This document shows positions 1-64,000 of a stretch of DNA of 64,000 bases, one piece after another. Below the pieces are notes generated by a model that was not told the origin of the DNA, ran no database searches, and saw only the letters and a program-made list of their open reading frames with translations. The DNA is from Pelolinea sp. (lineage in GTDB: Bacteria > Chloroflexota > Anaerolineae > Anaerolineales > Anaerolineaceae). The position numbers and the translations under genes were made by a program. How positions within the stretch are numbered: the stretch's first letter is position 1; each line of letters opens with the position of its first letter. The stretch is taken from assembly GCA_012797975.1 (NCBI GenBank), contig JAAZOD010000030.1, forward strand, positions 62,001 to 126,000, in the 5' to 3' direction.

Positions 1-77
1 ATTTTCATTATTAATGCCTGCAAAAAAGAGTGCAATGAGAGGGCTGGCGCTGGGTATAATCAGCGTGGAAGATAGCC

Positions 78-1193
78 ATGCAAGTATGCTGTGAACTGTG
101 CGGTCGTAAAGAGGAATATGTGATTGCCAGATGGCGCTGCGATTGCGGCGGTGCCTGGACGTTGATCCCTTCTCGATCATTCCAGAGTGATTTGATTGAG
201 AAGGATGTTCATTCGATCTGGCGCTATCGTTCTTTTTTCCCTGCCGAGATCGCAGCGCTGCGGGAATCTCTGGGCGCTGGCCTTACTCCCTTGCTGCCCT
301 GCACGATCGATGACAGGGTGGTCTGCCTGAAACTTGATTTTCTCAATCCGACTGGTTCTTTCAAGGACCGCGGGGTTGAATTGATGATGAATGCTCTGGC
401 TGCGGCCAGGGTGGAACAGATTGTAGAAGATTCCTCCGGCAATGCGGGGGCATCCGTGGCTGCCTATGCTGCCCGGCTGGGTATGAAGGCCTCCATTTTT
501 GCTCCGCAGCACGCCTCCCCGGCAAAACTTGCCCAGATCGCGATGTACGGTGCGGCCATTCATACCATTCCCGGGTCGCGCCTCAATGCCAGCCAGGCGG
601 CCTTCGAAGCGGTGGGGCGGGGTGTGGTTTTTGCTTCCCATGCCTGGAATCCGCTTTACCTCTTGGGGCAGCAAACTGCTGCCTGGGAACTGTGGGAGCA
701 GAATGATCATCGTGCCCCTGATTGGGTGGTCGTGCCGGTTGGGCAGGGTGGAAATCTGCTTGGGTATTTTGAAGGTTTTCGGTTGCTGCTGGCAGCGGGC
801 TTTATTCAGAAGTTGCCGGGGTTGATTGCAGTGCAGCCCCAACGTTTGGCTCCTATCTGTGATGCGTTCGAGCAGGGGTGGAAGGAATGGGTGGAGGTTT
901 GTTCTCCGTCTGTCCCAAGTGTGGCGGAAGGTCTGGCGATCACCCGGCCGGTGCGCTGGAGGCATATTGTGCGAGCGATCAAAGAGAGCGGTGGTTTTTG
1001 CGTGAAAGTGCCGGAGGAAGATATCATCCCGGCTCAACGTTGGCTGGCTGAACGTGGGTTCTATGTGGAACCTACCAGTGCGGTGGTAATGGCAGCGTAT
1101 CAACGCATCACAAAAATTGTGGAAAGGAACCAGTCGGTCGTTTTTTCGCTGACGGGCAATGGCCTGAAAGCGAATCCGGCAAGCATGCGGTAA
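78..1193 (+). CDS. Threonine synthase-like PLP-dependent lyase
   Basis: Fold-type II PLP enzyme resembling threonine synthase, which converts O-phosphohomoserine to threonine in the cytosol. The N-terminus carries a small zinc-ribbon-like Cys cluster (CELCGRK and CDCGG, residues 5-25), common in threonine synthases and related lyases. The PLP lysine is K96 in GSFKDRG, followed by the substrate-loop motif DSSGNAGAS and a glycine-rich phosphate loop (GQGGNLLG). At 371 residues it has the length of the short class of threonine synthases. The ATG follows GGAAG. The next gene starts 9 bases after the stop, so the two probably form an operon. A neighbouring aminotransferase rather than hom/thrB genes leaves room for another substrate, such as serine or a diamino acid. 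Confidence 0.82.
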   Translation: MQVCCELCGRKEEYVIARWRCDCGGAWTLIPSRSFQSDLIEKDVHSIWRYRSFFPAEIAALRESLGAGLTPLLPCTIDDRVVCLKLDFLNPTGSFKDRGVELMMNALAAARVEQIVEDSSGNAGASVAAYAARLGMKASIFAPQHASPAKLAQIAMYGAAIHTIPGSRLNASQAAFEAVGRGVVFASHAWNPLYLLGQQTAAWELWEQNDHRAPDWVVVPVGQGGNLLGYFEGFRLLLAAGFIQKLPGLIAVQPQRLAPICDAFEQGWKEWVEVCSPSVPSVAEGLAITRPVRWRHIVRAIKESGGFCVKVPEEDIIPAQRWLAERGFYVEPTSAVVMAAYQRITKIVERNQSVVFSLTGNGLKANPASMR

Positions 1194-1202
1194 AATCGAA
1201 CC

Positions 1203-2291
1203 ATGCAAAATCAATCCATGCATCCAATCTTTTTTACGCGGGGGGTACCCCCGGGGGCAAGCATTCCGGTCGATCAGCTTGCTGATTGTGCCAAAGCGGT
1301 GATCGCTGAAGAAGGGGCCAACATTCTTCAATACGCTCCCGCTGCCGGTTATCCGCCATTGCGGGAGCTGCTTGCTCAGAAAAAGAATATTTCCATGGAG
1401 AGGGTCATTTTGGGGCAGGGATCGCTGCAAATTCTCGATATCCTTTTCCATTGCTTGTTGCACCCTGGTGATGCGGTTGCAGTGGAACAGCCCACCTATG
1501 ATCGTGTGCTGACCTTGATGCGCCGTGCCGGTCTGCGCATCTTTCCCATGAACCTGACGAACGATGGATTGGATCTGGATAATTTGCACAGCAAGCTGGA
1601 AAATGGCGAGCAGATACGCTTGATCTACACCATCCCCGATTTTCAGAACCCAAGCGGTTCGATCATGGCCCTTGAAAAACGAAAACGGCTGGTCGCACTG
1701 GCTGCTCGTTATAACTTCTTCATTGTGGAGGATTCTCCCTATCGTGATCTACGATATGAAGGAGAAGCGCTGCCCGCATTGTTTGACCTTGCTCCTGACA
1801 CCACCATTCAGCTCTCTTCTTTCAGCAAGTTGATCAGCCCCGGGTTGCGGGTGGGATATGCGGTGTTGCCGCAGAATCTGACCACGACGGTGGTCCATTA
1901 TGCGGAGGATACCTATATCAATCCAAGCTATTTAAATCATGCCGTGGTCTTCCGTTTTTTGCAGAACGGGTTCATGGAAGAACATTTACCTTTCTTGAAA
2001 AACCTCTATCGAACACGGCTGAAATGTATGTTGGCAGCGTTGGATTCAACCATGCCTGATCACTGCATTTGGACAAGACCAGAGGGCGGCTTCTTCATTG
2101 GTCTCTGGTTGTCGTCCAATAGCGGCCCGCTCTTGCTCGAGCGGGCGGAAGCACAGGGATTGCGCCTGACGGATGGTCGTGGTTTCTTCGTGAACGATGG
2201 AGGAAATTTCATTCGCCTTCCCTTCTGCGCGCTCAGCGAAGAGGAGATCCATCAGGGCATCTTGGCCTTGGCTGCATTGATCTCATCCTGA
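1203..2291 (+). CDS. PLP-dependent aminotransferase, MocR/2-aminoadipate type
   Basis: Class I/II (fold-type I) aminotransferase of the family that includes 2-aminoadipate aminotransferase LysN and the catalytic half of MocR regulators. The Schiff-base lysine is about K209 in SSFSKLISPGLRVGY. Other family marks are YTIPDFQNPSG (near 142-152) and VEDSPYRDLRY (near 175-185). At 362 residues it has no N-terminal GntR helix-turn-helix, so it is an enzyme and not a regulator. It lies 9 bases behind the threonine-synthase-like gene, suggesting joint amino-acid metabolism. Substrate specificity cannot be read from sequence alone. Confidence 0.85.
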   Translation: MQNQSMHPIFFTRGVPPGASIPVDQLADCAKAVIAEEGANILQYAPAAGYPPLRELLAQKKNISMERVILGQGSLQILDILFHCLLHPGDAVAVEQPTYDRVLTLMRRAGLRIFPMNLTNDGLDLDNLHSKLENGEQIRLIYTIPDFQNPSGSIMALEKRKRLVALAARYNFFIVEDSPYRDLRYEGEALPALFDLAPDTTIQLSSFSKLISPGLRVGYAVLPQNLTTTVVHYAEDTYINPSYLNHAVVFRFLQNGFMEEHLPFLKNLYRTRLKCMLAALDSTMPDHCIWTRPEGGFFIGLWLSSNSGPLLLERAEAQGLRLTDGRGFFVNDGGNFIRLPFCALSEEEIHQGILALAALISS

Positions 2292-2470
2292 TTCATTCTT
2301 GGTTCCTTTTTCATGAAATCACATTGCTAAGAGAATTATTAATACTTTTATCCCTGCAGGAATTTGCCTGTATCATGGGGCTATTATGATGAATATTATT
2401 GACTAAGTATTAATATGAAAATTCAAAGCAAATTGACTTGAAAACAATCTGCGCAGTTGCAAATAAAAGA

Positions 2471-2902
2471 TTATAGATCGGAGGTACAGTGAGGGCAGCG
2501 TGATGCCTGAACAGGGATTTCGGTACAGCAATGCGGACAAAGTTTGGTGGTAGGTTCGGCAGGGGCCGGGTTTGTTTTGGATAGACGATTGATCTGGCGA
2601 ATCACGATGAAGATTACGAAAGCAATGATGAGGAATTCCACCACGGTGTTCAGGAAAACACCGTAATTGATGGTCACTGCCCCGGCCGCCTGGGCTTCTT
2701 GCAGAGTTTTATAAGGATCCCCATTCAAGGTGACGAATAAGTTGCTGAAATCGACTTTTCCAAGCAGTAAACCGATGGGTGGCATGATGATATCGTTGAC
2801 GAGTGAACTGATGATCTTTCCAAACGCACTTCCGATGATGATGCCTACCGCCAGATCCAATACATTACCACGTTGAATGAACTCTTTGAATTCTTTGATC
2901 AT
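2471..2902 (-). CDS. mscL: Large-conductance mechanosensitive channel MscL with C-terminal zinc ribbon
   Basis: Homopentameric membrane channel that opens under high tension and protects against hypo-osmotic shock. The N-terminal amphipathic helix and TM1 ([20 protein letters not shown], about 8-27) match the family closely, as does TM2 (about 80-101). After the usual RQINRL end, a Pro/Ala linker leads to two CPHC motifs (CPHCCTE near 122 and CPHC near 136), forming a treble-clef or zinc-ribbon module in place of the plain cytoplasmic helix bundle. Total 143 residues. It is a single gene, convergent with the aminotransferase and divergent from the glycosyltransferase. Confidence 0.93.
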
Positions 2903-3111
2903 TCTGAATCCCTTCTTTTTAATCCATTATAGGGTGTTTCGGATCAGATTGGGATGTGAAAGGTCTGCTTGATCAAATAAAGGGCTTGCGAAAGGCATAA
3001 TCTGCTGTACACTATTGATTATTGGGAAAATGGTTAGAATTATTCCGCCGCATAATTGTTAACTGTTCCGTTCTAATACTATATCGATAGAATGAATGAA
3101 GAAACAAGAAT

Positions 3112-5163
3112 ATGAATAATACTGTTTATGCATTGGCACGTTTTGCGGTCAGTCTCTATCCATTTTTGCATGCTTTGGCGACTGCAGTTGGGTCCGTCTT
3201 TGCTGTCAGCGGTGTTACGGATTTTATTTTCGATGTCTATTACATCTTTCGTTCCGTACGCCGTTTCTTCCTCTCCCGTAATTGGCCAAAACTTACCCTT
3301 GAACGGCTTGAGGCCCGTGAGCAGCAAAAGATCGCCGTGATCGTTGCTTGCTGGCATGAAGAGGCAGTCATTGCAAAAACATTGCGCAATGCCTGTGAAT
3401 CCATTCATTATCGCAACTATGATATTTTCGTTGGAACATATCCCAATGATCCTGCGACGCAGCGTGAAGTGGATAAAGTCAATCGGGAATTTCCACAGGT
3501 GCATAAAGTTGTTACCGCCGATGATGGCCCTACCAATAAAGCGGCCAATCTGAACCAGGTCTTTGAGGCGATTCGGGATTACGAAAGAAAAACAGGATTG
3601 CAGTATGAGATTATCATCATGCATGATTCGGAGGATGTTATTCATCCGTATGAATTGCTTGTTTCCAATTATCTGATCCCTCGCATGGATGTTGTACAGA
3701 TCCCTGTTTTCCCGATGGCTTTGCCATTGCGGCATTCCACTCATTGGACGTATGCCGATGAATTTGCTGAGAACCATACCAAATTGCTGCTGGTGCGTGA
3801 GATGATCGGTGGTTTTGTGCCTTCGGCAGGTGTGGGTACCGCTTTTACAAAACGCGCTTTTGAATTATTTGCGCTGGAAAATGAAAAGAAAATCTTCACC
3901 CCCGGTTCGCTGACCGAAGACTATGAATTGGGGTTGCGCATGAATTTGCGCGGTTATCGCGCTGCGTTTGTGCTTGTTCACCTTCCCCCTGAAAACCCTG
4001 ATAAGAAGATGAAACGGAGCGCCACCGATTGGGTTGCGACAAGGGCGGTTTTTCCTCTGGATTTCAAACGTGCCGTCCGGCAAAAAACACGTTGGAATAT
4101 TGGCATCGTTTTGCAGAGCTGGCAGAAGATCGGCTGGACGGGAAATGCGAAAGTTCGCTGGAACTTGTTCCAGGATCGTAAGGCCCTGTTTACCACGCCG
4201 GCGAACTTTTTAGGGTATTTTGTCCTGTTGTATTTCATTTTGTATCAAATTCTAAAAACTTATTTTGCTCAATATATGCCGCCTTTGATTGTAAAAGGCA
4301 CTTTCCTGTGGTATTTGACCCTTATTTCAACTTTTTTCATGGTCTGGCGCTCTCTTTGCCGTGCCTATGCGGTTAATAAAATCTATGGTTTTTGGCCGGC
4401 CGTCACATCCATTCCCCGCTCCATTTGGGGCAATGTGATCAACTTCTTCGCCATCATGCGCGCCGTTCGCATTTATATCACCACCCGTATCCGCAAAGAA
4501 CGGGTACAGTGGGATAAAACCGATCATGAGTTTCCATCGGAGGTTATTGAAGAGGAGCGCGCTTCACAACACGATCTTTCTGCAATGATGGAAAAACAGC
4601 TTGGAAAGGTCGAACTGGATGAGGAGGGGCTGATCCGCGATTTCACCCTAGTCATGCAGAAGGGTACGACAAAAGAAAAAGTATCCGCTATGCAGAAAAT
4701 AGATCGCTCCACTGGCTCCATTCTGTTCCCTTACCTGGTGAAATACTACGATGACCCTGCCTGGCAGGTGAGGGGAGAGTTCTGCCGAACCTGCAGCTTT
4801 TTACGATATGCGCAGGCGGTGCCTTACCTTCGCAAACTATCCAGCGATCTCGATTGGACCGTGCGCAGCAACGCCGTTCGTGCCCTTGGGAAACTGGGCG
4901 AATTGGGCGAAAAAGAATTGTTGGATATTCTGAGAGGGGATGACAACTACGCCAGCGAGGCAGCCCAAGTCATTCTGGAACATCAAGTTTTCTTTAAAGA
5001 GAATGTACGGCGGCTTTTTTCGGATGATAAAGGTGAGATCAAACGTGGTCTGACTTTTCTGGAAGATTTGAAGAAATTCGGAAAATCAAAACTCGCTGAC
5101 CAGTTGTTGAACCTTTATTTGGAAGGGAACGAAAAAGAGATTCGCACTTTTCTCGGTGAATGA
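3112..5163 (+). CDS. Membrane GT2 glycosyltransferase (NfrB-like) with C-terminal HEAT repeats
   Basis: Processive-type family 2 glycosyltransferase. After an N-terminal hydrophobic segment (about 10-35), the GT-A domain shows the nucleotide-sugar aspartates (DSEDV near 172), a TED motif near 268-270, and a QxxRW-type RQKTRW near 324-328. The stretch from ATRAVFPLDF to SWQKIGW is characteristic of NfrB-type exopolysaccharide transferases. Three to four membrane helices follow (about 360-450). The last 160 residues (about 520-683) are HEAT-like helical repeats, where NfrB proteins normally carry a c-di-GMP-binding MshEN-type domain. The gene stands alone and converges with the HD-GYP gene. The donor and polymer are unknown. 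Confidence 0.8.
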   Translation: MNNTVYALARFAVSLYPFLHALATAVGSVFAVSGVTDFIFDVYYIFRSVRRFFLSRNWPKLTLERLEAREQQKIAVIVACWHEEAVIAKTLRNACESIHYRNYDIFVGTYPNDPATQREVDKVNREFPQVHKVVTADDGPTNKAANLNQVFEAIRDYERKTGLQYEIIIMHDSEDVIHPYELLVSNYLIPRMDVVQIPVFPMALPLRHSTHWTYADEFAENHTKLLLVREMIGGFVPSAGVGTAFTKRAFELFALENEKKIFTPGSLTEDYELGLRMNLRGYRAAFVLVHLPPENPDKKMKRSATDWVATRAVFPLDFKRAVRQKTRWNIGIVLQSWQKIGWTGNAKVRWNLFQDRKALFTTPANFLGYFVLLYFILYQILKTYFAQYMPPLIVKGTFLWYLTLISTFFMVWRSLCRAYAVNKIYGFWPAVTSIPRSIWGNVINFFAIMRAVRIYITTRIRKERVQWDKTDHEFPSEVIEEERASQHDLSAMMEKQLGKVELDEEGLIRDFTLVMQKGTTKEKVSAMQKIDRSTGSILFPYLVKYYDDPAWQVRGEFCRTCSFLRYAQAVPYLRKLSSDLDWTVRSNAVRALGKLGELGEKELLDILRGDDNYASEAAQVILEHQVFFKENVRRLFSDDKGEIKRGLTFLEDLKKFGKSKLADQLLNLYLEGNEKEIRTFLGE

Positions 5164-5173
5164 GTTGGGTGCC

Positions 5174-7663
5174 CTATAATTTTTTGAATAGTTCATTCTT
5201 GATCAATTTCAAGAAGAGTTCAACCACCTGCGGATCAAACTGAATGTCTTTTTGCTCTTCAATATAGTCCAGTGTCTTTTTCGCATTCCACGCCTTGCGG
5301 TAAGGCCTATCTGAGGTAAGGGCATCCCATACGTCGACGACGGAGAATATCCTGGCTGAAAGAGGGATTTCCTCGCCCTTTAATTGCCGTGGGTAGCCGC
5401 TCCCATTCCACCACTCATGATGGCAGTAGGGAATATCCAGCGCTTGCCGAAGATGGGCGATGGGGCTGAGCAGGTTATAGGCGAATACGGGGTGTTTGCG
5501 CATGATCAGCCATTCCTCTTCTGTCAACGGCCCTGGTTTTAGCAAAATGGAATCGGGAATGCCCATTTTGCCGATGTCGTGCAGCAAGGCGCCGCGGCGG
5601 ATGTGGATCAGATCCTTGTCGGCGATGCCCATCAATTGTGCCAGCCGCACGGTCATTTCTACCACTCTCTGCGTGTGCCCTTCGGTTTCCTGGTCGCGTA
5701 AGTCCAACGCGCGGGTCCATCCTTCCAGCGTCGTATCGTACGCTAAGGAAAGCTCGATGTTGGATCGTTGCAGGTTTTCGAGTAAAGTGGTGTTGTCGAT
5801 GGCGATGGCTGCCTGCCCGGCCAGCGTTTCCAAAAAGAAGATCCAATCCTGGTCGGGGGTGATCAATTTTCGGTTAAAAATATCCAGCACGCCCTTGACT
5901 TGACCCTTTGCGATCAGGGGGACACTGTAGAAACTGAGAAAACCCTCTTCCTGCAGCAGCGGCAGGTATGCCATCCCCTCGTCGGATTCAAACAGATCTA
6001 ATGCCTGTACAAGATGCCTTTCCATGGTCGCTTGGCCTGAGATCCCTTCACCCAATCTCAGTTTGTACGATTCAATGGTACGTGTCCGAAATCCTCTGCC
6101 GGCTGCAAAATTAAGCAGTTGAGTTTGTTGGTTCAGCAGCAGCACGGCAGCGGCATCGACATTTAATTTCTCGACCACCTGATCGAGCAAAATGTTCAGA
6201 GTTACACGCAGATCAAGGCTGGAATTGATTACCAGGTCGATGTCATGCAGGGCGGATAGGCGTTCCAACTGTCGTTGCGTTTGCTCCAGCAAGCGTGTAT
6301 TTTCCATCGTAATGGCGATCTGTGATCCTAAAGATTCTACAAGGTGCAGGTCATTTTTGCTGAAAATTCCGGGCTTATATGATTGAACGGCCATGACACC
6401 AATGGCTTTTTCGTGAACGATGAGCGGAATGCCCAGCCAGGAACGGGCTGGTTGTTCCTCATGGATGGGCGTGGAAAAGACTTTTTCGGCAGTAAGGTCT
6501 TGGATAAGGAGCGGTTTTTGTTTTTGGATGACCCATCCAAACGGGCTATCAGGTTCTATTTGAAAAGGTATCCCTTCCCATTCGATTAACCGCTTATTAT
6601 TTTCAATAGCTGAAACGACAACGTATTCATTATTGGGCTTAACAGTCTTTACAATGACAAATGTGTCGAGCGGTAGTATTTTCTTTACTTTTTCATAAAT
6701 GGTGGAAAATAATTTTTCTGAATCCAAAACACTGGAAGTGGCAATCGCTGTTTCATAAAGCAGACTGATCTCTTTGGCCTGCTGCTGGGTGGATTCGAAA
6801 AGGTTTATTTTTTCAATTGCGATGGAGAGCGTGTCGGCAAAGGTGGTGAGCAGTCGTTTGTCTTCTTCCGTGAACGCATTTATTTCTTCGCTCTCGGCGT
6901 TGATGACGCCAATGGTGGCTTGATGCAACCTGATCGGCACCGCCAATTCCGATTTTGTTCTTGGGTCAAAGCTGTAATATTTTTTGTCTTTTTGAACATC
7001 TTCGCTGTAATATAACTCTCCACTTTGAAAAACATATCCAAGAATGCCCTCGGTAGAAGGAATGATCTTGTCTCTATTTTTTTTATCTGTTAATCCTTGA
7101 TAGGAATCATGCATGATCAAACTGTTTGTCCCGTTGGCAAGATAGATGCCATAATTATTCAAGGAAAATACGCTGGTCAGTAATCTGGTTGCATCTGCAA
7201 CCAGATCATCCATGGTTTGTGAAGTGGTGGCCGATAAGGTGATGCCATGCAAGATGGCCAGTTCCGATAATTGCCGTTGTAATGAAGCTTCATTGTTCAT
7301 ATGCTGTGTGATATCTTCTCCAATGCACAGGATTCCTTGATAGATTGAATTCTCATTCTCTAAAGCAGTGATATTCCATTTGACCAGTAATATATTTCCA
7401 TCTTGAGTTTTCAATTCATCAATGTACTGGGCAGAATGCTTTTCGTGGGATGTTTTTTCGAGAATGTCTTTGATGGCTGTATTCTGTTCGTGAACGAAAA
7501 CATCAGACCAGTTTTTCCCTTGGATGGATGCAAAGGACGAGTTTATTAAATGCAGAAAGAAGGGGTTGGCATAGCTGATTTTTTGGTTTTCATCCAAAGT
7601 CAGAACCAGCAGTTTGAGCCCGTTGAAAATCTTGTTGAAATGCGCGTTTGTTCTTTCGGTCAT
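5174..7663 (-). CDS. PAS-GAF-GAF-GAF-HD-GYP cyclic-di-GMP phosphodiesterase
   Basis: Cytosolic sensor enzyme predicted to hydrolyse cyclic-di-GMP. An N-terminal PAS domain (about 1-130) is followed by three GAF domains (about 150-300, 310-460, 475-630) and an HD-GYP output domain (about 650-829). The metal-binding HD pair is in ALLHDIGKMGIPD and the GYP segment is GSGYPRQLKGEEIPLSARI, followed by VDVWDALTSDRPYR; both are intact. There is no signal peptide or membrane helix, so it senses a cytoplasmic signal. It is divergent from a GGDEF gene across a 245-base gap, so synthesis and breakdown of the messenger sit side by side. Its third GAF and the linker after it closely resemble the end of the truncated sensor at 10430-11941. 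Confidence 0.92.
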   Translation of the reverse strand: MTERTNAHFNKIFNGLKLLVLTLDENQKISYANPFFLHLINSSFASIQGKNWSDVFVHEQNTAIKDILEKTSHEKHSAQYIDELKTQDGNILLVKWNITALENENSIYQGILCIGEDITQHMNNEASLQRQLSELAILHGITLSATTSQTMDDLVADATRLLTSVFSLNNYGIYLANGTNSLIMHDSYQGLTDKKNRDKIIPSTEGILGYVFQSGELYYSEDVQKDKKYYSFDPRTKSELAVPIRLHQATIGVINAESEEINAFTEEDKRLLTTFADTLSIAIEKINLFESTQQQAKEISLLYETAIATSSVLDSEKLFSTIYEKVKKILPLDTFVIVKTVKPNNEYVVVSAIENNKRLIEWEGIPFQIEPDSPFGWVIQKQKPLLIQDLTAEKVFSTPIHEEQPARSWLGIPLIVHEKAIGVMAVQSYKPGIFSKNDLHLVESLGSQIAITMENTRLLEQTQRQLERLSALHDIDLVINSSLDLRVTLNILLDQVVEKLNVDAAAVLLLNQQTQLLNFAAGRGFRTRTIESYKLRLGEGISGQATMERHLVQALDLFESDEGMAYLPLLQEEGFLSFYSVPLIAKGQVKGVLDIFNRKLITPDQDWIFFLETLAGQAAIAIDNTTLLENLQRSNIELSLAYDTTLEGWTRALDLRDQETEGHTQRVVEMTVRLAQLMGIADKDLIHIRRGALLHDIGKMGIPDSILLKPGPLTEEEWLIMRKHPVFAYNLLSPIAHLRQALDIPYCHHEWWNGSGYPRQLKGEEIPLSARIFSVVDVWDALTSDRPYRKAWNAKKTLDYIEEQKDIQFDPQVVELFLKLIKNELFKKL

Positions 7664-7908
7664 TCGAAATCAAATTCTTTCTTAAAAGAAAACGCCTACA
7701 CCGATCTGCCATGCCATTCATAGCAACAATCTCGTAGAGGCGCCCTCCCCTGGATTCTATTCATCATTATATATGAAAATTACCCTGATGGTATTTCAAT
7801 TTCTTTTTTTGTATAATAAAATTGTATATGTTCAGTATAGATCCTTTGGAAGGAATACGCTGTGGGGTATTAAGCATATACAATTCTTGGCGGTATTGAG
7901 AGGTATCG

Positions 7909-9393
7909 TTGGAGGGCATAAAACAGTCTATCTTGTTGCTTGGCGATCAAGCAGATTTTAGTGAACAAATATTTAAAATCGTTTGCGATAATGCATGGTG
8001 TGGATTAAATCTGATTCGATTAGAGAAGCGGATCGATGTTCAAAGAACACTGAAAACGAACAATATTTGTCTGATCCTTTTTTGTGTTAAGGACAGGCAG
8101 TATTTTGTCGATACCCTTAGTCTGGTGCAAAAATCAGGATACAGTGGTTCGTTAATTCCCATCACAAAGGGCAAAGATGCTGAAATTGCCGATCTGGCGC
8201 GGCAGCATGGCTTCGGGGATCCTTTATCGGCGGAAACGTTAACGGATTGCATCTTGTTGCAGGCCATCTTTTATACGATTGAAAAAAAGCGGATCTCGAA
8301 TGAAATCAGTGTTCGAGATGCGATTCTTCGTTCAGTGAATTTTGCTGCCGAAAATTTCCTGAACAACCCGGATTGGAAAATGCACATCAAAGAAGTATTG
8401 CAAAAAATTGCCGAAGCCAGCCGGGTGGATAGGGTTTTCCTCTATGAAAATATCTATGAAGATCAGAATCTAAAAAGCGCACGGCTGGTCGAACGATGGA
8501 TCGCTCCTGAAATTTCAGAAGAGCGGATTGCTGTACCGGGGGAAGAGCGGACATTTAAAGAAATGGGGTTGGAATCGTTTATCGAAGAGCTGCGAAATAC
8601 CCGCTATGTTAAATCACATGTTCGCGATCTGCCTAAAAAACTGCAGCCTTTATTCCGAATGATAAATGTTCAATCTATTCTCATCGTTTCCATTTTCACG
8701 AACGGTGATTGGTGGGGTTTTATCGGTTTTGATCAGTGTAAATATGAACGAGAATGGAAAACACTTGAAATCGAAGAATTGAAGACGGCCAGCAGCATTA
8801 TTTCAGCAGCCATCACCCGGCAGAAAACGGACGCGCGCTTGAAGTATCTGGCAACGCACGATTATTTGACGAATTTGCCGAACCGTCTGCTTTTTGAAGA
8901 TCATCTCCATGGTGCAATGGCGCGTTCCCAGCGCTCAAAAAAATGGGTTGGGTTGTATGTTATTGATCTGGACCATTTCAAGAAGGTAAATGATACCCAT
9001 GGTCATCCCTTTGGAGATAAGGTTCTCATCGAAGTGGGCAGGAGATTGCTGGGTGCCATTCGCTCCAGTGATACGGTTGCCCGGATCGGTGGTGACGAAT
9101 TTGTTGTGCTTGGGGAAGATCTTTCTTCAATGGATGATGTGAATCGGGTGGGGAACAAGATTCTCATTGCATTTAGCGAGCCAATTGTATGCGATAATAT
9201 TGATAATATTAAGGTTCAAATTACTCCTAGTGTCGGAATCAGCATCTATCCCGTGGATGGTGAGGATATGGAGAATTTGATGCGTTATGCTGATATCAGC
9301 CTGTACAGTGCAAAGAAGCAAGGAAATACCTTTAACGTTTATCAAGAAAGTGCAGGAAAACAATTATGGCTCGACAATTTACAAAAATTCTGA
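7909..9393 (+). CDS. Diguanylate cyclase with degenerate receiver, GAF and GGDEF domains
   Basis: Predicted to make cyclic-di-GMP from two GTP. An N-terminal CheY-like segment (about 7-115) lacks a clear phosphoacceptor aspartate pattern. It is followed by a GAF-like region (about 150-300) and a GGDEF domain (about 320-485) with an intact active site, ARIGGDEFVVLGED, and the usual NLPNR and HPFGDKVL motifs. No RxxD inhibitory site is evident directly upstream of GGDEF. The start is a TTG with GAGAGG five bases ahead; no ATG is available in frame before it. The 3' end overlaps the next gene by 28 bases, which suggests translational coupling. Confidence 0.9.
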   Translation: MEGIKQSILLLGDQADFSEQIFKIVCDNAWCGLNLIRLEKRIDVQRTLKTNNICLILFCVKDRQYFVDTLSLVQKSGYSGSLIPITKGKDAEIADLARQHGFGDPLSAETLTDCILLQAIFYTIEKKRISNEISVRDAILRSVNFAAENFLNNPDWKMHIKEVLQKIAEASRVDRVFLYENIYEDQNLKSARLVERWIAPEISEERIAVPGEERTFKEMGLESFIEELRNTRYVKSHVRDLPKKLQPLFRMINVQSILIVSIFTNGDWWGFIGFDQCKYEREWKTLEIEELKTASSIISAAITRQKTDARLKYLATHDYLTNLPNRLLFEDHLHGAMARSQRSKKWVGLYVIDLDHFKKVNDTHGHPFGDKVLIEVGRRLLGAIRSSDTVARIGGDEFVVLGEDLSSMDDVNRVGNKILIAFSEPIVCDNIDNIKVQITPSVGISIYPVDGEDMENLMRYADISLYSAKKQGNTFNVYQESAGKQLWLDNLQKF

Positions 9394-10439
9394 TCTGCAC
9401 AACGCATGAGAATGATGCCAAAAAGTATCACTCCTACCTGAAAAAAAATAGATCCCTTCGAACAGAAATAATAATTGAAACGACCCCCCAGAACTTGTTG
9501 CGCTCACTGGAAGGACGCGATGTTGATCTCCTTATTCTGGATCAGGATATCTATGGCTTGGAACCTGCCGATATTGCTGGGACATTGTTTAAAAAGGACA
9601 ATCGCATACCTTGTTTGATTATTTCAGATGAGAGTGTCACTCCATTTATCAAAGAATTGATCCAGCAGGATATTATTTTTTCGATTGTTGCGGAATCCTG
9701 GCTGGATGAAGACATATTCAATTGGTTCGTTCTCCGCTTGATCAATGCCCATAAAAAGAAAATAGAACATGAAAATTTGCATCAAACCGATCGCTCGCTG
9801 TTAAATAATATTCCCGGCATGGCATTTCGTCGCAGGAATGATAAATGGGGAACCCTTACCTATGTCAGTGATGGTTGCAAAGACCTTACCGGCTATACCG
9901 CTTCAGAATTGTTGAACAGTCAAACCATTTCCTACTTCAGTTTGATCCATCCGGATGACCGAAAAATGGTAAGAGATGCGGTGGCGTATCGGCTTTCCAG
10001 GAATTCCAATTATCAGATCAGTTACCGTATTCTCAGTGCTCACGATGGATTGAGATGGGTGCGCGAATCGGGGAGCAGCGCTCGCGCATCGGATTGGAAG
10101 GATCCGCAGATCGAAGGGCTGATTGTCGATATCTCTGACCAGATGAAGTTGATGGAAGAACATCAGAAAGACAAGGATGAGCTGCAAAAGATCTACGATT
10201 ATGTTTTTGCCGCCATTGGGATTATCGAAAAACGTACCTTTGTAGAAGTCAATGATTACTTCTGCAAGATGTTTGGTTATGATCGCTCGGAGATTATCGG
10301 TCAGAGCACCAGACTCCTTTATCAAAACGAGGAGGATTTTAACCGCTTTGGCCTTGAGAACAATCTGGAACTGGACAAAAAGGGTTTCGGAACTTTTTCC
10401 ACCCGTATAAGAAAAAAGATGGAAGTCTCTTGGATGTGA
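9366..10439 (+). CDS. PAS-domain sensor, 5' part of a frame-interrupted gene
   Basis: N-terminal 357 residues of a multi-domain sensor. Residues 1-130 form a receiver-like domain (ILICTTHENDA at the start, LLILDQDIYGLE near 57). A PAS domain with PAC follows (about 140-260), then a second PAS (about 270-345) that breaks off abruptly. The last residues RIRKKMEVSWM are out of frame: the expected PAS ending, KKDGSLLDVIVTT, lies in the -1 frame immediately downstream. The junction sits on an A AAA AAG heptamer (10412-10418). Read as one protein with the next reading frame it would be about 857 residues. The start ATG lies inside the GGDEF gene, with AGGA eight bases ahead. It is either a frameshift mutant, a sequencing error, or a programmed -1 frameshift. 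Confidence 0.75.
   Translation: MARQFTKILICTTHENDAKKYHSYLKKNRSLRTEIIIETTPQNLLRSLEGRDVDLLILDQDIYGLEPADIAGTLFKKDNRIPCLIISDESVTPFIKELIQQDIIFSIVAESWLDEDIFNWFVLRLINAHKKKIEHENLHQTDRSLLNNIPGMAFRRRNDKWGTLTYVSDGCKDLTGYTASELLNSQTISYFSLIHPDDRKMVRDAVAYRLSRNSNYQISYRILSAHDGLRWVRESGSSARASDWKDPQIEGLIVDISDQMKLMEEHQKDKDELQKIYDYVFAAIGIIEKRTFVEVNDYFCKMFGYDRSEIIGQSTRLLYQNEEDFNRFGLENNLELDKKGFGTFSTRIRKKMEVSWM
10412..10418 (+). other. A AAA AAG slippery heptamer at the frame junction
   Basis: In the zero frame the codons are AGA AAA AAG ATG, so the heptamer A AAA AAG is correctly phased for -1 slippage, as in bacterial dnaX. After a -1 slip the next codons are GAT GGA AGT CTC TTG GAT GTG, giving KKDGSLLDV, which restores a normal PAS sequence. 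I see no strong Shine-Dalgarno stimulator upstream. Only a weak 5-bp stem is visible downstream (GATGT at 10433 with ACATC at 10448). Confidence 0.55.
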
Positions 10440-11941
10440 TTGTTACGACATCGCGTTTTTCTCAAAATGATCGGGAAGGTCCTGTTTCTTTTGTGATCAT
10501 GGATATTTCAGAACAGGTCAAGACGAAACAATTACTCCAGGAGAACGAAGAAAAACGCAACTTGCTTATTCAACACATGAGTGAAGGCATCTTTTTTTCG
10601 GATGAAAAGGGGATGGTTTTGGAATGGAGTGATTCATTGGAAAGAATGATCGCCATTCCGCGAGAAGAAGTAGTGGGTGTCCCTTTCGATGCCATGATCG
10701 ACCGGCTGATCGACCGAAGGATCGTAAAGGTTGATGGCGAAAAAGCCAAGCAATTTCTAAGGCAGGCCTTTGAAGATCGAAAAAAAGAAAGGTTCAATAC
10801 GATTTGGGAAGGGGAAATGCTTACCCCACAGGGTGATTACCAAACCTTTCTTGCAGAACTTTTTATCTTCCAATCACCAAAGGGCAACGGCCTGGCGATC
10901 ATTGTGCGGAATATTGATGCTCAAAAGAAACATGAAAAAGAACTGCAATTGATGGCAGATTTGACTGCCGTGATCCGAAAATGTGAGAATGATGCTGTGC
11001 TGGTTCGAAAATCTGTTATCGACATTTTGATGAGTTCTCTGAACCTGGATGGCATCGCCATGGCATCATTCGTTGATAATGGGGATGGGGGGACCATTGT
11101 TGAGGCCCGTGGCAGATTTGCCGAGAAGATCGGTACAAAAATTTCATGGAAAAACTGCATTGAACAGGCATCCCTTTATGGCGACAGTATTTTTGAGATT
11201 GGTGCAAACTGTCTTGAAAAGCTTTGCCCCGATAAAGAATTTATCGAATTGCCTAAAACTAGGATCAGCATTTCCCTCGTCATTGGTCGTGACCGTGTGG
11301 GTATGATCTTTGCATTTCATAAGGAACGTTTTTCTGAATATGAATATCGATTGTTGGATGCGGTTGGGAATGTGGCGGCCGTTGCTTTGAACCAGGCTAT
11401 GACATTTGAACGAACAGAATTGCGTTTGAAGCGATTGGAGTCTTTACATGTCATCGATCAGGCAATCAGCGGCTTGTTCAATCTTGACCTCACCAATCGC
11501 ATCATCCTGGATCAGGCAAAACAGCAACTTGGAGCGGATGCGGGTGATATCCTCATCCTCAATATGGCAACGAATATGATGGAATACTCTGCTATCTTTG
11601 GTTTTGACCATCTTGATGTGGAAGAGAAAAGGGTTCACCTCAGCCGCAGTATGGCTGGACAAATATTGTTGAATCGGGAACCCTGTGTCGTTTCCGACAT
11701 CAGCAAACATGAACTGCCGTTTATTATGAAGCATTTGCAACGCCATAGCTTTCATGCCTATTTTGGTTTCCCGCTCATTGCCAAAGGGGAGCCGAAAGGG
11801 GTGATGGAGATTTATATGCAAACGCCTTTTCAACCGGATACCGAATGGTTGAATTTCCTTCAGTCTCTGGCAACCCAATCGAGCATCGCCATCGATAATA
11901 TTCAACTCTTTGAAAAAATGCAAAGCATGCAGTATTTTTAG
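10430..11941 (+). CDS. PAS-GAF-GAF sensor, 3' part of the frame-interrupted gene; lacks an output domain
   Basis: Continuation of the preceding reading frame. The nominal TTG start has no ribosome-binding site and begins in the middle of a PAS domain, so it is probably not a real start. It contains the PAS/PAC end (VIMDISEQVK), another PAS (about 35-165), a GAF (about 175-330) and a second GAF (about 340-495). The protein stops at IDNIQLFEKMQSMQYF, the position where the neighbouring HD-GYP protein continues from a similar helix into its catalytic domain. No HD-GYP, GGDEF, EAL or kinase domain follows, so the enzymatic output seems to have been lost. Confidence refers to the coding content, not to it being an independent gene. 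Confidence 0.7.
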   Translation: MDVIVTTSRFSQNDREGPVSFVIMDISEQVKTKQLLQENEEKRNLLIQHMSEGIFFSDEKGMVLEWSDSLERMIAIPREEVVGVPFDAMIDRLIDRRIVKVDGEKAKQFLRQAFEDRKKERFNTIWEGEMLTPQGDYQTFLAELFIFQSPKGNGLAIIVRNIDAQKKHEKELQLMADLTAVIRKCENDAVLVRKSVIDILMSSLNLDGIAMASFVDNGDGGTIVEARGRFAEKIGTKISWKNCIEQASLYGDSIFEIGANCLEKLCPDKEFIELPKTRISISLVIGRDRVGMIFAFHKERFSEYEYRLLDAVGNVAAVALNQAMTFERTELRLKRLESLHVIDQAISGLFNLDLTNRIILDQAKQQLGADAGDILILNMATNMMEYSAIFGFDHLDVEEKRVHLSRSMAGQILLNREPCVVSDISKHELPFIMKHLQRHSFHAYFGFPLIAKGEPKGVMEIYMQTPFQPDTEWLNFLQSLATQSSIAIDNIQLFEKMQSMQYF

Positions 11942-12003
11942 AAGAATTGGTTTATCATTCCCCTGTTCTTTAATCAATGGATCATTTTTCCTTTGGAGTT
12001 ACC

Positions 12004-12207
12004 ATGGAATGCGAACAAGAAAATAATCAAACGGGGTGCAATTGCAGTTATGAACCCTGTTCCCGCAAAGGAATTTGCTGCGAATGTGTACGCTACCACG
12101 TCCGTGTGCGAGAGCTTCCGGCCTGTTGTTTCCCGAATGAGGTTGAAAAGACCTACGATAGTTCTTTTGAGAGGTTCGCTGACCTTGTTGTATCTGGTAA
12201 GATATGA
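12004..12207 (+). CDS. Cysteine-rich DUF6485 family protein
   Basis: Small cytosolic protein of 67 residues with seven cysteines in the first half ([21 protein letters not shown]) and a conserved LPACCFP and EKTYDSS tail, matching the DUF6485 family seen in anaerobes. I chose the ATG at 12004, which has GGAG five bases upstream; a longer reading from 11977 has no such site. The cysteine spacing suggests metal or Fe-S binding, but no function is known. It follows the broken sensor gene by 62 bases and precedes a membrane glycosyltransferase. Confidence 0.82.
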
Positions 12208-12275
12208 AAATCAGATGGAAAGATTGGCCAGATGAGTTGCTCATAGAATGGAAGTGAAGGGATAAAGAAGTGTTG

Positions 12276-13541
12276 ATGAACAAGCTATCCAAGCCGCAAA
12301 AAATTACCCTGCTGATTCTGTTCATTTTTTCGGTTGCATACTTTTGGCTCTTTATTCCGGTGAATTCCTCCAGCAGTGAAGGAGGAAGCGTATTTTCTAT
12401 TTTTTCAAATGATGAATATATCACGTACCCGTATGTTGAAAAAATGCTGCGGGGTGGCAAGGATATTCATGAGTTATGGGGAAATCTCATTATTTATGGA
12501 GATTACCATTATGGATATCCATTTTATTTTCTATCCACGCTGGTTTTATTACCGCGGCGCATTCTTCTGGGGGATGCGTTCTTTGCTGCCCGAACGACCA
12601 ATATCTTGCTTTTAAGGCAAATGATCAATGTTTTACCGATGATCGCCGCTGCCTGGATCCTGGTTTATTACAAGACCCACTATCGGAAGGTTTTTCAATC
12701 GATCTTTCTTTTTCTCTTCTTTCTGATCGTGCCCAGCGTGGTACGCAGCAATATTTGGTGGTGGCATCCCGATTCGCTCACTTTTCTATTCATTGCGCTG
12801 ACCTTCTTGTTCTTGCAAAAAGACGGGTATCAGTTGGGGAAAAACTTTTTCCTTGCGGCAGCCATGTGCGGATTGGCAGCTGCAACCAAATTGCTTGGCT
12901 TTTTCTTTTTCCTGACCATCCCGGTTTATCTGTTGATGGCCCGCTCCAAGCTTGGCGTTGCATGGAAAAAGATTGTTCAGAAAGCGCTGCTTTTTGTATG
13001 CGTGATGGCGGCCGTCATTGTGCTGGTAAACCCATTTCTGTGGTATGAAACGCCCAGAAATGAGATGATTGCGATCCAGCAATTCAAGCAAATCGAAATA
13101 AAAGAAGGATATACCAACGGTGATCCGGAGACATATCAAAAAGGCCCTGTGTATTGGAAATGGACTTTGGAGAATTGGTTTGGTTCGCCGGTTTTCTTGT
13201 GTTTTCTGATCGTTTCGGTGATAGTGGGTTGTTTTCACCGGAATGATTTTCAAGAGAATCTCTATCTGGCAACTTGGTCTTTTCCTTTCCTGCTCTATGC
13301 GTTATTTTTTGTGGCGCCCAAACCGGACCATTATATTTTTCCGGCTTTGATGCCTATCTTCCTGACTGTCCTGGATGTTCCCCAACTGTTGCTGGAAAAA
13401 TGGAAAGGGCTTTCGAAATTGCAGAAAGGACTGGCTGTGTTCGTTCTGTGCGCGATTACCGTTCTGCTTTTCATGCAAGTGCGATTCAGCATGATGACGG
13501 ATATACCGACATACCAGGAATATCTGCGGGTGAATATGTAG
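12276..13541 (+). CDS. GT-C fold membrane glycosyltransferase (family 39-like)
   Basis: Polytopic membrane protein with roughly ten helices. The first extracytoplasmic loop carries an acidic NDEY motif (about residue 48), as in protein O-mannosyltransferase/ArnT-type enzymes that use polyprenyl-phosphate sugars. A WWWHPDSL motif and an aromatic-rich middle also fit. The likely start is the ATG at 12276; GTG at 12270 is possible but lies in the AAGAAG stretch that may serve as ribosome-binding site. It is the first of four cell-surface polysaccharide genes. The acceptor and donor are unknown. Confidence 0.68.
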   Translation: MNKLSKPQKITLLILFIFSVAYFWLFIPVNSSSSEGGSVFSIFSNDEYITYPYVEKMLRGGKDIHELWGNLIIYGDYHYGYPFYFLSTLVLLPRRILLGDAFFAARTTNILLLRQMINVLPMIAAAWILVYYKTHYRKVFQSIFLFLFFLIVPSVVRSNIWWWHPDSLTFLFIALTFLFLQKDGYQLGKNFFLAAAMCGLAAATKLLGFFFFLTIPVYLLMARSKLGVAWKKIVQKALLFVCVMAAVIVLVNPFLWYETPRNEMIAIQQFKQIEIKEGYTNGDPETYQKGPVYWKWTLENWFGSPVFLCFLIVSVIVGCFHRNDFQENLYLATWSFPFLLYALFFVAPKPDHYIFPALMPIFLTVLDVPQLLLEKWKGLSKLQKGLAVFVLCAITVLLFMQVRFSMMTDIPTYQEYLRVNM

Positions 13542-13662
13542 CACAGATGGTTTTCATTGTCCGGCGGCGTTGAGGGGAAGGAAAGAACAGGGGAACACTG
13601 ATTAATTGAGGAATTGATGTATAGTAGATATTACTAAAAGAAAAATTATATCCAGGGAAATT

Positions 13663-14676
13663 ATGAAAGTCATTATTCAAATTCCATGCTTCAATGAAGA
13701 AGAATATCTGCGGGATACGCTAAAAGAACTTCCTAGGCAGCTCAAGGACGTGGATGAAGTGATCTGGTTGGTGGTGAATGATGGAAGCAGTGACAGCACG
13801 GTTCAAGTGGCGATGGCGAGTGGAGCAGATTACGTTGTATCGCACACTCGCAATTTAGGCCTTTCCCGTACGTTCCGAACTGGGCTGGAAGCCTGTCTGT
13901 GGTTGGGCGCTGATATTATTGTCAATACCGATGCCGATAACCAGTATAATGCCAAGGACATTCAAAAGATCATTGATCCAATTCTGCAGGAAAAAGCTGA
14001 TTATGTGGTCGGAGCGCGCCCGATCAAGGAAATTGAACATTTCTCTCCTTGGAAAAAGTTTTTACAGAGGGCGGGAAGCAAGCTTGTCAGCCGCTTAAGT
14101 CAACTGGATATTGAAGATACCACCAGCGGGTTTCGTGCCATGAATCGCAGGACCGCTCTCCAGTTGAATGTCTTTAACGAATATACCTATACCTTGGAAA
14201 CCCTCATCCAATCAGGGCAGTTGAAAATTGCCACTGTGTTCATTCCGATCAGGGTGAATGCCAAAACACGGCCTTCGCGTCTTATCTCTTCGACTGTGAA
14301 TTATTTGAAACGCTCGGCGATCATAATTTTTCGTAGTTTTTTAACGTATAAACCGCTCAAGATTTTTCTGACGGCCGGCACCGTTTCCATTCTTTGTGCT
14401 CTGGTTCTCGGCATCCGTTATCTTGTCTTTTTCTTTCACGGGGAAGGGACCGGACATGTTCAATCCCTGCTGTTGGCGATCATCTTCTTCATCCTGGGCA
14501 CTTCCGGCTGGATGTTTGGCATGCAGGCGGACCTCATATCCGTCAACCGGCGGTTGTTGGAAGATGTTTCTCAGCGCATTAAACGGATGGAATCAAGGAT
14601 CTTGCGGGAATCGGCTCTGGATTTTCCGGACTTGACCGATGCCAGATGGGATTTTCCGAAAGCGGCGAAAAAATAG
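13663..14676 (+). CDS. Polyprenyl-phosphate glycosyltransferase (GT2, DPM1-like) with C-terminal membrane helices
   Basis: Family 2 transferase of the dolichol-phosphate mannose synthase group, which makes lipid-linked monosaccharides used by GT-C enzymes such as its neighbours. The GT-A domain (about 1-215) shows IPCFNEEEYL, VNDGSSDST and the metal-binding NTDADNQY. Two membrane helices follow (about 228-250 and 263-285), then an ISVNRRLLED tail that is typical of this branch. Length is 337 residues. It ends 6 bases before the next gene, so the two are probably co-transcribed. Confidence 0.87.
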   Translation: MKVIIQIPCFNEEEYLRDTLKELPRQLKDVDEVIWLVVNDGSSDSTVQVAMASGADYVVSHTRNLGLSRTFRTGLEACLWLGADIIVNTDADNQYNAKDIQKIIDPILQEKADYVVGARPIKEIEHFSPWKKFLQRAGSKLVSRLSQLDIEDTTSGFRAMNRRTALQLNVFNEYTYTLETLIQSGQLKIATVFIPIRVNAKTRPSRLISSTVNYLKRSAIIIFRSFLTYKPLKIFLTAGTVSILCALVLGIRYLVFFFHGEGTGHVQSLLLAIIFFILGTSGWMFGMQADLISVNRRLLEDVSQRIKRMESRILRESALDFPDLTDARWDFPKAAKK

Positions 14677-14682
14677 AGATCT

Positions 14683-17172
14683 ATGGGCAAAGACAGTTCT
14701 TCATTGATGAACCACAGCAAACAGACGATCAGGATGGTCGTTTGTTTTTGCACCGCATTCCTTTTTTCTTACAGCATCGCGGTCCATTTTCTTCATTTAT
14801 ACAGCCGTTCGGCGTCGGAAAAAATCCTGCTGCTGTTTCTGCTGACCGCATTGCTGGGATTCCTGTTCTATTTCATGCGGGAGGGGCTTGAGAGAAAACG
14901 ACAATACAACGGACAGAACCTTGCCCGTCGTGTTTTCATCTTTTCGTTGATTCCCCTCTTGTTTTTAGGGATCTATTTCTATTTTTATTACGAACCGACC
15001 CCCTTTTTGACTTCTCATCAACTACAAATCACCAATATCTCCGGGGATACAGGGGGTGAAGATTGGAAACCGGTGGAGATCATCCGCATCACTTATCTGG
15101 ATGGCACTTCCATCCCAGTGGAAGATTTGAGTTTTCTTGGAGAGCACTGGATCGCCGAAGGGAGTATTTTATTGAAACCCTCCTCGGCTGTGCAGTTTTC
15201 AAAGACTTATGTTGGTGCAGCAAATATCTCCTTTCGGTCCGATCCAGATCAGGGTCAGGTTTCCATAGTTTGGGATGGACAGGAGCAATCCGTTGACTTG
15301 GCGGTTGGCGATGAATCGATCGTGACCGTTTCGTTGACTCCAAATTCATGGGGAAAGCCAGAGGTGCTCTGGCAGGGGATGGCGGTATTATCGCTGGTCT
15401 CTGATTTTGTCTGCATTTTTTTAAGTATCTTATTCGTTGCAGTGCTTTTCTTGGATAACTATGATTCTGAGATTGGACGGTCGGCGAGATCACAACAAGC
15501 ATTGAAATTCAATAAAACCGATCTGTTAATCATTCTGTTTTTGGTGGGCATCTCGTTGATCCTGTCGAAGAATCTTTTCGGTGGGCATTTCATGGACTAT
15601 ACCGCTTTATCGGGTGATGCGGGCAATTATGCGTCTTTTGCGGCAGCAAAAACCTATCCCGAACTGTTCGTCAATGATCCCTTGTTGTCTGATGCGGGTA
15701 ATTTCAATGTCTACTCAACGTATCATGCCTATCTCACACAGGTCTTGGCTTCCCTCCTCGGAAATTTTGGCTCTGCTTTTATGGTTTTACAGCTTCCCCT
15801 TACGATCATGCAGTTGTGCGGTTTTTATTTACTGGGGAGGGAACTGTATGGCAGTCGCTTGTTTGGATTCTTTTTGGCGTCATTGTCCTTTATTTTTGTG
15901 CAAATTAATCTGAGTGAGTTTTGGGGTTATGTCACTTCCCCCATCCCTCGTTTTTCCTTTCAGGCCATTCTTCCCTTTTTATTGCTGCTTGTGTTGAAGA
16001 ATGGGAGCGCTGTTAAACGCTGGCCATTCTTGATGGCGTTCACGGCTGCCACGGTGTATGTTCATCTGGTAAGTGCACCGGCCTGGAGCGCTGCCGTAAT
16101 CCTCGCTTTGTGGTTCATGGCTCCTCGTTCGGTTCCATTCTCACAGAAATTCAAATACATGGCAATTGGATTGGCGATTTTCTTGTTGGTGCTTTCGCCA
16201 TTTATCGTGAAATACTTCCAAAACACCGCTTTTGGAGAACAAGATGCCAATTCTTTTTCAGAGGTCTATGCCATCATCGATTATCGGTTGGCACAAGGCA
16301 TGGTCGATTTTCATACCGCCATGGAGGATTTTTTCCACGTCGTGCTGGCAGCTGATGGATTGCATGGGCTGCTTTTTGTTGGCAGCATGCTGTCGCTGGT
16401 GGGCATGAATTTCATTGCCCGGGACGATGACGAAAAAAGGAACGTACGCGCAGTCACTATGTGGGTGGCGGGCATTTTAAGCGTTAGCATACTCTTTCCA
16501 ATGGTCGATTTTGCGATCGCAAAGATTCTGCAGCGCAATCCCCTTGAGATTCAATTCTTAAGGGCGCTGCGCAATTTCATGCCGCTTTTCTATATTCTTT
16601 TCCTGTGGCCTTTCGCTGTGCTGTTTCGAAGAGGGGAAAAGAAATTTACTTTTCATAAAGTGATGTCTGTTGTTTTCTGTGTGGGTTTCCTGATCCTGTG
16701 GTGCAACGAGAACGAATTTCTTGCGACCCCGCTCCTCTCCCGTACGCTGACATGCTGGAAGGAGGGGCGCATCATTTGTCCTGAAAATGAGGAACTGGCC
16801 GTGCGGGATGATTTCTTCAGTGCCGTAAAAGATATGACCCCCTCCGGATCACGCATCCTGAGTGATGATCTGGCGATCAGGTATTATTCCTTGCGCCCCC
16901 TGGCTTTTTCCAAGAAGGATGGCGCCACCTTTTCATTCTCCAACCATGCAGCGTTATTGGATTGGTATGAAAAATCGTTGCTGTATGATGAGTTGGGATT
17001 GCTGAAGGGTGACTGGGATCAATATATTGTGGCGTATGTTCATTTTGCCCAGGTCGTTGATGCGGATTATGTTGTGATCGAACGCGCCTTTTCCTCAGCC
17101 GATTCTTACCCCGCGAACCTCGCATTGGTCTATACCAATGATGGCTATTCCCTGTTCGAACTCGCCGAATGA
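14683..17172 (+). CDS. Large polytopic membrane protein, possible GT-C glycosyltransferase
   Basis: 829-residue membrane protein that I cannot assign to a named family. Three hydrophobic segments (about 16-110) are followed by a beta-rich exported domain (about 115-235), then many membrane helices (about 240-680), and a soluble C-terminal region (about 690-829) containing SGSRILSDDLAIRYYSLRP. This plan, with a C-terminal exported domain of that kind, is seen in GT-C type and YfhO-like membrane proteins. It lies 6 bases behind a DPM1-like gene, which supports a role in transferring lipid-linked sugars. An alternative start is the ATG at 14707. It converges with the next gene. Confidence 0.55.
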   Translation: MGKDSSSLMNHSKQTIRMVVCFCTAFLFSYSIAVHFLHLYSRSASEKILLLFLLTALLGFLFYFMREGLERKRQYNGQNLARRVFIFSLIPLLFLGIYFYFYYEPTPFLTSHQLQITNISGDTGGEDWKPVEIIRITYLDGTSIPVEDLSFLGEHWIAEGSILLKPSSAVQFSKTYVGAANISFRSDPDQGQVSIVWDGQEQSVDLAVGDESIVTVSLTPNSWGKPEVLWQGMAVLSLVSDFVCIFLSILFVAVLFLDNYDSEIGRSARSQQALKFNKTDLLIILFLVGISLILSKNLFGGHFMDYTALSGDAGNYASFAAAKTYPELFVNDPLLSDAGNFNVYSTYHAYLTQVLASLLGNFGSAFMVLQLPLTIMQLCGFYLLGRELYGSRLFGFFLASLSFIFVQINLSEFWGYVTSPIPRFSFQAILPFLLLLVLKNGSAVKRWPFLMAFTAATVYVHLVSAPAWSAAVILALWFMAPRSVPFSQKFKYMAIGLAIFLLVLSPFIVKYFQNTAFGEQDANSFSEVYAIIDYRLAQGMVDFHTAMEDFFHVVLAADGLHGLLFVGSMLSLVGMNFIARDDDEKRNVRAVTMWVAGILSVSILFPMVDFAIAKILQRNPLEIQFLRALRNFMPLFYILFLWPFAVLFRRGEKKFTFHKVMSVVFCVGFLILWCNENEFLATPLLSRTLTCWKEGRIICPENEELAVRDDFFSAVKDMTPSGSRILSDDLAIRYYSLRPLAFSKKDGATFSFSNHAALLDWYEKSLLYDELGLLKGDWDQYIVAYVHFAQVVDADYVVIERAFSSADSYPANLALVYTNDGYSLFELAE

Positions 17173-17240
17173 ACAATGTCCATCATTTTTTCAAAATAGT
17201 GGATTGGGAAAGCATTGAAAATCAAGGGGGGATGTTTCCT

Positions 17241-19124
17241 TTAGTTTTCTGGAATGCGTTCCAACACCACCGACCCTTCCGTTCCATCACAGGGATCCAT
17301 GCATTGATTGAACGGTAATAGTCTGAAATCATCTTGAAGGGAGGGATCTAGCTTAAGAAAACGATTGGTATATGCCTCTTCATTGAAAACAAGGATATCC
17401 GCTTCCTTGATCCATTTTTGAGCGAGCTCTTCATTCCAATATCCTCTCCCTTCGAGGAAATCAGGGTCGCCGCCGATTTGGTACGGGAAGTACATGTTCA
17501 ATTGAGGCGGGAACAGTTTTACGTCGGGAAGGTAGAGGAATGGAATAGGGGTATATCCTTCCCAGTAGACCAAACTGCCCTCTGGTATCGTTTGTGCAAG
17601 CTCCTCCCCGATGTTCTCATACCAGGCGGGGATATCCATATCCGCATTTGTTTCAATGGAACCGTTCGCAGCAAGGATGAAAGTTGGAGAAAGAACAATT
17701 CCCAGAAGAAAACAAACGAGGAATAATGCGCTTCCATAACTGATTTCTTTCTTCTCGCCGCGGACGATTTTACGGAAGATGCCGGCTAATATCACGATGA
17801 GAATTCCGGCCAAAAAACCGGCGATCGCAGGCACTACAAATTCCTGAGTGGAAATGGGAATATGGAAACGGTTCAGCAGTACATCCCAAAGTTCATACGG
17901 TCCATGGAAAAATTGACGTGTGCTGATGCTTGGTAAATTCCAATTCATGAAAAATGCTGCAACGCTTCGGTAAAGGCTCAGACCAATTCCTGTGCATGCC
18001 AGGATGATGAAAAGCGCAAGCATCCAATACCTGTTCTTGTTCTGCCAGCTCAGCGTTTCTTTGAAAACGAAAGGAATCAGTGTAATGCCAAGGGGCAGAT
18101 AAAATGCCTGGTAGGCCGGGAAACTGTACAGGATGTCATTGTCCATCATCGCATAGCCATAATGCAAGATGAGTAGGAAAAGAAAACTGCACGCCAGAAA
18201 TGCAACTTTCTTGTTTTCGTTTTTATGAAACATGTCCTTGGGAGAATAGATTATAAAGGATGCCAAGCTGATGAATACCGGAAGGAAAAAGTACCGTACG
18301 CAATCAAAGAACACCTGTATCTGATAAATCGGTTTATATTCCCTATTTAAGAATGGTGTTCCCATATCTCCGATGGAAGAACTCAAGTGAAAGACGTGAG
18401 TGATCAATGAATCCAAGAACTTTGGAAAGAAGGGCTGCCAGATCGAATAATAGATTTGTGGCCAATAGAGTGCGTTGAAACCGATGAATGTGAAGATTCC
18501 TCCAAGTACGGGGAGGATGCTTTTACGAAAACCGTTCTCCCAGATGATATAGAGAAGCGTGAAAATGAATAGGGGAAGTAGATTTTGCCTGACCATGACG
18601 ACCATGGCGGCAAGGATCGCCCCCAGCATAAGCTGATAGGATTTTCTATCTTTCCCTAAACAAAAGTACAGACTCCATACGATCAGTAGCGATGTGACCA
18701 CCTGCGTCATTGCACGGGAATAATAGATGATCCAGGCAGGGGAGAGGGCATACAAGGCAATGGAAAAGGTAGCCCACCACTTTCCAGCCAACCGTTTCAC
18801 CGTCAACCATTGGCCGGTCAGCATCAGAACGCTTAAGAAAACTGCGAAGTATCGTCCTGATGCGAGCCCTGGTGAAAATAATATCTGGGAGATGCCCAGC
18901 GAATAGAAAGCCAGAGGTGGTTTGTTGGTGATGGGTCCGCCTTCTTCAAAAGGTTGGTAGGTATTTTGCCAGTACCATTTTCCCTTTAGCAAATATGTTC
19001 CTTCATCCATTACCGGTTCGATGATGGGTACATAATGAATCGCTGTCGCCACATAAACAAGCAAGATCAGGATGGAAAGGATGAAAGGAAGAAGGTCTAT
19101 TATTTTTTGTTTGTTTTTTTTCAT
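17241..19124 (-). CDS. ArnT/PMT-like GT-C glycosyltransferase (family 39)
   Basis: Membrane glycosyltransferase of the protein mannosyltransferase/ArnT superfamily using a polyprenyl-phosphate sugar donor. The first exported loop shows the hallmark acidic pair in PVMDEGTYLLKG (about 40) and the substrate-loop motif ITNKPPLAFYSLG. About twelve membrane helices are visible, followed by a soluble exported C-terminal part (about 500-625). The start is the fourth codon of the open frame (ATG at 19124), with AGGTGG five bases ahead. It faces the other three glycan genes convergently, so it has its own promoter. Confidence 0.78.
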   Translation of the reverse strand: MKKNKQKIIDLLPFILSILILLVYVATAIHYVPIIEPVMDEGTYLLKGKWYWQNTYQPFEEGGPITNKPPLAFYSLGISQILFSPGLASGRYFAVFLSVLMLTGQWLTVKRLAGKWWATFSIALYALSPAWIIYYSRAMTQVVTSLLIVWSLYFCLGKDRKSYQLMLGAILAAMVVMVRQNLLPLFIFTLLYIIWENGFRKSILPVLGGIFTFIGFNALYWPQIYYSIWQPFFPKFLDSLITHVFHLSSSIGDMGTPFLNREYKPIYQIQVFFDCVRYFFLPVFISLASFIIYSPKDMFHKNENKKVAFLACSFLFLLILHYGYAMMDNDILYSFPAYQAFYLPLGITLIPFVFKETLSWQNKNRYWMLALFIILACTGIGLSLYRSVAAFFMNWNLPSISTRQFFHGPYELWDVLLNRFHIPISTQEFVVPAIAGFLAGILIVILAGIFRKIVRGEKKEISYGSALFLVCFLLGIVLSPTFILAANGSIETNADMDIPAWYENIGEELAQTIPEGSLVYWEGYTPIPFLYLPDVKLFPPQLNMYFPYQIGGDPDFLEGRGYWNEELAQKWIKEADILVFNEEAYTNRFLKLDPSLQDDFRLLPFNQCMDPCDGTEGSVVLERIPEN

Positions 19125-19245
19125 GACTGCCACCTGGTTATTATAATAGTGAATCGAGAGCGCCGTTTTGAAGAAGTTATTTCATGAAACCAGGTGTCGC
19201 TTTCCATTTATAATAAGGTTTCATTTTTTATTCTCGGGAGCCGTC

Positions 19246-19995
19246 ATGCCTATAGCAATCAAAAGTAAAAAACTTTATTCGGAAATACTGGGTGTTTCTT
19301 CGGATCAAATTGGTAAATATGTGCTTTTGCCGGGTGATCCGGCGCGTGTGCCTTTTTTGGCTAGCTTTTTTGCGGATGTGCACGCCGTGGCTGAAAAGTG
19401 GACCCATGTCACCTATACCGGCACTTTGAATGGTCAAAAAGCATCGGTGGTGTCCACCGGCATGGGCTGCCCGGCTATGGCCACCACACTGGAGGAATTG
19501 ATCCGTTTAGGCGCACATACCTTTATTCGGGTGGGCACTTCCGGCACCATCCAGTGGAAAACCGATCCGTCCGATCTGATCATCACCTGGGCGGCTGCAC
19601 GGGATGAAAGGACCTCCTTACGCTACCAGCCCATTTCTTTTCCGGCGGTTGCAGATGTGGATGTGACAACGGCATTGATGAATGCTGCCAGCGCTCTCTC
19701 ATTGGGGCATCAGGTCGGCATATCACAATCCAAGGATGCTTTCTATGGGGAGCATGATCCGTTGGGGATGATCGGTTCTCATGCATTGCTGGAAAAACAA
19801 AAATCTTTTGAACGGGCCGGCATGCTGTGCAGCGAGATGGAAGTATCGACCTTGTTTGTGATCAGTTCGGTTCGCTCGGTGCGGGCAGGAGGGATCATGA
19901 TGCTGGGCGGAAGCAAACCGGAAACTTTGCAGAATGTGTCAAAAGTTTGTGCAGAGGCATTGAAATTATTGGTCCAGTGGGATAAAGGATCATAA
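19246..19995 (+). CDS. Nucleoside phosphorylase (uridine phosphorylase type)
   Basis: Member of the PNP/UDP family that splits nucleosides with phosphate into base and ribose-1-phosphate. The phosphate-binding PGDPARV motif (about 31), STGMGCPAMATTLEEL (about 69) and RVGTSGTI (about 95) are in place. The ribose-binding Glu-Met-Glu is present in CSEMEVSTLF, pointing to a working uridine-phosphorylase-like enzyme. I chose the ATG at 19246, preceded by GGGAG with five-base spacing; the longer frame from 19168 has a non-conserved, hydrophobic extension. The product is 249 residues. A diverged paralogue follows 16 bases later. Confidence 0.85.
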   Translation: MPIAIKSKKLYSEILGVSSDQIGKYVLLPGDPARVPFLASFFADVHAVAEKWTHVTYTGTLNGQKASVVSTGMGCPAMATTLEELIRLGAHTFIRVGTSGTIQWKTDPSDLIITWAAARDERTSLRYQPISFPAVADVDVTTALMNAASALSLGHQVGISQSKDAFYGEHDPLGMIGSHALLEKQKSFERAGMLCSEMEVSTLFVISSVRSVRAGGIMMLGGSKPETLQNVSKVCAEALKLLVQWDKGS

Positions 19996-20011
19996 AGAGG
20001 TATATCGCACC

Positions 20012-20815
20012 ATGACTATCAAAACATCCTACTCAAATTTTGTCTATCGACTGTATTCTTTCAACTTGCGATATCGAAAATTGGTTTGCTGGTGGAACAA
20101 TGATGTTCTGAAGAAAAAACAGTACCACATTGGGTTGAGAAAAGGAGAAGGAAGTGCCAATGTGGTGATGGTTGAAACACCAGCCCAGGTGCGCCAGCTT
20201 GCAGAACACTTTCACGATTCGACGATTTTGGCTGATCATCGAGAATACTTGAGCATGCTGATCAAAACCCCTGCTGCGCAATTTTTAGCCATTTCAACTG
20301 GCATCGGGACCCCGCCCATCGCCATTGGGATGGAGGAATTGGCGATCATCGGCGCACAGCGTTTTGTGTATATTGGCTCCTGCAAACCAGTTTCACCCAT
20401 GTTGAAAGAAGGCGATCTTTTCGTGGTGAAAGCGACTGTCAAAGAGGATGGTACCAGCCGCGAATATTTGCCAAGCATCATCCCGGCGGTGGGGGATGTG
20501 GGATTGATCAATGAAGTGCGATCGGTTTTGAAAAAAGCCGCCGTTCCTTTTCAGGTGGGAATCAGCGTTACGGTCGACCTTGATCCATACCACCTTTCAG
20601 AGCAGATTCCTTTAAAGCAGCAGTATGAGCAGCAAATGGAAGTGTTGAAAGCGGGCAGCGCGCTGGCGATAGACCGCGCAGCGGCTGGAGTGTATGCAGT
20701 GGCAACCAAAGTTCATAAACCTGCCTGTTGTATTTTGATGGCTGCGGAAGCCGAATCAGAATTGCCGTCGAACCTGATTGACACGCTTCCGGATCTTTTT
20801 TCAAAAGATTGTTAA
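20012..20815 (+). CDS. Diverged nucleoside phosphorylase paralogue, probably altered activity
   Basis: Second PNP/UDP-family protein in tandem with the uridine phosphorylase. The core STGIGTPPIAIGMEEL and the VYIGSCKPV strand are clear. The N-terminal phosphate-binding GDPxR motif is replaced by VMVETPAQV, and the ribose-binding MEM/EME segment reads AIDRAAAGVY. Key ligands therefore appear to be missing. It also has an N-terminal aromatic-rich extension of about 35 residues. It could be a regulatory or inactive partner of the upstream enzyme or act on a different ligand. The 16-base spacing suggests one operon. Confidence 0.7.
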   Translation: MTIKTSYSNFVYRLYSFNLRYRKLVCWWNNDVLKKKQYHIGLRKGEGSANVVMVETPAQVRQLAEHFHDSTILADHREYLSMLIKTPAAQFLAISTGIGTPPIAIGMEELAIIGAQRFVYIGSCKPVSPMLKEGDLFVVKATVKEDGTSREYLPSIIPAVGDVGLINEVRSVLKKAAVPFQVGISVTVDLDPYHLSEQIPLKQQYEQQMEVLKAGSALAIDRAAAGVYAVATKVHKPACCILMAAEAESELPSNLIDTLPDLFSKDC

Positions 20816-20924
20816 TATGCTTTCGAAGGCTGAACAGGTACGATTCTGTTAATGATTTTCAACAGGAAATGTCTCTGTTCTTCCTGATTGGTCGCTTATA
20901 ATACCCTTCATTCAGGGAGTAATC

Positions 20925-21959
20925 ATGAGTCAGAAAACAAAGAAGATCATTCGTGCCGTTGGATTGCTCGTTTTTCTGGCATTGGGGATCAAGATCTTGA
21001 CCCCTTATGTCCAATCGATCCCGGAATCTCTGGGCGCTTTAAAACATCTCAATTACGGGTTGTTGGCTTTGGTGATATTTTTCGAATTCCTCAAGTACCT
21101 TAGTTCGGGCAATCTCATCAATTCCATCATCGGATTATTCAAGAACCATGTATCGGTCTGGCAGGCAACCATGATCGTACTGGCCTCCTCCAGTTTCGGG
21201 ATGGTGGGTGGTGGGATGGCTGGTTCGGCTGCATCCACTTTTCAGTGGTTACGGGAACGAAACGTGAAAGGTCAGGCGGCTTTGATGGCGGGAATTTTAC
21301 CCATTCTTTTCAGCGCTGCCTCCGTTCTGGTGTTGGCATTGGTGGGGATGATTTATCTGTTCGAGATTGGAAAACTGACAACCCCTCAGATTCGAGGTTT
21401 TTTGATTATTCTGGCATTGATCGGATTGGCACTTGTCTTCATTTTTCTATTCTTTCGGAATTCTCAAAAATCAAAAAACTTTGTATTAAAGGTCGTTGCA
21501 AAGATGGAAAAGATCACAAAAAAGAATTATGAAAAAGAAAAGATCCTTCAACAGGTGGATGAAGCATTTGAAATCCGCGATTTTTTCTTTCAAAAGGGGT
21601 GGAAGAATATGCTGTTTGCAAACAGCCTGATTTATATTTTCGATCTATTGTCAATGTATTTTCTTTTTCTGGCAGCCGGCATGCAGATTTCCCCTGCAGT
21701 GGTATTGATCGGTTATGGATTACCCTTGATTCTAGGGAAAGCGTCCTTCGTTCTTCCTGGAGGAATTGGGGTGGTGGAAAGTTCCATGATTGAGCTTTTT
21801 CAGCATGTGGGTGTTCCTTATGCCGAATCGGTGGTTGTTGCGCTTTCCTATCGCTTCATTGCCTTTTTGGTGCCCAGCATCCTGGGTTTTATCCTCGTTT
21901 TTGTGATGCAGAAAAAGGATAAAAACAAAGATTTTAATAGTAAGATGCATGTGGAATAA
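20925..21959 (+). CDS. UPF0104 / LPG-synthase-type integral membrane protein, copy 1
   Basis: Eight-helix membrane protein of the lysylphosphatidylglycerol synthase transmembrane family (UPF0104, AglD-like), lacking the cytoplasmic transferase domain. Family marks are the STFQWLRERN segment (about 105), the VVLIGYGLPLILGKASFVLPGGIGVVESSM motif region (about 255-285) and the final ALSYRFIAFLVPSILGF. Such proteins are suspected lipid flippases or glycolipid transferases. The start ATG has GGGAG ahead. A second, similar gene follows, suggesting a tandem duplication. The neighbouring glycosyltransferases are consistent with lipid-linked glycan handling. Confidence 0.82.
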   Translation: MSQKTKKIIRAVGLLVFLALGIKILTPYVQSIPESLGALKHLNYGLLALVIFFEFLKYLSSGNLINSIIGLFKNHVSVWQATMIVLASSSFGMVGGGMAGSAASTFQWLRERNVKGQAALMAGILPILFSAASVLVLALVGMIYLFEIGKLTTPQIRGFLIILALIGLALVFIFLFFRNSQKSKNFVLKVVAKMEKITKKNYEKEKILQQVDEAFEIRDFFFQKGWKNMLFANSLIYIFDLLSMYFLFLAAGMQISPAVVLIGYGLPLILGKASFVLPGGIGVVESSMIELFQHVGVPYAESVVVALSYRFIAFLVPSILGFILVFVMQKKDKNKDFNSKMHVE

Positions 21960-22171
21960 TTCTTTTTTTGACGAAAACTCTGATAGAATTTCAAAATTAT
22001 GTTTTTCAAAACGAAACAGTAGATTTGTTCAACGAAGGCGATAGCTGATAGGACACTTCAAATGGAAAAATTTTGTGCGGCAATGGAATTCGATAAGATT
22101 ATATAAAACGTGGAAAAGAAAGACGCCATGAATTTTATTGTTGCTAAAATCAAATCTTAAAGGAGCGTTGT

Positions 22172-23182
22172 TTGAACAAAAATACCCAGAAGGTTTTGCG
22201 GTCCGTATTTCTGCTTGTTTTTTTTGGTGTTGGCGTATATCTTCTGCTTCCCCAATTGAATTCGGTCCAAAGATCGATGTATGTTCTAAAAAATCTGAAG
22301 TATTGGGCCTTGGCATTGGCGGTCATCTGTGAGACTATGAGCTATGTGGGATCCGGATATTTGATCAACTCACTCTTGGGATTGTTCAATGATCGGGTTT
22401 CCCTGTGGAGAAGTATCCTGATCGTGCTGGCTTCTGCCAGCATTGGAATGGTGGCAGGAGGGATGGTCGGTTCCAGTGCGGCCAGCTTTCAATGGCTCAA
22501 AAATAGCAAAGCAAAAGCCCAATCAGCAGCCATGGCAAGCACGCTACCTCTTCTGATGAACAACCTGGCGGTTTTGATCATCTCCCTTTTTGGAGTCATT
22601 TATCTCTTGTTCGTCCATGAAATGACGAAATTGCAGATCATCAGTTTCCTTTTTATTTTGATCATCCTTGTCCTTGTCATCATTGTTCTCTATCTGATCT
22701 TGTACAAACGTGAGAAATCATTTCCTATCCTGGTAAAAGTGATCGAATGGATCTATAAACGGATCAAGCGGCCCTTTAATGAAGAACGTATTACAAGACA
22801 ATTGAATGAAGTTTTTGCGGCTTGGGATCTCCTGTTGAGCAAGGGTTGGAAGAAACCCGTTTTGGGTGTGGTCATGTGCTTTGGATTTGACATTGCCTCT
22901 CTTTTCTTCCTCTTTGTGGCTGCGAATAAGTTCATTAATCCCGGGGTGCTGCTGATCGGTTATGGGCTTCCGCTATTACTAGGAAAAGCAGCGCTGGTCA
23001 TTCCCGGCGGTGTTGGGATCATTGAAACGACCATGGTCGCGCTGTATGAAAAATTGGGCGTGACCAATGGCGTTGCGGTGGTGGCGGTGCTCTCCTATCG
23101 CTTGATCTCGTTCTGGATCCCCAGTATCATGGGGTTTCCTGTCATCCCTTATTTGAACCATCTCACCACTGAACAGGATTAA
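22172..23182 (+). CDS. UPF0104 / LPG-synthase-type integral membrane protein, copy 2
   Basis: Paralogue of the preceding gene with the same layout: KNTQKVLRSVFLLVF at the start against KTKKIIRAVGLLVF in copy 1, ASFQWLKNSKAKAQ in the middle, and VLLIGYGLPLLLGKAALVIPGG near the end. Eight predicted helices, 336 residues. The start is TTG with AGGAG six bases upstream. A 212-base gap separates it from copy 1, so it may have its own promoter. Copies have clearly diverged and are not a recent duplication. Function is unproven; a flippase or lipid-modification role is an inference. Confidence 0.82.
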   Translation: MNKNTQKVLRSVFLLVFFGVGVYLLLPQLNSVQRSMYVLKNLKYWALALAVICETMSYVGSGYLINSLLGLFNDRVSLWRSILIVLASASIGMVAGGMVGSSAASFQWLKNSKAKAQSAAMASTLPLLMNNLAVLIISLFGVIYLLFVHEMTKLQIISFLFILIILVLVIIVLYLILYKREKSFPILVKVIEWIYKRIKRPFNEERITRQLNEVFAAWDLLLSKGWKKPVLGVVMCFGFDIASLFFLFVAANKFINPGVLLIGYGLPLLLGKAALVIPGGVGIIETTMVALYEKLGVTNGVAVVAVLSYRLISFWIPSIMGFPVIPYLNHLTTEQD

Positions 23183-23215
23183 GCTAATTTCTGGTTTTGA
23201 TTCTTTTCTATTTCT

Positions 23216-24571
23216 CTATTGAATGCGGATGATCCTGCCTGAATTGGGCAGAAGGTTGGGGATGAGCAGTTTACCATCTTGGTATTCAAAGGTTTCTCCC
23301 GTTAATAGGTCTACTGCTGAAGAATGAATCACCGGGCTTGGAATATCGAGGGCGATGGCTTGTTGGCTGGAATTCACCGCCGTCAGGATGCTTTCCTGCT
23401 CGTTCTCTCGCAAAAATGCAAATTGCTCACCAGAAACCAGCACCTGTCGATAACTCCCGGTTTGGAGGGCGGATGAATGACGGCGAATATCGGCCAGTTT
23501 TGCAATGGTTTCAGGCAGACCACTCACGTCTGGATTGCACAGCATATGCTGTGGATCGAGTTGCGGGCGCAGCATGTGATCATCGGATTCGGTGCGTTTG
23601 CCGGTAATTCCCCATTCACTTCCATAATAAATGGAAGGAATGCCCGGTATGCAAAATAACAGGCAGTACACCGGATAGACATGAGCTGGATTGGTGAGAT
23701 TGCTCAGTAAACGGTTCACATCATGATTGTCCACGAATGAATAGGGCAGAAAGTGGCGGTAAATCCCCTGTTCTCCGAATTGGCGATTGAGAGAGTAAGC
23801 GATCTCGAAATAGTTATGGTCCACATGGCTGGAATATAACCCTTTATAGCATTCATAATTGGTCACAGAATCGAGGGCACCGCAGTTCACCCAGTGGGCA
23901 TAATTGCCGTGAATGATCTCACCCATCATCCAAAAATCAGACCGATACGCTTTGCAGCGGCTGGAGAGTTGTTGCAAGAAGGATAAGTCGATGCAATCTG
24001 CCGCATCAATCCTTAATCCATCGATGCCAAACTCGTTCATCCAAAGATCAGCAGCGGAGAAGAGATAATCACAAACAGCGCGGTTTTGCAGGTTCAGTTT
24101 TACCAGGTCATAATGATTGTTCCAGCCATGATAGGCAAACGCATCTCCCGAGGGGCTCTGCCGATTAAAATCGATTCCGGAAAACCAATCCAGGTATTGC
24201 GAATTTTTCCCTTGCTGCTGCAGGTCTTTGAATGCAAAAAAATCACGACCAACATGGTTGAAAACGCCATCCAGGATGACATGGATTCCATTTTTGTGGA
24301 ATAGGGAAACCAACTCTTTGAGGGTTTGATTCTCGCCCAGCCGCCGGTCAACCCGAAAATAATCGGCCGTATCGTAGCCATGTGCGCTTGATTCGAAAAC
24401 CGGCCCCAAATAAACCGCATTGACTTGCATGTCCTGTAGATGCGGCAGCCATCTTTCCAGTTCCTTCAATCTTGGGGTGACCGGAGCGGAAAAATCGTTC
24501 TTCTGTGGAGCGCCCAGACAACCCAAAGGGTAGATGTGATAGAAAACGCTTTTATTGATCCAATTTTCCAT
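23216..24571 (-). CDS. GH13 alpha-amylase family hydrolase
   Basis: Cytosolic glycoside hydrolase of family 13 (no signal peptide), 451 residues, likely acting on maltodextrins. The four classical regions are complete: GVFNHVG (about 100), DGLRIDAADC with the nucleophile aspartate (about 185), MGEIIHG with the acid/base glutamate (about 215), and VDNHDVNR with the transition-state aspartate (about 280). It lacks the N-terminal domain of cyclomaltodextrinases and ends in a short beta domain. It lies 41 bases downstream of the TetR gene on the same strand, so the two appear to be one transcription unit. Confidence 0.9.
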   Translation of the reverse strand: MENWINKSVFYHIYPLGCLGAPQKNDFSAPVTPRLKELERWLPHLQDMQVNAVYLGPVFESSAHGYDTADYFRVDRRLGENQTLKELVSLFHKNGIHVILDGVFNHVGRDFFAFKDLQQQGKNSQYLDWFSGIDFNRQSPSGDAFAYHGWNNHYDLVKLNLQNRAVCDYLFSAADLWMNEFGIDGLRIDAADCIDLSFLQQLSSRCKAYRSDFWMMGEIIHGNYAHWVNCGALDSVTNYECYKGLYSSHVDHNYFEIAYSLNRQFGEQGIYRHFLPYSFVDNHDVNRLLSNLTNPAHVYPVYCLLFCIPGIPSIYYGSEWGITGKRTESDDHMLRPQLDPQHMLCNPDVSGLPETIAKLADIRRHSSALQTGSYRQVLVSGEQFAFLRENEQESILTAVNSSQQAIALDIPSPVIHSSAVDLLTGETFEYQDGKLLIPNLLPNSGRIIRIQ

Positions 24572-24612
24572 TCGTTATTTCTCCATTTATCAGGAATGCG
24601 TGGTTGATTTGA

Positions 24613-25179
24613 TTATGAGAAAATTCCATGCATGAATTGATGGACGGCAGTGCTGACAATGGTTTCATCCAATTCGATTTGTGACCTGATCTTCATTCCT
24701 ATGTACGTGTTGATGATTCCCAGAAAAGATACTGCATAGCGTTGATGGCGGCCGATCATATTGCCATGGTCCTGTGCCGCCTGTTGAAAGATGGATTCGG
24801 CCAGTGTCTGCTGTTTTTGTAAATACGGCAGGATTGCTTTGAAGGCGGTGCTTTGGGGCGGGGCGAACCAGCACGCCAGTTGAAAACGGTAGAAGGCTAG
24901 GTGTTGCTCTGCAAAAGAAAAATAGGTTCGGCTGATCGCCTCCAGGGTGCTTTTTACGTCTCGATGGTAAACTGCCGAAGTCTCCAGGTCATCAAACAAT
25001 ACAGAAAAATGCTTTTCCAAAATGCTCTCCAGCAGCCCCTCTTTGCTTCCAAAATAGTAATACATGGTGGGTTTGGTGATGCCGGCATTTTCTGCAATTT
25101 CCTGAACGCCGACCGCATCATAGCCACGCTCTGCAAAAAGATCCAAACCGATTTGTGAGATTTTTTCCTGGTTCTCCAT
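24613..25179 (-). CDS. TetR family transcriptional regulator
   Basis: Ligand-responsive repressor of 188 residues. The N-terminal helix-turn-helix (about 8-52) reads ISQIGLDLFAERGYDAVGVQEIAENAG followed by KPTMYYYFGSKEGLLES, typical of the family. The C-terminal ligand domain is not assignable to a subfamily. A perfect 18-base palindrome begins 10 bases upstream of its start codon, consistent with autorepression. The GH13 gene follows in the same direction and would be under the same control. TetR control of an amylase is unusual. Confidence 0.9.
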   Translation of the reverse strand: MENQEKISQIGLDLFAERGYDAVGVQEIAENAGITKPTMYYYFGSKEGLLESILEKHFSVLFDDLETSAVYHRDVKSTLEAISRTYFSFAEQHLAFYRFQLACWFAPPQSTAFKAILPYLQKQQTLAESIFQQAAQDHGNMIGRHQRYAVSFLGIINTYIGMKIRSQIELDETIVSTAVHQFMHGIFS

Positions 25180-25188
25180 GAGTATGGA

Positions 25189-25206
25189 GTATACCGAACG
25201 GTATAC
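25189..25206 (-). promoter_or_regulatory. TetR operator palindrome
   Basis: Perfect inverted repeat GTATACCG-AA-CGGTATAC lying 10 bases ahead of the tetR start codon. Its size and position fit a TetR dimer site that blocks transcription of the tetR-amylase unit. Binding is inferred. Confidence 0.75.
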
Positions 25207-25353
25207 AAAATGTCAAGAAAGTGGAACATGAGGAATCACGTTTTAATGAAGAAATTGTGTATAATCACAATATCGAAACAATGCTAGAGTAGGTGTTTCG
25301 TTTCCAGATCGACAAAGTTGCGCCGTCGCATATAAAAAATCCAGGAGGATGAT

Positions 25354-25533
25354 ATGGCTTCAGTAAAATTTTTTTCATTAAAAACCAAAAAGCACGTAGT
25401 CATCGACAGCAGTAAGGTAAAGGTTGTTACTCTCAAGAACGGGCGCAAAGCAGCCGAAGCAATTGATCCAGAAACAGGGATCAAGTTATTCAAATTCTTA
25501 TCCGCTGCGGAATTAAAAGAATTGAATCAATAA
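25354..25533 (+). CDS. Small basic protein of 59 residues
   Basis: Short gene with a strong AGGAGG ribosome-binding site five bases before the ATG and a large hairpin terminator downstream, so I consider it real. The product starts MASVKFFSLKTKKHVVID and ends LKELNQ. It is rich in Lys and Val, with no cysteine, membrane helix or signal peptide. The KVKVVTLKNGRKAAEAID core suggests a small beta-hairpin fold. I do not recognise a family. The sequence TKKHVVIDSSKV might bind nucleic acid or protein, but this is only a guess. Confidence 0.65.
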   Translation: MASVKFFSLKTKKHVVIDSSKVKVVTLKNGRKAAEAIDPETGIKLFKFLSAAELKELNQ

Positions 25534-25567
25534 ACTCTCAAGGGTATTTGTAATTTCAAATTAGCGA

Positions 25568-25633
25568 AGCACTTTCATTTTGCTCACATTGGGTAAAATG
25601 CATTTCAATGTGAGCAAGTGAAAGTTGCTTTTT
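25568..25633 (+). terminator. Large hairpin terminator after the small-protein gene
   Basis: A long stem: left arm GCACTTTCA plus TTGCTCACATTG, right arm CAATGTGAGCAA plus TGAAAGTTGC, with one or two bulged bases between the two helices, followed by a TTTTTATT tract. The inner 12 base pairs are perfect. It reads as an intrinsic terminator on the plus strand. Confidence 0.8.
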
Positions 25634-25779
25634 ATTCGGCTGGATTGGACCGCTCAGAGCATGGGATTTCCATGTGGTTCTTTGATTGATGGCCCAATAA
25701 GAATCATTGGCCAACCTTCGCTCACAGACTCCAAACCATGCCGTTGATGGCTTATTTTACATTCGTTGCGGTGGAGAAC

Positions 25780-26895
25780 CTAGATCAGTTTCTCGATTGC
25801 CTGCTGCAATCTCTTCCCGGCGGCTGCCCAATTGAGTTCTTTTTCATATCGTTCACGGGTCGATCGGCATAGAGCGCTGTAAATGGCCGGATTATTGAGT
25901 AGTTCTTTGATGGTATACACATACAGGTCCGGAGAGCTGTTTTGGGGCAGTACGATCCCGGACACATTGTTTTTGACAGTGGTGGCCAGGCCGCCGGCAC
26001 AGGTGGTAATGGTGGGAACGCCGAAAATAGCTGCCTCTGCCGGAACGATGCCGGCGGCCTCAAATCGCGCGGGATGGATCAGCAGATGCGCCCAGCGGTA
26101 TTGGTCTAAATACGCTTCCCGCTGTACGGCATTGGTTTTGTCAAAATAACCTTTGTATGAAACAGGGTCCTGGTCTTTCCCTTCCTGTCCGACAATATGT
26201 AATTCCGTTGTTATTCCCTGCTGGTTCAGCCGTTCGGCAACTTGAATGGCGATGTCAACGCCTTTGCGGTAAGGTTCTTTTCCGACCAGCAGAAGGTGCA
26301 GCGGAAGCGTGATCTTCTGCGGAATTTGGATCGGACCCTGGTAAAAGGGCTCTGGCAGGGATGCCGGATTGGGGAAAACGAGCGTTTTATGGACGGGGAA
26401 ATGATAGCGTTCTGCAAGTATCTGCGCGGACCATTCGCTATGCGTGACTGCCAGACTGGTCTTCTGCAATACTTTTCTTTCCCAATGCAGCATGCGTTGG
26501 TATTCCACTTCTGAAAATATCGGCCATTGTTCGTGCGAACCGATCAAAGTGGTGTCGAAACGATAGATGATGGGTGTGCTGGTTTTGCAGAGAACCAGCG
26601 GTGCGATGTTCCGGGAGAAGATCACGTCTGGCTTGTAATTCCTGATCTCCAGTTCGGTGGCCTGCCGGCTGGTGTGAAGGAAATGATTGGAGAATTTGGC
26701 ATAACGCCGTGTGGTGATGAGACTGTGAATTTTTCGATATGCCTTTTCCACGAGAGAAGGATCATCGTGAAATGGCCCTATGATCCTTACGGCTGCCCCC
26801 ATGCGTAGCAATGCTTGATAAAACTGGTAATCGGACCCACTACCTGCGTTGAGATCGTGCGGATCGTATCTGGCTGCAACGTACAATATTTTCAT
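25780..26895 (-). CDS. GT4 family glycosyltransferase
   Basis: GT-B fold retaining glycosyltransferase, 371 residues. The N-terminal acceptor half begins MKILYVAARYDPHD with a loop AGSGSDYQFYQALL. The C-terminal half carries the family's EX7E motif in FEAAGIVPAEAAIFGVP (about 280-297) and LLLVGKEPYRKGVDIAI (about 205) for donor binding. No membrane segment is present, so it acts at the cytosolic face. It is a lone gene on the minus strand. The sugar is not predictable. Confidence 0.85.
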   Translation of the reverse strand: MKILYVAARYDPHDLNAGSGSDYQFYQALLRMGAAVRIIGPFHDDPSLVEKAYRKIHSLITTRRYAKFSNHFLHTSRQATELEIRNYKPDVIFSRNIAPLVLCKTSTPIIYRFDTTLIGSHEQWPIFSEVEYQRMLHWERKVLQKTSLAVTHSEWSAQILAERYHFPVHKTLVFPNPASLPEPFYQGPIQIPQKITLPLHLLLVGKEPYRKGVDIAIQVAERLNQQGITTELHIVGQEGKDQDPVSYKGYFDKTNAVQREAYLDQYRWAHLLIHPARFEAAGIVPAEAAIFGVPTITTCAGGLATTVKNNVSGIVLPQNSSPDLYVYTIKELLNNPAIYSALCRSTRERYEKELNWAAAGKRLQQAIEKLI

Positions 26896-27127
26896 GGGCT
26901 AGTCGTTGTGTTTGTTTTTCTGAATACTTTTATGTTTTTCATCATAAAAGAAAGCGGCCTTTTTGTGAGGTGGGCAGGGTAATAAACAGGCATGGCTGGA
27001 ATAATGGCGGCATTGATTTCTGTCATGGATCATCTCACGAATTGATTTAATGGATCGTTAACAGGTTTTATCCTTCAAATCGATATAATGATTGAAATAA
27101 ATTATTCTCTTTTAACGGGTAAGAAAA

Positions 27128-28075
27128 ATGAAACGATTTTTTATTATTGTCAGCGTTCTGATTTTTGCTGCCGCCGGTTGCACCACCTCAGCGAATGTTC
27201 CAAGTATTGATAGAAAGGATGATTCTTCTGTTGATTACCAGGTTTCCATCCCTTCCCCAACTGCTACCCCGCTGGTTGATCCCTATTCCATTGAAGCGTT
27301 GGAGAACCGCACGTATGGGGAGGGTGAATTGACCGTGGAATATTTGTGGGAACGTCAGCAAGATTTCGTCCGCTACTACATTACCTACACCAGCGATGGG
27401 TTGACCATCCATGGTTTTGTCGATATTCCGGAAGGGGAGGGGCCTTTCCCGGTGGTGATCGCCCTGCATGGCTATATCCCGACATCGGAATATGAGACGC
27501 TGGATTACTCCACCCGTTATGCTGATTCGATTGCGCGCCAGGGATACATCGTTCTACACCCGAACTTGCGCAATTTTCCACCATCCGACAGCCCGGAACG
27601 GGTGCGTGATTCTCTGACGGGGTATACGGTGGATGTGCTGAATCTGCTGGAGCTGGTACGGCAAGAAGCAGGGCGGCCGGGTATCTTTGAGCAGGCGGAT
27701 ATGGAGCACTTGGGAATTTGGGGGCACAGTCTGGGAGGTGGAATTGCCTTGCGCGTGGCGACGGTGGTTAAGGATATCGATGCCATCGTTCTTTATGGGG
27801 CTGTGACGCAGCGTTACAATGACACTCCCGTTGGATTGCCGGTATATGACCTGCGCGCGATCGATGCTCCCTTCAGCATTCATCATGGGTTGGAGGATAA
27901 AACCATCTCGCCCACCTGGTCGGAAACAATCTGTGATACCCTCACCGAGTTGGGAAAAGAGCATGAATGCTATTTCTATGAAGGGCAACCCCATACGTTT
28001 TTGCGATCCGGTGCAAGCGATGCCCTATTCATTCAAAGAACCATCGATTTTTTCAATGAATATCTTCAGAATTAG
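27128..28075 (+). CDS. Alpha/beta hydrolase lipoprotein
   Basis: Exported lipoprotein: the signal sequence ends in a lipobox AAGC with Cys18. After a Thr/Pro-rich tether (about 45-60), a dienelactone-hydrolase or S9-peptidase-like domain carries the nucleophile serine in GHSLGGG (about 199), an aspartate in HGLEDKTISP and a histidine in GQPHTF near the C-terminus. It is therefore probably an active esterase or peptidase on the outer face of the membrane. Substrate is unknown. It is a single gene, and the following intergenic region contains a 21-base match to a distant coding sequence. Confidence 0.83.
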   Translation: MKRFFIIVSVLIFAAAGCTTSANVPSIDRKDDSSVDYQVSIPSPTATPLVDPYSIEALENRTYGEGELTVEYLWERQQDFVRYYITYTSDGLTIHGFVDIPEGEGPFPVVIALHGYIPTSEYETLDYSTRYADSIARQGYIVLHPNLRNFPPSDSPERVRDSLTGYTVDVLNLLELVRQEAGRPGIFEQADMEHLGIWGHSLGGGIALRVATVVKDIDAIVLYGAVTQRYNDTPVGLPVYDLRAIDAPFSIHHGLEDKTISPTWSETICDTLTELGKEHECYFYEGQPHTFLRSGASDALFIQRTIDFFNEYLQN

Positions 28076-28160
28076 GTAGAATACTTCCAAAACACCGCTT
28101 GTCGTGGCAAGGATGGAAGTTTCAACGCTCATCCTTAAAATGGTTGTGAATCCTCTATAA

Positions 28161-28174
28161 TTATGCTAGCATAA
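28161..28174. promoter_or_regulatory. Palindrome upstream of degV, MarR-site-like
   Basis: Perfect 14-base palindrome TTATGCTAGCATAA directly overlapping a TATAAT hexamer (28156-28161). It shares a TA-N2-CTAG-N2-TA core with the palindrome ahead of marR, so the same regulator might bind both. Confidence 0.45.
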
Positions 28175-28224
28175 CTAATCTGGTATTTTTTTGTTAAATC
28201 TATTATCGAAGAGGATTTGCAGTC

Positions 28225-29076
28225 ATGATTTCTATTATCACAGATTCTGATTCCAGTTTGCCCAACGACCTAGCCCAACGCTATGGTATCAAACAGGTCC
28301 CCATCACCATTCAATTTGGTGAAGATATCTACAAGACCAATATCGAGATCGATGACCATAAGCTTTTCGAAAGGATCGACAAAGAAGGAAAATTGCCGAC
28401 CACGGCCGCCCCATCTCCGGGCGATTTTGCGGAAGCATACCGGGAAGCGTTCGAGCAGGATAAGGCAGACACCCTGATCTGCTTCTGCGTGAGCAGTGAG
28501 ATCAGCGGTACCTACAATGCTGCGAAATTAGCCGCGGAGGAATATTCTAAAAAGAAACGCATCGAGGTGGTGGATACCCGCAGTTTGACCATGGGACAGG
28601 GATATATGGCGATCATGGCGGCAGAACAGGTGCGGGAAGGCCAAACCGTTGAAAAGATCATTGCGGCTGCGCATGCACTGCGGGAAAGAACCCATGTGTA
28701 TGGAGCTCTTTCAACCTTGAAATACCTTTCCATGAGCGGCAGGGTGAGCCACCTTGCAGCAGGAATGGCCGGCATGCTGCACATTAAACCGATCCTGGCT
28801 GTTCAAAATGGAAAACTGGATCTGATCGAAAAGGTACGTACACGAAGAAAAGCTTGGGCTCGCATCGTTGAGCTGGTGAAGCGCGATGTGGGCAGCAGCC
28901 GCGTGGAACGTATGTGTTTCTTGCATGTTGCCGCTGAAGAAGAGGCGCAAGAGTTCAAACAACGGTTGCAAGCCAGTGTAAAGTGTCCGGATGATACCCC
29001 TTTCATCCCCCTGACCCCGGGTTTGTCAGTGCATACTGGCGCGGGATTGGTCGGCGTTGCTTTCATTGTGGAATAA
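28225..29076 (+). CDS. DegV family fatty-acid-binding protein
   Basis: Cytosolic protein of 283 residues in the DegV/FakB family, which hold a fatty acid and present it to the FakA kinase. The N-terminal DSDSSLPNDLA, TAAPSPGDF (about 56) and EISGTYNAAKLAAEEY (about 92) motifs, then VVDTRSLTMGQGY, are all diagnostic. No FakA-like gene lies nearby. It precedes a MarR gene by 43 bases. A shared palindrome type upstream of both hints at common regulation. Confidence 0.93.
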   Translation: MISIITDSDSSLPNDLAQRYGIKQVPITIQFGEDIYKTNIEIDDHKLFERIDKEGKLPTTAAPSPGDFAEAYREAFEQDKADTLICFCVSSEISGTYNAAKLAAEEYSKKKRIEVVDTRSLTMGQGYMAIMAAEQVREGQTVEKIIAAAHALRERTHVYGALSTLKYLSMSGRVSHLAAGMAGMLHIKPILAVQNGKLDLIEKVRTRRKAWARIVELVKRDVGSSRVERMCFLHVAAEEEAQEFKQRLQASVKCPDDTPFIPLTPGLSVHTGAGLVGVAFIVE

Positions 29077-29093
29077 CGGGCTCTCATAATTAG

Positions 29094-29105
29094 TAAACTA
29101 GTTTA
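29094..29105. promoter_or_regulatory. Palindromic MarR operator ahead of marR
   Basis: Perfect 12-base palindrome TAAACTAGTTTA, flanked by TTAG and CTAA-type extensions, about 15 bases before the marR start codon. It fits autoregulation by a MarR dimer. Confidence 0.65.
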
Positions 29106-29119
29106 TAACTAACGGTATT

Positions 29120-29584
29120 ATGGATGAACCGACTAAGTATGAAACAGTGGGAAGGATGTTGCCCTGCATCTGCCGTAACCATAAGAAGAATGCCGATCTC
29201 ATGCTGGAAAGAAGCGGGCTTTATCAAGGTCAGGCGAAATTATTGATGATCCTGTATCGTGAAGATGGGATCAGCCATTCCAAAGTGGCATCGGAATTGC
29301 GCATTTCCCCCGCCGCAGCTTCGAAGGTGATCAAACGCATGGAGCAGGACGGGTATGTGTCTCGCATGACCGATGGCGCCGATGAGCGGGTATCCAGGGT
29401 TTTCTTGCAGCCCAAAGGGCAAATTCTGGCGAACAAAATCCATGCTATTTTTCAACAATTGGACCAATCAATGCTGGAAGGATTTTCAGACAGGGAAATT
29501 CAGGAGTTGTACGGCTTCTTGGAAAGGGTCCTGAAGAATTTGCAGGAAAATCTGAGCAGGTTCGAAGAAGGAAAGACCGCTTGA
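29120..29584 (+). CDS. MarR family transcriptional regulator
   Basis: Winged-helix repressor of 154 residues. The DNA-binding core runs from about 45 to 105: GISHSKVASELRISPAAASKVIKRME is the recognition helix region and DGADERVSRVFL the wing. It sits between DegV and a pair of ABC exporter genes. Operator-like palindromes lie ahead of this gene and of the ABC genes, so it probably represses the exporter and itself and responds to a toxic small molecule. This is the standard MarR-ABC arrangement. Confidence 0.9.
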   Translation: MDEPTKYETVGRMLPCICRNHKKNADLMLERSGLYQGQAKLLMILYREDGISHSKVASELRISPAAASKVIKRMEQDGYVSRMTDGADERVSRVFLQPKGQILANKIHAIFQQLDQSMLEGFSDREIQELYGFLERVLKNLQENLSRFEEGKTA

Positions 29585-29666
29585 CCCTGACGGCAGCAAT
29601 CCTTGCATCGATCTTTTTAATTGACAAAAAACAGTTTTCCAACGATAATAGGCAACCAGTTAATAA

Positions 29667-29678
29667 TAAACAAGTTAA
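29667..29678. promoter_or_regulatory. Second MarR-like site ahead of the ABC exporter
   Basis: TAAACAAGTTAA matches the palindrome ahead of marR in 10 of 12 positions and lies about 90 bases upstream of the exporter start. It is a candidate operator for the exporter operon. Confidence 0.5.
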
Positions 29679-29770
29679 ATAAAAACTACAATCGATTATT
29701 ATTTTCTTTCTCAGAGAATCAGGAAATCCCATAAACAAAAAGAACAAGAAGCGATCTTCGGAGGCAATAC

Positions 29771-31561
29771 GTGGTTAAAACGTTGGCAAAATACATTGGT
29801 CAATATAAAAAACAGATGCTGCTTGCGCCGCTGTTGGTGCTTACCGATGTGATCGCTGAGTTGAGCATCCCCATGCTGATGTCGAAGATTGTGGATGAGG
29901 GAATTCCTGCTGGCGACACGAAGTACATCATCAAAATCGGTGTTTACATGATCCTGCTGGCGATCACGGCCATCATCTTTGGGGTGACCAACATGAAGGT
30001 ATCTGCTACTGCCGGCCAGGGTTTTGGGGCAAATTTGCGCAATGCCCTTTTCGAAAAAGTGCAGAGTTTTTCATTTGCGAATATTGACCAATTCAGCACC
30101 GGATCCTTGGTGACACGCCTGACGAACGATGTGAACAACCTCCAAAATACCCTTACCATGGGCATCCGCATCCTGTTGCGATCACCCATGATGCTGATCG
30201 TTGCCATGTTTTTGGCATATCGCATCAGCCCTCGTCTGTCCATCGTCATGGCTTTGGCGATCATCATACTGGCGATCTCCATTACCTTGATCATAACCAA
30301 TGCTAGAAAATTGTTCCGCGTCATGCAAACGCGCATGGATGCCCTGAACAGCACCATTCAGGAGAACCTGATCGGCATTCGTGTGGTGAAATCATTTGTG
30401 CGGCAGGATTTCGAGAAAAAGAAGTTCAAAAAGTCCAATGATGCCCTGACCGACGCCGGGGTCAGAGCGGCCAGTCTGGCGGTCATGAACATGCCAGTGA
30501 TGATGCTGGTGATGAATGCGGCCACGCTGGCGATCATCGAGATCGGGGGCGGGCTGGTGTTCAACGGGGTAATGATGACCGGCGAACTGATCAGCTTTAT
30601 CAGTTATGTGTTCCAGATCTTGAATTCGGTCATGATGCTTTCAATGATTTTCCTGATGCTCGCCAGAGCGGAAGCGAGCGGCAAGCGCATCCTTGAAGTG
30701 CTTGAAACCGAGGTGGATATCGCGGACCCGCTTGCGACAGGACCCGCTTCTGCTGTGAAAGAAGGTACGGCGTCTGAAATGACGACTTCTGGGCGCTATC
30801 CACAAGTGCATTCCGGAAAAATTGAATTCAAGCATGTCTCGTTCAAATACACTGTTACCGGAAAAGGCGAGGATGTATTATCGAATATTAATTTTTCCAT
30901 CAACCCCGGTGAGATCATCGGCATTGTGGGAGGTACCGCGACGGGTAAAACTTCGCTGGTGAACCTCATCCCTCGCCTGTATGATGCTACCGAGGGATCA
31001 GTGTTGGTGGATGATGTGGATGTGCGCAGTTATAAACTGAATGATCTGCGGAAGGGCATCGGCATGGTGCTGCAGCAGAACACCCTGTTTACTGGGACGA
31101 TCCGAGAGAATCTGCTGTGGGGCAATGAGAATGCGACGCAGGCAGAGATTGAGGCTGCATGCAAAGATGCCCAGGCGCATCAATTCATCATGTCCTTTCC
31201 AGATGGGTATGACACGTTCTTGGGTCAAGGCGGCGTCAATATTTCCGGCGGTCAAAAACAGCGGCTGTACATTGCCAGAGCGATGTTGAAAAAGCCGCAG
31301 ATCCTTATTCTGGATGATAGCACCAGTGCGGTCGATTCAGCGACAGAAGAGAAGATCAGAGAATCGTTCTATGCCAATTTCAACGACACAACGGTTCTGA
31401 TCATCGCACAACGCATCAGTTCGGTGAGCAAGGCCGATAAGATCCTGGTCCTGGATGACGGGAAAGTGATGGGGTTGGGATCTCATGGAGAACTTTTGAA
31501 GACCAATAAGATCTATCAAGAGATCAACGCTTCGCAGAAAGAAGGGGTCCTCAATGACTGA
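29771..31561 (+). CDS. Heterodimeric multidrug ABC exporter, degenerate-site half
   Basis: Type IV (B-family) ABC exporter half-transporter, 596 residues: a six-helix domain (about 15-310) and an ATPase domain (about 350-590). Walker A reads GGTATGKTS, the signature NISGGQKQR is canonical, but the Walker B ends LILDDSTSA, with aspartate instead of the catalytic glutamate. That change marks the degenerate partner in heterodimers such as TM287/288 or LmrCD. GTG start with GGAGG six bases ahead. The next gene, overlapping by 8 bases, is the partner. Export of drugs or lipids is inferred. Confidence 0.92.
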   Translation: MVKTLAKYIGQYKKQMLLAPLLVLTDVIAELSIPMLMSKIVDEGIPAGDTKYIIKIGVYMILLAITAIIFGVTNMKVSATAGQGFGANLRNALFEKVQSFSFANIDQFSTGSLVTRLTNDVNNLQNTLTMGIRILLRSPMMLIVAMFLAYRISPRLSIVMALAIIILAISITLIITNARKLFRVMQTRMDALNSTIQENLIGIRVVKSFVRQDFEKKKFKKSNDALTDAGVRAASLAVMNMPVMMLVMNAATLAIIEIGGGLVFNGVMMTGELISFISYVFQILNSVMMLSMIFLMLARAEASGKRILEVLETEVDIADPLATGPASAVKEGTASEMTTSGRYPQVHSGKIEFKHVSFKYTVTGKGEDVLSNINFSINPGEIIGIVGGTATGKTSLVNLIPRLYDATEGSVLVDDVDVRSYKLNDLRKGIGMVLQQNTLFTGTIRENLLWGNENATQAEIEAACKDAQAHQFIMSFPDGYDTFLGQGGVNISGGQKQRLYIARAMLKKPQILILDDSTSAVDSATEEKIRESFYANFNDTTVLIIAQRISSVSKADKILVLDDGKVMGLGSHGELLKTNKIYQEINASQKEGVLND

Positions 31562-33485
31562 ACAGCAAGAGCAAAAACGATATTCCCAGGCCCGAGCAGG
31601 GCGATCGCAGGGTGGGCCGGCTGGCCATGTTGGCAGCTTTGAAAAACCGAAGAATGCGAGCAAGGCCCTGACCAGGGTGCTGCAGTATCTTGGGAAGGAT
31701 AAAGGATTGTTGATCCTGGTCATTTTCCTTTTGCTATTGAACACAGGTACCTCATTGGCCGGCAGTTACTTCCTCAAACCCATGATCAACACGTATATTC
31801 TTCCGGGCGATCTGGCAGGTTTGGGCACTGCACTCCTGCAACTGGCGGGGATCTACCTGGTCGGCGTTGTTTCCGCGTTGTTGCAAAGCCGGTTGATGGT
31901 GCGCATTGCTCAAAAGGCCACCAATACCTTGCGCCGCGACCTTTTTGACAAGCTGCAGACTCTGCCGCTACGATTCTTTGATGCCAATACGCATGGCGAA
32001 CTGATGAGCCGATTCACCAACGATGTGGACAATGTGCACATGGCGCTGGAACAGTCTGCCCCTCAGTTCTTTTCCAGCATCCTCATTTTCGCGGGTTCCA
32101 TGGTCATGATGATTGTTCTGAGCCCCACCCTTTTCCTTGTAACAGGATCGGTGCTGGTTTTGATGTTCTTCATTGCCAAAAAAATCACTGCCATCAGCAC
32201 AAAATATTACCGTGACCAGCAAAAAACGCTGGGAATGGCAAATGGCTACATTGAAGAAATGGTGGGTGGATTAAAGGTGGTTAAAGTATTCACGCACGAA
32301 AAGAAAGCCATTGAGACCTTTGCTCAGTATAACGAAGATTATCGGAAAGCTTCCACCAATGCCAACTTTTCCGCTGGTGCTGTGATGCCTACGCTGAACA
32401 ATATGAACAATGTCTCCTACGCCGTCACCGCGATGGTGGGGGGATTGCTGGCGGTGGTTGGCAAATTTGACCTGGGTTCTCTGGCGGCTTTTTTGCAGTA
32501 TTCCCGCCAGATCGGGCAGCCGGTGATCCAGATCACCAATCAGCTCAACAATGTTCTGGCTGCGCTGGCTGGTGCGGAACGCATCTTTGAGGTCATGGAT
32601 CAGGAATCGGAAGAGGATGGCGGTATTGTCACGTTGGTCGGCATTGAGAAAAAAGAAGATGGTTCCATGGAAGTTCTGGACAAGAAACAGCGACCCAGCC
32701 ACTGGGCGTGGAAATATCTGCAGGAAGATGGAAGCGTGAAATATGTTGAGTTAAAAGGCGATGTCCGTTTCCACGATGTGACGTTCGGCTATGAGCCGGA
32801 TCAGGTGGTATTGAAGAACATTTCGTTGTTTGCCAAACCCGGGCAGAAGATCGCTTTTGTCGGTTCCACCGGGGCTGGAAAGACCACCATCACCAATTTG
32901 ATCAATCGCTTCTATGATACCTATCAGGGACAGATCACCTTTGATGGCATTGATATCAAATTGATCAAAAAAGCTGATGTGCGCCGTTCACTGGGCATGG
33001 TTCTGCAAGATACGCACCTGTTCACCGGTACCGTGATGGAAAATATCCGCTACGGGCGGCTGGATGCGACTGACGAAGAATGTATCGAAGCGGCGAAGCA
33101 GGTGAGCGCCCATTCCTTCATTAAACGCCTGCCGCAGGGCTATGAAACCGAACTGAGCGGAGATGGCACAAACCTTTCGCAGGGGCAGCGCCAGCTTCTG
33201 GCCATCGCCCGGGCGGCTGTGGCTGATCCGCCGGTGATGGTGCTGGATGAGGCGACTAGCTCCATCGATACGCGCACCGAACGGTTGATCGAAAGGGGCA
33301 TGGATACCCTGATGGAGGGGCGCACGGTCTTTGTGATCGCGCACCGCCTTTCCACCGTGCGCAATTCCAACGCCATCCTGGTCATCGAGAATGGTGAGAT
33401 CATCGAACGCGGTGACCATGATGATCTGCTTGAACAAAAAGGCAGATATTACCAGCTCTATACCGGCCAGTATCAATTGACTTAA
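31554..33485 (+). CDS. Heterodimeric multidrug ABC exporter, catalytic half
   Basis: Partner of the preceding half-transporter, 643 residues. It has an N-terminal Arg/Gly-rich extension (about 1-40), six membrane helices (about 55-350) and an ATPase domain (about 400-640). Walker A GSTGAGKTT and Walker B VMVLDEATSS are canonical, while the signature is LSQGQ rather than LSGGQ. This complements the degenerate Walker B of the first subunit, leaving one good ATP site. An insertion of about 45 residues (about 350-395, with EKKEDGSMEVLDKKQ) precedes the ATPase domain. The start overlaps the upstream stop, implying coupled translation. Confidence 0.92.
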   Translation: MTEQQEQKRYSQARAGRSQGGPAGHVGSFEKPKNASKALTRVLQYLGKDKGLLILVIFLLLLNTGTSLAGSYFLKPMINTYILPGDLAGLGTALLQLAGIYLVGVVSALLQSRLMVRIAQKATNTLRRDLFDKLQTLPLRFFDANTHGELMSRFTNDVDNVHMALEQSAPQFFSSILIFAGSMVMMIVLSPTLFLVTGSVLVLMFFIAKKITAISTKYYRDQQKTLGMANGYIEEMVGGLKVVKVFTHEKKAIETFAQYNEDYRKASTNANFSAGAVMPTLNNMNNVSYAVTAMVGGLLAVVGKFDLGSLAAFLQYSRQIGQPVIQITNQLNNVLAALAGAERIFEVMDQESEEDGGIVTLVGIEKKEDGSMEVLDKKQRPSHWAWKYLQEDGSVKYVELKGDVRFHDVTFGYEPDQVVLKNISLFAKPGQKIAFVGSTGAGKTTITNLINRFYDTYQGQITFDGIDIKLIKKADVRRSLGMVLQDTHLFTGTVMENIRYGRLDATDEECIEAAKQVSAHSFIKRLPQGYETELSGDGTNLSQGQRQLLAIARAAVADPPVMVLDEATSSIDTRTERLIERGMDTLMEGRTVFVIAHRLSTVRNSNAILVIENGEIIERGDHDDLLEQKGRYYQLYTGQYQLT

Positions 33486-33510
33486 TAGGTATTTAAAAAT
33501 ATTTGTATCT

Positions 33511-33559
33511 ACAAAGTAACTTATAAACACAAAGTAACCAACTTGTAAATACAAAGTAC
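33511..33559. repeat. Three short direct repeats of ACAAAGTA
   Basis: ACAAAGTAAC at 33511 and 33529 and ACAAAGTAC at 33551, spaced 18 and 22 bases apart. They lie at the boundary between the exporter operon and the A+T-rich gene, and overlap the 3' end of that gene. Confidence 0.5.
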
Positions 33560-34105
33560 GAATGATAGTAGATACATGAAATCTATTGCAAATGAGTGTG
33601 AAAAAAGGAATACTGTGATTGACTTATTGTCTTCTTTCTTTTCTTCTAATTTATCTTCATTAAACAAAAATTCTATTTTTCCAAAAGAGCCGTTTTTATT
33701 AATTTTCCATAATCTAATATTTGGAAATAAAAAGCCCAGAAAACGTGGCTTTTCAATTGATGTATTTTCATCTTTTGATAACATATGAAAAAAAGGTTCA
33801 TTCCCATTTTGTATTGTCCCTAAATAATAAAGTTCTTCTTCTATTTGTTTACCACGATGAATTAGGGAGGAAGAAAGTGTTCTATTCCTCATTTCAATGA
33901 TCCAAACAGCAATAGTAAGAAACAACATTATTATCCAGGAGAGAGGGTTGTTTGTTTTACTAATACCATTGTCTTTTGCGAAACTAAACCCTATTGCTGT
34001 GATAAAAAAACCAAAAGTAATAAAGCGAAAATTAATAATTTGCTGGAAATAAGAAGAGACTACAGAATATTCCGTTTCTAAAAAATTCCCACTCTTTTTA
34101 TTCAT
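33521..34105 (-). CDS. Hypothetical membrane protein in an A+T-rich island
   Basis: 194-residue protein with two N-terminal membrane helices (about 28-45 and 55-75), a charged middle domain containing RGKQIEEELYYLGT, and a C-terminal hydrophobic helix (about 175-194). The layout RNRTLSSSLIHRGKQIEEEL is seen in small uncharacterised membrane proteins that sit beside defence or transport genes, but I cannot name a family. Base composition and codon use (many AAA, ATT, TTT) are far more A+T-rich than the flanking genes. Direct repeats lie at its 3' end. Both suggest recent acquisition. Confidence 0.6.
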   Translation of the reverse strand: MNKKSGNFLETEYSVVSSYFQQIINFRFITFGFFITAIGFSFAKDNGISKTNNPLSWIIMLFLTIAVWIIEMRNRTLSSSLIHRGKQIEEELYYLGTIQNGNEPFFHMLSKDENTSIEKPRFLGFLFPNIRLWKINKNGSFGKIEFLFNEDKLEEKKEDNKSITVFLFSHSFAIDFMYLLSFVLCIYKLVTLCL

Positions 34106-34269
34106 TTTCTTTTAGAATACATGCCTTAAAGCATTTTACAACAGAATTTATCAAATAATCGAAATAAAAGAACATCTGCAATTTATTCTACAATGAAACA
34201 GCAATACCTCTATTAATAAAAACCTTCAAAACTACTCTTGTAAATAAAAGTGAATCCAGAGCAGAAATA

Positions 34270-34503
34270 CTAAAATTCTTTTTCCACCACGATCGTACCG
34301 TGGGAAAGCAGCGCCGCGAGGGCACCGACCGCTGCCAGTTGAGGCGCGATCACCGTCCCCACCACACCGACCGTGAGCGGGATATTGATGAGGGTCTTTC
34401 CTTCTTCATCTTTAATGACAATGCTGCGGATGTTCCCTTCGTGGATCAGCTCTTTCACCTTTGCCAGGATCTCGTCCCCGGTCACATGGAATTCTTCACT
34501 CAT
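34270..34503 (-). CDS. DUF4342 family protein
   Basis: Small protein of 77 residues. The N-terminal half MSEEFHVTGDEILAKVKELIHEG is helical, followed by a beta hairpin IVIKDEEGKTLINIPL and a hydrophobic stretch (VGVVGTVIAPQLAAVGALAALL) that may insert into the membrane. This is the DUF4342 pattern. I chose the second of two adjacent ATG codons because AGGAG lies five bases before it; the longer reading from 34584 has no such support. Function unknown. It is divergent from the ABC-F gene. Confidence 0.8.
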   Translation of the reverse strand: MSEEFHVTGDEILAKVKELIHEGNIRSIVIKDEEGKTLINIPLTVGVVGTVIAPQLAAVGALAALLSHGTIVVEKEF

Positions 34504-34640
34504 CATTGCTCCTTTTCCTCTATCATTAATAATACGCACGAATGGCTTTCTTGTTTCGTGATGATGCCCTCTTTCTCTTGACATGCCCGGCTGTTTTCAG
34601 TAAGATTGATTGCAGTCAAACAAAGCGAGAAAAGTAGAAA

Positions 34641-34740
34641 ATGTACATCGGCAAGTAATTGATTATGCACCTCCCGCAAAACCTCGCAAGGGGCAGTGCG
34701 GGCGTCCGACCAAGCGTCGGATGTTTTGGCATTCTTTTTC
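34641..34740 (+). promoter_or_regulatory. Structured leader of the ABC-F gene, possible attenuator
   Basis: A five-codon reading frame (MYIGK, 34641-34658) is followed by two adjacent hairpins: CCCGC (34673) with GCGGG (34698), and CGTCCGAC (34703) with GTCGGATG (34716), the second running into a T-rich stretch ending CTTTTTC. It resembles a terminator upstream of an ABC-F gene, as in known translation-attenuated resistance genes. The leader peptide lacks a clear ribosome-binding site. Confidence 0.4.
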
Positions 34741-34761
34741 GAACCAAAACAGGAGGCAGCC

Positions 34762-36450
34762 ATGCTTGCCGTTTCTCATTTAACCAAGACGTTCAATTTA
34801 CAAACCTTATTCCGTGACAGCACTTTTTCCATCAATCCCACCGAACGGGTGGGATTGATCGGGCCGAACGGCAGTGGGAAAACCACCCTGCTGCGCATCC
34901 TGGCCGGATTGGAAGAAGCGGATTCGGGGCAGGTGCTGAAACCAGCCGGTCTGCGCATCGGCTACCTGGCGCAGGGGTTTGAGTTGCCGGAAGATCTGAC
35001 CGTTGCGCAGGTTGTGAAAAAAACGGTTGGTGATGTGGATGCATTGACCGCAGAACTGGTGGCGCTTGCCCAACGCTTGTCTGATCAGCCCGGCCATGCC
35101 GGCCTTGCGAACCAGTATGATGATCTGCTGCGGCGGATGCAGAACGCCGAACCGGAGCGGGCCGCCAGGATCATTGCGGGTCTGGGGTTGAACGATGTCC
35201 CTGAGCATCTGCCGGTGGGTCGCTTGAGCGGCGGGCAAAAAACCCGCCTTTCCCTGGCATTGCTGCTGCTGGACGATCCGGAAATCCTTTTATTGGATGA
35301 ACCCACCAATCACCTTGATATTGAAATGCTGGAATGGCTGGAGGATTGGCTGAAAGGTACCCGGAATGGGGCGTTGATCGTTTCGCACGATCGCATGTTC
35401 CTGGACCGAACGGTCACGCGCATTCTTGAACTGGATCCGCTTTCTCACGAACTGCGCGGTTATGCGGGGAACTACAGCGCGTATGTGCAGGCAAAGGAGA
35501 ACGAGACCGATGCGCAGTGGTCGGCCTATAAAGATCAAGAAGCGGAGATTCGCCGCATGAAAGCGGATATCGCACGGGCGAAGGAGCAGGCCGCCCACAC
35601 CGAACGGAAAGCCAGCGCCAATCATACCGGCAGCCCTGAGAACAAGATGGGCAAAGATCATCAAAAGCGGCTGGCAAAAAAAGTTGCCCAAAAAGCGAAA
35701 TCGAGGGAAAAGAGGTTGGACCGATTCGTGGAATCGGCAGAGAAGGTTGAAAAACCGAAAGGCCCCCGCACCATTCGGGTGGAATTTGAAAAAGCACCTC
35801 ATCTGGGCCGCTCGGTGATCCAGATGGAGCGGCTGAGCGTGGGTTTCCCCGGCTGTGCTCCGCTATTGGAAGATATCTATCTTCAGATAAGGGCAGCGCA
35901 GCGGATCGCCTTCACCGGGCCGAATGGTTGTGGAAAGACCACCCTGCTGCGCACGCTGGCGGGAGAATTGCCGCCTCTGGCGGGCCAGGTTGTGCTGGGC
36001 AGCAGCGTGCGGTTGAGATGGATGTCGCAGGATCTGCATTCCCTGCGATCGGAAAAAAGTGCGCTGGATCATGTATGGGAATATTTTCCGAACCAGACCG
36101 AAGCACGCCGTTTTCTGGGCTATTATCTGCTGACGGGGGATGAGGTGTTGAAGCCGGCCGTACAGCTCAGCTACGGGCAGCGCGCCCGCTTGATGCTGGC
36201 GCTGCTGGTGGTGAGCGGTTGCAATGTATTGCTGCTGGATGAACCCATCAATCATTTGGATATTTCCAGCCGTACCCAGTTCGAACAGGCCCTGAACGCC
36301 TTTTCCGGCGCCATTCTGATGGTGGTGCATGATCGCTATTTCATCGACCGTTTTGCCCAGCAGGTCTGGCAGGTGAAAGGGAAAAGGATCATCGCGGCTG
36401 GGAATATCGATCGTTCGCTACCATGCCCTGCAGAAACAGGAATGGCGTGA
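34762..36450 (+). CDS. ABC-F family ATPase, ribosome-associated
   Basis: Soluble twin-ATPase protein of 562 residues without membrane helices. The two ABC domains have Walker A GPNGSGKTT and GPNGCGKTT, signatures LSGGQKTRL and LSYGQRARL, and Walker B LLLDEPTNHLDI and LLLDEPINHLDI. A charged linker (about 240-350) joins them and would enter the ribosome. ABC-F proteins release antibiotics from, or regulate, the ribosome. The start ATG has AGGAGG five bases ahead; the open frame extends further upstream but into the leader. It converges with the GH31 gene, with only four bases between the stops. Confidence 0.9.
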   Translation: MLAVSHLTKTFNLQTLFRDSTFSINPTERVGLIGPNGSGKTTLLRILAGLEEADSGQVLKPAGLRIGYLAQGFELPEDLTVAQVVKKTVGDVDALTAELVALAQRLSDQPGHAGLANQYDDLLRRMQNAEPERAARIIAGLGLNDVPEHLPVGRLSGGQKTRLSLALLLLDDPEILLLDEPTNHLDIEMLEWLEDWLKGTRNGALIVSHDRMFLDRTVTRILELDPLSHELRGYAGNYSAYVQAKENETDAQWSAYKDQEAEIRRMKADIARAKEQAAHTERKASANHTGSPENKMGKDHQKRLAKKVAQKAKSREKRLDRFVESAEKVEKPKGPRTIRVEFEKAPHLGRSVIQMERLSVGFPGCAPLLEDIYLQIRAAQRIAFTGPNGCGKTTLLRTLAGELPPLAGQVVLGSSVRLRWMSQDLHSLRSEKSALDHVWEYFPNQTEARRFLGYYLLTGDEVLKPAVQLSYGQRARLMLALLVVSGCNVLLLDEPINHLDISSRTQFEQALNAFSGAILMVVHDRYFIDRFAQQVWQVKGKRIIAAGNIDRSLPCPAETGMA

Positions 36451-36454
36451 ATGG

Positions 36455-39055
36455 TCACACTGGATCGATATCTTTCCTGACCAACCCGAAATAATCGATT
36501 CCAATGTTGGATTGCTTGCCTCCTGAAAGAGGGATCAGGATCCCTTCGGATGGAATGTTGATCGGGGATCTCTTTGGGTCTGTTTGAACCTGGAAATCAT
36601 GCAGCCCTTTGGGATTTATCAGGATAAGGAACCGTTTTCCCTGTGGGTCCGTTTGAATGGTATACCCTGCGCCGGTCATGGTTTCCAGAATGGCGATCAA
36701 CAGGTTCTCGGGAAGTTTCCGATGATTCTTTTGTATCGTATGGATGTCGCGCATCAAATCCTTGTGATGCTGGTAGATTTCTCCTTTTGAAAGGGTCTCC
36801 AATTTTGCTGACTTCAATAATTTCAACAATTTCATTTCAGGCAATGGTCCTTGTGCGAGCAGTGGCTGAGATGTGGTGATGGTGAGCTGCAATGCTTGCG
36901 CTTTTTTTAAACGGATCGGCCCGACTCGATAGGTGAATGTGGATTCGTCATAGATTCCTTCGACCGGCTGCGGGTTTCCGTTGATGGTGAGCGTATGGCG
37001 AAGAACACGCGTCAGTCCGCGCAGAAGGAGAACATAGGTTCTTTCGGAAGGTATCAAGCTTATGTCACCCTGTGCGGGTTCGATCGTGATCGATAGGGAA
37101 TTTTCAGCACAGTGGGAATGGAAGTTCGTGATGCAAAAATGTGCTTGCCGGTAATTGCTTGTTTCGCCATCATCTTCGTAAAGGTCAAAATTTCCATCCC
37201 CGCCTGCAAAAATATGCAGCTCCATTTCCTCGGGGTTCGCAATCCCTCCCCATTTTCTTTTGGGCTGCAGAGGGATGATCGCTCCGGCTTTTGCAAATAG
37301 GGGCATTTCATCCAATGCTTTAGTTTGGACCTGCCAGGCGGGACCTGCGAATTTTTCTCCCGTAAAAAAGTCAAACCAGATCCCCTCGGGGAACCAGATC
37401 GCCTGTCGGCTCAGGCCGAGGTCTTTTTCCATGGGAGCCGTGATGGGGGCCGCCATGAGCTGATTGCCGAACAGGTACTGGTTGTAAGTGCGATAGGCAT
37501 TTTCTTCCTCCGGCCAGGAATAATAAAGGGGTGTGCAGAGGGGCAATCCATCCTGTTCGTAGCGTCTTGCCATGCTGTACAGGTAGGGGATCAGGGCGTG
37601 ACGAAATTGTAAAAGCTCTCTTGCAATTCGCAACACCTCCGCCCCAAACGCCCAGGGTTGATGATCGATGAAAATATCCTTGGTACAATGGATCCGCAAG
37701 ATGGGGCTGAGCACGCCGAATTGGAGCCAGCGCACGTACAATTCCGCATCTTCCGTCCCTCGCATATGGCCCCCGATGTCGTGGCTCCACCAGCCATAAG
37801 CAGCGTTGGCAGAGGTGGCCGTAAAATAGGGTTGAAACGATAAGGCCTCCCAGCTTATGATCGTATCGCCGGAAAAACCGATCGGATAGCGATGATTGCC
37901 GGAGCCACCCCAGCGCGAGAAAATAACCGGGCGCTTCTTTTCCTCCCTTCCAAGGTCGAAGAAGTGCAGGTGGTTCAGCCACCATAAGGGGTCAAGGTTT
38001 GGCATCTTCGATAGATTTCCCTGTTGCCAGTCAAGCCACCAAAAATCCACCCCTTCTTTTTCAAGGGGATGCAGCAACTGGTCGAAATAAACTTCCGCAA
38101 ATGCCGCATTGGCGATGTCGAATGGAATAGGATCTTTTTGGGATGGATCACGGCCTAAGGTTTGAGCGGCCTGCGCATAACGTTCTTCGTGCGGAAAGAT
38201 ACCTTCGGCGGGATGAAGGTTCAGGGTGGTTTTCAATCCTTGTTCGTGAAGCCAGCGGAGAAGCCCTTGGGGATCAGGGAAAAGTTCACGATTCCAGCTA
38301 AAGCCCGTCCAGCCGGTGCAGGCGTTTCCTGTTTTTGTGATATGCCAATCCATATCCAGAACGAATATCGATAATGGAATTTGCTCGTTGCGGAATTTTT
38401 GCACAAGCTCCTTCACATCCGATTGAGAATAGACCCAGTAGCGTGACCACCAGTTGCCGAGCATGAAGCGCGGGATCAGGGGGACGTTGCCCGCAATGCG
38501 TTGGTAATCTTGCAGAGCGGCTGCGTAATCATGTCCCGAGATCAAAATGTAAAGATCCTGGTAATCAGGATCCTCGGAACGGGGTTCGATCCACCCCGAG
38601 GAATTGAAGATCAAGCTCTCCGTGTCGTCGATCACCGCCCAGCCGGATCGGGATAGATATCCCGGCTGCAGGCGAATTGGACCTTTGGTTTTATCCAGCG
38701 TTCTGGCAGTTCCCGGGAAAAGGCCTGGATTTGGATCTGCGCAGCAGAAATGTGTTTCAGTGTCTTTGATAATGAATGCGAGATCGCCTTTGTGAAATCC
38801 CCGGTTTGCGTTGTGAAAATTCAATGTAAAATGTTCGGTTTCCAAATGGAAAGTATCTTTTTGGACGGTTACCGTTGTGGGTGGGGTGGGCTGGTTGCGG
38901 TACCAGAATTGTTGTGAAGGACGGTCTTCAAACCTTCCGCCCGGGCTGTATTCAATACGGATGAAACGTGAGGTGAGGAGGGAAAACCGCATGTTCTGAA
39001 AGAGGAACACTGCTTTGGGATTGGCAATTGCCTGTGCATAGATTTTTTCATTCAT
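36455..39055 (-). CDS. GH31 family glycoside hydrolase (alpha-glucosidase-like)
   Basis: Retaining family 31 enzyme without signal peptide, so probably cytosolic. An N-terminal beta domain (about 1-200) precedes the catalytic barrel. The nucleophile aspartate lies in WWLDWQQG (about 340) and the acid/base in FSGDTIISWEA (about 405). A C-terminal beta domain (about 590-730) and an extra helical-beta tail of about 130 residues follow; the tail has KLPENLLIAILE and looks like an appended module. I chose the ATG at 39055, which has GAGGG ahead; an upstream ATG at 39085 has none. It is divergent from the ROK regulator and likely under its control. Confidence 0.87.
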   Translation of the reverse strand: MNEKIYAQAIANPKAVFLFQNMRFSLLTSRFIRIEYSPGGRFEDRPSQQFWYRNQPTPPTTVTVQKDTFHLETEHFTLNFHNANRGFHKGDLAFIIKDTETHFCCADPNPGLFPGTARTLDKTKGPIRLQPGYLSRSGWAVIDDTESLIFNSSGWIEPRSEDPDYQDLYILISGHDYAAALQDYQRIAGNVPLIPRFMLGNWWSRYWVYSQSDVKELVQKFRNEQIPLSIFVLDMDWHITKTGNACTGWTGFSWNRELFPDPQGLLRWLHEQGLKTTLNLHPAEGIFPHEERYAQAAQTLGRDPSQKDPIPFDIANAAFAEVYFDQLLHPLEKEGVDFWWLDWQQGNLSKMPNLDPLWWLNHLHFFDLGREEKKRPVIFSRWGGSGNHRYPIGFSGDTIISWEALSFQPYFTATSANAAYGWWSHDIGGHMRGTEDAELYVRWLQFGVLSPILRIHCTKDIFIDHQPWAFGAEVLRIARELLQFRHALIPYLYSMARRYEQDGLPLCTPLYYSWPEEENAYRTYNQYLFGNQLMAAPITAPMEKDLGLSRQAIWFPEGIWFDFFTGEKFAGPAWQVQTKALDEMPLFAKAGAIIPLQPKRKWGGIANPEEMELHIFAGGDGNFDLYEDDGETSNYRQAHFCITNFHSHCAENSLSITIEPAQGDISLIPSERTYVLLLRGLTRVLRHTLTINGNPQPVEGIYDESTFTYRVGPIRLKKAQALQLTITTSQPLLAQGPLPEMKLLKLLKSAKLETLSKGEIYQHHKDLMRDIHTIQKNHRKLPENLLIAILETMTGAGYTIQTDPQGKRFLILINPKGLHDFQVQTDPKRSPINIPSEGILIPLSGGKQSNIGIDYFGLVRKDIDPV

Positions 39056-39078
39056 GGAATGGACCCTCACATCATGGC

Positions 39079-39106
39079 TTGACATTTGATGATTTGATTA
39101 TATAAT
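39079..39106 (+). promoter_or_regulatory. Consensus promoter for the ROK regulator gene
   Basis: TTGACA (39079-39084) and TATAAT (39101-39106) with a 16-base spacer, perfect hexamers. It lies in the gap between the divergent GH31 and ROK genes. An A+T-rich stretch with TTAATTCACTAAATAAAC follows, a possible operator. Confidence 0.8.
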
Positions 39107-39140
39107 AATACTTAATTCACTAAATAAACAAAGAAACAGT

Positions 39141-40325
39141 ATGAATTCCATCCAGCGTGCAGATCGTGACCTCATGCGAGGTATTAATCGTTCAATTATT
39201 TTGAACGTGATCAAGGCTCATGGACCTATCTCCAGAGCAGATATTGCGCATTTAACAGGATTGAGTCCTGCGACCGTCACCTCCATCACCGGTTTGTTGA
39301 TCGAGGAGGATCTGATTTTTGAGAAATCCACCGGTGATTCGAGCGGAGGAAGGCCGCCGATTTTGCTGGCGTTAAATCCGCGCGGTGGTTTTGTCATTGG
39401 CATCAAATTGATGGAGTCGCAGGCGGTTGCAGCGCTTACTGACCTCAATGCAACGGTCATTGAAAAAACGAACGTTGAACTGCGCAATACCGAATTGACC
39501 TCTGTGATTGACGAGCTTGTGCTGCTGGTCGAAAATTTGATGAAGAACAACAAAATTCCTAAGAAACGGCTGTTCGGGGTGGGCATTGGCCTGGCGGGTG
39601 TGATCGATTCGGTGAACGGCATCTTGAGAAAGAGCCCCTTTTTTGGATGGAAGGATGTCCCATTTCGCGACCTCTTGGATGTGCGGCTGAAAGTCCCCAT
39701 TTTCCTGGACAATGACGTGAATACCCTGACGCTCGGTGAAAAATGGCTTGATAACGGTGTGCATGCGGATAACTATGTGGTGATAACCGTTGGCCGCGGT
39801 ATTGGGATGGGAATTATCATCAACGGGCAGATCTATCGCGGCAAGGGTGGCGGAGCGGGAGAGTTCGGTCACCTGGTGGTTAATCAAAATGGGCCTGTTT
39901 GTGATTGCGGAAAACGCGGCTGCCTGGAAAGCTACCTGGGCGATCAGGCACTGGTGATGCGGGCAAAACATGAAGTGGACCCTTCTATTGAAAGTATCGA
40001 CGAACTAATTCAGATGGCTGCTGGTGGCAATATTGCTGCCGGTAAACTGTTTGAGTGGGCAGGTGATTTGCTGGGCCAGGAATTGGCGAATTTGATCAAT
40101 CTCCTGGATCCGAAATTGATCATCATCAGCGGAGAAGGAGTACGCATGGGAGATCCGTTCTTCTCCTCCATGCGCGCTGCCATCCAAAAAAACGCTGTGC
40201 CGGAATTATTTGAGAACACGGAGATCCGTATCAATACGTGGGGTGACGATGTATGGGCGCGAGGTGCGGCCAGCCTCGTTATTGGCGAATTGTTTAATTC
40301 CCCAATTCAGAAGGAGGAGAGGTAG
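39141..40325 (+). CDS. ROK family transcriptional regulator (NagC/XylR type)
   Basis: Sugar-responsive repressor of 394 residues. The N-terminal winged helix (about 15-70) includes ISRADIAHLTGLSPATVTSITGLL. The ROK domain (about 80-380) shows the GRGIGMGIIINGQIYRGKGGGAGEFGH signature and the zinc motif CDCGKRGCLES. It sits at the head of a sugar ABC transport and glycosidase operon and is divergent from a GH31 gene. It probably senses the transported sugar or its glucose product and represses both directions. Confidence 0.9.
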   Translation: MNSIQRADRDLMRGINRSIILNVIKAHGPISRADIAHLTGLSPATVTSITGLLIEEDLIFEKSTGDSSGGRPPILLALNPRGGFVIGIKLMESQAVAALTDLNATVIEKTNVELRNTELTSVIDELVLLVENLMKNNKIPKKRLFGVGIGLAGVIDSVNGILRKSPFFGWKDVPFRDLLDVRLKVPIFLDNDVNTLTLGEKWLDNGVHADNYVVITVGRGIGMGIIINGQIYRGKGGGAGEFGHLVVNQNGPVCDCGKRGCLESYLGDQALVMRAKHEVDPSIESIDELIQMAAGGNIAAGKLFEWAGDLLGQELANLINLLDPKLIIISGEGVRMGDPFFSSMRAAIQKNAVPELFENTEIRINTWGDDVWARGAASLVIGELFNSPIQKEER

Positions 40326-40413
40326 GAAACAAAACAAGAAAATTTTTTTGGCAAAAGTTAATTTATTCACCGTATAAAGTTTTGCAGACTCTTAAATAGA
40401 AAAGGAGTGGAAG

Positions 40414-41718
40414 ATGAAAAATAAATATTTCTATATCGTGTTAACCTGTGTGCTCACTGTGGGGATGTTTCTTTCGGCATGCACCAAGACTGCCGCAAGC
40501 ACTGAAACAACTGAACCTTCTTCCGGTGAAACCACTTCAAGCGAACCGGTGACCATCAAAGTCATGTCATATTTCGCGTATGATAATCCGGAGGTCGAAC
40601 AAGCGGTGGTTGCAGCATTTGAAGAAAAATATCCGGATATCACGGTCGAGCTTGAGTCAGTTCCACTATCAGACATCATTCTGAAATATAAAACGCTGAT
40701 CGCTGGAAATGAAGCACCCGATGTGATGGCGATGAATCTGGAAAATTCCTATGCGTTTGCATCTTTAGGGGCCATTGAACCGTTGGATCAATGGATTACA
40801 AGCAGCGGATTGGACACGAATATTTATTACAAGGCAACCCTGGATATGTGGAAGTTCGAAGGCGTTCAGTATTACATGCCAGCTACTTTCTCCGATGTCG
40901 TCTTATACTATAATAAGGATCTTTTTGACGCGGCTGGCTTGGCATATCCTGCCCGTGATTGGACCTGGGATGACCTGAAGGCCGCAGCAGTGGCTTTGAC
41001 CAAGGATACCGATGGAGATGGAAAGATTGACCAATGGGGTTATAGTTTACCCTGGTGGCCCATCATGCTTGAGATGTACAATGCTTCGATCTGGAGTGAG
41101 GATGGCACAACCTGCACGTTGAATTCTCCTGAAGGTATTAAAGCGATCCAAACCATGGTGGATGCACGCTATACGGATAAATTTGCTCCTACCGCAGATC
41201 AGTTGGCAGAACAGGGTGACTGGGATATGTTCATCGCTGGACGGTTGGCCATGTTCCCGAGTGGTCCATGGGCTGTACAACCTTTCAATGATGGTGCCAA
41301 ATTCACCTTTGATATCGCTCACATGCCTGCTGGCGACAAACAGGCTACGCAGGTGTATGCCAATTCGTATGGCATGTCCGCCACCTCTGAACATAAGGAT
41401 GCAGCCTGGAAATTCATCGAATTCGCTACCGGACCAGAAGGAACAAAAATCCGCCAGGATGGAAAATATGAGATCTCCCCTGTAAAAGAGATTGCCGAAA
41501 AATATTATGTGGAGGCCTTGTCGGGAGATGATCCGGAACATGCCATCGTTTTCATGGAAGTCTTGGATTATGCAGTACCGCAGCCCCTGAATGAACACTG
41601 GTCAGAAATCAGTGATGCAGTTCAACAGCAACTGGACCTGGCATTGATTCAGGAAATCAGCGTTGAAGATGCTCTTGACGCTGCATGCCAAAGCATCAAT
41701 GAGATACTAAGCAAGTAA
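40414..41718 (+). CDS. Sugar-binding lipoprotein of an ABC importer
   Basis: Family 1 extracellular solute-binding protein, 434 residues. The signal sequence ends in a lipobox LSAC (Cys23), followed by a Thr/Ser/Glu-rich tether. The mature part resembles MalE-type maltose and oligosaccharide binders, with EAKYP-type [17 protein letters not shown] and [13 protein letters not shown] near the start. A D-rich [15 protein letters not shown] loop near 190 looks like a calcium-binding motif. AAAGGAG ribosome-binding site. It is followed by a strong hairpin and then two permease genes. Ligand is probably an alpha-glucan oligosaccharide, given the hydrolases. Confidence 0.9.
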
Positions 41719-41732
41719 TGTGAATTTTTGAA

Positions 41733-41768
41733 AAACAGGGATGAGAGAATGAACGCTCATCCCTGTTT
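41733..41768 (+). promoter_or_regulatory. Intercistronic hairpin between binding-protein and permease genes
   Basis: Perfect 13-base-pair stem AAACAGGGATGAG / CTCATCCCTGTTT with a 10-base loop. No long T-run follows, so it is more likely a partial terminator or 3' mRNA stabiliser that raises the binding protein relative to the permeases. Confidence 0.75.
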
Positions 41769-41780
41769 CATGGGAGCAGG

Positions 41781-42698
41781 ATGAAGAAAAATCGAGAAAG
41801 ATCACCGCGAGTGTCTTTATTGGCAAAGAATAAAATCAGAGAAGCGTTATGGGGATATTTATTTATCTCGCCTAATTTTTTAATTGTTTTGATTTTTACG
41901 ATCCTTCCTGTGTTCTTTTCATCGTATATGAGCATGACAGACTGGAATATTTTGAGCAAACCGAACTTCATCGGGTTGGAAAATTACCAGCACATCCTGC
42001 AGGATGAAGTGGCGCGTGAGACTTTTTTCAATACATTTTATTTTTCGGTTCTCAGTGTGCCTGTCAGCCTGATTCTCTCATTACTGTTTGCAGTTTTTCT
42101 TAATCAAAAAATAAAAGGGATCGCGTTCTTCCGCACGGCATACTACATACCCTGTATATCCGCTTCCGTTGCGGTCAGCCTCATGTTCATGTGGTTGTTG
42201 GCGAATAATGGATTAATAAATCAGATGCTTACCAGTTTTGGATTGGGGCCTGTGAAATGGCTGACTGATCCGAAGATCGCCTTGAATTCTGTCATCGGCA
42301 TTACGATCTGGAAGGGGTTGGGGGTGAATATCGTCATCTTCCTGGCTGCTCTTCAAGATATTCCACCTGAATTGGTGGAAGCGGCCTCGATCGATGGGGC
42401 GAATCGGGTTCAACAATTCTTTAAGGTTACCTTGCCTTTGCTGAGCCCGGTCATCTTTTTTGTGACAATCACTGGGGTTATTAATTCATTTCAAAGTTTT
42501 GACCTCGTATATAACATGACCAAAGGAGGGCCTGGTCATGCGACGACCCTGATTGGTTATTATATTTGGAAACAGGCCTTTGATTATTTGCACATGGGCT
42601 ATGGGGCGGCATTGGCGAACCTTGTGTTCTTTGCCATCTTTATCTTGACCATCATTCAATGGATTCTGAGAAAACGCTGGGTTTACAGCGAGGAGTAA
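41781..42698 (+). CDS. Sugar ABC transporter permease, MalF/UgpA type
   Basis: Six-helix inner-membrane permease, 305 residues. The cytoplasmic EAA loop is ELVEAASIDGANRVQQFFKVTLPLLSP (about 195-222), where the ATPase docks. It pairs with the next gene and serves the binding protein upstream. GGGAG lies five bases ahead of the ATG. No ATPase gene occurs in the locus, so a shared MsmK/MalK-type ATPase encoded elsewhere must power it. Confidence 0.92.
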   Translation: MKKNRERSPRVSLLAKNKIREALWGYLFISPNFLIVLIFTILPVFFSSYMSMTDWNILSKPNFIGLENYQHILQDEVARETFFNTFYFSVLSVPVSLILSLLFAVFLNQKIKGIAFFRTAYYIPCISASVAVSLMFMWLLANNGLINQMLTSFGLGPVKWLTDPKIALNSVIGITIWKGLGVNIVIFLAALQDIPPELVEAASIDGANRVQQFFKVTLPLLSPVIFFVTITGVINSFQSFDLVYNMTKGGPGHATTLIGYYIWKQAFDYLHMGYGAALANLVFFAIFILTIIQWILRKRWVYSEE

Positions 42699-42701
42699 GG
42701 A

Positions 42702-43559
42702 ATGTCTTCTGTTGATCGTTCACAAAGATCGAATTCTACGTTGAAAACACTCAACAGGGTGTTCGTCTATACGATTCTCATTGTCAGTTCCCTGATGATG
42801 CTCATTCCATTTGCATGGAGTGTCATTACCTCGCTGAAAAGCAATGAGAACGTATTCACCCATTCCGCGTTCTGGCTCCAATTCCCCCCTGATTTCTCTG
42901 CGTATAAAGAAATTTGGAACAGGATACCGCTCCTGAAATATACTGCCAACACTTTGAAGGTGGCTGTCATTGTCACGTTCGGACAGCTCTTTACTTCTTC
43001 GTTGGCTGGCTTTGCTTTTGCAAAAATGAAATTCCCCGGCAGGGATAAGCTATTTGTGATTTACCTGGCAACGATGATGGTACCGGGTGTGGTTTTGTTG
43101 ATCCCTAATTTTGTGATCATGCGTACCATCGGGGCGATCGACACGCACTGGGCGTTGATCCTGTCAGCCGTTGGAAGTGTGTATGGGACTTTTCTGATGC
43201 GTCAATTCTTCCTTTCATTTCCCTCCGAACTGGAGGATGCGGCAAAACTGGATGGTTGCAATCCGTTCATGTTTTATTGGCATGTCTTGCTTCCCAATGC
43301 AAAACCCATTCTGACCACCCAGGGTTTGATGGCATTTCAATTCATCTGGAATGATTTTCAATGGCCTTTGATCGTCTTGAATTCAGAATCGAAACGTACT
43401 CTGCAGTTGGGTCTCTCATATCTGATGAGCGAATATTACACAGATTGGACTTTATTAATGGCCGCATCCGTGTTGACTTTGCTGCCGATAATCATTTTGT
43501 TCTTTATTGCTCAAAAGAACTTTATTCAAAGTTTTAAATTATCAGGATTGAAAGGATAA
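42702..43559 (+). CDS. Sugar ABC transporter permease, MalG/UgpE type
   Basis: Second permease of the importer, 285 residues with six helices. The EAA loop reads SELEDAAKLDGCNPFMFYWHVLLPNAKP (about 165-193). It begins three bases after the first permease stop, with AGGAG overlapping the upstream end. It is followed within six bases by the GH15 gene, so all belong to one operon. Confidence 0.92.
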   Translation: MSSVDRSQRSNSTLKTLNRVFVYTILIVSSLMMLIPFAWSVITSLKSNENVFTHSAFWLQFPPDFSAYKEIWNRIPLLKYTANTLKVAVIVTFGQLFTSSLAGFAFAKMKFPGRDKLFVIYLATMMVPGVVLLIPNFVIMRTIGAIDTHWALILSAVGSVYGTFLMRQFFLSFPSELEDAAKLDGCNPFMFYWHVLLPNAKPILTTQGLMAFQFIWNDFQWPLIVLNSESKRTLQLGLSYLMSEYYTDWTLLMAASVLTLLPIIILFFIAQKNFIQSFKLSGLKG

Positions 43560-43565
43560 GTATGT

Positions 43566-44705
43566 ATGCCCTCTCTCTACGAAAAAAGCATCCAAATTAT
43601 CAAAAAAGGTCAGTATGAAAGTGGAGCATATATTGCCAGCCCAAATTTCCCGACCTATCAATACTGCTGGCTGCGGGATGGCAGTTTCACGGCATATGCC
43701 ATGGACAGGGCAGGTGAGTATTCCAGCGCTGATGCGTTCTTCCGTTGGGCGGGTCGCACCATCCAAAAGCATTCTGACAAGGTTGAGGAAATTGAACAGC
43801 GATTGAAATCCGGTTTGCCGATCGGCAAAGATGATGTGTTGCATACGCGTTACGATCTCCGTGGCGAAGAAGTGACCGTGGATAGCGCCTGGGGAAATTT
43901 CCAAATCGATGGATATGGCACCTGGTTGTGGGCATTGGCAGAACATGTCAAACTAAGTGGAAATGAAAAGATCTTATGCGATCTGAAAGAATCCATTGAG
44001 ATAACCCTGCATTATCTTGATCTGGTATGGCAAATGCCTAACTATGATTGCTGGGAGGAACACCCCGAATATCTTCACGCTTATTCCCTTGCTACGGTAT
44101 TCGCCGGATTCGATTCCATGGCGATGCTTGGGGATTTGCGCCTGATTTCTTATGGCGAGAATTGCTTGAACGACAAAGCGGAGTATGTGAAAGGATTTTT
44201 ATGGAGGAGTTCCGTTTCGGATGGAAAGATGGTAAAACACATCTGGCCAGCCAGAAATGACGAATTGCCTAAACCGGTCCCTCACAGTGGGGTGGATGCG
44301 AGCATGATAGGCATGGTCGTTCCTTATAAGGTCTTTGAAGCGGATGATCCCGTGCTGAAGAGGACGATTCCGTGCATCGAAAAAGACCTTCTTCGCCCGG
44401 GTGGTGGCGTTTACCGCTATAAAGCCGACGTTTATTATGGTGGCGGGGAATGGATCCTTTTAACCGCTTGGCTGGGATGGTATTATGTCAAAGTGGGAAG
44501 AGTCACGGAAGCAAAAAACTTGATGCGGTGGATTGAATCACAGGTTACCCCTGAAGGGTTTCTGCCGGAACAGGTGAGTGGACATGCCCTTTTCCCCAAT
44601 CAATATGACCCATGGTTGAAGAAATGGGGTCCTGTTGCATCGCCATTGTTATGGTCCCATGCCATGTACATTATCCTTCATCAAGAAATCGCTCAAGCGG
44701 ATTGA
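43566..44705 (+). CDS. GH15-like glucoamylase/glucosidase
   Basis: Family 15 type (alpha/alpha)6-barrel hydrolase, 379 residues, shorter than classic glucoamylases (no starch-binding or beta domain). Motifs: YQYCWLRDGSFTAYAMDRAG near the start binds substrate, YDCWEEHPEYLHAYS (about 158) supplies the general-acid glutamate, and GFLPEQVSGH (about 335) the general base. No signal peptide is seen, so it should hydrolyse imported oligosaccharides in the cytosol, releasing glucose. It is in the same operon as the importer. Confidence 0.82.
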   Translation: MPSLYEKSIQIIKKGQYESGAYIASPNFPTYQYCWLRDGSFTAYAMDRAGEYSSADAFFRWAGRTIQKHSDKVEEIEQRLKSGLPIGKDDVLHTRYDLRGEEVTVDSAWGNFQIDGYGTWLWALAEHVKLSGNEKILCDLKESIEITLHYLDLVWQMPNYDCWEEHPEYLHAYSLATVFAGFDSMAMLGDLRLISYGENCLNDKAEYVKGFLWRSSVSDGKMVKHIWPARNDELPKPVPHSGVDASMIGMVVPYKVFEADDPVLKRTIPCIEKDLLRPGGGVYRYKADVYYGGGEWILLTAWLGWYYVKVGRVTEAKNLMRWIESQVTPEGFLPEQVSGHALFPNQYDPWLKKWGPVASPLLWSHAMYIILHQEIAQAD

Positions 44706-44706
44706 G

Positions 44707-47517
44707 ATGAATACGATGGAGAGACAGGCAGGCCTGGTTATTCGCCATGAACCTTTGGGAGAACAACATCCCTATGAGGTGCTGCCCTGGGAGCGAAATC
44801 CGCGCTATCCTGCCTCCGGTGAAGCGGTGACCCTCGGATTCGCCATTGCCGGGAGTAAAAGAGCGGGCTCTGCGTGGTGCGAATGGTGGGAGGAGGGAAA
44901 TGCAATTCCTCAACATGCCAGGGGAATTCTGAAAGACTCGGATGAGGTGAATGATTACTGGCAGGTCGTTTTGCCCGCTTTTGAAGGGAAAGAGACCATT
45001 CATTACCGTCTGGTTGCAAGGAATGAAGAAGAGCAGGTACAAACCGGCGAGTTCATGTTCGTTGTTCGAAAATGGGTAGCGGTGAAATCTGTCTTTTCCC
45101 TTGAAGCGATATCCGATGGTTGGGTTGCTTCATTGATGACTGATCAAGCGGATCTATGGGTTCGCTTGACCGTGAAAATATCGGAATCGGGCACTGTCGA
45201 TTTTTGCTTTGCCCGCGAGCGTGAACCTGGAAATACGGGAGGTGTTCATCCCTCATTTCGGATAGGGAAAGGAGAAATACAAATCCGTTTTTATGAACGG
45301 GCATTTGGGATGGAGATTGCCTTCTCAAAAGAGCAAGCTCCCCTGAAATGTGAAGCAGTGTGGTTGCTGATCGATGGGGATGGTGCCGTAGCTCACTACC
45401 GCTTGGAGTTTAACAGCGCAGAGGATGAGGCATTTTTTGGATTTGGGGAGCGATTCAATGCCTTGGATCAGCGTGGGAATTGTTTGATCAATCATCTCTT
45501 CGCGCAATACCTTCACCAGGGAGAACGTTCCTATATTCCGATCCCTTTCTTTATTTCCTCGCACATCTATGGATTCTGGCTCGATACCGCTCAATGGGCG
45601 AAATTTGACCTTGCGGCAGGCAAACCGGATCGGTGGCTGGTGGAAGGGGAGGCGGAAGGGTCGGCCTTAAGGTTTAAGGTCTTCTTTCAAGATGACCCGT
45701 ATGCCATTGTCAAGGCGTTCACAGATATCACCGGAAAACCGGCCTTGCCACCGCCTTGGGTTTTTGGATTGTGGATGAGCAGCAATGATTGGAACAGCCA
45801 GCAGGAGGTTCTGAGGCAGTTGGATCTATCGCAGAAGAACCAGATCCTTTCCACGGTGCTGGTCATCGAAGCGTGGAGCGATGAAAGCACCTATTACATC
45901 TGGAATGGCGCTCAATTTTTGCATAAACCTTCTGATCAATCCTATCAATTCACTGATTTTTCTTTTCCGCGGAATGGGTATTGGCCGAACTTGAGGGAGA
46001 TGGTACAGAAAGTTCACGCTGCTGGTTCTCATGTAGTGCTCTGGCAAATTCCGGTGCTGAAACTTGGCAATCCTGACGAACACTCGGATGAGACACAGTC
46101 AAGACAGGATCGGGAGTATGCAATTTCAAAAGAATATGTGGTGCATCGCGCGGATGGCACTCCCCATTTTATTGAAGGACATATGCCTTGGTTTGCTGGA
46201 AGCAGTCTGTTGGATTTCACCAATCCGGAAGCGCGGCGATGGTGGTTTGAAAAGCGGGCCTATCTCCTGGATGAACTGGGAATCGATGGGTTCAAGACGG
46301 ATGGAGGAGAACATATCTGGGATACCCAAACGGTCTTTTCCAATGGGGAACAGGGAAGGACAGGCATCAACCATTATCCCTTGTGGTATGAAAGTTCTTA
46401 TCGCCGTTTTCTTGATGAGCATCGTCGTGGATTGACGAAATGTCGCGATGATCGGGTTTTGTTCAGCAGAGCCGGATATACGGGGATCCAACAATATAGC
46501 TGCCACTGGGCAGGTGATGAAGGATCCACTTGGGATGCCTTCCGTGCCACGCTTCGCGCGATGTTGAATGTCGGATTGGGGGGAATTTCATTCATTGGGT
46601 GGGACATCGCTGGATTTGCGGGGGAGATTCCTGCGAGCGAACTCTATTTGCGCGCGGCCGCTTTTTCCGTATTTTGCCCCATTATGCAATTCCATTCCGA
46701 TGTTAACGCTCGTCGAATACCCAGCCGAGATCGCACGCCCTGGAATATTCAGGAAAGGACGGGCGACCTGACGGTTATCCCGACTTTTCGATCCTTGACG
46801 AATCTGCGCATGAATTTACTCCCCTATTTATTGGCCGAAGCGTGGAAGTCGAGCCAAACAGGCATTCCATTGATGCGAGCACTTCCTCTGGCGTTCCCGG
46901 ATGATCCCGATTGCAGGAAATATCCCTATCAATATTTATTCGGTGATGCTTTAATGGTTGCACCTGTCATCAATGAAGGGGAAAAGGAAATCCCCATCTA
47001 TTTGCCGCATGGTGAATGGCAGGATATCTGGGAAAGGAAACTCTACCGCGGTCCGCGGGAAATACAGCGCAAAGTTCCCATGGATCGAATTGCGGTCTTT
47101 CAACGCAAGCGCAGCATTTTACCGCTCAATTTAGGAGAGGAAGGTTGTTTGGGAAGTTTTGTTGGAAATTCCACAGACTCCTATCGACATCTCTTCCTGA
47201 GGATCTTTCCGGATAAAGAAGAAAAATATCCGTTGTATTCGGGAGCGGATGGAACAGTCCATTGGATCCATTATGCTGTCCATGATTTGGAAAAGAGGAT
47301 GGAAATCGATCTGCCGGAAGTCGCGGATGGAATTCAAATCGAGCTCATTGGCGTGCGGGCGTTCGAGGTTTCGACAGCGCATGGTATTCTCAAAGAATCG
47401 CAAAACACGGCTGGTGAATTGGGAGAGGGCGCCTGGAAATATGTACCTTCCAAACAAAGCACCCAAATAAGGATTCCTGCCCGGCGAAATTACACTCAGA
47501 TCAGGATAAGCTATTGA
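44707..47517 (+). CDS. GH31 family alpha-glucosidase-like hydrolase, second copy
   Basis: 937-residue family 31 enzyme. The N-terminal beta domain (about 1-330) is followed by the barrel with EDEAFFGFGERFNALDQRG ahead of it, the nucleophile aspartate in IDGFKTDGGEHI (about 535), and the acid/base region near HWAGDEGSTWDAF (about 610). A C-terminal beta domain completes it. The start ATG overlaps the end of the GH15 gene by one base from its stop; a second ATG at 44716 is an alternative. It differs clearly from the first GH31 and is of the alpha-xylosidase/glucosidase YicI-like type. It overlaps the peptidase gene by 7 bases at the 3' end. Confidence 0.87.
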   Translation: MNTMERQAGLVIRHEPLGEQHPYEVLPWERNPRYPASGEAVTLGFAIAGSKRAGSAWCEWWEEGNAIPQHARGILKDSDEVNDYWQVVLPAFEGKETIHYRLVARNEEEQVQTGEFMFVVRKWVAVKSVFSLEAISDGWVASLMTDQADLWVRLTVKISESGTVDFCFAREREPGNTGGVHPSFRIGKGEIQIRFYERAFGMEIAFSKEQAPLKCEAVWLLIDGDGAVAHYRLEFNSAEDEAFFGFGERFNALDQRGNCLINHLFAQYLHQGERSYIPIPFFISSHIYGFWLDTAQWAKFDLAAGKPDRWLVEGEAEGSALRFKVFFQDDPYAIVKAFTDITGKPALPPPWVFGLWMSSNDWNSQQEVLRQLDLSQKNQILSTVLVIEAWSDESTYYIWNGAQFLHKPSDQSYQFTDFSFPRNGYWPNLREMVQKVHAAGSHVVLWQIPVLKLGNPDEHSDETQSRQDREYAISKEYVVHRADGTPHFIEGHMPWFAGSSLLDFTNPEARRWWFEKRAYLLDELGIDGFKTDGGEHIWDTQTVFSNGEQGRTGINHYPLWYESSYRRFLDEHRRGLTKCRDDRVLFSRAGYTGIQQYSCHWAGDEGSTWDAFRATLRAMLNVGLGGISFIGWDIAGFAGEIPASELYLRAAAFSVFCPIMQFHSDVNARRIPSRDRTPWNIQERTGDLTVIPTFRSLTNLRMNLLPYLLAEAWKSSQTGIPLMRALPLAFPDDPDCRKYPYQYLFGDALMVAPVINEGEKEIPIYLPHGEWQDIWERKLYRGPREIQRKVPMDRIAVFQRKRSILPLNLGEEGCLGSFVGNSTDSYRHLFLRIFPDKEEKYPLYSGADGTVHWIHYAVHDLEKRMEIDLPEVADGIQIELIGVRAFEVSTAHGILKESQNTAGELGEGAWKYVPSKQSTQIRIPARRNYTQIRISY

Positions 47518-48563
47518 TCGATCACTGCATTTTCCAGAATTGAAAATGTGTTTTTCTCACAATCGATCTCGGCCTGCAGGCCATACGGCATCACGAACAT
47601 GGGATCGGTATGCCCAAAATCCATGCGGGTGATGATGGGCAGGTCATGGAGGCCTTGCTCTTCCCGCACCACCTGCAAGAGCGCTTGATCATATTGCTCA
47701 AAATCCTCAATGTTGATCTCTCCTCCCGGCCGCCCGAAGAGAATGCCCGAGAGTTTCTCCAGGATCCCCATGGCCGCATAGGTGCGCAAGCCACGCTCTA
47801 CTGTTGCGGGTGAGGGAGCTTCTTCGGAAGTATCCAGGAAGAGGATGGCGTTCTCCCACGCTGCCGATTCGGGCCAGACGGGTGTGCCGCGCAGCCAATC
47901 CAGCACTTCAAAACAACCGCCGATCAAGTGCCCCCGCTGCACCCCCTCGCCCTGCAGAAATTTCCAGCCGCTGGCGGGATGCAGTGTGCGCTTTTGGGTT
48001 TGTTGAGCCGGGTCATCCCAGCTCAAACGCTGGCTGGTCCAGCCCTGAGGATTGGGTTCGATTACGCCGATCGGCGCGCTGGAAAACAAGGTCTTTTGCA
48101 CCGCGATGACCATATACGGGAACAGTCCTCCGTTTTCAGCAAACCCGGCCATGATGGAAGGACCGTAGAAAGAGACCAACCCGGCTTGATAACAGGCCAG
48201 ATGGCTGATGGTGGTGTCGGAACAACCCATGAATATCTTGGGATTGGAACGCATGACCTGCAGGTCAAGATAGGGCAGGATGCGGATGGAATCATCACCG
48301 CCGATGGTGGAGAAGATGGCTTTGATGGCGGGATCAGCAAAGGCCAGCATAAGGTCCTCCGCCCTGGCCTGTGGGTTGTGTGACAGCCACTCTGCATCCG
48401 ATAAGGTGTGCGGCATTTCAACAACCTGTACGCCGAATGCGGTTTCGAGTTGCTGCTTCCCTGCTAAATAGCGCTGAGGGAATATCCCGGGGCCACCCCA
48501 GGAAAGGGAAACCGTGGCAACTTTATCGTCGCGCTGAAGTCTGGCTGGCTTGAGCATTTTCAT
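47511..48563 (-). CDS. Peptidase S66 (LD-carboxypeptidase / MccF-like)
   Basis: Serine peptidase of family S66, 350 residues, cytosolic. The nucleophile serine lies in FMGCSDTTISHLA (about 113), the glutamate in FLDTSEEAPS (about 245) and the histidine in RMDFGHTDPM (about 318), so the triad is complete. Family members trim murein tetrapeptides (LdcA) or inactivate microcin C and related aminoacyl nucleotides (MccF). The MccF-like GDDSIRILPYLD segment favours the latter type. No other self-immunity genes are nearby. Confidence 0.88.
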   Translation of the reverse strand: MKMLKPARLQRDDKVATVSLSWGGPGIFPQRYLAGKQQLETAFGVQVVEMPHTLSDAEWLSHNPQARAEDLMLAFADPAIKAIFSTIGGDDSIRILPYLDLQVMRSNPKIFMGCSDTTISHLACYQAGLVSFYGPSIMAGFAENGGLFPYMVIAVQKTLFSSAPIGVIEPNPQGWTSQRLSWDDPAQQTQKRTLHPASGWKFLQGEGVQRGHLIGGCFEVLDWLRGTPVWPESAAWENAILFLDTSEEAPSPATVERGLRTYAAMGILEKLSGILFGRPGGEINIEDFEQYDQALLQVVREEQGLHDLPIITRMDFGHTDPMFVMPYGLQAEIDCEKNTFSILENAVIDQ

Positions 48564-48653
48564 TCCATTTCTTGATTAATGGTTTCATTCTACATCGAAA
48601 AAGAAGGAGACATAAAAAAGAGATTTTTATCGATTAGCTTGGAGGAGTAGATA

Positions 48654-49676
48654 TCAGTTATATAGCTCTCTTGATCGATTCCTTCTGTTGTAGTTGCGGA
48701 GAATGCGTTCTGTTGAATAGAGAATAGATAAAAACAAAACACACCAAAAAACGAAATCGGTTAACGAAAGTTTGACTGTTTCCGACTTTGTCCATTCCCG
48801 TAGTATTTTTTGGAGCGCAGAAGGCAAGAAAAGAGTATCTGAGTTAATGTTGAAAACAGAAAAAACAAAAAAGATGGCTTTTTTTGCAAAAAACCAGATC
48901 AATACCTGGCTGGCAATGGGAATTGATAAAACCAAACAGATCAATACAAATATCATTCCGACCGAAATGCCAGTGCTAAAGGTTTCAAACGCTGAAAGGG
49001 GGAGCTGCAAGCAGTAATAACCACTGCCCACGATTACGGTAAAGGCCAAAATCCCGCTGATCAATCGTAGCAAGCGATCCCATCCAAATACGCTGAGTTG
49101 ATTGGCGTTTGCAACTTCCAACATCTTCTCTTTTGCCATCGCTTCAGCGCTCAAGTTTTTTTGAGTTGGGTTGCCCTCGCCAAAGGGTTCCTTCTCTTTA
49201 CTGAATGCCAGGAATTCCCTCAAATATTCCGGTTGATTTTTAAAACGAGGAAGAAAATATTTTTTGATTTTATTTCCTCGCTGAATAAAAAGGAGAATTG
49301 CTGTTCGAAAACCATAGGGCGCAAAAAAATTAATATTCTGAATATCCGCAATTTTAATTTTTTTCGTTTTCCAAAGTAATGGAAAGATCAAAGAAGGGGT
49401 TCGATGAAAAATTTCTGTATCGGAGAAGGAAACACGGGTTATAAGTCCTTCCATGAATGTGTATACAAAAATCCATCCAACCAAATAAGCTGGTAGACCT
49501 AGAAATAGGAATGCAATAAAGATAGACGTATTGTCCTCAAGGCCAGTTCTTATTAATCCCCACCACGAAACAAACGGCAATGCCCAGCAAAGTAAACCAA
49601 GCGGCAAAGCGACTATCCATGGCCAAAAACGATCTTTTTTTAGATCGAAATGATAGCTGGACAATTCAGTTTTCAT
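48654..49676 (-). CDS. Hypothetical polytopic membrane protein
   Basis: 340 residues with about five hydrophobic segments: two near the N-terminus (about 20-85), two in the middle (about 205-265) and one near the C-terminus (about 305-325). Between them lies a PH-like cytoplasmic stretch (about 90-155) with VSFSDTEIFHRTPSLIF, and a KEKEPFGEGN loop. I recognise no family. I chose the ATG at 49676 because AGAGGAT precedes it; the frame extends five codons further. It is a single gene. A 285-base A+T-rich gap separates it from the next gene, in which I see nothing else. Confidence 0.65.
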   Translation of the reverse strand: MKTELSSYHFDLKKDRFWPWIVALPLGLLCWALPFVSWWGLIRTGLEDNTSIFIAFLFLGLPAYLVGWIFVYTFMEGLITRVSFSDTEIFHRTPSLIFPLLWKTKKIKIADIQNINFFAPYGFRTAILLFIQRGNKIKKYFLPRFKNQPEYLREFLAFSKEKEPFGEGNPTQKNLSAEAMAKEKMLEVANANQLSVFGWDRLLRLISGILAFTVIVGSGYYCLQLPLSAFETFSTGISVGMIFVLICLVLSIPIASQVLIWFFAKKAIFFVFSVFNINSDTLFLPSALQKILREWTKSETVKLSLTDFVFWCVLFLSILYSTERILRNYNRRNRSRELYN

Positions 49677-49961
49677 CTTTATCCTCTTCATTCTTATTCA
49701 ATTATTATAGTGAAAGGATGAGTTAAAGCAACGTATGGCGATTAGCTGTAAAGAGTTTTATAAATAATGGCCCATGGATAAATAATAAAAACTATAGAAT
49801 TTTCTTCAAAAGCCCCAATTTTTCGAAGAAGATAATAACTCAAAAGAAAAAATTTTTGTATTCGATGGTTGCTATTAAATTAATAAAAACTATACTACGG
49901 ATAGATAAAAGCTTACTGAGTACAGGTTGTTTTCATTATTTTTAATGAAGGAGGTGGATTG

Positions 49962-50516
49962 ATGAAAAACGCATTTAATTTTTGTGTGAAAGCTTATTTT
50001 GGAGGGTGTATTGGTTGCTTCGGAGCTCTTACTTTCTTGCTTATTTTAGTGTTGGTTTTTGCACTAACCCTTGGCCCCGGTATCATGAATGGTGCGTCAT
50101 CATTTGTTCAGTCCTTATCTGGAATGTTCGGTCAGGGTATTTCTTTACCAGGTTCTGGAAATACAAATACTTCCATTGACATGGAGAATTTGCCGGTGCT
50201 GGAAGTTTTTCTCACACAAGAGGAAAACCCTGACGCAACACATATTGAAACATTTAAAGCTGATGATTACAAGCAGGTCCGGTTCTGGGTGCGTGCACAA
50301 GAAGGAACTTCTGTAGATTTCACAATATTAATAACCATGCCGGATCAAAGTCAGGTACAGTTTGGTCCAACGTTCCAAACAGATCCGGAAGGAAACCCTG
50401 TTTCTTGTGGCCAGTTTGGCGATTGGGTTCCACAGGCTGGTAAGTATAAACTTGAAGCTCAAGTAACCAGTGCAAACATCACGGTTGGAGTGGTGGAATT
50501 TGAAGTCACGAATTGA
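49962..50516 (+). CDS. Membrane-anchored hypothetical protein with exported beta domain
   Basis: 184 residues with one N-terminal membrane helix (about 15-40), a Gly/Ser linker and an exported domain rich in beta strands (VEFLTQEE through GVVEFEVTN). The start ATG has a near-perfect AAGGAGGTG ribosome-binding site six bases ahead. The domain includes VSCGQFGDWVPQAGKYKLEAQV, which looks like an immunoglobulin-like fold. I do not know the family or function. It is a lone gene. Confidence 0.68.
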   Translation: MKNAFNFCVKAYFGGCIGCFGALTFLLILVLVFALTLGPGIMNGASSFVQSLSGMFGQGISLPGSGNTNTSIDMENLPVLEVFLTQEENPDATHIETFKADDYKQVRFWVRAQEGTSVDFTILITMPDQSQVQFGPTFQTDPEGNPVSCGQFGDWVPQAGKYKLEAQVTSANITVGVVEFEVTN

Positions 50517-50646
50517 TCTTTTCTCTTAAACAGAAAAGATACGTTTGTCAGTCTTATCTACAATTATTCTGTTTAGAGTTGGCAATAGGTAAATGGTTTA
50601 GTTGAAACCACTTAAAATTTCCTAGACCGTTTTTAACAACTCTTTT

Positions 50647-51696
50647 TTATGGGATAAAGACTGCTTTAATGATTTCCCCATTCAAGGCTGCTTTGGCTCC
50701 GGAAATGAAATCAAGCAGAGGATATGTTGTAATAATATCTTTCACATTGATCTTCCCATTTTCAATGAGCTCCAGCGCTTTTTTGTGATGGTCTGGGGAA
50801 TAAATGCTGGTGCCCGAGATGCGCAGATTGTGGTAGTGGATCTGGTTGTAATCGACCCTGACCTGGGCCTGCTCTTTGGGAAGGCCTGAAAAAACGATGA
50901 TCTGCCCGCCGTGACTGCTGATGGCGATGGCCTGCTCCTGCACGATGGGGGCGGCGGTGGCGGTGAAAACCGCATCCACGCCGATCCCAGCGGTTATTGT
51001 TTTGATCTCATTTACCACATCCACATCGTTGGTATTGATGGTGGCATCCGGATGAAATATTTTCGCAACGTTCAGCCGGTCGTCATTGGGGTCGATCAGG
51101 ATGATGGTCTGCACGCCGCGCTTGCGGATCAACTGCAAGAGCATGCAGCCGATCGCCCCCGAGCCAAAAATGGCCGCGCTGCGGACGGTGCTGAAATCCA
51201 CCTTTTCCAGTGCGTGCAGGCAGGCGGCCAGGGGTTCTGAAACAGCCGCCTGGACCATATCGATGGATGGCGATAGGGGATTGATGACGCCGCGCCGCAA
51301 TGCATCGGCGGGGATTGCAACATATTCCGCCAATCCCCCCGGCCAGACCTGGCCGATTTCCTGGTAGCTTTCACATAATTCGAGCCGCTGCTGGCGGCAG
51401 TAGATGCAGACGCCGCAATAAACGACCGGGGCGACCGCCAGGCGCATGCCTGTTTTCCATGCGGGTGATGCCTGCGATCCGACTTCCACGATCTCGCCGC
51501 AGATTTCGTGACCGATGATGAACGGGGGAGTTACCTTGCGATGCCCAAACTTCAACGTTCGCAGATCGGAACCGCACAAACCGCAGGTGATCACTTTTAA
51601 CAGAATGTCGTTGGAAGATATGTGCGGAAGTGGAACTGCCTCGATGCCAAAATCCAGGGGCCCTCTGAAAATAACGGCATGCATGGTTTGCTTCAT
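50647..51696 (-). CDS. Zinc-dependent MDR alcohol dehydrogenase (polyol or polyol-phosphate)
   Basis: Medium-chain dehydrogenase of 349 residues. Catalytic zinc ligands lie in CGLCGSDL (about 38) and GHEICGEIVEVG (about 63), and structural zinc cysteines in CGVCIYCRQQRLELC (about 93-107). The NAD-binding IFGSGAIGC and IDPNDDRL (aspartate) favour NAD over NADP. It resembles sorbitol, threonine and galactitol-1-phosphate dehydrogenases. It is divergent from the SorC regulator across a shared promoter region, so it likely belongs to the polyol locus and could oxidise the PTS product. Confidence 0.85.
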   Translation of the reverse strand: MKQTMHAVIFRGPLDFGIEAVPLPHISSNDILLKVITCGLCGSDLRTLKFGHRKVTPPFIIGHEICGEIVEVGSQASPAWKTGMRLAVAPVVYCGVCIYCRQQRLELCESYQEIGQVWPGGLAEYVAIPADALRRGVINPLSPSIDMVQAAVSEPLAACLHALEKVDFSTVRSAAIFGSGAIGCMLLQLIRKRGVQTIILIDPNDDRLNVAKIFHPDATINTNDVDVVNEIKTITAGIGVDAVFTATAAPIVQEQAIAISSHGGQIIVFSGLPKEQAQVRVDYNQIHYHNLRISGTSIYSPDHHKKALELIENGKINVKDIITTYPLLDFISGAKAALNGEIIKAVFIP

Positions 51697-51747
51697 GATG
51701 GTCTTCCTTCTCTATCTTTTCCATCCCGGAATGGGATGCATTACCTC

Positions 51748-51776
51748 TTGATTTTACCTGTTAAAAGTGCTATAAT
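51748..51776 (+). promoter_or_regulatory. Promoter of the SorC-led PTS operon
   Basis: TTGATT (51748-51753) and a perfect TATAAT (51771-51776) with a 17-base spacer. It lies just before tandem operator repeats and 40 bases ahead of the regulator start. Confidence 0.75.
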
Positions 51777-51780
51777 CATA

Positions 51781-51814
51781 AGTGAACAAAAGAACAGCAG
51801 TGAACATTTGAACA
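51781..51814. promoter_or_regulatory. Tandem SorC-family operator repeats
   Basis: AGTGAACAAAAGAACA (51781) and AGTGAACATTTGAACA (51799) are direct repeats matching in 13 of 16 positions, 18 bases apart, starting four bases after the TATAAT. They cover the probable transcription start and reach the regulator's start codon region, which fits autoregulation by a SorC tetramer. Confidence 0.65.
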
Positions 51815-51817
51815 ATC

Positions 51818-52762
51818 ATGCCGACTGATCCGATCACGCAAAAGCTTATGTATAAGATTGCCCGTGCGTACTACGAAGACAATCTTACCCATCAAGAAAT
51901 TGGTGAGCGTTTTGGTTTGTCTCGCATCAAGGTGGGTCGGCTGTTGGAAAAAGCTCGCAAAGAAAAGCTGGTCCAGATCACCATTCAGGAACCGAAGATC
52001 GATGCAGATATTGAATTGGAAAATGCGATCGAGAAAAAATACCATGTGGATGAAGTGATCCTGGTTCCTCGCTATACCGAGCATCGCCGTACCTTGCGCG
52101 CGATCGGACAGGCCACCGCTGATTTTTTGGACCGTATCATTGTTGGTGACGAAGTGGTGGGGTTGACCTGGGGCGGCACCCTGCTGGCGGTTGTGGATGC
52201 CCTGCACAGCAATAATTGGCCCGGCATGAAAGTGGTCCAGTTGTTGGGAGGGCTTGGTTCCCCCGAAGCGGATATGTACGCTGCTGATCTCACCATTCGT
52301 ATGGCTCAATCGTTCGGCGCAAAAGCCCGCTTGCTTTCAGCTCCGGGAATTGTGTCTTCCAAAGAGATCTGTGATGCGCTGTTGCAGGATCAACAGATTA
52401 AAGAGACCCTGGAATTGGGCTGCAAGGCGGATATCGGCTTGATCGGGCTGGGACGTCCTACTTCTAGTTCACCGGTGATCAGAGCCGGCATCCTGACCCC
52501 CAGCGAACTGGCAGAATTGGAGCAGCAGGGCGCGGTGGGCGATATGGGTTTGCGTTTTATGGACTCTAAAGGAGAGGCGATCCATAACGAGATCAACGAC
52601 CGTATCATTGGCCTGAATTTTGAACAGTTCAAGGAAATAAAGAAATTGGTTGGTATTGCAGCAGGGCCGGAAAAGTTTGAAGTGGTGAAGGCATCCCTTA
52701 TGGGTAATCTTTTGAGCGTTTTGATAACCGACTCTGATATTGGTAAACGGCTGGTTGAATAA
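51818..52762 (+). CDS. SorC family sugar-responsive transcriptional regulator
   Basis: 314-residue regulator. The N-terminal helix-turn-helix (about 8-55) reads YEDNLTHQEIGERFGLSRIKVGRLLEKARKE. The C-terminal sugar-phosphate-binding domain (about 60-310) includes GLTWGGTLLAVVDAL and VVQLLGGLGSPEADMYAADL, typical of SorC/DeoR-CggR types. The ATG has no good ribosome-binding site. It heads the PTS operon and would sense the phosphorylated polyol or a pathway intermediate. The dehydrogenase gene diverges from the same region. Confidence 0.9.
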   Translation: MPTDPITQKLMYKIARAYYEDNLTHQEIGERFGLSRIKVGRLLEKARKEKLVQITIQEPKIDADIELENAIEKKYHVDEVILVPRYTEHRRTLRAIGQATADFLDRIIVGDEVVGLTWGGTLLAVVDALHSNNWPGMKVVQLLGGLGSPEADMYAADLTIRMAQSFGAKARLLSAPGIVSSKEICDALLQDQQIKETLELGCKADIGLIGLGRPTSSSPVIRAGILTPSELAELEQQGAVGDMGLRFMDSKGEAIHNEINDRIIGLNFEQFKEIKKLVGIAAGPEKFEVVKASLMGNLLSVLITDSDIGKRLVE

Positions 52763-52787
52763 AAGTAATCTTGAGGAGTTTTATTTA

Positions 52788-53234
52788 ATGGAACTTGGTT
52801 CAACGATTATTATTTGTTTTGTCATTGCCTGGGCTATCCAATATGCCATGACGTATTTTCAGATGCGTCGCTTCAATAAACGGCTCAATGAACTGAAAAA
52901 GATCGGCGTTACCTCTGTGGGTATGTCGGGATCTGCCTATAAACGACGTACTTATGCGGTGCTGGTGATCGATAAAGACGAAAAAATCCTCAAGGCAGAG
53001 CAATTCTCTGGTTGGACGGTTTTTGCCGGGCTGAAACCGGTGAAGGAGCTGGAAGGGCTATCAACCAAGGATATCATGGATGATACGGTCGCGATTGCCA
53101 TTCCTCCCAAAATGCGCAACGCGTTCAAGAATTCGGTCCAGCAGATTGAAAATGCCAGGAAAAGAGCCGCAGAACAGGGTTCACAAGATAATCATGAACA
53201 ATCCGCGAAAAATATTCCAGGGGAAAAACTATAA
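52788..53234 (+). CDS. gutM: Glucitol operon activator GutM-like protein
   Basis: 148-residue membrane-anchored protein with one N-terminal helix (about 5-25) followed by a cytoplasmic domain (KKIGVTSVGMSGSAYKRRTYAVLVIDKDEKI). This matches GutM, an activator in sorbitol (srl/gut) operons. I chose the ATG at 52788, preceded by GAGGAG nine bases earlier; the frame reads back into the sorC gene. The Lys/Glu/Gln-rich C-terminus is weakly conserved. It lies between the SorC regulator and the PTS membrane genes. Confidence 0.82.
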   Translation: MELGSTIIICFVIAWAIQYAMTYFQMRRFNKRLNELKKIGVTSVGMSGSAYKRRTYAVLVIDKDEKILKAEQFSGWTVFAGLKPVKELEGLSTKDIMDDTVAIAIPPKMRNAFKNSVQQIENARKRAAEQGSQDNHEQSAKNIPGEKL

Positions 53235-53315
53235 GAAAGGAGGATGCAGATAGGGCAGAATTGAACCAGTGTTAAAGAATGAATCGTAAAAACAAAAAAT
53301 TGGAGGTATATCACA

Positions 53316-53858
53316 ATGGAAGGATTAGCAAAATTCGCTGAAGGTTTTATCGGTGTATTCCAGACCGGTGGTCAACAATTCGTTGGCTTGGTCACTGGGA
53401 TCATTCCCACGTTGGTCGTCTTGATGACCGCAGTGAATGCCCTGATCGCACTGATCGGACCTGAAAAAATTGAAAAACTTGGTGAGGTAGCAGCCCGACC
53501 TGGTATTCTCTATTATCCATTACGGTACATGATCCTGCCGTTCCTGGCTGTCTTCTTCTTCACCAACCCAATGGCTTACACCATGGGACGTTTCTTACCC
53601 GAACGCTACAAACCGGCTTTCTACGATGCGGCGGTTAGCTACGTGCATCCACCCCTGGGTCTCTTCCCGCACGTCAACCCTGGTGAATACTTTGTCTGGG
53701 GCGGTATTGCGGCTGGCATCACCACATTAGGATTGCCCTTGGGTGACCTGGCAATTCGCTACTTGCTGATTGGTTTGGTCGTGATCCTGATCCGCGGTTG
53801 CGTAACGGAATGGATTACCGGCGTTATGATGAAGCGCAAAGCTGCTGAGAAGAAATAG
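53316..53858 (+). CDS. srlA: PTS glucitol/sorbitol-type IIC component (SrlA-like)
   Basis: Membrane subunit of a glucitol-family phosphotransferase, 180 residues with about four helices. Family marks are [23 protein letters not shown] (about 15-40), the [32 protein letters not shown] stretch (about 90-125) and WGGIAAG. In E. coli the homologue SrlA pairs with SrlE. GGAGG lies ahead of the ATG. It is followed 11 bases later by the second membrane subunit. Substrate is a polyol; the identity cannot be read from sequence. Confidence 0.92.
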
Positions 53859-53869
53859 GAGAGATTACA

Positions 53870-54400
53870 ATGGCTAAATTCCTTGAAAAAATCGGACGCG
53901 GTGTAGGCAAAGTCGTTGGTCTGCTCTATCAGGCAGGTCGTGATTCCATCGACCAGGTTATCAAGAATGTTCTGCCCTTCATGGCTTTCATTTCCATGAT
54001 CATCGGTATCATTCTTGCCACCGGTGTTGGCACCTTCTTGGCAAATACCCTGGCGCCGCTTGCTTCAAACTTGATCGGCTTGATTGTCATGTCGCTGATC
54101 ATTGGCTTCCCGGTCATGTCTCCCCTGTTGGGCCCTGGTGCAGTCATTGCGCAGATCATCGGTACACTTCTGGGCACCCTGATTGGACAGGGTTCTATTC
54201 CCCCGCAGATGGCTCTTCCAGCGCTGTTCGCGATCAACCCGCAGGTCGGTTGCGATTTCATCCCCGTTGGTTTGTCACTGGGTGAAGCAGAACCTGAAAC
54301 CGTTGAAGTCGGTGTCCCCGCCGTGTTGTTCTCCCGATTCTTTACTGGCCCCCTGGCAGTTGTGCTCGCCTGGTTGGCAAGCTTCGGGCTTTATTCCTAA
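53870..54400 (+). CDS. PTS glucitol-type second membrane subunit (C-terminal half of SrlE)
   Basis: 176 residues corresponding to the C-terminal membrane part of the E. coli SrlE (IIBC) protein, with [29 protein letters not shown] at the start and [12 protein letters not shown] and [24 protein letters not shown] toward the end. The IIB domain that is normally fused ahead of it is absent and is encoded separately downstream. About four helices. A very stable intercistronic hairpin follows the stop codon. The split breaks precisely at the linker known in SrlE. Confidence 0.88.
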
Positions 54401-54418
54401 AGTCTAGGAAAAAAACGA

Positions 54419-54457
54419 GTGAAGGGAGCAGATCCCTAAGGATCTGCTTCCCTTCAC
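54419..54457 (+). promoter_or_regulatory. Long intercistronic hairpin inside the PTS operon
   Basis: Left arm GTGAAGGGAGCAGATCC, loop CTAA, right arm GGATCTGCTTCCCTTCAC: 17 base pairs with a one-base bulge. No T-run follows, so it is not a simple terminator. It separates the two membrane-subunit genes from the soluble IIB and IIA genes, suggesting differential mRNA stability or processing. Confidence 0.8.
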
Positions 54458-54510
54458 CGCACACAACATAATTATAATTGAAATAAGGAAAATAAAGAGG
54501 TTCCGAAACC

Positions 54511-54891
54511 ATGGCAGAAAACAAATACCGAAAGATTAAAATCAAGGCTGGCCCTAAAGGTTGGGGTGGACCACTCGTTATTGAACCTACCGAAAGTCGC
54601 AATTTGATCTATTCCGTAACCGGCGGTGGTATTCATCCCCTGGCGGCAAAGATTGCCGAATTAACAGGCGGAACACCTTTTGATGGTTTTAAGTCAAGAG
54701 CTCCCTTCGAACAAATTGCAGTTTGCGTAATTGACTGCGGTGGCACAGCCCGCGTGGGCGTTTATCCAATGAAAAAAGTGCCGACCGTGGATATTTATCC
54801 AACGACCCCTTCAGGTCCCTTATTCCGATTTATCACCGAAGATGTTTTTGTTTCCGGCGTGAGGATCGAAGACCTGGAAGTGATCGAGTAA
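54511..54891 (+). CDS. PTS glucitol-type IIB component, separate gene (N-terminal half of SrlE)
   Basis: 126-residue soluble phosphocarrier equal to the N-terminal domain of SrlE: KIKAGPKGWGGPLVIEPTES at the start, FDGFKSRAPFEQ and CVIDCGGTARVGVYPMKK with the phosphorylated cysteine in IDCGG (about 75). E. coli has a second cysteine where this protein has Val (LRCG against ARVG). It takes phosphate from IIA and passes it to the sugar during transport. It follows the hairpin by 53 bases and precedes IIA. Confidence 0.9.
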   Translation: MAENKYRKIKIKAGPKGWGGPLVIEPTESRNLIYSVTGGGIHPLAAKIAELTGGTPFDGFKSRAPFEQIAVCVIDCGGTARVGVYPMKKVPTVDIYPTTPSGPLFRFITEDVFVSGVRIEDLEVIE

Positions 54892-54977
54892 TCTGCAAAG
54901 GTTCATTAACATAATCCGGAAATAACTTCTGTGAAAAAAACATGGAGGTTTGTTTTCGATTTTAAAAGGATCGGACC

Positions 54978-55343
54978 ATGATCAAATATCAGGGAAAGAT
55001 TATCTCGATCGGTCCATTGGTGGATGAGTTCAAACAGGCAGGCATTCTGGTCTTTTTTGGAAAGAATGCCCCTGAAGAATTGGTGGAGTTTTCCATTATC
55101 CATGATGCCAGTGAATTGATCGAGCCGCTTGGCGTTGGTGATACGGTTTTTCTCGGCGAAGAACCCTACAAGATTCTCTCGATTGGGGATGTTGCCAATA
55201 CGAATTTGGCAAACCTCGGTCATTTAATATTGAAGTTCAGCGGTGAAACTGAAGCACGTCTTCCCGGAGATGTGAATGTTGAGTCAAGGCCAGTTCCTGA
55301 ATTAAAGATAGGGCTTGAGTTCAAGATTGTTAAAAATGAATAA
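54978..55343 (+). CDS. srlB: PTS glucitol/sorbitol-type IIA component (SrlB-like)
   Basis: 121-residue phosphocarrier of the Gut IIA family. The active-site histidine lies in NLGHLILKF (about 82), and PGDVNVESRPVPEL near the end is family-typical. It receives phosphate from HPr and donates it to the separate IIB. AAAAGGATCGG lies ahead of the ATG. It is the last PTS gene, and the oxidoreductase follows 20 bases later, in line with a single operon. Confidence 0.9.
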   Translation: MIKYQGKIISIGPLVDEFKQAGILVFFGKNAPEELVEFSIIHDASELIEPLGVGDTVFLGEEPYKILSIGDVANTNLANLGHLILKFSGETEARLPGDVNVESRPVPELKIGLEFKIVKNE

Positions 55344-55363
55344 GATCAATTGGAGGATGTAGA

Positions 55364-56668
55364 ATGTCCTTTAAACAAAAGTTGGAACAGTTTGAAAAGG
55401 AGAATAAAAGGCCTCTGCGCATTGGGTTGCTCGGTGCGGGACAAATGGGAACCGGTTTGATCAGCCAGATCGAAAAAATGCATGGCATGAAAGTGGTTGC
55501 GGTTGCCGATGTACGAAAGGATCGTGCCTATGATGCGTATCAAGAAGCTAGCGTTGAAAAAAACCTGATTGTAAAAAATGATGAAAATCCGGAAAAAGCT
55601 GCCCGTGAAATTGAGAGCGGAAAGCGCATTGCCTGCCACAGCGCGGAGATGATCACGGCGATCCCTACCCTGGATATCGTGGTCGAATCGACCGGTATCC
55701 CGGAGGTGGGTGCAAAATTTTGTCAGGACGCAATTCTCGCAAGAAAATCGGTTGTGAATATGAATGTGGAAACCGATGTCGTCATTGGATATCAGCTGAC
55801 AAAAATGGCCGAAGCGGCAGGTGTGGTTTATACTCTCATTGCAGGCGATGAGCCCGGTTCAGTGAAGGAGTTGTATGATTTCGCAGATACCCTGGGCTTT
55901 GAGATCGTATGCATCGGAAAGGGAAAGAACAACCCGCTGCATCCGCAGGCCAATCCCGATACCTGTGCGAGTTCAGCCAAAGCGCAGAACATGAACCCCA
56001 AGATGCTGGCTGCCTTTGAAGATGGAACAAAAACCATGGCAGAGATGACCGCCATGGCAAATGGCACCGGTTACCAGCCGGAGGTTCGTGGCGCCCATGG
56101 ACCAGCCGTAGAGGTCCATGAACTGCCAAAAGTGTTTTGTCCGAAAGAGGATGGTGGCATCCTTTCAACGCGTCGTGCGGTGGATTATGCGATGGGAAAG
56201 ATCGCCCCCGGTGTCTTCGTGGTCATCACAACCGACCAACCCAAGATCATCGCCGATCTTAAATATTTGCATGTCAATAACTATGGAAAATATTGGGCTC
56301 TCTACCGACCCTACCACATGGCGAACCTTGAAGCGCCGATTTCGATCTTGCGGGCGTTTTTCTATCATGAAGAGACGCTGGCCACCCATCAGGCACCGGT
56401 CGCTGAAACCATCACCATGGCAAAACGCGATCTGAAGGCTGGCGAAAAGATCGATTATCTGGGCGGATACACCGTTTATGGTAACATTGAAAAGGCAGCG
56501 ATTGCCCGAAAAGAAGGATTGGTCCCGCTGGGTCTGGTGGTTGGTGCAACGGTCACAAAGGGTATTAAACAAGGTGAAGCCATCCGCTGCTCAGAACTGG
56601 AGCTGAACCAGGAACAAACCATCTATCACTTAAGATGGCTGCAGGATCAAAGTCTGGGATATATCTAG
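55364..56668 (+). CDS. DRL-type (DXR-like) NAD(P)-dependent oxidoreductase with SAF domain
   Basis: 434-residue oxidoreductase of the homoserine-dehydrogenase-like, SAF-containing family that includes Brucella DRL, an alternative DXP reductoisomerase. The Rossmann motif is GLLGAGQMGTG (about 21-32). The catalytic region has ESTGIPEVGAKF, GDEPGSVKELYDFADTLGFEIVCIGKGKNNPL (about 162-194) and EVRGAHGP. The C-terminal SAF domain begins at KRDLKAGEKIDYLGGYTVYG (about 347). In this operon it more likely acts on a PTS-imported polyol phosphate or the ketose phosphate derived from it than in isoprenoid synthesis. Start ATG preceded by GGAGG. Confidence 0.82.
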   Translation: MSFKQKLEQFEKENKRPLRIGLLGAGQMGTGLISQIEKMHGMKVVAVADVRKDRAYDAYQEASVEKNLIVKNDENPEKAAREIESGKRIACHSAEMITAIPTLDIVVESTGIPEVGAKFCQDAILARKSVVNMNVETDVVIGYQLTKMAEAAGVVYTLIAGDEPGSVKELYDFADTLGFEIVCIGKGKNNPLHPQANPDTCASSAKAQNMNPKMLAAFEDGTKTMAEMTAMANGTGYQPEVRGAHGPAVEVHELPKVFCPKEDGGILSTRRAVDYAMGKIAPGVFVVITTDQPKIIADLKYLHVNNYGKYWALYRPYHMANLEAPISILRAFFYHEETLATHQAPVAETITMAKRDLKAGEKIDYLGGYTVYGNIEKAAIARKEGLVPLGLVVGATVTKGIKQGEAIRCSELELNQEQTIYHLRWLQDQSLGYI

Positions 56669-56689
56669 ATCGAAATTTGTTGAGTGATT

Positions 56690-57313
56690 ATGCTAAAACG
56701 ATTCCAAGACCTGACCTGGAAGGTCGTAAATTTAGTTAATCCGCCAACGAAAACGCAAAGGATCACACGCAATGCGGTTGTATCGCGTGTGATCCTGAAG
56801 AATTTTATGGAATCCGTGATCCGCATGGATCTAAAAGGATTCTTTGCCGGTTCATTGGGAGAGGTTTCGGTTCGGACCAGTGGGGGGAGATTTCTCATCA
56901 CACCCGGCGATAGCCCTGTCTGCTTGCTTGCTGAAGATTCCATCTGCACTGCCGCTATCGAGAAAGAACAGGAAGTTGGAAATGAAGGTTTTCCCCATCA
57001 TCTGCCCTGGCATCGCTTGATCTATAAGAATACTCAGGCAAAAGCTGCCATGCTCTGCCAGCCGGCGTATGCAACCCTTCTGGCCAATCAGCTTCAAAAG
57101 CCAAAGAACGATATATTCCTGGAAGCGAATTCCCTGGTCGATCAGGTGCAGGTCGCTTTGAAAGAGGATGTTGAGAAAATCGAAATGGGGGATGAAGGAA
57201 TTCTTTTTATAAGGAATGTTGGGATCTTGCTGTGGGGCGCATCGTTGAGTGAGTTGTTAAACCGAGCTGAAATATTGGAACGGCTCAGCTTGCTTTCGAT
57301 GGCGGGCAAGTAG
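56690..57313 (+). CDS. Class II aldolase/adducin-like protein lacking metal ligands
   Basis: 207-residue protein with the fold pattern of fuculose/ribulose-phosphate aldolases: FAGSLGEVSVRTSGGRFLITPGDS (about 45-68), HHLPWHRLIYKNTQAKAAML (about 102-122) and a hydrophobic SLSELLNRAEILERL tail. The metal-binding HxH of active enzymes reads CQPAYA, the NHG motif reads NVG, and the catalytic glutamate position is also not conserved. It is thus probably not a classical zinc aldolase. GTG at 56684 is an alternative start. It ends the PTS operon, 21 bases after the oxidoreductase. Confidence 0.75.
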   Translation: MLKRFQDLTWKVVNLVNPPTKTQRITRNAVVSRVILKNFMESVIRMDLKGFFAGSLGEVSVRTSGGRFLITPGDSPVCLLAEDSICTAAIEKEQEVGNEGFPHHLPWHRLIYKNTQAKAAMLCQPAYATLLANQLQKPKNDIFLEANSLVDQVQVALKEDVEKIEMGDEGILFIRNVGILLWGASLSELLNRAEILERLSLLSMAGK

Positions 57314-57436
57314 CGCTGTTTCTACGGGGGTGTTTTTAAAGAAGCAAATGGGGGAAGGGTGGCCGGAAAGGCCGCGTGTTCCATGCAACACACAGTACAA
57401 TTACAAAGCAGGAACCTATCACGGAAAGGTATTTTC

Positions 57437-58117
57437 ATGTGTGGACGGCTTACGGTCGTATTGGATGCGGCGGCATATCAACTGGAATTTGATCTTCATA
57501 TGGACGAGTCCGTCAGACGGAATTGGAAGGCGCTCTATAATGTCGCACCCGGCCAACTGGTCCCGGTGGTGAAAGATCCCAATGGCCGTTCTCTGGAATT
57601 CATGCGGTGGGGCTTGATGCCCCTGTGGGCAAAGGATGAAAAAACCGGCATCCGCTTGATCAATGTTCGTGCTGAAACCATTCTGGAAAAAGCGACCTTT
57701 CGCAAATTAATGCAACAGGGGCAGCGCTGTTTGATCTTTGCGGATGGTTTTTATGAATGGCAGGCCGCGCTGCAAAAAGGAACTTCGCCAACCCCTTATT
57801 ATTTTCGCCTGAAAGATGGGAAACCGTTTGCGTTCGCCGGTTTGTGGGAAAATGGCTTTACCCCCGAAAAACAACCGCTCACCACCTGTGCCATCATCAC
57901 CTGCGCCCCCAATACCCTGATGAGCAGTGTCCATCACCGCATGCCGGTCATCTTGAATGCCAGCATGGCTTGGGAATGGCTCGCTCCGAAACCGGGTGTG
58001 CAATTGGCTCCGCTTTTGAAACCATATCCTGGCGAGGAAATGGTGGCTTATCCGGTCAGTTCCATGGTGAACAGCACTGCCGTGAACGAACCGGGATGTA
58101 TTCAACCGGCAGAATAG
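57437..58117 (+). CDS. SRAP domain protein (YedK/HMCES family)
   Basis: 226-residue protein that covalently traps abasic sites in single-stranded DNA via its N-terminal cysteine. The start chosen, ATG at 57437, gives MCGRL with the catalytic Cys2 and has AAAGG seven bases ahead; a longer frame from 57359 would bury it. Other marks are NVRAET (about 78), DGFYEW with the catalytic glutamate (about 104) and HHRMPVIL (about 162). All active-site residues are in place. It follows the aldolase-like gene by 123 bases and is probably an unrelated unit. Confidence 0.93.
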   Translation: MCGRLTVVLDAAAYQLEFDLHMDESVRRNWKALYNVAPGQLVPVVKDPNGRSLEFMRWGLMPLWAKDEKTGIRLINVRAETILEKATFRKLMQQGQRCLIFADGFYEWQAALQKGTSPTPYYFRLKDGKPFAFAGLWENGFTPEKQPLTTCAIITCAPNTLMSSVHHRMPVILNASMAWEWLAPKPGVQLAPLLKPYPGEEMVAYPVSSMVNSTAVNEPGCIQPAE

Positions 58118-58139
58118 GGGAAATATCTTCTGGAATTCC

Positions 58140-58168
58140 TTGACAGTTTGATCATGAATTGATATATT
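58140..58168 (+). promoter_or_regulatory. Promoter of the arsR-arsM operon
   Basis: TTGACA (58140-58145) and TATATT (58163-58168) with a 17-base spacer. The probable start of transcription is only about 15 bases from the arsR start codon, and no ribosome-binding site is seen in between. Confidence 0.8.
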
Positions 58169-58185
58169 TATATATAGAAATATAT
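58162..58185. promoter_or_regulatory. ArsR operator inverted repeat
   Basis: Two 12-base arms, ATATATTTATAT and ATAGAAATATAT, are inverted repeats matching in 11 of 12 positions. The site overlaps the -10 hexamer, as expected for ArsR autorepression. Confidence 0.7.
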
Positions 58186-58189
58186 CTAT

Positions 58190-58474
58190 ATGAAAAGAAC
58201 TTTTGATTGTGTGGAATTTTGTAAGGCATTAAGTGATCCGACCCGCCAGCAAATCTTGGAAATGCTGTTGGAGAAGGAAATGAGCGTGAATGAGATCGTC
58301 GCTGCTTTTTCTGTTTCTCAACCGACCATTTCCCACCATTTGGAATTGCTGTATCAGGCAGGGTTGGTTCTGCGAAGAAAAGATGGGAAACAAATTCTGT
58401 ACCGAACGGATGATCAACAGGTATATTTCTGTTGTGGTAAATTGATCGCAAAATTTTCACCAGCCGACAAGTGA
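58190..58474 (+). CDS. arsR: ArsR/SmtB family metalloid-responsive repressor
   Basis: 94-residue winged-helix repressor: CKALSDPTRQQILEMLLEKEMSVNEIVAAFSVSQPTISHHLELLYQAGLVLRRKDGKQILYR. The recognition helix is SQPTISHHLELL (about 42-53). The usual alpha3 ELCVCDL-type metal motif is not conserved, but the C-terminus has YFCCGKLIAKF with two adjacent cysteines (about 82-83) that could bind arsenite. It is followed 17 bases later by arsM. Confidence 0.9.
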   Translation: MKRTFDCVEFCKALSDPTRQQILEMLLEKEMSVNEIVAAFSVSQPTISHHLELLYQAGLVLRRKDGKQILYRTDDQQVYFCCGKLIAKFSPADK

Positions 58475-58490
58475 ATACAAGGAGGAAGAA

Positions 58491-59348
58491 GTGGATACAA
58501 ACAATGTCGCTGAAGTCAGGGATGTGGTTCGCAAGCATTACGGAGATCTGGCAGAGCAGGTGGATGAGAAGAACAAACGATCCACAGAATGCAGTTGTGG
58601 CTGCGGATGTGGCGGTGATTCTAAAAAGCAAAAGGATGACTCCAATTTTTCGTTGGAGGCCAACGAATATTCACCGGAGGCAGTGGCAGATCTGCCGGAT
58701 AGCGTGAAAGACATTTCGCTGGGATGCGGAAATCCGACCGCCATTGCAGAATTGAAACCTGGAGAAGTGGTGCTGGATCTCGGTTCGGGCGGAGGTATTG
58801 ATTGCTTTCTGGCTGCCAAACAGGTGGGCGATACCGGACATGTGATCGGACTTGATATGACCACGAAGATGATTGACCTGGCTCGCAGCAATGCGAGGAA
58901 GCGAGGGATACGAAATGTCGAATTCCAGTATGGATATATTGAAGATATCCCCTTGCCCGATGAAAGTGTGGATAGTGTTATTTCCAATTGCGTGATAAAC
59001 CTTTCTGCCGATAAAGATGCCGTATTTCGTGAGACATATCGTGTGCTGAAAAAGGGTGGACGGCTGAATGTCTCCGATATTGTTACGCAAGGGAAATTAC
59101 CGCATTTTATAAAAACCGAAGCCGAAGCATGGGCGGGTTGCATGGCGGGAGCGTTGGAAGAAGAGGATTATATTTCGCGTATGCGCGCTGCCGGATTTAT
59201 TGAAATCGAGGTTCTGAAACGCGCTTTTTATCCGATGAGTGAAGTGGAAGGAATGGAAGCGCATAGAAAAGAAATGGACGAATTGGGGTTGAACGAGCAG
59301 GACCTCAATACCATGATTGCCAGCGTGACCATTCGGGCACGAAAATAG
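58491..59348 (+). CDS. arsM: Arsenite S-adenosylmethionine methyltransferase ArsM
   Basis: 285-residue enzyme that methylates As(III) with SAM, forming less toxic or volatile species. It has the SAM-binding motif VLDLGSGGGIDCFLAAKQVG (about 93-112), a cysteine-rich N-terminal CSCGCGCGG (about 34-42), SLGCGNPTAIAEL (about 75), the conserved arsenite-ligand cysteine in SNCVINLS (about 164) and another in WAGCMAGALEEE (about 213). GTG start with GGAGG five bases ahead. No arsenite efflux pump or arsenate reductase is present beside it, so methylation is the only detoxification step visible here. Confidence 0.93.
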   Translation: MDTNNVAEVRDVVRKHYGDLAEQVDEKNKRSTECSCGCGCGGDSKKQKDDSNFSLEANEYSPEAVADLPDSVKDISLGCGNPTAIAELKPGEVVLDLGSGGGIDCFLAAKQVGDTGHVIGLDMTTKMIDLARSNARKRGIRNVEFQYGYIEDIPLPDESVDSVISNCVINLSADKDAVFRETYRVLKKGGRLNVSDIVTQGKLPHFIKTEAEAWAGCMAGALEEEDYISRMRAAGFIEIEVLKRAFYPMSEVEGMEAHRKEMDELGLNEQDLNTMIASVTIRARK

Positions 59349-59382
59349 GGCGATATCGAAGTAAGAATAGTGTTTTCGTTCT

Positions 59383-59420
59383 AACTCTTCCTTTTGAAAA
59401 AAAGGAAGAGTTATTTGTTT
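59383..59420. terminator. Bidirectional terminator between arsM and the CAP-LysM gene
   Basis: Stem AACTCTTCCTTTT / AAAAGGAAGAGTT with a four-base loop, followed by ATTTGTTTATTTT on the plus strand. The end of the convergent gene overlaps it. Confidence 0.85.
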
Positions 59421-60391
59421 ATTTTCTTGATGGAAAGTTTCACCAGCATTGCCAGCAGTCCGATCACGGAAATGAGCACGATGGCGTAGCCGGCGATGGT
59501 TTGGGTGGGAATGGAAGGAATATTGGCGGAGGGGGTGTTTGTGACTGCTTGCGTCGTGGGGGTGGGGAAGTCGCTTACGGTAGGGACAATGGTGGGGGTC
59601 TGGGTAGGCGCACTGGTGGGGGTGACGGTGGCGGTGGGGATGGGGGTCGGCTTGCTTCCTGCCGGGAAGATCATTAATGGATCGTTATTGTAAATGGAGT
59701 CGGAGGTCAGATTGTTCAATTGCTTGATGGCATCGATCTTGGTCCCGTAGGCGGTGGCTATGGCCCACAACGATTGACCGTTTTGAACGATATGAACCAC
59801 GCTGCCATCTGCTTGAGGCGTGGCGGTGACGACCGGAACGATGATCTGGGAAACCGCGTTCGTGGCGGTGGGGGCTCCGGGTATGGCGGTCGCTGAACTG
59901 CTGGTGGGGGAATACGATCCACCGCTGGAATAGCAGGCATGCAGAACATAGTAGTACCAGCCGTTGCCGGCAGTGGCAACACCTGCACCCACATCGGTAT
60001 AGGCAGCGTAGGTGGCAGGCAGGCGGTGATCCGGGTCATCCCAGTAGCCATAAATTTCGTTGATATCCGCTTCACCATAGCTCATGGCAAAGTTCTCCGT
60101 GCAATGCACGGTGCCGCCATTCCCGTATCCGTACGCTGAAATTCTGCCTGAAGCGTTTCCGATATGGGTGTGCAATCCCTGCGCAGCCATGGCGTAGGCA
60201 GTGTCATAAGCAGTGACATCCAGGATCGGATTTTCGACCAGGGGGGTGTTTCCCGCGGCGGCGCGCCAGCCTTGGATCAGGGCAATCAGGTCCGCCGCTG
60301 TGGCCCCGCTTGCAGAAAAGACGTCTGCGGCAGGCATCCATAACAGGCCAAAGGTCAGGCAAAGGACTATCCAACGGAATATTTTCTTCAT
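59411..60391 (-). CDS. Secreted CAP domain protein with LysM and C-terminal membrane anchor
   Basis: 326-residue exported protein. It has a signal peptide (about 1-27), a CAP/SCP-like domain (about 30-165; HCTENFAMSYGEADI and YYYVLHACYSSGG), a spacer, a LysM repeat (about 203-246; VVHIVQNGQSLWAIATAYG to NDPLMIFP) that binds peptidoglycan, a Thr/Pro/Val-rich stalk (about 250-300), and a C-terminal membrane helix (about 302-322) followed by a basic tail (KKINK). This predicts a stalked protein held at the cytoplasmic membrane and cell wall. Function of bacterial CAP domains is not well known. Confidence 0.85.
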   Translation of the reverse strand: MKKIFRWIVLCLTFGLLWMPAADVFSASGATAADLIALIQGWRAAAGNTPLVENPILDVTAYDTAYAMAAQGLHTHIGNASGRISAYGYGNGGTVHCTENFAMSYGEADINEIYGYWDDPDHRLPATYAAYTDVGAGVATAGNGWYYYVLHACYSSGGSYSPTSSSATAIPGAPTATNAVSQIIVPVVTATPQADGSVVHIVQNGQSLWAIATAYGTKIDAIKQLNNLTSDSIYNNDPLMIFPAGSKPTPIPTATVTPTSAPTQTPTIVPTVSDFPTPTTQAVTNTPSANIPSIPTQTIAGYAIVLISVIGLLAMLVKLSIKKINK

Positions 60392-60502
60392 AGGATTTTC
60401 AAGTCTAACATGGTTTTACGAAAAAAGAGGGCATTCACAAGGGATGTAAAAACCAGAGGAATGCGAAGTATATTGGTTTCGATCAAACAATTTTACAGCA
60501 AC

Positions 60503-62086
60503 CTATTTTCCTTTTTTTAATTCCTTGATAACTTGATCGGCTGCCATTTTCCCGGTAAGAATGGCAATAGGGAAACCAGATGGACTGAATGTCCACTGAC
60601 CGGCTTGTACCACTCCAGGTAGTGGGTTTTTAATGGAATTTGCCACTTTTGGTAAGCGGCTTTCGGCGGGGATGGGCTTATTCGTGAATGACCATCCTGT
60701 AATGGCGCCATCCAGGGTACCTGCGATGTGCTGCATGGTGAGTGGGGTGGAGGAAAATTGATCGATCACAGCTGATTGAAGACCGGGGAAGATAGAATTA
60801 TTGAGTGTTTGCAATATACATTGTTGGCTGAATGTTTTGAATTCCTCATACCAACCTTGCTCACGAATATAACGGGTTAACTGGTAATCAAAGAGCAAAC
60901 TGATGATCAATCCAGTTTTACCAGCAGGAGCCAGGGTGCTATCGCGCAGTACGGGGATCGATATTTCATATGTAGATAGACCATAAAACTTCTTAAGCCA
61001 GACTTTTATCTCCCTGCGGGTCGTTCCCCATGGAAGCGGACCAGCCTGGGTCTGCCCTGTTCGCTGGGGAGTATAGAAGAAATGTGCACTGGCTTTTTGA
61101 GCGAAGTAATCCGGGTTGAGATCGACAGCTAAAAAGAAGGTAAAAATGGAGTCGCATCCAGTTTTATCTTCCAGAACAGCTTTTCTGGCCAAGAAAGTCC
61201 GCTTGACTTTTTTATCTTGAAGTGTATTGGGATCGATCATCTGATAGAGGGTCTTCAGGTCGGCCGCCCATATCAGATGGTGATAGAAAACTTCTTCTCC
61301 GCTTGCAGTAGTTACGAAGTGTTTTTGAGGTTCAACCGCTGCGATCGGAGTATTGGTGCGTATTTCACCGCCATGATCAAGAATAAAAGTTTTCAATTTC
61401 TGGACTAACGTCGCAGTTCCCCCAAGTGGATAATAATAATCAAGGTAGAGTTTAAGGTAACTGAGTGAAAAAAAGGTTGGAGTTGCCTGGAAAAAATGTT
61501 GCGTGATGATATCCACCAAGCTCTGGTCCTGTGTGTAGCGCTTGAGAAACTCCACTACTGGTACATTTAGGGTAGCGATCTTGGGGCTGGTTACGATATA
61601 TTTGAACATCCAGGGAAAAACCACCTTCATAAAATAATCGCGATCTTCTTTCACATCCATGAACATTGGGTTATCGATCCCATATTGAACATCCATATAG
61701 TGCATGATTTTCTTTATCTCGGCTGTGATGGCGTCAATTGCCAGTGTGTCATACGGGTAAAAACTGCACAACAGATCGCGATAATCATTTACGCTATCGA
61801 TCGTTTTAAGATGAATGACCCTATCCTCAATTCCGATCGTCACCTGGTTCTTTACCAATTCCATCTTGATGCCAAGTTTTTTTAACATGGGTAGGAAAAT
61901 GCCTGAATTTTCGAACGCACGGATGCCGCCGTCATAAAAAAATCCATTGCGTTCAAATGTGCGCACCAAACCACCCAGGATGCCTTCTTTCTCACAAAGC
62001 AGAGTTTTCACACCACTTTTCGAAAGGTATGCCGATGCCGTCAATCCGGCCATTCCTCCTCCGACCACGAGTGCATCATATTTCAT
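60503..62086 (-). CDS. FAD-dependent CrtI/amine-oxidase-like oxidoreductase
   Basis: 527-residue flavoprotein of the phytoene-desaturase/carotene-isomerase and monoamine-oxidase clan. The dinucleotide-binding start ALVVGGGMAGLTASAYLSKSG, then the CEKEGILGGLVRTFERNGFFYDGG motif (about 32-55), and a C-terminal FAD contact near GVVQAGQWTFSPSGFP (about 490-507) are clear. Substrate unknown; carotenoid genes are not present nearby. It is the last gene in a minus-strand operon with an NTF2-like and an SDR gene, separated by 11-12 bases. Confidence 0.85.
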   Translation of the reverse strand: MKYDALVVGGGMAGLTASAYLSKSGVKTLLCEKEGILGGLVRTFERNGFFYDGGIRAFENSGIFLPMLKKLGIKMELVKNQVTIGIEDRVIHLKTIDSVNDYRDLLCSFYPYDTLAIDAITAEIKKIMHYMDVQYGIDNPMFMDVKEDRDYFMKVVFPWMFKYIVTSPKIATLNVPVVEFLKRYTQDQSLVDIITQHFFQATPTFFSLSYLKLYLDYYYPLGGTATLVQKLKTFILDHGGEIRTNTPIAAVEPQKHFVTTASGEEVFYHHLIWAADLKTLYQMIDPNTLQDKKVKRTFLARKAVLEDKTGCDSIFTFFLAVDLNPDYFAQKASAHFFYTPQRTGQTQAGPLPWGTTRREIKVWLKKFYGLSTYEISIPVLRDSTLAPAGKTGLIISLLFDYQLTRYIREQGWYEEFKTFSQQCILQTLNNSIFPGLQSAVIDQFSSTPLTMQHIAGTLDGAITGWSFTNKPIPAESRLPKVANSIKNPLPGVVQAGQWTFSPSGFPIAILTGKMAADQVIKELKKGK

Positions 62087-62097
62087 GGAGACTCCTT

Positions 62098-63027
62098 TTA
62101 TTTCGTTTTCTTTAGTGGTTCGAGACCGGTGAGTTGTTCACTGATCTGCCAAACTTGTTTTCCTCGTTCTCGATTCCAGGTGTGAGGAGCGGGAACCTCT
62201 TCAATCGTAAGGTTGAAAAACTTTCCGCTGACATCTTTCATTTCCGGAGCAGCCGCCAAATAATAGATAGCTTCACCGGAAATAATGGGATCTTTCAGAA
62301 AGTGGCGTAGGATGAAGCGGTTATAAAGACGGTAGGGAAGCCAGTTATTCATACCGATGTTAGTTCTAACCGAACCCGGGTGCATGGCATTGATGGTGAC
62401 ACCGCTGCCCTGCAGGGCAGCGGCAAATTCCCAAACAGTAAAAAGTTGGGCTGTTTTTGAGGCTCCATATCCGAGCAGGCCGAGATATGGGCGTTTTTTC
62501 CACGTAAGGTCATTCAAATTTAAACCACCAAAACGGTGCCCCTGTGAATTGACCTGAATGACACGCGCCGGAGCGCTTGCTAACAGGCGATCAAGAAGCA
62601 GGCGAGTGAAAAGAAAAGAAGCCAAATGGTTGACGGCAAATACAGTTTCAAAGCCATCTTCTGTCAAGGTGCGGCGCAGCATGTGCACCCCTGCGTTGTT
62701 GATCAACACATCCAGGTGGGAGTATTTATCAAGAATAGTCGTGGCTGCTTGACGCACTTCGTTCATACGCGAAAAATCTGCCAAGACGATCTCCACTCGG
62801 GCATGTGTTTCCTGCTCCAATTCCATTTTCACAGCGGAGGCTTTTTGAGGATTACGGCACACAAGGATAAGCTGTGCACCAGCTTGTGCCAAACGCCTGG
62901 CAGCGTGGTATCCGACCCCGGAAGTGGCGCCTGTGATAATACAAATCTGACCATCGAGCCGGGCAGAGGTGGTCTTTTGAGGTAACCTGGCATTTTGGAT
63001 GAATTGCAGTTCAACCGGAAGTTTCAT
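62098..63027 (-). CDS. Short-chain dehydrogenase/reductase (retinol dehydrogenase-like)
   Basis: 309-residue NAD(P)-dependent enzyme of the SDR family. TGATSGVGYHAARRL (about 33-47) binds the cofactor, NNAGVHM (about 109) stabilises the fold, and the catalytic YxxxK is in YGASKTAQ (about 196). The active-site serine lies in VNSQGHRFGG. It is closest in outline to retinol dehydrogenase/WWOX-like SDRs acting on lipophilic alcohols. Middle gene of the three-gene redox operon. Confidence 0.88.
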   Translation of the reverse strand: MKLPVELQFIQNARLPQKTTSARLDGQICIITGATSGVGYHAARRLAQAGAQLILVCRNPQKASAVKMELEQETHARVEIVLADFSRMNEVRQAATTILDKYSHLDVLINNAGVHMLRRTLTEDGFETVFAVNHLASFLFTRLLLDRLLASAPARVIQVNSQGHRFGGLNLNDLTWKKRPYLGLLGYGASKTAQLFTVWEFAAALQGSGVTINAMHPGSVRTNIGMNNWLPYRLYNRFILRHFLKDPIISGEAIYYLAAAPEMKDVSGKFFNLTIEEVPAPHTWNRERGKQVWQISEQLTGLEPLKKTK

Positions 63028-63039
63028 GGAGAATCCTTT

Positions 63040-63492
63040 TTAGCCGAAATTCTTCTGCATGAATCTGCGATAGGGTTTATGAAACCATGGGATGGCGTTG
63101 AAGATATCGCCCCATAGGTCGTAATAATCTCGTTGATGGATGATGCGCCCATCCGGCGCAAGAGTGAGGTGAGTGCATCCGTAAATTGGAGCATTAGGAT
63201 TCTTTCTAAATGTAATGGTCATGATCCATTCAAAAAAGATATGTTCCCCACTACTCCCCATGGAGGTAATTTGCATGGTCAGCTGCTTGCTACGTTTGGT
63301 AAGGCGTTCGCATAATGCTCTGAAATCATCAATACCTTCAATGCACTGAATGCTGTCTTCAAAGACGATATCCTCATGATAATACGGGAAAATGTGAGAC
63401 CAATCTGGTTTACCCTGGCTGTTATAGGTCTTTGTCCATAATTTACGGACAAGTTCTGAAGTGAGAGGTTGGAGAATCGTCTTTTTTTTCAT
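63040..63492 (-). CDS. NTF2-like (SnoaL-type) protein
   Basis: 150-residue cone-shaped NTF2-fold protein. The N-terminal helices (KLWTKTYNSQGKPDW) and PYYHEDIVFEDSIQCIEGIDDF match nuclear-transport-factor-2-like/SnoaL proteins. The final beta strands include APIYGCTHLTLAPDGRIIHQRDYYD, and the hydrophobic pocket of such proteins binds small lipophilic substrates. It heads the operon with the SDR and FAD enzymes, so it may be an isomerase or binding protein for the same compound. Confidence 0.83.
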   Translation of the reverse strand: MKKKTILQPLTSELVRKLWTKTYNSQGKPDWSHIFPYYHEDIVFEDSIQCIEGIDDFRALCERLTKRSKQLTMQITSMGSSGEHIFFEWIMTITFRKNPNAPIYGCTHLTLAPDGRIIHQRDYYDLWGDIFNAIPWFHKPYRRFMQKNFG

Positions 63493-63633
63493 AAGTTCAA
63501 AAAAATATTGATTCCTTGATTTTCAGTATACAATAAATCCTTGCTGTCTGATTGGGTAATAAGAATGTAAATATCTCAAGGAATTGTCCCCTGGCAAGGC
63601 GTGCTCTTAATGAACGCAAGAAATCGGTCATTA

Positions 63634-63671
63634 AAAAAGACACCCATTATTCATCTATCGGGTGTCTTTTT
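63634..63671 (-). terminator. Intrinsic terminator after the edge permease gene
   Basis: Stem AAAAAGACACCC / GGGTGTCTTTTT, 12 base pairs. On the minus strand the second arm ends in a T6 run, so it terminates transcription of the permease gene at the right edge. Confidence 0.85.
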
Positions 63672-63689
63672 GCCACATTTGCACGAAAA

Positions 63690-63995
63690 CTAAATATATA
63701 GATCCCGTTTTGAGTAGGATAAATAAGCACCCGTAATGGAAACTACGATCAGAACCAAGGACAAGACTATAAAAATGGGTTCGAGCTTTGACTCATGCAG
63801 TAATGCCGCGGGATCAAAGTAATTAAATGGAGTGATGTATTTTAGAAAATCCAGATCTTTGCTTAACCCGGTGATGATCGAGATGAAATAACTGACAAGC
63901 AAAATGGATACCGCCATAGAGCTAGATTGTTTGTGTTTTTTCATCACGCATCCAAGAAAAATTCCAAGTGCCATGAAAATCATTTGCAGCAACAA
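63690..63995 (-). CDS. ABC-2 type transporter permease, C-terminal part (runs off the window)
   Basis: The reading frame is open to the window's right edge, and the visible 101 residues are the C-terminal end of an ABC-2 permease: three hydrophobic helices (about 1-18, 28-48, 70-92) and the ending ITGAYLSYSKRDLYI, as in Nod/YhfE-type ABC-2 permeases. The loop FLKYITPFNYFDPAALLHES is typical. The true start lies outside the window, and the TTG at 63995 is not a start. An ATPase partner is not visible. Confidence 0.8.
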   Translation of the reverse strand: MLLQMIFMALGIFLGCVMKKHKQSSSMAVSILLVSYFISIITGLSKDLDFLKYITPFNYFDPAALLHESKLEPIFIVLSLVLIVVSITGAYLSYSKRDLYI

Positions 63996-64000
63996 TAATG

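What the first reader, a model, noticed from the sequence alone, without database searches (positions are those of the whole stretch)
9366..11941. PAS/GAF sensor gene interrupted exactly at an A AAA AAG slippery heptamer
Two reading frames overlap with the junction inside one PAS domain. A -1 slip at 10412-10418 restores KKDGSLLDV, the expected PAS ending. The heptamer is in the correct phase, as in dnaX. A programmed -1 frameshift would be striking; a homopolymer error or a mutation is the plain alternative.
Basis: partly seen in the sequence, partly recalled or inferred. Interest (0 to 1): 0.6.

Follow-up and report, generated by a model that had tools for sequence, protein, structure and literature searches.

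The report
Sensor gene with one-base frame break
A bacterial sensor gene is split into two reading frames by what is most likely one missing base in a run of A's, an ordinary sequencing slip or recent mutation, with no sign found that the cell shifts frame there on purpose.

Summary
Two overlapping plus-strand frames (9366-10439 and 10358-11941) meet at A AAA AAG (10412-10418) in the stated phase, and a -1 step joins them into one full-length PAS domain. They are one gene: in two of four other same-genus genomes the orthologue is a single 736-codon frame in the same operon, behind a GAF-GGDEF gene. Those orthologues lack the PAS domain (PAS2) that carries the break, so the site itself cannot be compared. 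A profile of eight chosen PAS2 relatives places the break at 10403-10418, which contains the A run. None of the eight has more than four A's in a row there.

Evidence for a programmed frameshift was not found: no Shine-Dalgarno-like stimulator, no unusual downstream structure, no conserved site. Losing one base from a suitably phased A7 run leaves A AAA AAG by itself (8 of 26 A7 runs sampled), so correct phase is weak evidence. The frame after the break stays conserved (last GAF 74-88% identical), so the break is recent, an assembly error, or bypassed.

Best reading: a non-programmed one-base indel in a homopolymer. Error and real mutation cannot be separated without reads. Recoding is not excluded (about 5%).

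The parts
7909..9393 (+). Upstream operon gene: GAF-GGDEF protein (predicted diguanylate cyclase), 494 aa; overlaps ORF1 by 28 nt
   Evidence: ORF; Pfam GGDEF 145.2 bits, GAF 26.7 bits; same pair and 28-nt overlap in G001 and G002
9366..10439 (+). ORF1: receiver-like N-terminus, PAS1 and first part of PAS2; 357 aa, ends TGA
   Evidence: Response_reg 21.0 bits is below Pfam's cut-off of 30.2
10358..11941 (+). ORF2 open frame (-1 relative to ORF1): end of PAS2, PAS3, GAF region; first ATG/GTG/TTG start codon is TTG 10430
10224..10513 (+). PAS2, the PAS domain that spans the frame break; absent from the two same-genus orthologues
   Evidence: PAS_9 match on the read-through protein, converted by hand to window coordinates; absence read from the proteins
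10412..10418 (+). A AAA AAG heptamer, in phase with ORF1; likely site of the one-base break
10436..10439 (+). GTGA: ORF2-frame GTG overlapping ORF1 stop TGA (possible reinitiation site)
11498..11896 (+). C-terminal GAF domain, the best conserved part of the gene although downstream of the break
   Evidence: GAF_2 62.4 bits; last three 60-residue windows 74-88% identical to G001 and G002

Best explanation
One ordinary sensor gene (receiver-like N-terminus, PAS, extra PAS, PAS, GAF region) sits behind a diguanylate cyclase gene in a Chloroflexi bacterium (lineage inferred from the record title of a same-genus contig). Its frame is broken by a non-programmed one-base indel, most likely in the A run at 10412-10417. 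The indel is either a sequencing or assembly error (my estimate about 0.48) or a real recent mutation (about 0.40). If it is an error, the cell makes one protein of 858 residues that probably modulates the neighbouring GGDEF enzyme. If it is real, the cell mainly makes a truncated 357-residue protein and ORF2 is read only through occasional slippage or restarts. Shown: one gene, one break, conserved downstream frame. Inferred: cause, consequences and function.
For: Two of four other same-genus genomes hold the orthologue as one uninterrupted 736-codon frame in the same operon. The joined frames give a full PAS domain. No stimulators found: 82 nt after the site z -0.85 with 35 of 200 shuffles as stable; 48 nt z 0.04; 20-55% of same-length windows in the gene are as stable, and none of five SD-like patterns lies upstream. 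0 of 8 chosen PAS2 relatives have an A run longer than 4 at the site. Deleting one base from an A7 run gives the in-phase heptamer in 8 of 26 cases. Past the break the gene shows the same codon-position pattern as its intact neighbour: 0.33/0.22/0.62 differences at positions 1/2/3 against 0.35/0.24/0.60, versus G001, with no further stop up to 11939. The GeneTack survey (PMC3711429; passages and section 29 read) expects unclustered frame breaks confirmed by homology to be sequencing errors or indels.
Against: With stimulators, A AAA AAG is among the most efficient shift motifs in E. coli (PMC4066793, section 17 read). The conserved downstream frame is also what a working frameshift would give. 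A/T runs of 6-8 are about as common here as in G001 and G002, so there is no sign of genome-wide homopolymer compression; this speaks against a systematic sequencing fault. A small homology survey (24,669 bases) found no other real break. No orthologue has the site, so the indel is not shown by direct comparison.
Confidence: 0.88

Rival explanations
1. Programmed or corrective -1 ribosomal frameshifting at A AAA AAG makes two products, a 357-residue truncated protein and an 858-residue fusion.
For: In-phase heptamer within the profile-supported junction zone, with the ORF1 stop 18 nt after it. Conserved downstream frame. This genome's dnaX also has an in-phase heptamer with a -1 stop right after it.
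Against: No SD-like or structural stimulator found (pseudoknots not tested). A run absent in the 8 PAS2 relatives examined. The break lies inside a domain, so the 0-frame product ends in a broken PAS. Without stimulators, the E. coli motifs that scored positive raised shifting only 2.1-10 fold over a background of 0.055% (PMC4066793), which would give very little full-length protein. The dnaX site is not conserved in the lineage.
Confidence: 0.05
2. Translational coupling: ORF2 is a separate gene restarted at GTG 10436 (GTGA overlap) or TTG 10430, and the two proteins act together.
For: GTGA stop-start overlap. Overlapping genes occur in this operon (28 nt between the GGDEF gene and ORF1). A partial SD-like GGAAG lies at 10421-10425. 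The codon-usage scan alone does not separate this site from ordinary gene joints.
Against: It would split one PAS domain between two polypeptides. The orthologues are one protein.
Confidence: 0.03
3. RNA polymerase slippage on the A run, or phase variation by replication slippage, restores the frame in part of the transcripts or cells.
For: It is an A run, and tssM of Citrobacter rodentium is rescued this way at 11 A's (PMC4256274, passages read).
Against: Six A's is short. Selection against slippage-prone runs becomes evident at nine in a large proportion of genomes (PMC1088944, passages read). Six-base A/T runs are common here, 132.5 per 100 kb.
Confidence: 0.03

Closest known systems
Singleton frameshifted genes in prokaryotic assemblies (GeneTack survey, PMC3711429)
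   Same: One isolated frame change confirmed by homology, no conserved counterpart found, near a homopolymer
   Different: GeneTack itself was not run here; a draft assembly in 35 contigs rather than a complete genome
dnaX -1 programmed frameshift (E. coli type; elements as in PMC3711429 passages)
   Same: Same A AAA AAG heptamer in the same phase
   Different: No upstream SD-like element or unusual downstream hairpin found; in dnaX the shift shortens the product, here it would lengthen it; no conservation found
Citrobacter rodentium tssM poly-A slippage (PMC4256274, passages read)
   Same: A frame-broken gene with an A run just before the premature stop
   Different: 11 A's there against 6 here; there both products were shown, here none

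Membership tests
-1 programmed ribosomal frameshift (dnaX type) | In-phase slippery heptamer between 0-frame ORF and overlapping -1 frame | tested here: met
-1 programmed ribosomal frameshift (dnaX type) | Upstream SD-like stimulator | tested here: not met
   Five SD-like patterns searched in the stretch before the motif, none found
-1 programmed ribosomal frameshift (dnaX type) | Stable downstream stem-loop or pseudoknot | tested here: not met
   Stem-loop: z -0.85 and 0.04; 20-55% of gene windows as stable. Pseudoknots were not tested
-1 programmed ribosomal frameshift (dnaX type) | Site and frame arrangement conserved across species | tested here: inconclusive
   Orthologues lack the domain; 0 of 8 chosen PAS2 relatives have the A run, but they are not orthologues; no same-species second assembly found
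-1 programmed ribosomal frameshift (dnaX type) | Fusion product made in cells | not testable with these tools
   needs proteomics or a reporter
Non-programmed homopolymer indel | Single frame change in an otherwise intact gene whose orthologues are uninterrupted | tested here: met
Non-programmed homopolymer indel | Break located in a homopolymer | tested here: inconclusive
   Profile places it at 10403-10418, which contains the A run, with its maximum at 10406; exact base not resolved
Non-programmed homopolymer indel | Reads or related strains show a different run length | not testable with these tools
   no reads held; no same-species assembly found
PAS domain (PF13426, TIGR00229) | Profile match over the whole domain above the curated cut-off | tested here: met
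   Read-through protein: 47.0 bits against cut-off 27, 7-103/103; 56.8 against 22.9

The most novel reading that the evidence does not exclude
The break is real and fixed, and slippage on A AAA AAG without classical stimulators sets a low ratio of full-length to truncated sensor, tuning a c-di-GMP operon in a lineage whose copy carries an extra PAS domain.
Probability: 0.05. Interest if true: 0.6.

Novelty: already known. Interest (0 to 1): 0.12.

Why it matters
As it stands it matters mainly as a caution. An in-phase slippery heptamer at a frame break looks like strong evidence for programmed frameshifting, but losing one base from a suitably phased A run creates exactly that pattern. If it were a true programmed shift, it would be an unusual case of recoding in a bacterial sensor gene of a c-di-GMP operon.

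Tried and rejected
The codon-usage Viterbi scan of 98,874 bases of the contig gave 8 same-strand direct frame switches, this site among them. The next ORF's first start codon lies from 5 nt before to 34 nt after the switch in the other seven and 40 nt after it here, so the scan does not single the site out; homology does. The wider scan of 458,874 bases in 426 coding segments raised 7 'frame break' flags and many same-frame neighbour flags. None was followed up, and the scan did not flag this site at its thresholds, so I claim no background rate from it.

Homology survey: 236 relative ORFs against the own stretches covered 24,669 bases, all on contig C13, at 45% identity or more. It flagged one split (window 19827-20800), spurious on inspection because the query ran upstream of its likely start over the preceding gene. 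It did not flag the present break, because the orthologues lack PAS2.

The profile used eight PAS domains that I chose from the hits; more distant hits, second PAS domains of the same proteins and one near-copy (L079) were left out.

The own-genome search for AAAAAARAYGG (21 places) gave nothing decisive. Searches in viral contigs for relatives and for this exact site with a variable run, for similar DNA in the genus (5 genomes including the own) and for relatives in genome contigs (one relative) gave no second copy of this locus.

Paper search for PAS domain, programmed ribosomal frameshifting, sensor and slippery (45 papers with at least 3 terms, 15 listed; titles and abstract starts seen) showed no such case among those listed. 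PMC5009743: passages seen. PMC7038595: search listing only; the isolate label of the G001 contig occurs in it once.

Full report
What is there. ORF1 (9366-10439, 357 aa) and the ORF2 frame (open 10358-11941) overlap on the plus strand. Bases 10412-10418 are AAAAAAG in phase A AAA AAG relative to ORF1, and the -1 frame continues K K D G S L L D V. The ORF1 stop lies at 10437-10439. Read through, the gene would encode 858 residues.

One gene, one PAS domain. The read-through of the junction matches PAS_9 from position 7 to 103 of 103 at 47.0 bits. The ORF1 part alone matches 6-46 at 31.5 bits and the ORF2 part alone does not match up to E = 1. TIGR00229 gives 56.8 bits joined against 32.8 and 19.7. 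TIGR00229 places the junction poorly: of ten junctions tested, seven from 10364 to 10418 give 53.8-56.8 bits, the next 52.9, and the last two 42.4-42.7. A profile made from eight relatives of this PAS, chosen from the hits, gives 120.0-122.3 bits for junctions 10403-10418 with the maximum at 10406, 114.3 at 10421, and 102.2-117.1 for all others of the 25 tested. The closest relatives read GT.ETRW(R/Q)RKDG where the window reads GTFSTRIRKKDG. The A run is therefore the likely site, though not proven to the base.

Orthologues. G001 carries the locus on a contig of the same length as JAAZOK010000171.1 (MAG: Chloroflexi bacterium isolate AS27yjCOA_56), with identical DNA for the gene. There and in G002 a GAF-GGDEF gene overlaps by 28 nt a single uninterrupted 736-codon gene beginning MAR..SKILI.TT and ending in the same GAF region, as in the window. 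G003 and G004, which are incomplete (80% and 85%), gave no DNA match. The G001 orthologue has PAS_3, a second PAS and GAF domains but both orthologues lack the PAS2 that carries the break. This is a result against a clean test: no orthologue has the site.

Selection. After PAS2 the window gene is 55.7% and 54.9% identical to the orthologues, with differences of 0.33-0.34/0.22/0.61-0.62 at codon positions 1/2/3. The intact neighbouring GGDEF gene shows 0.35-0.37/0.24-0.25/0.60-0.63. The last three 60-residue windows are 74-88% identical, the other five 30-53%. The frame downstream of the break has thus been under purifying selection, at least until recently (inference). This fits an assembly error, a recent mutation, or an effective bypass.

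Is the heptamer evidence of design? In simulated one-base losses in 77 ORFs, A AAA AA[AG] lay in phase and in reach after 300 of 11762 random losses, 15 of 169 losses in homopolymers of six or more, and 8 of 26 losses in A7 runs. Any X XXY YYZ lay in reach after 2706 of 11762, 60 of 169 and 16 of 26. Of 26 A7 runs, 8 begin at codon position 3 and are followed by G, the commonest arrangement. Losing one A from such a run gives the observed kind of site by itself. The coincidence raises the odds for recoding only moderately.

Signals for a programmed shift. None of five SD-like patterns lies upstream. The downstream 82 nt fold at -19.1 kcal/mol (z -0.85, 35 of 200 shuffles as good) and 48 nt at -7.1 (z 0.04). 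20-55% of windows in the gene are as stable. Pseudoknots were not tested. None of the eight PAS2 relatives has more than four A's in a row at the site. In E. coli, A_AA.A_AA.G is among the most efficient motifs with stimulators; without them, positive motifs were 2.1-10 times their no-motif controls, whose average was 0.055% (PMC4066793 section 17). The value for this motif alone was not in the text I saw.

Error or mutation? I cannot decide. A/T runs of 6, 7 and 8 occur at 132.5, 41.2 and 8.9 per 100 kb in 458,874 bases of this genome, against 122.5, 35.0 and 15.0 in 40,000 bases of G001 and 142.5, 20.0 and 15.0 in 40,000 bases of G002. This shows no general compression of runs. The homology survey found no other genuine break in 24,669 bases. 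My estimates are about 0.48 for error and 0.40 for real indel. The remainder goes to programmed frameshifting, coupling at the GTGA overlap, and transcriptional slippage or phase variation.

Literature. The GeneTack survey (PMC3711429; passages and section 29) treats unclustered, homology-confirmed frame breaks as sequencing errors or indels, and lists A_AAA_AAG among its consensus heptamers in clusters. Selection against slippage-prone runs becomes evident at nine bases in a large proportion of genomes (PMC1088944, passages); an 11-A rescue is described in PMC4256274 (passages).

The odds were only made to add up (0.48 and 0.40).

Noticed in passing
L039:2663-2675 (G000 contig C15, outside the window): dnaX has in-phase A AAA AAG followed by AGTGA, so a -1 slip gives K K E stop, the E. 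coli gamma layout (recalled). In-phase A AAA AA[AG] sites more than 250 codons after the Walker motif occur in 7 of 28 dnaX frames read from 30 loci, 4 with a -1 stop within 8 codons; of the other four same-genus genomes one has a site, and its -1 frame stays open for 57 codons.
   Followed up: partly
10224-10513: The gene has an extra PAS domain relative to the two same-genus orthologues (858 against 736 residues); gain or loss was not polarised.
   Followed up: partly
458,874 bases sampled from the own genome, including the window: A/T runs drop sharply between 8 and 9 bases: 8.9 per 100 kb at length 8, 0.2 at 9, none at 10 to 13. The 40,000-base samples of G001 and G002 have none at 9 to 13.
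   Followed up: no
11498-11896: The C-terminal GAF region is far more conserved (74-88%) than the other ORF2 windows (30-53%), although Pfam shows no output domain after it.
   Followed up: no
12004-12207: A small cysteine-rich ORF of 67 aa follows the gene and matches Pfam DUF6485 (45.2 bits, cut-off 24).
   Followed up: partly
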